This document shows, piece after piece, positions 1-26,292 of a stretch of DNA of 26,292 nt (position 1 is its first letter; every line of letters begins with the position of its first letter). Both the position numbers and the translations under genes were made by a program. Location of the stretch: assembly GCA_001275005.1 (NCBI GenBank), contig JWZX01002091.1, positions 1-26,292 on the forward strand. The letters are read 5' to 3'. The stretch comes from Chrysochromulina tobinii. Its lineage: Eukaryota > Haptophyta > Prymnesiales > Chrysochromulinaceae. Below the pieces are notes generated by a model. That model saw only the letters and a program-made list of their open reading frames with translations, had not been told where the DNA came from and searched no databases.

Positions 1-1
1 C

Positions 2-169
2 GCGTACATCATGTCCGAGAAGATTAAGGACGACTACAGCTTCGAGAAGCCTTGCCCACCAACTGCCCAGCGCGTGGCCACCTACGACGCCGCCACGAAA
101 TCGACGACTCGTCGCCGCCGAATGTTGCATGACGCTCTCACACGAGCGGGCAGTAACAGCAATGAGTAA
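2..169 (+). CDS. 3' end of an unrecognised gene (5' truncated)
   Basis: An open frame enters from the window's left edge and ends at TAA (167-169), giving 55 residues. It includes a charged stretch (MSEKIKDDYSFEKP) and a basic RRRR run near the end. The first in-frame ATG is at 11, so it could be a tiny complete ORF, but a terminal exon of a gene lying to the left is more natural. I recognise no family. It converges on the methyltransferase gene that ends at 320. Support is only an open frame with reasonable composition. Confidence 0.3.
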   Translation, partial: AYIMSEKIKDDYSFEKPCPPTAQRVATYDAATKSTTRRRRMLHDALTRAGSNSNE

Positions 170-319
170 CAGTGCCGTAGCACCGGTTGTCGCGTCTGTC
201 GTGTTAACGTTCACGCATAACATCAATCTACAGTAGAATCTACCATAATTGCCGGTTTCCTCTTCAAGAGGATGGAGCCCATCTCTCAAAAAAGGAATAG
301 GCTAATCAATGGGCTTGCG
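170..319. other. short convergent spacer
   Basis: This AT-richer stretch lies between two gene 3' ends. No convincing terminator, polyadenylation signal or RNA gene was seen. Confidence 0.5.
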
Positions 320-1486
320 TCATAAGCATCGAGCATCGCACTTGGTAAAGGGCGCTTGCATCTCGCTCGGCAGGTTTCCATGGCGCCCTCCATGAAGAAC
401 GCTGAAGAGGCGGCGCTTCAGGGCATAGTGATCCCGGCGCACGACGAGCAAGTCGTTCCAACACCAGTCCTGCTTGAAGTGATGCCGACGGAGGCAAATC
501 TCAAACATCGAGCGCTCAAAGAACGGGGCGTATGCGGGTACGATCGTCGCTCGCCACGGCGTGTTGTGCGGACCGTCGTCCAGCTTGAGGGGCTGACGTG
601 GCACTGCAGGCCCTCCGTGCAGCAGGTACGTGTCGTAACCAAAGCGACTCATGGATGCCTGGAAGGCCTCGAGTGTTCGTTCTCTCATGGCAGGGTCGCT
701 GTAGAAGGCTTCGAGCTGTTTCGCGCTGATGCGGCGCCACGAGTGCGCCTGCGCATCTTCATACATCAGAGGATTCCAAAATTTGGCATACTCGAAGCTC
801 ATCAGGTCAATGGCCCGTCTGGCGAGCAGGCCCCGCATGCCCTTAGCAACCGCCAGTTCGTTACCTTCGACATCGACCTTGACGTAGGCTATCCGGCGGT
901 TCTTGAGCACGCCCGTGCGCTCCAGCTCATCGAGTGAGCTCACCGGGACCTCGTACTTGATTTTGCAGCCTTTCCGTGGCTCCTCGCCCTCAACGACTAC
1001 CATCCAGTCCGTCGTACCGCCGCAATGCGCGAATCGGAGCTGTCCCGGCCTGTCGCCAGCGGCCGCGGCGTACACGTGCAGCCGCCTGGCCGCGTAGGCG
1101 GCGGTGGATTCTCGGCGTAACGCTTCTCTTCGCAGCTCCGCTGCCTTGTCAGGCCGTGCCTCAAAGGCGAAGATGTCCACCTTATTGCGGAATCCGGCCA
1201 GCAGTGCCAGGGCATCGCTGTCGTCAGAACTATTCTCCTTGCCGTACATCCCTGCTCCAAAGTCGATCATGACGGGTCGGGACACGTTTTCGCGGCCCAA
1301 GCTGTTGCCGTGGAGGATGGAGTCGGTCAAGATGGATGGCAGAAGCGCCGTGAGGTGTTTGAGAGCGCGGCTCCTCTCGACCCAGAAGCCGCCGCGCTCA
1401 TCGCCGTTGACAAAGTCGCGGACTTGTGCGATGCATTCAGGTGATGGGGCCGAGCATGGGTGGCCCGCAGCTGTCTGGCTGAACAT
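320..1486 (-). CDS. FkbM-family SAM-dependent methyltransferase
   Basis: The protein is 388 residues from the first in-frame ATG (1484-1486). It has the FkbM order of motifs: a SAM-binding glycine motif IDFGAGMYG (about 74-82), an acidic strand IFAFEARP (about 105-112), and the signature YVKVDVEGNE (about 201-210), followed by a helix. FkbM enzymes usually O-methylate sugars or polyketides; the substrate here is unknown. The frame stays open upstream to 1858 without another ATG and passes through a hydrophobic, signal-like stretch (LTRLAVLCASAVC near 1630). An upstream exon supplying a secretory leader is therefore possible, and the true start may lie beyond 1486. It is divergent to the methyltransferase/glycosyltransferase fusion at 2070, which suggests co-regulation. 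Family assignment is firm; start and substrate are not. Confidence 0.82.
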   Translation of the reverse strand: MFSQTAAGHPCSAPSPECIAQVRDFVNGDERGGFWVERSRALKHLTALLPSILTDSILHGNSLGRENVSRPVMIDFGAGMYGKENSSDDSDALALLAGFRNKVDIFAFEARPDKAAELRREALRRESTAAYAARRLHVYAAAAGDRPGQLRFAHCGGTTDWMVVVEGEEPRKGCKIKYEVPVSSLDELERTGVLKNRRIAYVKVDVEGNELAVAKGMRGLLARRAIDLMSFEYAKFWNPLMYEDAQAHSWRRISAKQLEAFYSDPAMRERTLEAFQASMSRFGYDTYLLHGGPAVPRQPLKLDDGPHNTPWRATIVPAYAPFFERSMFEICLRRHHFKQDWCWNDLLVVRRDHYALKRRLFSVLHGGRHGNLPSEMQAPFTKCDARCL

Positions 1487-2069
1487 GCGTGGTCCGCAGC
1501 ACCGCGACGCGACGTCGCTCGCGGGTGCAAACACGTTGGTGCCATTGCGGTCGTTCACGTGAACAGTGTTCGAGGGGTACGACTTCCGCGGTGAGCCAGC
1601 CGTAAACCCCCCGACCCGGCACACAGCCGAGGCACACAACACAGCGAGACGGGTGAGACCCTCGACACGCAAGCCCAAATGCCCAATATGCCTAACCCAG
1701 CCAGATCGATGGGGACGGTGGTGGGTCCTCAAAGCGCGTGAGCGCAGTTTGAGCGCAGACCGACCACGACATAAGATTTGACTTGGACATAAGATTAGGA
1801 CGGTGCCACTTGGACACTCTGCGTGTACTTGCGTGTATTTAGGCGACGTATCCCTCAACGCCTCAGCCTCAGGAACGCCTCAGCCTTGAGTGTCCCCATT
1901 CATGTGGTGGTTTTTGAAACTTCTCTTATAATTTGGAGATCGCTACTCCAACGCTCCTCCCTGTGGGGTGTCTCTGTTGTCAAGAGACTTGACTTGACTT
2001 GACTTGTCTCTGTTGCATGCATGTGGGGTGCGAAGAGCACATTCTAAAGAGCGCTCTTTACGTGTCACG
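1487..2069. promoter_or_regulatory. divergent intergenic region between two methyltransferase genes
   Basis: This spacer of about 580 bp lies between two genes pointing outward and so probably holds both promoters. It contains (GACTT)4 at 1986-2005, bracketed by two copies of TCTCTGTTG, a TTATAATT stretch at 1926-1933, and CCTCAG/GCCTCAGCC repeats near 1859-1890. The minus-strand frame remains open through part of it, so some may be coding or 5' UTR of the left gene. Assigning TATA function to 1926-1933 is inference. Confidence 0.35.
1986..2005 (+). repeat. (GACTT)4 microsatellite
   Basis: Four perfect tandem GACTT units lie just upstream of the fusion gene's ATG at 2070, flanked on both sides by TCTCTGTTG. 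Confidence 0.7.
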
Positions 2070-4001
2070 ATGGCGATTCCTGCCAACGCACATAACCATC
2101 GAATTCACGGAGCCACCGCTCACGCGCTTGCGGGTTGCTTGCACGTGTACGTCGATATCGGCTGCAACACAGGCGAGCGCATCCGCTCCTTGTGGGAACC
2201 GGACAAGTACGCGCCCAGCCCCGCACAGGACGGCATTCGACGTTTGCTAGGCTCTTCCGAGGCCGCATGGCGCAGCTCCGTGTGCGTCCTCTGCGTCGAA
2301 TCTGACCCCACGTACGAGGCGACTTTGCACCAAATGGCTGATGAGCACGCACGCCGTGGCTTTCGCACCGTGGTGCTGACGCGCACTGACATCGGAAGGA
2401 TCGACCGCTGGCTGCAGCACGAAGTGCTCTCTCGCAGGCTGCCCGAGCATCGCGGTATCATCGGTCGTATCATCGGCGGTATCATCGGCCGATCGCATCA
2501 TCGGCCGGTCGTCGTGCTCCATGTGGACATTCGGGCTCGTGGGGCCAGGGCGCTCCCGCGTGCCCTCGCCTCTGGAGTGCTCTGCGCGCTCGACGCCTTG
2601 TATGTGAGGACGCTTGAATGGACTCTTCCGGTGCACGAGCGGCCAGCTGGCGGCATCATCGACAGGCTGCGACGGGGCATGCACCAGGCCGGCCCGAAGT
2701 GCGCCCTCCAAATCAAGGCGGCGGACTTTGATGGCGTTGCCACATTCGAACCCGTGCCGGAGATGGCCTCGGAGCCCAAGCAGATTGCAGAGCTCATCCC
2801 GATGCCGTTGCCGATGCCGGTGCCGATGCCGGTGCCGTTGGTGGCGCGGCCAGCGCCAGCGTCGCCTTGGGCACCACCGCCGAGGCCATGGAGGGCCCCC
2901 AACTGCACCTCGGCCGGCGAGCTCCTCGAGGGACCTCTAGGGGCTCCGAGTCGCGCAGCGGAGGCGGCGAGCACTGCCACTGGCGGCGTCCGCCTCGCTC
3001 TGATCACCCTCCTGGGCCCCGATGCAGAGGAGATGGTTGACCGGTGGCTGCGCTACTATGTGCGTGAGCAGCGAACTGCTCCCTCCGACGTATTCATCAT
3101 CGAACTACCCTCCGCGCGCATCGCCCTTGCAGACACGGTTGGGGTGGAGGCCCAAATATGGCAAGGCTCTCGTGAAGTCTCTCGATTCGTGCACCTGTAC
3201 CGCACGTACGGCGTGCCGCGCGAGAACATCTTTGAGCGCCGGATCTTGCGGAACGAGAGCGAGGGCCGCGCAAGCTACAGCCGCATCCAAAGCTACAGTG
3301 AGCTCTGGAGGCAGGACCAGTTCAAGACGCTCCAAAACCGGCTCATCCTCAGCGGCAGCTACACCCATACCCTCGTCGCCGACGTGGACGAGCTCGTCTG
3401 GCCAAATCGGGACAAGTATGCGTCGCTGCGCGACTATCTACGTGCCAACCAAGCACGTGCCCTCATCGCCACGAATGGCTTCAGCGTGTACGAGTCGCGA
3501 GATAGCCTGGAAGCAGGGCTGGACTGGAAGGCCCCTGGGCTGCTCAGGCAGCGGCACTGGTGGCGTGGCGAGTGCGCCGAGTGCAAGCCGGTCATCTCGA
3601 GGCTCCCTACGACCTTCTCCTTCTCTACTCACGAGATCGAGGAGGTGCCCGTCGCGGCGTGCCGAGGCCGGCCGTTGGATTGCGTTGACCCGGATTTGGT
3701 CATGGTCCACGTCAAATGCATCGACTTCCGAGCCATAGCAAACAAGCAGCTCGCTAAGCACTTTCAATTCTCCGGCATGAACGACGAGCGGTTCCTCGAA
3801 TCGCGCTGCCACGTGGTGGATCGGCACTATCAGAGCCTTGCCAAGTGGTACCTCGACAAAAGGCACCCTCCGACTTCGGCTGACTCCTCCTCCCGAACAG
3901 CAAGTCCATTTTTTCGCAATGGCAGCTTTGCTTTCCGCCCGAGCCACGACGACTACACGAGCATTGAGCCCATCCCCGAGGCCATCAGGGAATCTGTGTG
4001 A
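2070..4001 (+). CDS. FkbM-like methyltransferase fused to a glycosyltransferase
   Basis: Single exon, 643 residues from ATG 2070. The N-terminal half carries a SAM-binding motif VYVDIGCNTG (about 26-35), an acidic strand VCVLCVES (about 71-78), and VVVLHVDIRARG (about 147-158), a degenerate version of the FkbM KxDxEG motif that lacks the usual EG. A Pro/Met-rich linker of MP repeats (about 245-258) and a Pro-rich stretch follow. The C-terminal half resembles the Glyco_tranf_2_4/GT92-like group: DVFIIEL, then HTLVADVDELVWP (about 433-445) with the DxD-type metal/nucleotide-sugar site, and a late conserved HVKCIDFRA. The likely role is to add and possibly methylate a sugar, in the Golgi or another secretory compartment, although no clear signal peptide is visible. 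The divergent FkbM neighbour supports a glycan-modification role. Loss of the EG pair may mean the methyltransferase half is altered. Confidence 0.8.
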   Translation: MAIPANAHNHRIHGATAHALAGCLHVYVDIGCNTGERIRSLWEPDKYAPSPAQDGIRRLLGSSEAAWRSSVCVLCVESDPTYEATLHQMADEHARRGFRTVVLTRTDIGRIDRWLQHEVLSRRLPEHRGIIGRIIGGIIGRSHHRPVVVLHVDIRARGARALPRALASGVLCALDALYVRTLEWTLPVHERPAGGIIDRLRRGMHQAGPKCALQIKAADFDGVATFEPVPEMASEPKQIAELIPMPLPMPVPMPVPLVARPAPASPWAPPPRPWRAPNCTSAGELLEGPLGAPSRAAEAASTATGGVRLALITLLGPDAEEMVDRWLRYYVREQRTAPSDVFIIELPSARIALADTVGVEAQIWQGSREVSRFVHLYRTYGVPRENIFERRILRNESEGRASYSRIQSYSELWRQDQFKTLQNRLILSGSYTHTLVADVDELVWPNRDKYASLRDYLRANQARALIATNGFSVYESRDSLEAGLDWKAPGLLRQRHWWRGECAECKPVISRLPTTFSFSTHEIEEVPVAACRGRPLDCVDPDLVMVHVKCIDFRAIANKQLAKHFQFSGMNDERFLESRCHVVDRHYQSLAKWYLDKRHPPTSADSSSRTASPFFRNGSFAFRPSHDDYTSIEPIPEAIRESV

Positions 4002-4967
4002 TTACAAGTAAGGTACATAGCTGAACCGGGTGCGGTGCCGCCGTACTGAAACTAAACGATGACGAAACTCTACCGCGATCGATCGCTCTTCTCTACTCAT
4101 GTCTCTGTACTACTACACTTGACCAACGCGTAATATCGTACCCCAAGGAGCGGTAGGGGAGGGATTAATATCTGGATTTGCACACAATCCTCATACCCTG
4201 ATTTCAAACTGAGTGGGATCGCAACGTAACACATGTACCTAGTAAGATCGGATCCATGATCGGATCCTAGTTCTCAAAAGTACGTGTGGGACAGTAGTGG
4301 GACCATGCGATTCGTCAGTAGGGTGCGTTTTCGTAGGTTGGGGTGTGAAATCACAGAAGTGTGTGAAATCACATGGGGGGGTGTAATTGCGGAAGCCATG
4401 AAATCACACCCCCCGGGGCGTGAAAATCACAGCCCCCTGCGAAATCACATGGGGGTGTGAAATCACACGTGCCGCCTGCGATTTCACAGGGGGTGTGAAA
4501 TCGCATTTCGGTGTGAATTCATAGGTTCCTGTGATTTCACACCCCCACCTGCGAAATCACGGGACCCCTCCGAAACCCTAATGGACGGGACAGGCCGACG
4601 TGAAGGTCTCAGGCTGGCGGGGGGCGGGGGGTGGGCCGGGGCCCATGACCGAATCGACATGTCGTGTCAAGAGTTGTGTCACGTGTGGCGGGTGGGGCGT
4701 ACGATCGCCTAACCTTAGATACTACCACCCATGACTACCACCGCGCCCCCGCTCACGTCCCCGGGACCTCGTCGTCTTCGCGGCCACTGTCGAGAGTAAC
4801 GTCGAGGTTGCCTAAGTTGGACCTCGTCTTCAGAGTAACTGTCGAACTTGCCTAATTTGGACCTCGTCTTCGTTGGCCACTGTCGGGTTGTCGGGTTCTT
4901 CGGCGGCGCCATGCCAGCCTACCGCCTTTGAGCCTCCTCCGCCTTCACACCGGCATGGCCTCCGCCT
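4002..4967. other. convergent intergenic region, gene-free
   Basis: About 970 bp lies between two gene 3' ends. I find no credible coding frame. It holds a direct repeat GATCGGATCC at 4246-4255 and 4258-4267, the half-palindrome cluster at 4345-4560, and G/C runs around 4615-4645. Confidence 0.6.
4345..4560. repeat. cluster of about ten GTGAAATCAC / GTGATTTCAC motifs
   Basis: Copies start near 4345, 4363, 4398, 4420, 4439, 4457, 4478, 4494, 4531 and 4551. They occur in both orientations and most adjoin runs of four or more G or C. Each has arms GTGA...TCAC around a two-base core, so single sites are near-palindromic and neighbouring sites can pair with each other. It lies between convergent genes, so a 3'-end, hairpin, mobile-element or protein-binding role is possible. 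None is established. Confidence 0.7.
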
Positions 4968-4988
4968 TCACACCGGCATGGCCTCCGC
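4936..4988 (+). repeat. 23-bp perfect tandem duplication across a stop codon
   Basis: Bases 4936-4965 are repeated at a spacing of 23 through 4988. The duplicated segment contains the minus-strand stop codon of the alanine-rich protein (4968-4970), so a second copy of the stop lies just downstream in its transcript. Confidence 0.85.
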
Positions 4989-6407
4989 GACCACCTCCGC
5001 GGCCACCGCTGCCTCAGCCACCGCCTCTACAGCCACCGTTGCCTCCGCCTTCACCTCCGCTGCCTCCGCTGCCTCCGCTGCCTCGGCCACCACCTCCGCA
5101 GCCACCGCTGCCTCGGTCACTGCCTCTGCAGCCACCGCTGCCTCCGCCTTCACCTCCGCTGCCTCCGCTGCCTCGGTCACCGCCTCCGCGGCCACCGCTG
5201 CCTCGGCCACCGCCTCTACAGCCACCGCTGCCTCGGCCACCGCCTCTGCAGCCACCGCTGCCTCCGCCTTCACCTCCGCTGCCTCCGCTGCCTCGGTCAC
5301 CGCCTCCGCAGCCACCGCTGCCACAGCCTCAACCTCAGCCTCAGCCTTCTTCTCATTCTTCTTCTCGATCTCCAACTCCTTCGCCGCGGCGGCAGCTGTG
5401 CGCACGCTCGCACCGGCCTCGGTGAGCTTGGCTTCGGCCACCGCCTCGGCCACCGCCTTACTCACTGCATCGAATCCGGGCTTCGCAGCCACCGCCACCG
5501 CTTGCGCCTGGGCCTGCGCCACCGCCAGCCGCAGCTTCGCCTCCTCCAGCCTCCGCTTAGGGAGGCTTGCGAGCCGGGCGGCCTCGGCCTCGGCGGCCTC
5601 GGCGGCGGCGAGGAGACGCACGACCTCCGCCTGCGCCGCCGCGCGCTCGGCTTCTTGCGCCATCTCGAGCGCTGCCACCTCTGCCTCCGCCTCGAGCTTC
5701 ACACGTGCGGCCTCCGCCTCCATCTTGGCCGCCAAGGCATACGCCTCTTTCACAGCGCGCTCGGCGGCCTCGCGCGCACCCGTGGCGGCGGAGGCGGCGC
5801 GATCCACCTTGGCCGCGCACGCCGCCGCTGCCGCGCGTGACGTTGCCGCGCACTCGGCCGTTACTGTCACCACACTCGCCTGCGCTGCCTGCACCGCCTC
5901 GCGTGCGAGAGCCGCCACGCGCGCGGCCTCGACGGCAGCCTTGACCTCCTCGACGGTGTTCTCTGCCTCCTTGAGCGTCTTGCCGGGCAGTGCCGCTGCC
6001 TCCGCGGCTGCTTGCTTCGCCTCATCCGACAGGCGCGCCAGCTCTGCTTGGACCGATGCTCCGCGCTCCTTGGCAGCGGCGATGGCCTGGTCGGCGAGCC
6101 TCTTCGCCTCCTCGAGCTTCCTCTGCGGCAGCACCGCCGTGAGGCCATTTAGCGCGTTCTCGGCCCACTGGAGCCGCTCTGCCTTCTCTGCCGCCGCCTT
6201 CTCCGCTGCTTCTCGCGCTGCCTTCTCCGCCGGCGTCTCCAGCGGCTCCTTGGCCGATCCAAACGCGGAGAAGAGGCCATCGAAGAGGCTCGGCGGGGAC
6301 TCAGCCACGATTGGCGAAGACCGAGGCGTCGCCGAGTACCGCGGCCTGCCTGCCTGGAAGCCCGTGGCCGTGGCCGCAATGGTCGCGCCGACGAAAAGGA
6401 GACGCAT
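4968..6407 (-). CDS. alanine-rich coiled-coil protein with probable plastid-targeting leader
   Basis: The protein is 479 residues from ATG 6405-6407. The leader is MRLLFVGATIAATATG followed by FQAGRPRYSATPRSS: a signal peptide, then Phe at the predicted cleavage point, then an Arg/Ser-rich stretch. This matches bipartite targeting to red-algal-derived secondary plastids (established for diatoms; similar in haptophytes). After about residue 45 it is almost all Ala, Glu, Lys and Val in long helical stretches, predicted coiled coil, with no catalytic motif. The last third is an imperfect repeat of EAVAEAAVAAEA-type modules. No family assigned; a structural, membrane-surface or LEA-like role is conceivable. 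A GTG-initiated extension to 6494 is possible but less likely. The opposite strand is also open over the whole gene, a by-product of the GCN-rich repeats. It shares a 164-bp divergent promoter region with the gene at 6572. Confidence 0.68.
   Translation of the reverse strand: MRLLFVGATIAATATGFQAGRPRYSATPRSSPIVAESPPSLFDGLFSAFGSAKEPLETPAEKAAREAAEKAAAEKAERLQWAENALNGLTAVLPQRKLEEAKRLADQAIAAAKERGASVQAELARLSDEAKQAAAEAAALPGKTLKEAENTVEEVKAAVEAARVAALAREAVQAAQASVVTVTAECAATSRAAAAACAAKVDRAASAATGAREAAERAVKEAYALAAKMEAEAARVKLEAEAEVAALEMAQEAERAAAQAEVVRLLAAAEAAEAEAARLASLPKRRLEEAKLRLAVAQAQAQAVAVAAKPGFDAVSKAVAEAVAEAKLTEAGASVRTAAAAAKELEIEKKNEKKAEAEVEAVAAVAAEAVTEAAEAAEVKAEAAVAAEAVAEAAVAVEAVAEAAVAAEAVTEAAEAAEVKAEAAVAAEAVTEAAVAAEVVAEAAEAAEAAEVKAEATVAVEAVAEAAVAAEVVAEAMPV
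4972..5330. repeat. imperfect GC-rich tandem repeats encoding the Ala/Glu/Val tail
   Basis: Recurring blocks built from GCCTCGGCCACC, GCAGCCACCGCTGCC and GCCTTCACCTCCGCT make up the 3' third of the minus-strand gene. Blocks differ by single substitutions, mainly GCC/GTC (Ala/Thr or Ala/Val swaps), which points to recent slippage or unequal exchange. Confidence 0.75.
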
Positions 6408-6571
6408 CGGATCTCTTCCACTAGACGAGATGCTCTCACCCTTTTCCGGAAAGATGCTTCGAAAGGAATTCGTCGCCAAGATGCTTCCATTCACACACGG
6501 AATTGATCGCTTTCATTAGGGATTCCGAACGAGTCCTCTTTCACAGCCCCCTGGCGGACGCGAGGGCCTCC
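6408..6571. promoter_or_regulatory. short divergent promoter region
   Basis: Only 164 bp separates the start codons of two genes pointing outward, so both promoters and 5' UTRs probably lie here. No clear TATA box is visible. Confidence 0.4.
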
Positions 6572-6626
6572 ATGCAGTGTTCTGAAGTACAAGTACACTC
6601 ATGCAGCGTTCAGAAGGGCGACAGAG

Positions 6627-6673
<47 letters not shown>

Positions 6674-7174
6674 GCCCGGCGACGGAAGCGTGAAAAGCAC
6701 AAGCGGAAGAAGAAAGAGGAGAAGCGGCTCAAGAAGGAACGGAAGCACCACAAGAAGCGCAAGGCGGAGCACCGGCCCAGAGAGGAGCGTTCGATCATCA
6801 CTGGCAAGCGGATACAGCGAGCGGATGGGGCCACCGCAGATGCAGAGGGTGAGGCGCGACGTGTGGCTCTGCGACAGGCGATGAACGAGGGTGAGGACGA
6901 GGGTTGCGCAGGTGCCTCCGCTGGTGCGACCAGCAAACGGCCGTCCATTGCACAGCAGGCACGCTCCGATCCGGCGCTCATGGCAGAGCTCATGATGGCC
7001 TCTGCAGCCGCGTCTCGTGCCAAAAAGCAACGGCTAGGCGCGCTCAAGCGAGGAGGCGGCGAAGACTATGCGGGCGCCATCGGGCGCGAGTACTTAGAGC
7101 ATCGGGGCGCCGGAGGCGGGCGGCGCACCGCATATGACGCTGCTGACTATATGAAACCAGACACCGGCTTCTGA
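6572..7174 (+). CDS. Ser-tract, Lys/Arg-rich probable nuclear protein
   Basis: The protein is 200 residues from ATG 6572. A poly-Ser tract of about 14 residues (from about residue 20) is encoded by an AGC microsatellite. A strongly basic segment follows, from RARRRKREKHKRKKKEEKR to about residue 75, with several candidate nuclear localisation signals. Then come a moderately conserved-looking stretch SIITGKRIQRADG, an Ala-rich helix, and a C-terminus ending DAADYMKPDTGF. The composition recalls splicing-associated RS/K-rich proteins, but no specific family is recognised. A second ATG at 6601 in another frame would read the microsatellite as poly-Gln and stop soon after it, so the Ser frame is preferred. 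Confidence 0.6.
6629..6672 (+). repeat. (AGC)n trinucleotide microsatellite, about 14 units
   Basis: This is an uninterrupted AGC/CAG tract inside the coding region, read as Ser in the chosen frame. Its length is likely to vary between strains, which would change the Ser run without shifting the frame. Confidence 0.9.
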
Positions 7175-7670
7175 CACGGCCGCTGTAGAGTTTCGGGTAT
7201 AGGACTCGGCTGGCCAGTTTCGTGTTTTTTGCGGACTTCAGAGCACCGCCCCGGGCCGGATGACTCCACTGTCCACGGGTTGTGGGTTGTGAACTTGAAG
7301 AATCACGCGACACGCCAACATAAACAGCGTGGAGCCACATACCCACTGCGTGGAACCCGACATAGCGTTGAGAGTAGCCCCCGGGCCAGAGAGAATACAC
7401 TCAACAGTACTTGGGTGCCTGACCCGGCGCCGCGGGCGGGCGGCACGTGGGAGGTTGCACATGTGCAGTGCTGTACCGCGCTCTTCTGCCTGTGTCTGAC
7501 TCTGGTATGCAGGCCCAGTGGTACGTGCGCCCGGAAAGGACGAGATAACAAGAGATAACGAGAGCTTCCGAACAATACGCTGCGGATGGAGTACCACACA
7601 CTGATGGCCAGATTTGTACAATTGCGTTGAGATGAGTTGAGATTCGGAAGTTTTGTCCAGGTGGAACTGA
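7175..7670. other. intergenic, no gene seen
   Basis: About 500 bp of moderate GC lies between two plus-strand genes. Open frames here are short and not gene-like. It presumably holds the 3' UTR of the upstream gene and the promoter of the IQ-motif gene. Confidence 0.55.
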
Positions 7671-9939
7671 ATGTGGTCGTTTGAACATGTTTGTATTGCA
7701 TGCAGGGCAGGTGCACTATCGCTGTTCGTTCACCCTCGCGGAACGCAAGCCGCTCGCCCCTCTTCGCCTCTTGGGCACGACTTCAAAATGCCCGCGACCG
7801 CCGGGCCCGATGACAAGCGCACCTGGAAACAACCGGCCATTCCGTTGTTGCCAGCGCGTCCCTTGCCCGCTGGTACATTCGACGACCCCTGTCAAGCGCA
7901 ATGGCTGCACAGGCGCTTTTTTCCACCCACGGAGCTGACGGCTCCTTCTCCACATGCCAAGTCTGCAGCCAAATCGCCGCGCCCGCCGAGTGGCAAACCT
8001 CGGGATGCCCAGCCACGCCAGCGACCAGTCACGGCCGCTCCGCGCACGGCTGCTGCTCCGGCGTCGCCGTCCGTCACCTCAACCCCTGGGCCTGCTTTGA
8101 CCCCGCAACCCTCGCACAGCGCGGCGGCGGCTGAGGCGGCCGCGGCGGCCAAAGCTACGGTGCTCTTTGCTGTTGGTGAGCGCGAGGCGGCGGTGGGCGC
8201 GCTGCGGGCTCTGCTACCCGCGCCGACCGGCCTCGTGGAGCGCCGCCGCGCGACCGTCCATCTACTATTGGATTCGCTCGAACTCAGCAGCCTGCGCACC
8301 GATTGCGCGATCTTGCTTCAGGCGGTACGGCGCGCGACGCTGGCGACGCTGCAGGCGGTGCACGCGTGGAAGGGGTGCCTCCGCACGCACTACTCTTACT
8401 TTGCCTCTCTCGACCCAGACGACATGCATTTCTATGTCGGGGGCGTCGACATGCTTCAGAAGATGTGCTCGATGCCAGCTGAATTTGCCTCTCTGATCGC
8501 CTCTGATCGCCTCCCTGTGCCGGCATCTGATGGCCTGTTGCATCCCCTATCAGGGATCAGGTGCTTGGCCTCCTCCCCGCGCCCTCTGCAGAGCCGCTGA
8601 TGAGCCTCTGATGACCTCTGATGATCTCTGATTGCATCCCTCATCAGGTGCTCCTCGCCCTGATGATCTCTGATTCCTTCCCTCATCAGGTGCTCCGACC
8701 TTGGCTTCTTCCCTGCGCCCACCGCGTGGGACCCTCTGCTCCTCCGATGGTTTGGAGAGCCGGTGCCTTGGATCCTCAACCATTACCGGTACGGGGGCGA
8801 CGAGCTCGTCTCCTCCTCCGCCGCCGCCGCCGCCGCCTCCACCGCCGCCGCCGCCGTCGCTGCCTCTGTCGCCGCCCCCGAGCGAGGCGAGAAGCGAGGC
8901 GAGGAGCCGTCCATGGAGCCGCCACCGGCAGTGATGAGGGATGCAATTAGAGGTCATCAGAGTCCATCGGAGGCGGCACTGCCGGCGAGTGCCGCCACAC
9001 GGGCGATGATGAGGGTGATCGTCCCTGCAGTGCGCCCGTTTGTGCCTCAATCACCAGAGGGGGGCTTGGGAGGCGGACCCACGCGAGCACACGTGAGCGC
9101 GGCCCAGGCAGACATGCTCAGCCTCTGCGCCCGGCACGGCACCTACCGCTCCCCTTCGCAGCTCGTGTCCGAGGCGGTCCCTCTCAACGCACCTGGGCGG
9201 ACCAAGCCAGGTCCATTGCATGCTGATTGCCTCCCTCATTGCATGCTGATTGCCTCCCTCGTTGCGAGCCAGGTCCGGGCGAGCGATGGCAGTGCATGCT
9301 GATTGCCTCCCTCATTGCATGCTGATTGCCTCCCTCATTGCGAGCCAGGTCCGGGTGAGCGATGGCAGTACGGCGCCTTCCAAACTCTCCTCTATGGCGC
9401 GGAGATCTATCCGGCGCTGCTGCGTGCACTCCCCGAGTACTTGGACTTCCAGCGCTTGTCCGACGCGGCGAGACTCGTCCAGCGGCTGTACCGCAATCGT
9501 GTGTCCCGGGGGCTCTTCCTGGGGCTCGGCAGCGGCATCGAGCGACAGCGCCAGGCTGAGCGCCTGGCTGCAGCGAAGCTCAAGTTCCGTGCCGCCATGA
9601 TGCTCCAGCGGTACTGGCGTGCAAGGCTGCTGCGGCGCGCGAAGAGCGAGCTCTCCGTTGCGGCGGACCTCGAGGGAAAGCGAGCGCGTGCGGCTGCCCA
9701 AATGGAGGACGCTCATAGGAAAGCATTCAAGGAGTCGTTGAGGCTGATGCGCGAGGGTGCCCTCGTTATGATCCAACGCCGCTCCTGGCATGCTGATTGC
9801 ATGCTGATTGCATGCTGATTGCATGCTGATTGCACCTCCCTCCTTGCATGCAGGTGCTCTCATCATGATCCAACGCCGCTGGAAATGGATCATGCGACGC
9901 AAGCGGCTCGAGGCGCTGCGCCGAGCACGTCCCAACTGA
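7671..9939 (+). CDS. IQ-motif (calmodulin-binding type) protein, four exons
   Basis: Inferred exons are 7671-8464, 8690-9210, 9349-9756 and 9854-9939. Phases agree and the joined frame is 602 residues. ATG 7788 (context AAAATG, MPATAGPDD) may be the real start instead of 7671. The order is a Pro/Ala-rich disordered N-terminus, a helical region, and, across the first junction, QKMCSDLGFFPAPTAWDP followed by LLLRWFGEPVPWILNHY, a continuous sequence that supports the splice. After a second Ala/Pro-rich stretch come three IQ-like motifs: VQRLYRNRVSRG (about 482-493), LQRYWRARLLRR (about 524-535) and IQRRWKWIMRRK (from about 580). The last one is formed by joining exons 3 and 4. IQ motifs bind calmodulin or related EF-hand proteins; no motor or enzyme domain is seen. 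Exon 2 contains a 31-bp reverse copy of the intron repeat (8932-8962). Confidence 0.72.
8465..8689 (+). other. intron 1 of the IQ-motif gene (family A), internally repeated
   Basis: The GT-AG intron splits the codon AT|G. It consists of three units beginning GTGCT at 8465, 8561 and 8648, and the last two start directly after CAG. The next exon begins with a similar sequence at 8690. The units are filled with CTGATGA/CTGATTGC and close on CCCTCATCAG. Any of the three CAGs could act as acceptor; 8689 gives the open joined frame. Confidence 0.65.
8932..8962 (-). repeat. inverted family-A repeat inside exon 2
   Basis: This is the reverse complement of the CTCTGATGACCTCT...ATTGCATCCCTCATC sequence found in intron 1 of the same gene. 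It is read in frame (VMRDAIRGHQS). Bases 8931-8960 start GT, end CAG and are 30 nt long, so either exonised repeat or micro-intron is possible. Confidence 0.6.
9211..9348 (+). other. intron 2 of the IQ-motif gene (family A)
   Basis: AGCCAG|GTCC occurs at the donor and again at the acceptor. Two tandem units of 76 bp carry GCATGCTGATTGCCTCCCTC. A 30-nt copy of the exon junction lies inside the intron (9264-9293) and matches 9340-9369 except for one base. Joining AAG CCA G to GT CCG GGT restores the frame. Confidence 0.75.
9757..9853 (+). other. intron 3 of the IQ-motif gene (family A)
   Basis: The first 26 nt (9757-9782) match the first 26 nt of the following exon (9854-9879) at 23 positions. 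Four GCATGCTGATTGC-type units and a CATGCAG acceptor follow. Splicing at G|GT joins MREG to ALIMIQRRWKW. Confidence 0.75.
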
Positions 9940-9986
9940 CAGCCCGGGCGCTGCGCCGAGCACGTCCCAACTGACAGCCCGGGCGC
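9912..9986 (+). repeat. 35-bp perfect tandem duplication across the stop codon
   Basis: Bases 9912-9951 recur exactly 35 bp downstream, through 9986. The copy includes the TGA at 9937-9939, so the protein end is unchanged and the duplicate lies in the 3' UTR. Confidence 0.9.
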
Positions 9987-10707
9987 ATCGTCACCGCTCC
10001 GGATCACCGAAGCCCAGATCTCCCATAGACCTCCCCCATATCTCCCCCGATCTGTGCTTTGTCTCATCTGCAACCGATCCTCGCGAGATGCAGCGAGATG
10101 CAAAGTCTGCAGCCGCCACGCCCGCAGCAGGCGCGCAGCAGGGTGCACCGTGAGAGGACCGTGAGAGGATGATCTTCGAGTTGCGATTAGAGCGCTTATG
10201 GGCGGGGCGAAAAGGCGGGGATGCCGTGCGTATCGCGTCGAGAGCGCGGAGTTAAAAGCGCGTAACGCGTAAGCCCGAGGTACCCTGTATCGCACCGGCC
10301 GCCTTCGTGTGAAAAGGCTAAAGGGCGGGGAGAGAGATGTCATCCGATCTGTGGAGATAGAGACCGGCTCGTCGTGCTGTATGTGTATCTATCGTTTGAC
10401 CGTCGTGTGCACACCAATCACCATCGCGCATCTTATTCATAATCTCTTTGAAATCGCACACAACACACGCTCTACTAGTACGTAGTTACACAATACGACG
10501 TAGTACGTAGCGAACTTGACGAGGAGATCTTCAACATGTAACTCCATCCGGGCTGCTGCTCAGTCGATGTGTGCTCTCGAATGCTCATGGCGCGCGCGAC
10601 CGGTCGTGTGAGCTGTTTACTTACCGGTCGGATCCATATGGCTCCGCTCTCAAAGAGCACGTGAGGCGCCGTGATGGGCGCAAGCGTATCATGCAAGGCG
10701 GACCATC
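9987..10707. other. convergent intergenic region, no gene seen
   Basis: About 720 bp with small direct repeats (GAGATGCA near 10086-10100, CCGTGAGAGGA near 10149-10168) and no credible coding frame. Transcripts converge here from both sides. Confidence 0.5.
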
Positions 10708-11823
10708 TCAAACGAGCGCCGGCTTGGGCTTCCTTTTCGAGTCGGACTTGGGCGAGGTCGTGCGCAGGGGCGAGACGGATGATTCCGAATTGGAGCAAGT
10801 GCCTTTCGCGTCATTCCCCCAGCCATGATAGGTCGGGCGGCATCGAATCGCGTTGACACTGTCCCACTGCTTCCCCGTCCAAATTTGCCCTGTGGGGAGC
10901 GGGAGGGGGTGGGGCGCCGTCGTGAGCACTTGCATGCTTCCTCTGGGGGAGCAAGCGATCGAAAGGAGCCACATGAAGCGGGGTTGGCAGGGGGGGTTGG
11001 CAGGGGGGGCTTGGCAGGGGGGGACGCAGGGTCGAGCAACCGGCGCTTCGCGCGGGCCGTACGAGAGCGTGCATACAAGTGCTCGCATTCTTGCTTGACC
11101 AGGGCGGAGCCACGCCCAGGATTTGCATGCATTTATTCTGCTTGTCGTCGTGCCACGTGGTGTACTGGGCGACCACCCAGCCGTGCTCGCCGTCGATCTG
11201 CCGAGCGAGACATGGATGAGATATGGACGAGATATGGACGAGATATGGACGAGATATGGACGAGATATGGACGAGATATGGGGGCTCGAGAAGGCTCGAC
11301 GAGTGAGGAGCGAGGGCGCCAGGCGAGGGAGATGCAATCAGGGAGATGCAATCAGGGAGGGCGCCAGGCGAGGGAGGCGACGGGAGCGAAGACGGGGGCG
11401 CGCACCTGGGCGCTCGCGATGCAAAGGTCGGCATCGACGTGCTTCCACATCGGCTGGCCGTTGGCGTCGCGGTTGCATACCTTGGCATACACACCGAGGC
11501 AAGCCACCTGGCACTTGAGCGCCGCCATCTCCGATCCCGGGTTGTCACCCGAAAGGGAAAGCTTCTGGGGAATAAGCTTCGCCGACGTTGCAACCTGTGC
11601 AGGTGGACACGGTGCTCAGCACACATGACCAGCACGCGCTACTACACTCGCGCGATAGAGTTTGAGCTCGTGGTGTGCGGCACACCATCTCCGTTGGAAG
11701 GTAATCGTACATGCCCTTCAATTTGGATGGCGGGGAGCGCTCGTAGCGGCCATCGATCTTGTAGTGGTGGTCTTCGTAAACCAGCCCTTGCTTGGTCGCG
11801 GCCACGTTGACGAGCAGCGACAT
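10708..11823 (-). CDS. small algal domain protein, four exons (NGQPMWKH type)
   Basis: Inferred exons on the minus strand are 11823-11686, 11528-11406, 11197-11131 and 10889-10708, total 169 residues. Exon 1 encodes YKIDGRYERSPPSKLKGMYD. Exon 2 encodes VYAKVCNRDANGQPMWKHVD. Exon 3 encodes IDGEHGWVVAQYTTWHDD. Exon 4 encodes IWTGKQWDS, a Trp-containing stretch and a Ser/Lys-rich tail. The pattern NGxPxWKH, then a short strand, then GWxVxQ is one I associate with a recurrent module of unknown function in microalgal proteins; this is from memory. Frames join cleanly at each site. The last intron requires a GC donor (AAAT|GCATGC) to read on into QIWTGKQW, and is the least certain. Introns are repeat-rich (families A and B). 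Confidence 0.5.
10890..11130 (-). other. last intron of the small algal domain gene (family B, probable GC-AG)
   Basis: Near its 3' end it carries the 16-mer GCATGCAAGTGCTCAC (10937-10922 in transcript direction), then ACGGCGCCCC, a C-rich tract and CCCCACAG. It also contains tandem CCCCCCTGCCAA units (about 10985-11030). Its start, GCATGCAAATCCTGGGCGTGG, loosely resembles the next exon's GGCAAATTTGGACGGG. Confidence 0.5.
11198..11405 (-). other. intron 2 of the small algal domain gene
   Basis: GT-AG (CCCAG|GTGCGC ... CTCGGCAG|ATCGAC), phase 0 at both ends. It contains family A units (CCCTGATTGCATCT twice) and a 12-bp satellite. Confidence 0.6.
11218..11281 (+). repeat. 12-bp tandem repeat (GAGATATGGACG)n
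   Basis: About five near-perfect 12-bp units lie inside the intron of the minus-strand gene. Confidence 0.9.
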
Positions 11824-12027
11824 GAGACTGAGAGGAAATGGTTTTCTGTTTTGGACGGCACAAGTTTTGACCAAGTTTCAAATCGAATTGTGCATGCAAG
11901 AGACAACCCAGCAGATACAAATTTAGTGGATCTCGAACCTCTCGAACTCCGAAATGGGAACGACTTTGCCGACCCTACCCTACGACATGCACGTGAAACT
12001 GCAGCACTAAGGCTCACCGCCCAGCTT

Positions 12028-15000
12028 TTAAACGACCCATGCATTGTCGGGTTGGGTAGGGTTCGGGCTCGGCCTTGCGGGCTTATCGCCGGCGCGGACG
12101 CGGGGGAAGCTCGCACAGAGCGCGTCGAGGCGTGGCACGATCTCGCGGAACTCGGGCCGCTGCTGCGCGTCCAGTTTCCAGCACTCGGAGATCAGGGACC
12201 TCAGCTCGGCCGGCCACTTGCGCGGCATCTCCGGCACGTAGCCTGTGCCGATCGCCCGACGAAATTGTTCGGGCAGCAAGTTTGAGAAGGGCTTCTCGCA
12301 GGAAGCGATCTCGTACGTGACGGTGGCGAACGAGAAGACCTCCGCCTTCGGGCAGTACGGCCTCGAGTTAGCCACCTCGGGCGCCATGTACCGGAGCGAG
12401 CCCGTCTCGCCCGTCAGGTTGCGCGCGAGGGTGTCGCTCGGATCGTTCTTGATTCCCCACAGGGTCGCGAGCCCAAAGTCGAAGAGGACGAGATGGTCGG
12501 GGTCCTCAGGGTCGTGGATGAAGCCGATGTTGTTGGGCTTCACGTCACGGTGCAGGACGCGGTAGCCCGGGAACGCGTCGTCGTGGCAGTACTTGAGGGC
12601 GCGCGCGAGCTGCGCCGCGCAGTGCAGGCTGCGCGAGAGCGGCCAGCGCTTGACTTCGCGCCAGCGCACCCAAAAGGGGACCGTGTCCGGGCCACGTGGC
12701 AACTGCGAGGGGAGCGTGTGGCTGAGCAGCTCGACGATCATGAGTGGGATGCCCTCGTGCTGGCCGAGCGCGTACGCCTTGAGCACGTTCGGGTGGTCCA
12801 TCAACGTCATCATCATGATCTCGCGCTTGAGACCCTCCACGGCAGATGGGATCTCGCGCTTCTCCTTCTTGAGCATCTTGATCGCCGCGGGGCGCCCATC
12901 GAGGCTCGTCTGATGAGCTGTCGCAAACTCGCCTTCACCCAAGTACCTGCACATGGTGAGCTTTGACATGTCGACCACCCGGGTGCCCGCGTCCCCGTCG
13001 GTGGTATACTTGCGGCGCCAGCGGGTGAACTCATGCATATCAGACCCGTGCTGGGTGTAGCCGTCGACGTTGGGCTCTCGTCGCGTTGACCAAGCCTCCG
13101 CCCCCGGCAGCGGCGTCCAAGCTTCACGAGCCGGGCTCGCCGCGTCCGAAATGAGCACGCCGAAGCGAGCGATCGTGTTGAGGGAGCTGCTGCCGCTCGT
13201 GCCGCCCGCCCACGGCGCCGTGCCGGGCGTCTTAGGCGGATCGCGCACGAAGGAGTCAAAGATGGTCGAGAGACGCATGGCGCCTGAGCTCGAAAAGGTC
13301 GCAGAGTTGCGCTCGGTGTTGCTCGCAGGGGAAGCAGGGGAAGCAGGGGAGTTGCCCAGGCTTGTGGAGCCTCTGTGCTGCCTGCCGGGCGCCTCCGAGC
13401 CTAGGGCCGATGAGACCGAGCGCTCGTATGGTTGGATTTCGTCGGCTTGGGTGGGTTTCGTCAAGCGCTCGAATGCTTGGATTTCGTTCGCCTGGTTAGG
13501 TTTCGTCAAGCGTTCGTGTGCTTGGATTTCGTTCGCCTGGTTAGGTTTCGTCAAGCGCTCGTGTGCTCGTCCGGACGAGTCGGACAGTTCCAAGAGCCGT
13601 TCCGAAAGCCGCCGCGACTCGAGCCGCTGATCAAGCGACGCCACCGCCTCCTTTGGCTTGCCGCGCTCGCTCGGGCCCGCATCGCTCGAGGCGCGCACCG
13701 ACTGGGGCGCCGGGTGGAGCTCGAGCTTGGCGTCCTGGCTGCCGTGGAGCTTCTCCGTGGATGGGGATATGAAAGGTCGTTCGGCCCTCGGGAAGATCTC
13801 GGGACGATCTCGGGAAGATCTCGGGAAGATCTCGTCGGACTCGTCCTCGTCGTCCTCTTTGGGGGGTAAGTCGTAGAGGACCTCCCCACTGAGCTTTCGG
13901 ATGCGCCGAGTTGACGAATGGACACGCAGCTGCGCATCGCTCGTGGTTGGAGCGGGGGCATGGGCAGAATCCGGGTCTTGTAGTACCCGCAGTACCTGAT
14001 GAGGGGGGCAATCAGACGCAATCAGACGCAATCAGAATCCGGGTCTTGTAGTACCCGCAGTACCTGATGAGGGGGGCAATCAGACGCAATCAGACGTAAT
14101 CAGAATCCGGGTCTTTAAGGTCCGGCAGTACCTGGACTTCCAACTCGGCACTCTTCCCTCGCGCGCGCCGAGGGGGCTCCGGAGACTCCAGAACGGCCGC
14201 GGCTTTGGTCGCCAGAGGACCCTCGGTGTCGTCATCGTCGTCGAGCCTGGGGCCAAAGAGCATCGCAACAGCGGTCGTGTCGTCGACCAGGCCGCGGCTC
14301 AGGGCCTTGCGCACGACCTGGCGCGCCGCGTCACGTGCCGAGTCGTACTCGCCCTTGAGTAGGATCGTCGCCGCCTCGTCCGCAGTCAGGAGGTCCCACA
14401 CGCCGTCGGTGCACGCGAGCAGCGCGCCGCCCTTGGGGGGCACCGGACATCTGGACCACACAGGCGCGGGGATGACGTAGCTCATGCAGTCGGCGTCGCC
14501 GACGGCGCGGGTGACGGCAAGGCCGCCGGGCCATGCTCGCAGCGGCCCGCCCTCTTTGCCATCTGCCGTCGTCGCGCGGCTGAGCTTGACACCGAGTGCT
14601 TGCAGCCGCGACTGCTCATCTGGATTGATCCCAAGCCGATGGCTCACGCCGAGGGGCGCGTGGCCGTCGGCGTCGACGAGCACTGCGAGAGAGTCGCCGA
14701 CGTTCCACACGTGCAGCTCTTGCCGCGACGCGTTGATGCAGCACACGGTGAGCGTCGAGCCCGAGGTCGTGCCCGACGTGCAGATCTCTTCATGCAGCGT
14801 GCGGAAGCTTGTCACGCACGCCCTGTTCAACTCGGTGCCGCTGCCGTTCCTTGCCTCCTGGACGATGAGCGGCAGGATCCACTGCGCTGCCGATTGTACC
14901 GCATCGTGGCCACCATGCCCATCCGCGATCAGCATGAAGTAGCACCGGTCCCCTGCGAGGCTTGCGCTCTGAGTCATGAAACGGTCCTCACGTTTGAGAT

Positions 15001-15112
15001 TCTTCTGGTAGCCGCCGCACATCACCTGGAGCGCGCCCTTCGACGCACCATGCCGAGATGCTGAGAACGCCGGCCCGCTCGATTTGCTGGGCGAACCCGT
15101 GAACCAAAACAT
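12028..15112 (-). CDS. PP2C protein phosphatase fused to a TKL-like protein kinase
   Basis: Two inferred exons, 15112-14132 and 13995-12028, give 982 residues. The N-terminal PP2C has ADGHGGHD (about 63-70), SGSTLTV (about 117-123), WNVGDS (about 136-141), LAVTRAVGD (about 198-206), CTDGVWD (about 234-240) and VDDTT (about 276-280), so the metal-binding aspartates look intact. After the junction there is an acidic linker, a three-copy 15-residue repeat (HERLTKPNQANEIQA) and a Ser/Pro-rich stretch. The kinase has LGEGEFATAH (about 679-688; third loop glycine replaced by Ala), AAIK (Lys about 700), HRDVKPNN (about 809-816), DFG (about 833-835) and APE (about 865-867). The C-lobe resembles TKL kinases (WPAELRSLISECWKLDAQQ). 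The domains join in frame only if the 136-nt intron is removed; if it is retained, a stop truncates the product after PP2C. ATG 15112 is the first in-frame ATG. Substrate unknown. Confidence 0.8.
13425..13565 (-). repeat. 45-bp repeat, three copies, in the phosphatase-kinase linker
   Basis: Each unit encodes HERLTKPNQANEIQA or a close variant, and a fourth partial unit follows. Nearly all differences are single substitutions. Confidence 0.8.
13793..13836 (-). repeat. 12-bp repeat GAAGATCTCGGG in the linker
   Basis: Near-perfect units encode the EIFPRSSRD-type acidic/Ser stretch of the kinase linker. Confidence 0.7.
13996..14131 (-). other. intron joining PP2C and kinase exons (family A, two tandem 68-nt units)
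   Basis: GT-AG, phase 0. Both units begin GTACTGC and end CCCCCCTCATCAG. The first 30 nt of unit 2 (14063-14034) are identical to the first 30 nt of the following exon (13995-13966), and unit 1 (14131-14102) matches at 25 of 30. The rest of each unit is CTGATTGCGTCTGATTGC-type repeat. Confidence 0.82.
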
Positions 15113-15748
15113 GCTGGCTGGGCCGCGTCTCCGTCTTGGTGCTGTCGACGGGCGTCCAAAAAGGTCTCCTGATGTGCGTCTAAAAAAATCTCCAACTAGA
15201 AAGTGATGATTCAAGAATCCAATCACGTATTTATAGAAACGCCCAAAATGCAGCGACCGACACAAAGTTCGAATGAAAGCCAACGTCGCGTGATTCGTTG
15301 TGTGTCAAGTCAAAACAGGACCACACAGTACCGCGGCGCTTATGTGCAAGCGCGTCCTCGGGGAGGCGCGTTTACATAATTGCCTTACTGGCAACCATGA
15401 CTGGCAACAGGCCAGAAAGCGGGGCGCCGCGAGGTGAGACTTTTGACTTTCGCCCAGATGGCGACGGGGAGCGCTGCGCCAATCACGGCGGCGAGCGAGA
15501 TGAGGCGCCGCGCAGGTGGTGAAGTCTGAAGAGTTTTTCGAGCCGCGTTCTATTACTATTCTATTGAGTCAACACACTACTTACTAACAGCTGGCCGCGT
15601 GGTACCGTACAGTAGCACCGTACAGTAGCATCGGTACGCTACGTTGACCAGAAGATGGCTGTACATGATACAGCTCTGCACTACGCCGTAGTACGCAGCA
15701 CACGAAACCGCCCAGCTCCTAACATCGTAAACGGTCACTACACAGTAT
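15113..15748. promoter_or_regulatory. intergenic region upstream of the phosphatase-kinase gene
   Basis: About 640 bp lies between two minus-strand genes. On the minus strand there is CTATAAATAC at 15228-15237, about 120 bp upstream of the ATG, with ATTGG (inverted CCAAT) at 15218-15222. These are candidate core-promoter elements. A direct repeat ACCGTACAGTAGCA lies near 15602-15632. No coding frame is supported. Confidence 0.4.
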
Positions 15749-18420
15749 CTAGGCCATCAGATCGGACTCGCCGCGCCTCGCATCGATTGCCCGAGTCAAG
15801 AGGGACCGAAGGTGAGCGCGACGCTTGGTTGGAGAACCCGCTGCCCTACGATCCGACTCAGTCACAACGGACCTAAAGCGACGCTTGGTTGGAGAGGGAG
15901 CCCCCTCATCCTCATCGTCGGCCGCTTTTGAGGTCAAGATCTCCGAATGGACATCGGCCATGTTGTCGATGGCCAATCGGATGTCGGCACGTTTTTCCTG
16001 CGGGCTTTTGCGATACTCATCAATCGCATGATTGATGTGGATCACCTCGCGTAAAGCATGGATCAGAATCGCCACTGAGCATACTCCGCCAAGGGTTCCG
16101 ATCACTTGTCCACCTTTGGCAAGCGCATCCGTGGTGATTCGGATGCTTATGACGGCAGTGATTCCAAAGATGGAGAAGCCGATCCCAAGCATGAAGAGAG
16201 TGTGAAGCTGCATGAACTCTTGACGAAGAGAGTTGACCAAGATCTGCAACTCGTCATAACGATCGTGACTGCTCTTCGTGCCATGGAGTACAATGTATAG
16301 GAATGACGTGTACAGGACTGTGAGCATGAGAAACATGGAGCCAGCACCATTTCCAACGACAAACGACAGCTCAAACAGCCATGAATCAAACTTGGCGCAC
16401 TCGAAGGCCTCCAGGCAGCATTCCTGCGAAGATCCTTTGACGGAATTAATCTTGCCCTCCACAAGTTGCCGGTACGGATCGATGCAGTAAAACTCATACC
16501 AATCGAGATCGTTCTTCACCTTGAGAGTCACATTGTTGCAGGATGCATGTGCTATGGCTTGGCAGCGCCCAGACGTCAGCATGACCCGGCGGAAGTCTAC
16601 CCATGCATCGTTGTCGACCGACGAGTAGTTCCCGAACGTCATCGTGAGGACGAGCGCAGCGGCCACGGCGTAGTTCATGCAGACCTTCTCCATGGCCGAT
16701 AAGTTGCCAGCTAGAGACAGGAAGAACGACTCGACCTGTTTTCTCCACGATCGGGTTTCACTCTCTCGTCTTTCAACTCTGGCCATATCAAAGAACTCTG
16801 CGATGGATTCAGAGTAGCCCACAGAGCCAAGGTCCTTGGCGAGCTTCCCATGGAGAGCACAGGCCTCGAGCTGTCCCATGGTATAGAGGCCGTGCTCGTG
16901 GAGCTTCTGGAGCAGCGCTTGGGCAGGCGTCTGGAGCCGCGCTCGGGCAGCGTCTGCACCCGCGCGCGAATCGATGGGGCCTGGCGCTCCTTGACGAAAT
17001 CGGACGAGGCCCTCGAGCCAGCTCTCGGAGATCTCGGCTGACTTGTCGAATTTGAACTCGAGTGGACCCATCCTGGGCAGCCCCATTTCGAAGCCTCCAT
17101 CCTTGAGCTCGGCAGCAGAGTAGCCAGCGCCAATGAGCTCCTTGAGCTTGAACTCGGCGAGCCGCATCTCCTTCGCCGTGTAGCCGGCGACCTTGAGCGA
17201 TCTCGCGTCGAGCTGAGCGCCCTTGAGCTCCTTCGCGCTGAACCCAGCCTCCCGAAGCTCGTGCGCCTCGTAGTGGCCTTCCCGCCCGCCACCCTTCCGC
17301 GCAGTCAGTGCTCCCTCGGCAAGGAGCTCTTTGAGCGTGCGCCCATCGACGGCCTCGGCAATCCTCTTCTTGAAGCCGGCCTTCGTGAGCTCGTCCACCG
17401 AGTAGCCGGCCTTCCGGAGCTCCTTCGCGACGAATCCGCCCGCCTTGAGCTCCTGCACAGGCGATCGGCCGCAGGGCGCGCTGTAGTGAGCACTTGCATG
17501 CAAGGCAGGCCATCCGCATGCAATCCACGTACCTTCACAGCCGAACGGCCGAGGCTCAACTCGAGATCGTCCTTGAGCGATGCGAGGGGCCAGCCGCCCG
17601 CTCTGAGCTCTTCCACCGTGACGCCGGCGTGCATGAGCTCTGAGGGTCGAAAGCCGTTGGAGCCGAGAACACGAGCCCCCAGCCGCGTGCGTGGGTTGAG
17701 CTCGATCAGCTCGCTCGAGGAGAAGCCTTCGAGGAGCTCCTTGGCGCTGAACCCTTGGTCCTTGAGCTGGGCCGCGCTAAACCCAAGCTCCCGAAGCTCC
17801 CTGGCCGAGCTCCTGGCCGCGCTCCTGGCCGCGCTCTTGGCCGCGCTCGCCGAGCGTGCGCCGGCATCCAAGTGGGAGGTGCTCGCCGCGGGCGGAGAGG
17901 CAGATGCAGCAGCGGCGCTCACCGCAGGTTTGATCGAGGCCCCTGAAGGCGTCGCCGCGGCACAGCCATACCTTTCAAGCCAGGCGGCCGTGCGTTGGAC
18001 TGCTGGCACCACTGAAGCCTCGCTCGATTCGACGGCGCCTGCACCCACCGCGAATCGCTCTGAGGCAGCACTGCTCGCTGGACCCTTGGCAGTCGCACGC
18101 GTTGAGGTGGCGCTCGTCGTTGTGCTCGAGGAGGCGCCGCGCTTGCTGATTTCGAGCGAGGGCGATTCGCCGTCGAAGAGCTGTTTGCGCAGGGCTTGCC
18201 GCTCGGGATGGGCAGAGCTGGGTGGCGATGTTGAGGTAGCCCCGTTGCGATGTTGAGGGGCCAAGCCGGACTCTTGCCGTGATGCCTGCGTCGTCGCACC
18301 GATGCGACATGCTCCACCAGTGGGCCGCTCCCGAGCCTCAGGCCTGGTGCTCGTCGAGTCAGAAGCATCATCGCGAAGCGCGCCGACCACCCTTGAGGCA
18401 GCGAGGTCGCGTTCGGGCAT
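15749..18420 (-). CDS. four-TM membrane protein with decapeptide repeats
   Basis: Two inferred exons, 18420-17533 and 17452-15749, give 863 residues from ATG 18418-18420. After a disordered Ser/Ala-rich N-terminus come about 15-17 decapeptide repeats of the form ELRxAGFSAK (for example ELRELGFSAAQLKDQGFSAK), spanning both exons and joined cleanly at AVK|ELKAGGF. Four hydrophobic helices follow, at about 557-573, 657-685, 714-734 and 745-763. The first two are separated by a loop of about 80 residues with six or seven Cys and an NNVT sequon, so the loop is probably extracytoplasmic and disulfide-bonded. The C-terminal tail has two SPTKRR motifs, possible proline-directed phosphorylation sites. 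I recognise no channel, transporter or enzyme signature. ELRxAGFSA-type repeats are common in algal and bacterial proteins, where they are thought to mediate contacts. Confidence 0.72.
17453..17532 (-). other. intron of the four-TM gene (family B)
   Basis: 80 nt, GTACGT...TGTGCAG, phase 0. It contains GCATGCAAGTGCTCAC (17501-17486 in transcript direction) followed by TACAGCGCGCCC. This intron shows no copy of the following exon. Confidence 0.82.
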
Positions 18421-18724
18421 TCCTAACCCGATCCACGGTTTTTGATGCAGCTGTGAAACACAAACGCGCACCTCCGGGGGCCTCTTGGACGGCGGTGTGA
18501 CCGATGGGGCCGACTACAACAACACATCGTAACTCACAACACACCTCCAATTCGGGCGAGCAAGCATGCATACGGCCCTTATTGCCATTTCGGATATCAA
18601 ACGGGCCAGGAATTCCTACCTATCACGAGATTCGAGAATCGTCTCTTGCGCTCTGGTAGTGTTGTGTCCCTGCTGACGGCGGAGGAGGTACGCACGCGAG
18701 GCAACCGATCCGATGGCGCGTGCT

Positions 18725-18783
18725 AGGCGGCCCTTGCGCTTGGGTCGCGCGCCGATGTCCTCCGCCGCCGGCCCGCCGCTCGC
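18725..18783 (+). repeat. 59-bp direct repeat, copy 1
   Basis: It starts AGGCGGCCCTTG and ends CCCGCCGCTCGC, and recurs at 18863-18921 with about four mismatches. Two of these would be synonymous in a plus-strand frame and two in a minus-strand frame, so coding status cannot be decided. Confidence 0.75.
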
Positions 18784-18862
18784 CGCCGCCGCATCTCGCA
18801 CTCGGCACAAGCGCTTCCCTTCGCCTCCTACACTCGAGCAGCTGCGCGCAGTGCATGCACAC

Positions 18863-18921
18863 AGGCGGCCCTTGTACTTGGGTCGCGCGCCAATGTCCTC
18901 TGCCGCCGGCCCGCCGCTCGC
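18863..18921 (+). repeat. 59-bp direct repeat, copy 2
   Basis: Second copy of the repeat at 18725-18783, at a spacing of 138 bp. Confidence 0.75.
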
Positions 18922-19101
18922 TCGCCCCCAGCAGCCTCTCCACCACGTCCCGTGCACCACGAGGACAGCTGCTGCTGCTCGCGGTGCCTTCGAGCTGCAG
19001 CTCCTTGCCCTCCGCCGTGCCGCGCGCTGCCACGGACCGTGCTGACCACGCCGCGTCCGTCCCACCCGCAGCCCTCCGCACGCAATCGACCAGGCGAGCG
19101 G

Positions 19102-22100
19102 ATGAGCCTCCTGGATGAAGACACGTACGAACGGCCCGACGCCGAGGTCCTCCCGCTGATCACGCCAGCAGCAGCCAGAAGGACGAATTTGGTGCGCCGC
19201 ATTTCGCACGCGACGCGCTCGGGACAGCGCCGCCCGGTGGCGAAGCGATCGACGGGGCGGGGGCAGGGGAAGGGCCGCAGGGGGAGGCGGCGGCGCGGCC
19301 GTACGACTCCGCACCTTCGCCATCGCTCGCGCGCCCCCCGCAAGCACCCTATCCCTCACATCTGCCCCACCCACGTCGTCGCTCACCCTCCTCTGATTGC
19401 TGCTGTGTTCCACGCGCAGCTCGAGCGGTTGCCCCTTCACTTGGCCGCTCTTTACAGCTCATCGGTGGCGGTGGTGCAGGCGCTCCTCGCGGCGTACCCG
19501 GAGGCCGCCATTGCGAGGGACATTGTACGCCGCCCCTCCCCCCTTGCATGAGAGGCCCTGAGCGGTCATCAGAGGTCATCAGATGTAATCAAGGGCAATC
19601 AGTGGTTATCATTCGCAATCAAGGGGCACTCAGCGGCACTCAGAGGACAATCAACGGCACTCAGAGCCACTCGGTGGCCACTCGGTGGGCCCCTCAGAGG
19701 CCATCAGCGGGCCCCTCAGAGGCCATCAGAGGTACTCAGTGGCTCATCAGAGGTGATCAGAGGCACTCAGAGGCACTCAGAGGTCATCAGAGACCACTCA
19801 GAGGCACTCAGTGGCATGCAGCGGCACTCAGAGGCACGCAGAGGGCCCTCGGCACGCGGTCTTCACCGCCCCTCACCCTGCGTAGCGTCTAAGCCCCCTG
19901 TCCCTCACATCTGCTCCACCCACCTCGTCGCTCATCCACCTTCTCTGATTGCTGCTGTGTTCCACGCACAGACCGGGGACACGCCCCTTCACGTGGCCGC
20001 TGTGTACAGCTCATCGGTGGCGGTGGTGCAGGCGCTCCTCGCGGCGAACCCGGAGGCCGCCACGGCGAGGAACAATGTACGCCGCCCCTCCCCCCTTGCC
20101 GCGTGGATGAGAGGCCCTGAGCGGTCATCAGAGGTCATCAGATGTAATCAAGGGCAATCAGGGGTCATCATTCGCAATCAGAGGGCACTCAGCGGCACTC
20201 AGCGGCACTCAGAGGGCACTCAGCGGCACTCAGAGCCACTCGGTGGCCACTCGGTGGGCCCCTCAGAGGCCATCAGCGGGCCCTCAGAGGCCATCAGAGG
20301 TACTCAGTGGCTCATCAGAGGTGATCAGAGGTACTCAGAGGCCCTCAGAGGTCATCAGAGACCACTCAGAGCCACTCAGAGCCACTCAGTGGCATTCAGA
20401 GGCACTCAGAGGGCCCTGGGCACGCGGTCTTCACCGCCCCTCGCCATGCGTAGCGCGTCTAAGCACCCTGTCCCTCACTTCCGCTCCGCCCACGTCATCG
20501 CTCACCCACCTCCTCTCATCGCTGCTGTGTACCACGCGCAGCACGGGGACACGCCCCTTCACAGGGCCGCTCGTAACAGCTCATCGGAGGCGGTGGTGCA
20601 GGCGCTCCTCAAGGCGAACCCGGAGGCCGCCAAGGCGACGGACAAGGTATGCCGCCCCTCCCCCCTTGCCGCGTGCATGAGAGGCCATCAGCGGTCATCA
20701 TAGGTACTCATATGTAATCAAGGACAATCAGGGGTCATCATTTGCAATCAGAGGGCACTCAGCGGCACTCAGATGGCAATCAGCCGCACTCAGAGCCACT
20801 TGGTGGCCACTCGGTGGGCCCCTCAGAGGCCATCAGCGGCCCCCTCAAAGGCTCATCAGAGGTGATCAGAGGTACTCAGAGGCCATCAGAGGTCATCAGA
20901 GACCACTCAGAGACCACTCAGAGCCACTCAGAGCCACTCAGTGGCATTCAGAGGCACTCAGAGGCACTCAGAGGGCCCTCGGCACGCGGTCTTCACCGCC
21001 CATTGCCCTGCGTATAGCACGTCTAAGCACCCTGTCCCTCACTTCCGCCCCACCCACGTCATCGCTCACCCACCTCCTCTCATCGCTGCTGTGTACCACG
21101 CACAGAACGGGCGGTTGCCCTTTCACATGGCCGCTTGGAACAGCTCATCGGAGGCGGTGGTGCAGGCGCTCCTCCAGGCGTACCCGGAGGCCGCCAAGGC
21201 GACGGACAAGGTACGCCGCCCCTCCCCCCTTGCCGCGTGCATGAGAGGCCATCAGCGGTCATCATAGGTACTCATATGTAATCAAGGACAATCAGGGGTC
21301 ATCATTCGCAATCAGAGGGCACTCAGCGGCACTCAGATGGCAATCAGCCGCACTCAGAGCCACTTTAAGCCACTCCGTGGGCCCCTCAGAGGCCATCAGC
21401 GGCCCCCTCAGTGGCCATCAGAGGTACTCAGTGGCTCATCAGAGGTGATCAGAGGTACTCAGAGGCCCTCAGAGGTCATCAGCCCACCCACCTCGTCGCT
21501 CACCCACCTCCTCTCATCGCTGCTGTGTACCACGCGCAGGAGGGGAACACGCCCCTTCACAGGGCCGCTGGTAACAGCTCATCGGTGGCGGTGGTGCAGG
21601 CGCTCCTCCAGGCGTACCCGGAGGCCGCCAAGGCGACGGACAAGTCTGTATGCCGCCCCCCCTCCGCCCTTGCCGCGTGGATCAGAGGCCCTGAGCGGTC
21701 ATCATATGTAATCATATGTAATCAATGGCAATCAGTGGTCATCATTCGCAATCAGAGGGCACTCAGCGGCACTCAGATGGCAATCAGAGCCACTCAGAGC
21801 CACTCCGTGGGCCCCTCAGAGGCCATCAGCGGTCCCCTCAGTGGCCATCAGAGGTACTCAGTGGCTCATCAGAGGTGATCAGAGGTACTCAGAGGCCCTC
21901 AGAGGTCATCAGAGACCACTCAGAGCCACTCAAAGGCACTCAGTGGCATGCAGCGGCACTCAGAGGCACGCAGAGGGCCCTCGGCACGCGGTCTTCACCG
22001 CCCCTCACCCTGCGTAGCGCGTCTAAGCACCCTGTCCCTCACATCCGCCCCACCCACGTCATCGCTCATCCTTGCTGCTGTGTTCCACGCACAGGGCGGG

Positions 22101-24844
22101 CGGACGCCCCTTCACTTGGCCGCTGTGTACAGCTCATCGGTGGCGGTGGTGCAGGCGCTCCTCGCGGCGTACCCGGAGGCCGCCAAGGCGACGAACAAGG
22201 TACGCCGCCCCTCCCCCCTTGCCGCGTGCATGAGAGGCAATCAGCGGTCATCAGAGGTCATCATATGTAATCAAGGGCAATCAGTGGTCATCATTCGCAA
22301 TCAGAGGGCACTCAGCGGCACTCAGAGGGCACTCAGAGGGCAATCAGAGGCCTCTCGGTGGCCCTCAGCGGCCCTCAGCGGGCCCTCAGAGGCCCTCAGA
22401 GGTGATTGTAAGCAATCGGAGGTCATCAGAGGCCAGTCAGAGGGCAGTCAGAGGTAATCAAGGGCAATCAGTGGTCATCATGAGCCATCGGAGGGCAATC
22501 AGTAGCAATCAGAGCCACGCAGAGGCCACGCAGAGGTCATCAGAGGTCATCAGAGGCACTCAGAGGCACTCAGAGGCACTCAGAGGCACTCAGAGGCACT
22601 CAGACGCAATCAGACGCAATCAGACGCAATCAGACGCAATCAGACGCACTCAGCGGCACTCAGAGGGCACTCAGAGGGCACTCAGAGGGCACTCAGCAGC
22701 ACTCAGCGGGCACCGGGACCCGAGACGGCCACGAGGACCCAGAGTGCCAGCGCCAGCATTGGTGGCGCGACGGCGGCGCGCGCGCGCCCGTTTGGCTGCG
22801 CCATCGTCGTGCGCACCTCCCCGTCCCTTTCGCCGCTGACGACCCTCGCTCCGCCGCCCTCGTTCTCCGCGTGCCCGCGCCGCAGTCTGGCAAGACGCCG
22901 GCCGACTGCGCCGCCACGCACAATGGCAACGCCGAGGTCAAGGCCTTCTTCGCGAGCGGCCAGGTGCGCCCGATTCGCATGCAATCAGAGGTCACTCAGC
23001 GGTCATCAGAGGGCACTCAGAGTGCACTCAGAGGCCATTGGGGGCACTCAGTGGCCATCCGAGGGCTCTCAGAGGCCAGTCAGCGGCACGCAGAGAGGCC
23101 ATCCGAGGCGATCAGAGGGCACTCAGAGGCACTCACAGGCCATCAGAGGGCACTCAGAGACCATCCTGGGCCATCATTCGCAATCAGCAGCACTCAGGCG
23201 CACTCAGTGGCAATCAAGAGGGCGCCGGGACCCAAGACGGCCACGATGGCCACATCGCGTGCTGAGCGTGCGCCGTGCGCGTGTGCGTGTGCGCGTGTTC
23301 GCAGCACTTGCAGGCGACGCCTGGGCAGTCAGCGGCGGCGGCGGACAAGGCGGCGGCGGACAAGGCGGCGGCAAAGGTGGCGGCGGACAAGGCGGCGGTC
23401 GCGAAGGCAGCGGCGGACAAGGCGGCGGCGGACAGGGCCGCAGCGGAGGAGCTGCGGCGCCGAGCCACGGCGCTGGGTCTGCTGCAGGTGCTCACGCCTG
23501 CCGGCATCGCCGACGACGCGACGTTGAAGAAGTCGATCGCGTGGTGCGACGAGCAGGGCGTGACGAGCGTGTCCGACATGGTCAAGTACGACGACATGGT
23601 CAAAGACTTTGTTCGCCATCTCGGCCTGAAGACGCTCCCCGGCAAGAAGCTGCTCAGCATGCTGCAGCCACCGACAGCCAGACTCGCTGGCCAGTTGAGC
23701 GACCGCCTGCCGCCCTCGCCAGAGAGTGAAGCCCAGCAGGCACCACCACCCCCGCCAGCAACGCTGGCAGCGTCCCGCTTCATCGAGAGCTATAACCAGC
23801 CCGAGCGCAGACCCGACCAGCTGTAAGCACTGATGACCACTGATTGCTACAGATTGCTACCGATTGCTACTGATTGCCCGAGCGCAGAAGAAGAATGCCT
23901 CGTGCGCTTGCATGTGATGCGCTTGCCTTCGGCATCCGCCCGCAGCTTCCAGCTCGAGGCGGCCGTGCACAGCCTCATCCTCGCGCACGCCCAGCGCGCG
24001 GGCATCGACCGCTCCGAGGCCGTCGGATTCTTCCAGACGCTGCGCACCAACGCCCTCAGGGCGGCCATGCAAGCAGGCGGGGGCGGCGCCGATGAGATCC
24101 TCCGACCCGATCAGCTCATGTACATCGCGGTGCGGCTGTGGACGTCGGCGGCGACGCTGCGCGGGCGCGAGTTCTGCTCGCTGCTCAACCAGGCGTTACG
24201 CGAAGACGGCGCGGACACCATCGACCACGCCGCCACCTGCACCCACGCCATCAACACCTTTTGCGTCGCGCGCCGCGGCGGCATCCCCGTCCCGTGGCCG
24301 AGCGAGCACGTCCTGTACCGCGGCGGCGCCATGCCACGCTGCTTCCAGAGCTTCTTCGCCGTGGGCAAGGCGTACCGCGCCCCCATGTTCATCGCGACGA
24401 GCGTGGAGCAGGATGTCTCGATCCAAACCTTCCTGATGCGGCTGCCGCCCGCGACCGCCTCGCAGTCGCCGCCCTTTCAGGAGCCGGTGCGCTGGCGCTT
24501 CCACCTCGATGGCGCTTCCACCTCGATCGAGCATGCAAGTGCTCACCACGGCGCCCTCCCCTTCCCTCTCCCCACAGGTACTCTGGCGCTTCCACCTCGA
24601 TGGCGCGCTCCCCCCGAACCGCCGCTGCGTCCACGTAAACTTCATCGACCGCACTGATGGCACCGTGCACGGCGAGGACGAGTTCCTCTTCGCGCCGTAC
24701 TCAACCTTCACCGTGCGCGCCTTCGAGTGGAGTCCGCAGCCAAGCGTCAACGCGTACACCTTGCGGCCGCACTATATCGACGTCAACGTCGCCAGCGACA
24801 ACCGGCGGCCGCCGCTCGACCTGCCGCTCGCGCCGTGGTGCTGA
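19102..24844 (+). CDS. ankyrin-repeat ADP-ribosyltransferase, about 11 exons
   Basis: Inferred exons: 19102-19191, 19420-19524, 19972-20076, 20542-20646, 21106-21210, 21540-21647, 22095-22199, 22886-22963, 23314-23822, 23883-24486, 24578-24844, about 726 residues. Exons 2-7 are each one ankyrin unit of 35 codons (36 in exon 6), phase 0 at both ends, such as GDTPLHVAAVYSSSVAVVQ. Exon 8 is a divergent last ankyrin (GKTPADCAATHNGN). Exon 9 encodes an Ala/Lys-rich helix (AAADKAAADK) and a small helical region. Exons 10-11 encode an ADP-ribosyltransferase with the R-S-E pattern: LYRGG (Arg about 583), MFIATS (Ser about 610) and GEDEFLFAP (ExE, Glu about 671 and 673). This pattern belongs to the NAD:arginine class; target unknown. 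No signal peptide, so probably intracellular. The exon 9-10 junction is the weakest (60-nt intron ending CCGAG); exon 9's acceptor could be 23305, 23314 or 23329. Confidence 0.72.
19192..19419 (+). other. intron 1 of the ankyrin-ART gene
   Basis: The donor TTG|GTGCGCCGC resembles the GTACGCCGC donor of the later ankyrin introns. The 3' part (CACCCTATCCCTCACATCTGC onward, ending CACGCGCAG) matches the 3' ends of the later introns, so this intron shares their ancestry but lacks the 10-bp array. Confidence 0.6.
19420..22199 (+). repeat. six tandem exon-plus-intron units of about 560 bp
   Basis: Ankyrin exons begin at 19420, 19972, 20542, 21106, 21540 and 22095 (spacings 552, 570, 564, 434 and 555). 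The introns share a start (GTACGCCGCCCCTCC), a middle array and an end (GCACGCGGTCTTCACCGCCC ... CCACGCGCAG). The intron before exon 6 has lost about 120 bp, including the GCACGCGGTCTTC block. Introns look about as similar between units as exons do, which implies recent duplication or gene conversion. Confidence 0.9.
19545..19850 (+). repeat. 10-bp-period array (CACTCAGAGG/TCATCAGAGG), first intron copy
   Basis: Units are NNAYTCAGAGG-like with a dominant 10-bp step, and are the reverse complement of the CCTCTGATTGC/CCTCTGATGA units in the other genes' introns. Equivalent arrays lie at about 20100-20420, 20680-20970, 21240-21480, 21690-21975 and 22235-22710, and in the intron at 22964-23313. 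Confidence 0.88.
22200..22885 (+). other. long intron 7 of the ankyrin-ART gene with perfect 10-mer runs
   Basis: It contains about five perfect CACTCAGAGG units (about 22555-22605) followed by about five CAATCAGACG units (about 22605-22655), then a GC-rich segment leading to CGCGCCGCAG. No exon is evident in the GC-rich segment at 22700-22885, although it is open in more than one frame. Confidence 0.6.
23823..23882 (+). other. candidate 60-nt intron 9 of the ankyrin-ART gene
   Basis: The donor CT|GTAAGC is strong. Ending at CCCGAG|CGCAG gives 60 nt and restores the ART frame (PDQL|AEEECLV). CCCGAGCGCAGA also occurs just upstream of the donor. An alternative acceptor at CTACAG would make a 30-nt intron that also keeps the frame. 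The body is family A (CTGATTGCTAC). Confidence 0.45.
24487..24577 (+). other. last intron of the ankyrin-ART gene (family B)
   Basis: 91 nt, phase 0 (GAGCCG|GTGCGC ... CCCCACAG|GTACTC). Its first 29 nt (24487-24515) match the first 29 nt of the next exon (24578-24606) except at two positions. It then carries GCATGCAAGTGCTCAC (24531-24546), CACGGCGCCC and a C-rich end. Confidence 0.85.
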
Positions 24845-24882
24845 CGGGCTACCTGCCGCTCGCGCCGTGGTGCTGACGGGCT
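24819..24882 (+). repeat. 32-bp perfect tandem duplication across the stop codon
   Basis: 24819-24850 is repeated exactly at 24851-24882. The unit contains the TGA of the ankyrin-ART gene (24842-24844), so only the 3' UTR is lengthened. Confidence 0.92.
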
Positions 24883-25471
24883 GAGGGTCTGCAGCTGCAT
24901 AGCGGTACAGCTGTCCAGCTGTACCTGTAGCTCGATCGACGGTCGGCTGCGGCTGGGACCTGTGTGTGCGCGCTGTGTGGCGTGCGGGGCGCGGCTACAT
25001 CGGGCATGCGAAGCTGCGTGTGATGACGGGTATCGTGGGGTATGCGTAAGAGGGGGCTGAGGCTATCCCACAGCGGGACCCGTGAGTGGTCCCGTGGCAG
25101 GGCCTGGGCGGGGTGGTGCGTCGTCTTGGGCATGTCTTCACAGCGGGTCCCGTGTACAATGTATGGTCCCGGGGCGAGAGTCGCCCGGGCGAGCCAACGG
25201 TAGCTATTGGCTTTGAGCCTAATTGGCTGTTCGAGTGTGCCGAAACAGTGTCTGTGTCGTGTGTCCGGTCGGCGCGGGGCGTCCCAGAGGGGCCGCCCCA
25301 CTAGAAGGATGCCTTGTAAATGTGCTCGCACACTGGGGGTCGGGCGCGTTGTATTGGGCAGCAACAGGTCGAGTGTGAACTTCACACAGCCTTTCTCGTC
25401 GTGCGCCTGTCCCGCTTGGAGGGGGATCTTCTTGTGCGCAGCGTGCGGGCGAGGTCGCAATCCGAGCAGCC
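24883..25471. other. intergenic region between two ankyrin genes
   Basis: About 590 bp of GC-rich sequence without a credible coding frame. It presumably holds the 3' UTR of the ART gene and the promoter of the next ankyrin gene. No TATA box or strong repeat was seen. Confidence 0.5.
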
Positions 25472-26292
25472 ATGGCGGCAATGGTTTCGCTCACGGACGT
25501 GCTGAGTATGCTCTCCGATCAGGAGGCGCAAGAGCCGTATGTCATCCCGCGGCCGGGGATCGAGTCGATCGACCTGGGCCACGGTCGCACGAAGCCGGCG
25601 TTACCCAGCTCTCGCGGCGACAAACTGGGCATTGCCGCGGAGCGCAACGACATCGCCAAGGCCAAGAAGATGATCAGCAAGGGCGCGGACGTCAACATCC
25701 GCAATCCGGGCTCGGGCGTCACCCCGCTGGGCGTCGCGGCCGAGCGCGGCCACGACGAGATCGTCACAATGCTGCTCAAGGCGAAGGCGGATGTGCATCT
25801 CATGACCTATGACGGGATGACGCCGCTGCAAATCGCGGCGCAGTTTGGGCGCACAACGACCATCAAGATGCTCATCGCCGCCAACGCCAACGTCAATGCC
25901 CCGCACCATAAGACGGCGCTCGTGGCCGCGACGAGCTGCGGCTGCCTGTCGACGATGGCGGTGCTGCTGGAGGCGAAGGCCGACGTGAACCAGGCGTGTG
26001 CGGGCGACTTTGATGAGTATCCGTTGCATGTGGCCGTTCGGCTGGGGTTTGTGGACGCGGTGAAGCTGCTCCTCGGCACCGGACTCGTCAATGTGCTGCA
26101 GGAGAACAATTTGAAGGAGACGGCGCTCGAGATGGCGATCACGCGCAGCTGTGCGCCGAGGCACAAGGAGATCGCCGACATCCTGCGCCCTCTGACCGAG
26201 AAGCTGCAGACCAAGCCCACGCTGGGCGACAAAGCCCGCCGAGTATGCCGAGAGCCCCCCCGATGCCCCCCGGTGGCCCCCGACAGACCCCC
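25472..26292 (+). CDS. ankyrin-repeat protein, 5' part (runs off the window)
   Basis: The frame is open from ATG 25472 (MAAMVSLTDVLSML) to the window end, 273 codons with no stop. About six ankyrin repeats follow a 50-residue N-terminal segment: GDKLGIAAERNDIAKAKKMI, GVTPLGVAAERGHDEIVTML, GMTPLQIAAQFGRTTTIKML, KTALVAATSCGCLSTMAVLL, EYPLHVAVRLGFVDAVKLLL and KETALEMAITRSC. Most match the consensus xTPLxxAAxxGxxxxVxxLL, unlike the degenerate SSSVAVVQALL units of the upstream gene, so the two are not recent duplicates. Reading becomes Pro/Arg-rich after about 26242, where CGA|GTATGCC offers a phase-0 donor, so the exon may end there. Repeats of this kind bind proteins; the partner and any C-terminal domain lie outside the window. 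Confidence 0.8.
   Translation, partial: MAAMVSLTDVLSMLSDQEAQEPYVIPRPGIESIDLGHGRTKPALPSSRGDKLGIAAERNDIAKAKKMISKGADVNIRNPGSGVTPLGVAAERGHDEIVTMLLKAKADVHLMTYDGMTPLQIAAQFGRTTTIKMLIAANANVNAPHHKTALVAATSCGCLSTMAVLLEAKADVNQACAGDFDEYPLHVAVRLGFVDAVKLLLGTGLVNVLQENNLKETALEMAITRSCAPRHKEIADILRPLTEKLQTKPTLGDKARRVCREPPRCPPVAPDRP

Follow-up and report, generated by a model that had tools for sequence, protein, structure and literature searches.

Unrelated genes of the haptophyte Chrysochromulina tobinii contain introns whose opening bases duplicate the start of the downstream exon, and these exon-copy introns are real and genome-wide. They share a single order, with copy A at the start of the intron, followed by an insert from one of two families and then by copy B, the target sequence, at the start of the next exon. 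We propose, with a probability of about 0.8, that these young introns are introners gained by the insertion of an acceptor module, with a long target duplication supplying the donor GT. An earlier note on this DNA had likewise envisaged that such introns are born when an inserting element is left flanked by a long target duplication, from which a GT is recruited as donor, and this fits the layout, the empty sites in homologous proteins and the recurring module. The window analyzed is one whole contig (JWZX01002091.1; 26,292 nucleotides), and the genome searched comprises 53.15 Mb in 2,253 contigs, with a GC content of 63% in a 200-kb sample; the genome report, in excerpt, gives 59 Mb, 63.4% GC and an average of one intron per gene (PMC4580454).

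Exon-copy introns in the window

Three of the five pairs of segments that had been cited as duplicated exon starts are borne out, with copies of 27-31 nt. In the gene at 7788-9939, intron c (9757-9853, plus strand; 97 nt), recognized from its match to the exon start, its frame and its layout, consists of copy A (9757-9783) and an insert (9784-9853) that ends in CTCCTTGCATGCAG, with copy B, the target sequence, at the start of exon 4 (9854-9880, plus strand); the match of 9757-9782 to 9854-9879 was re-measured as 23 of 26. An intron with a family-2 insert (24487-24577, plus strand; 91 nt) is recognized from its match, frame, layout and family-2 core. Here copy A (24487-24515) precedes an insert (24516-24577) with its core at 24531-24555 and the end CTCTCCCCACAG, and copy B, the target sequence, opens the last exon (24578-24606, plus strand), agreeing with copy A at 27 of 29 positions on re-measurement. 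The third case, again called from match, frame and layout, lies on the minus strand in a PP2C-kinase gene (13996-14131; 136 nt, or 2 x 68), the kinase and PP2C labels being the Pfam identifiers listed for the homologous protein P0006. Its order on that strand is copy A (14131-14101), module (14100-14064), a second copy (14063-14033) and a further module (14032-13996), followed by copy B, the target sequence, at the downstream exon start (13965-13995, minus strand); the re-measured match of 14131-14102 to 13995-13966 is 25 of 30, while the second unit matches at 30 of 30.

The remaining two pairs are not as had been described. The segments at 9264 and 9340 do match at 29 of 30, but they do not represent a copy at the intron start: intron b of the same gene (9211-9348, plus strand; 138 nt; called from frame and layout) instead contains a 76-nt tandem duplication of the intron tail, or module, plus exon start, which extends over 9217-9369. 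The start of intron b has GTCC alone in common with the exon start, and a duplication of about 10 nt, AGCCAGGTCC, is possible by eye if the match spans both splice sites. The weaker pair, 8465 and 8690, is unconvincing at 13 of 31 without gaps; intron a (8465-8689, plus strand; 225 nt), which has this weak copy and is called from frame, contains degenerate copy-plus-module units and would at best be a decayed version of the copy layout.

Removal of each of these predicted introns joins two open frames in one phase; left unspliced, the sequence read in that phase reaches a stop codon 13 to 56 codons on. We infer that the segments from copy A through the module are spliced out, a reading that both the frame continuity and the junctions in homologous proteins fit. 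It had also been remarked that the intron copy encodes a nearly identical peptide; this similarity stands and needs no selection, since the differences between copies A and B fall at all three codon positions (3, 6 and 8, respectively, in the 20 of 41 curated introns with a clear frame). The idea of selection on the peptide encoded by the intron copy was accordingly dropped, such a distribution being that expected of recent copies.

Two genes of the window also carry perfect tandem duplications that include their stop codons (9912-9986, 35 nt x 2; 24819-24882, 32 nt x 2). As a guess, we take two window genes to be IQ-like and ART-like.

Insert families and intron anatomy

The inserts fall into two families. 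In family 1, units of 10-11 nt (TGATGACCTC, GCATGCTGATT) form an array whose end is CTGATTGCCTCCCTCATCAG or, less commonly, GCATGCAG, and family 2 has the core GCATGCAAGTGCTCACCACGACGCC and the end CCCCACAG. Thus, inserts terminate in CTCATCAG, GCATGCAG or CCCCACAG, and a poly(A)-like or simple 3' tail is absent. They contain CTGAT and CTCAC, which we take to be branch-point-like motifs; together with the pyrimidine tract and the terminal AG, these suggest that what the insert brings along is a complete, portable 3' splice site, and that it lacks its own donor.

For a broader view of the anatomy, 47 introns were found and 6 tandem-internal ones dropped, leaving a curated set of 41; sites with a repeat running into module arrays had been removed earlier, and the filters excluded the window kinase-gene intron and retained the tandem-looking L087 and L082. 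In these 41 introns the duplication is 9-42 nt long (median 23, quartiles 18-30 nt), the identity of the two copies has a median of 0.95, with 14 pairs perfect, and the introns and inserts measure 51-202 and 33-190 nt, respectively. The exon-derived copy accordingly makes up 9-42 nt of introns of 51-202 nt, rather than the whole intron. The last 20 nt of the insert are near-invariant, its first 10 positions show no consensus (highest base frequency 0.41), and neither terminal inverted repeats nor a 5' terminal motif are visible in the set. The base directly upstream of copy A is G in 85% of the cases, and the far end of the duplication displays no motif or consensus. The insert thus has a fixed 3' end and a variable 5' end, with the proviso that the sites were chosen by the 3' end and that the 5' part is a simple array, so that truncation at the 5' end is putative. 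Some inserts contain extra partial copies of the flank (L068, L071 and a 17-nt repeat at 24493-24527).

Several other stretches of the window contain sequence resembling these families. At approximately 10880-10945 on the minus strand there is a family-2-like acceptor (GCATGCAAGTGCTCACGACGGCGCC...CCCCACAG) with no detectable exon copy. At 19329-22700, a single gene, whose repeats we presume to be ankyrin-like, is built of tandem exon-plus-intron units of about 430-570 nt, their introns being filled with units that resemble the complement of the family-1 repeat. An imperfect inverted repeat between two genes (4329-4556) includes several TGTGAAATCACA-like units.

Genome-wide recurrence

The exact 18-nt 3' splice module GATTGCCTCCCTCATCAG has 991 copies in the genome, of which 666 (67%) are directly followed by GT, against none for the reversed-pattern control. 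With up to 3 mismatches there are 4,141 sites of module plus GT and 1,869 family-2 cores, both counts being inflated by arrays, and again none for the controls. Viral contigs had no exact match to either of the two patterns searched in them.

Whether an intron start resembles its own downstream exon can be asked against shuffled partners, a comparison for which 36 of the 666 sites were taken, one per contig and from contigs not already sampled, hand-picked from the first 100 listed with their flanks not known beforehand; 189 nt were fetched for each, an own-exon copy was scored positive at 9 or more, and no rows were dropped. The excess over shuffled controls for which the earlier note had proposed a test is evident at these sites: an exon copy at an upstream GT scores at least 9 at 24 of the 36 module sites, as opposed to 0.32% of 1,260 shuffled pairings. 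Seventeen of the 24 positives are clean, and seven lie in tandem units or run into arrays (L069, L074, L076, L082, L083, L085 and L087). At the other 12 sites no own-exon copy reaches a score of 9 within 189 nt; their introns may be longer than this, older, or made otherwise. In another sequence sample, 26 of 104 CTCATCAG sites score at least 10 where 2.3 are expected, with seven rows of one L039 array and two of an L007 array among the 26. For family 2, an exon copy is found at 3 of 9 testable sites in a 226-kb sample, compared to 5% of 180 shuffled pairings.

Two broader approaches were set aside. When direct repeats of every kind were screened for AG|GT at their left edge, 8-11 cases were counted against 4.1-5.5 expected; the mirror-image right edge showed a similar, approximately two-fold excess (9-15 against 4.2-7.1), and the scan was dropped for its low power, being swamped by coding repeats. 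Introns were also predicted ab initio by means of a home-made coding model; many of the resulting 57 candidates were unreliable, and they served as a guide only.

With respect to orientation, the 226-kb sample contains 13 module sites, of which 8 (in 6 distinct introns) are sense to the coding strand, none is antisense and 5 are unclear, as counted with a strict pattern that missed one antisense copy in the window. The latter is a family-1 module on the minus strand (8932-8974; 88% complementary to 8604-8646) that lies within a coding exon and is translated; the close relative P0001 is, by eye, without about 15 residues at this position. A further insertion, L011 (minus strand, 1447-1535), has a duplication of about 31 nt that starts with CTG rather than GT, and splicing from a GT inside the copy would there repeat 8 residues without shifting the frame.

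Empty sites in homologous proteins

The comparison of intron presence and absence in orthologues that had been suggested was made at the protein level, and in three genes it reveals homologues with an uninterrupted, single-copy site. The widest sampling is available for the gene with the 24487 intron, for which 45 homologues were collected as proteins predicted from other assemblies: 35 are uninterrupted, 6 have the intron and 4 do not cover the junction. The junction QEP|VLWRFHLDG aligns free of any insert in 35 of the 45, with small gaps in a few distant homologues; one of the 35, P0023, comes from a transcriptome and is uninformative on introns. The six carriers run into the intron copy (QEP|VRWRFH), and one of them, P0007, continues in frame through the whole intron. 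Over the aligned part, P0012, P0013, P0015, P0016 and P0020 are 94-99% and P0007 87% identical to the window protein, and the uninterrupted homologues include comparably close ones, namely P0019 (95%), P0011 (93%) and P0008 (88%). Several carriers differ from the window protein and are hence independent sequences, which argues against an assembly error. Judging from the read-through into introns, the ENA/JGI contigs are likely to be DNA. A paralogue in the same genome, with 36-40% identity, is also open across the intron site.

P0011 and P0019 begin with MACLACKCSPQ or MTCLACKCSPQ, followed by REFCSLLN, at a position where the window gene is intronless. This start reads as a family-2 module, and its occurrence despite the empty 24487 site makes the two sequences look genomic, with a lineage-specific introner; it reads as an independent introner gain in a near relative within the gene at 23.9-24.8 kb.

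The PP2C-kinase gene offers a similar contrast: P0005 has the intron, its protein beginning in the intron tail (LRLIASDCPPHQ|VLRVLQ), while P0006 is without it and crosses the site uninterrupted, with a four-residue gap beside the junction. Elsewhere in P0006, the family-2 core can be read in frame as SMQVLTTAP, a segment to which nothing corresponds in the window protein, and which is perhaps an introner read as protein.

In the gene at 7788-9939, alignment with homologous proteins shows P0001 and P0004 to be uninterrupted across the intron c junction and to have no counterpart of intron b. P0004 (55% identical) crosses all three junctions, a, b and c, and P0001 crosses b and c; P0001 starts at an internal valine position read as a start, which suggests an upstream intron and hence genomic DNA. 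At the position of intron a, P0002 and P0003 also run into an intron. Intron a, which is present in these relatives, has the most decayed copy, and intron c, absent from P0001, has a clear one; intron a is probably older.

These introns thus have a sequence shared by many introns of unrelated genes, as is typical of introners, and their sites are present or absent among relatives, as seen at the protein level in three genes, pointing to recent gain. The duplication of 3-9 bp of earlier introner families is not seen here, and it is not required of all families.

How might the introns arise?

In the preferred scenario, a short mobile module would carry the rear half of an intron only, i.e. the branch-point-like motif, the pyrimidine tract and the terminal AG. 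Upon inserting into coding sequence it would duplicate about 9-42 nt of the target, giving the series exon 1, copy A, module and copy B. If GT stands first in the duplicated stretch, the GT of copy A would serve as donor and the AG of the module as acceptor, and splicing would restore the original message exactly; it is the layout that leads us to recruitment of the donor from the duplication. To the extent that proteins can demonstrate it, the comparison of homologues establishes that a module inserted and that its target was duplicated. Subsequently, unequal exchange between the long direct repeats probably generated the introns with several units (68 nt x 2, 76 nt x 2 and others).

In the model of Rogers (1989), on the other hand, a coding segment containing AGGT is duplicated in tandem, the first copy becomes the intron and a minisatellite later grows inside it. 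The copies are indeed direct repeats in a length-neutral register, and tandem units are repeated within some introns, as with the 68-nt unit of the kinase gene and the 76-nt unit of intron b. However, the sequence between the copies is not exon-like and the same module end occurs at hundreds of places, pointing to material from elsewhere, and we regard this model as highly improbable. The same final layout would be anticipated if old introns had had their 5' part overwritten by exon sequence, through partial conversion by cDNA. Yet this is barely plausible, as three genes have uninterrupted homologues, several of them very close, one module is common across genes, and no outgroup among the proteins examined has an ordinary intron at the same site.

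Insertion itself may take more than one form. MITE-like introners were reportedly described in a 2016 paper on Micromonas and Aureococcus, and a cut-and-paste DNA transposon of this kind would account for the high copy number, the target duplication with its donor and the single antisense copy in an exon. Such a transposase is disfavored by the lack of a fixed duplication length, which would be expected of a cut-and-paste element or MITE (9-42 nt in the 41 introns), and by the absence of any visible terminal inverted repeat or 5' terminal motif, and we consider it very unlikely. More generally, if a DNA element inserted freely, numerous copies would be expected between genes and away from GT: the sense bias in the 226-kb sample and the location of two thirds of the modules before GT speak against this, and the antisense module at 8932-8974 in a coding exon and the non-GT duplication of L011 speak for it. 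A rather doubtful but more serious contender is templated repair of staggered double-strand breaks or paired nicks, in which fill-in duplicates the target and the 3' end of an existing intron is used as filler. It accommodates the variability of both the duplication length and the 5' insert end as well as the extra partial flank copies in L068, L071 and at 24493-24527, and the neo-introns of Daphnia, with repeats of 4-12 bp, are interpreted likewise in the excerpted report (PMC4202315). Against it, random filler is unlikely to yield one consensus ending at AG in 991 places, and the sharp right-hand end would need selection.

For the acceptor-module insertion that we favor, the most likely insertion step would be target-primed and retro-type, a view that we hold tentatively and at slightly under even odds. 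Target duplications of variable length are also found with non-LTR and SINE-like retroposons, and target-primed insertion would account for such duplications as well as for a 3' end that is fixed and a 5' end that varies. The inserts differ from these retroposons in having no poly(A)-like or simple 3' tail. A first nick would fall at the future G|GT junction and a second, at a distance that varies, on the opposite strand, and the added copy would start at the fixed 3' end of the module and stop at a variable 5' point. We consider it unlikely that excised intron RNA is itself inserted, with the introns spreading as true retroelements. The free 3' end of this RNA (...CATCAG) would then be copied by reverse transcriptase, primed at a nick before a coding GT, and copying would end early, near or beyond the branch point, so that the donor is built from duplicated host coding sequence. 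Such a route would account for an end that falls exactly at AG, for the variability of the 5' end and of the duplication, for the predominance of sense copies and for the rarity of copies that do not adjoin a GT; the main point against such a sense-only RNA route is the antisense copy at 8932-8974.

Implications and comparison with known systems

The origin of spliceosomal introns is a long-open question with few recent cases. This genome has hundreds, perhaps thousands, of young introns, each of which records its own target sequence, and since close relatives with empty sites are available, the mechanism is open to direct tests. The introns suggest that an element needs to bring the acceptor only, the host gene supplying the donor via the duplication. 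In addition, the exon-copy signature offers a simple way of recognizing young introns in other genomes.

The comparisons that follow rest on excerpts of the published accounts. Long, variable duplications in an introner family are not described among the matches listed in the open literature, outside which most subscription papers fall. The observation of the earlier note that known introners have shorter duplications is confirmed: those previously characterized, in families having duplications, are of 3-9 bp (PMC9860276), and some families, as exemplified by Symbiodinium, bring their own 3' splice site and derive the 5' site from the duplication (PMC9860276; Gozashti et al., 2022). The introners of that survey resemble the present ones as repeated introns at new sites, with some insertions adding codons; the family from a Chrysochromulina sp. 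has duplications of 4 bp and brings the 5' site, the 3' site being the one co-opted, in contrast to the variable duplication of 9-42 nt and the carried 3' site seen here (PMC9860276). Introner elements also occur genome-wide in another protist, Amoebophrya, where they have direct repeats of 3-5 nt, inverted repeats of 8-20 nt and many non-canonical splice sites (PMC7789003).

Outside of introners, the Daphnia neo-introns likewise have the end of the adjacent exon directly repeated at the far end of the intron; however, the repeats are 4-12 bp, no high-copy shared acceptor module is noted in the excerpt, and they are attributed to staggered breaks (PMC4202315). In Drosophila, the splice sites of new introns are marked by direct repeats of 8-18 bp, which in one case produce a repeat of 8 residues, but these introns comprise seven cases with no source found for the insert, according to the excerpted report, whereas here one family supplies it (PMC2809761). 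In the RdRp gene of potato, a duplicated intron tail plus exon start can give rise to a new intron, which resembles our multi-unit introns, although the first insertion here brings a module from elsewhere (PMC4974935). Direct repeats of 4-30 bp at intron borders are likewise reported by Rogers and Bendich (2025), in a survey of 213 introns of all classes in which the repeats average 11.4 bp and are mostly imperfect, and whose excerpt mentions no shared insert family (PMC11782384). Hence, introners, including some with a donor derived from the duplication, are already known, and what appears to be new in C. tobinii, going by its genome sequence, is a duplication that is both long and variable.
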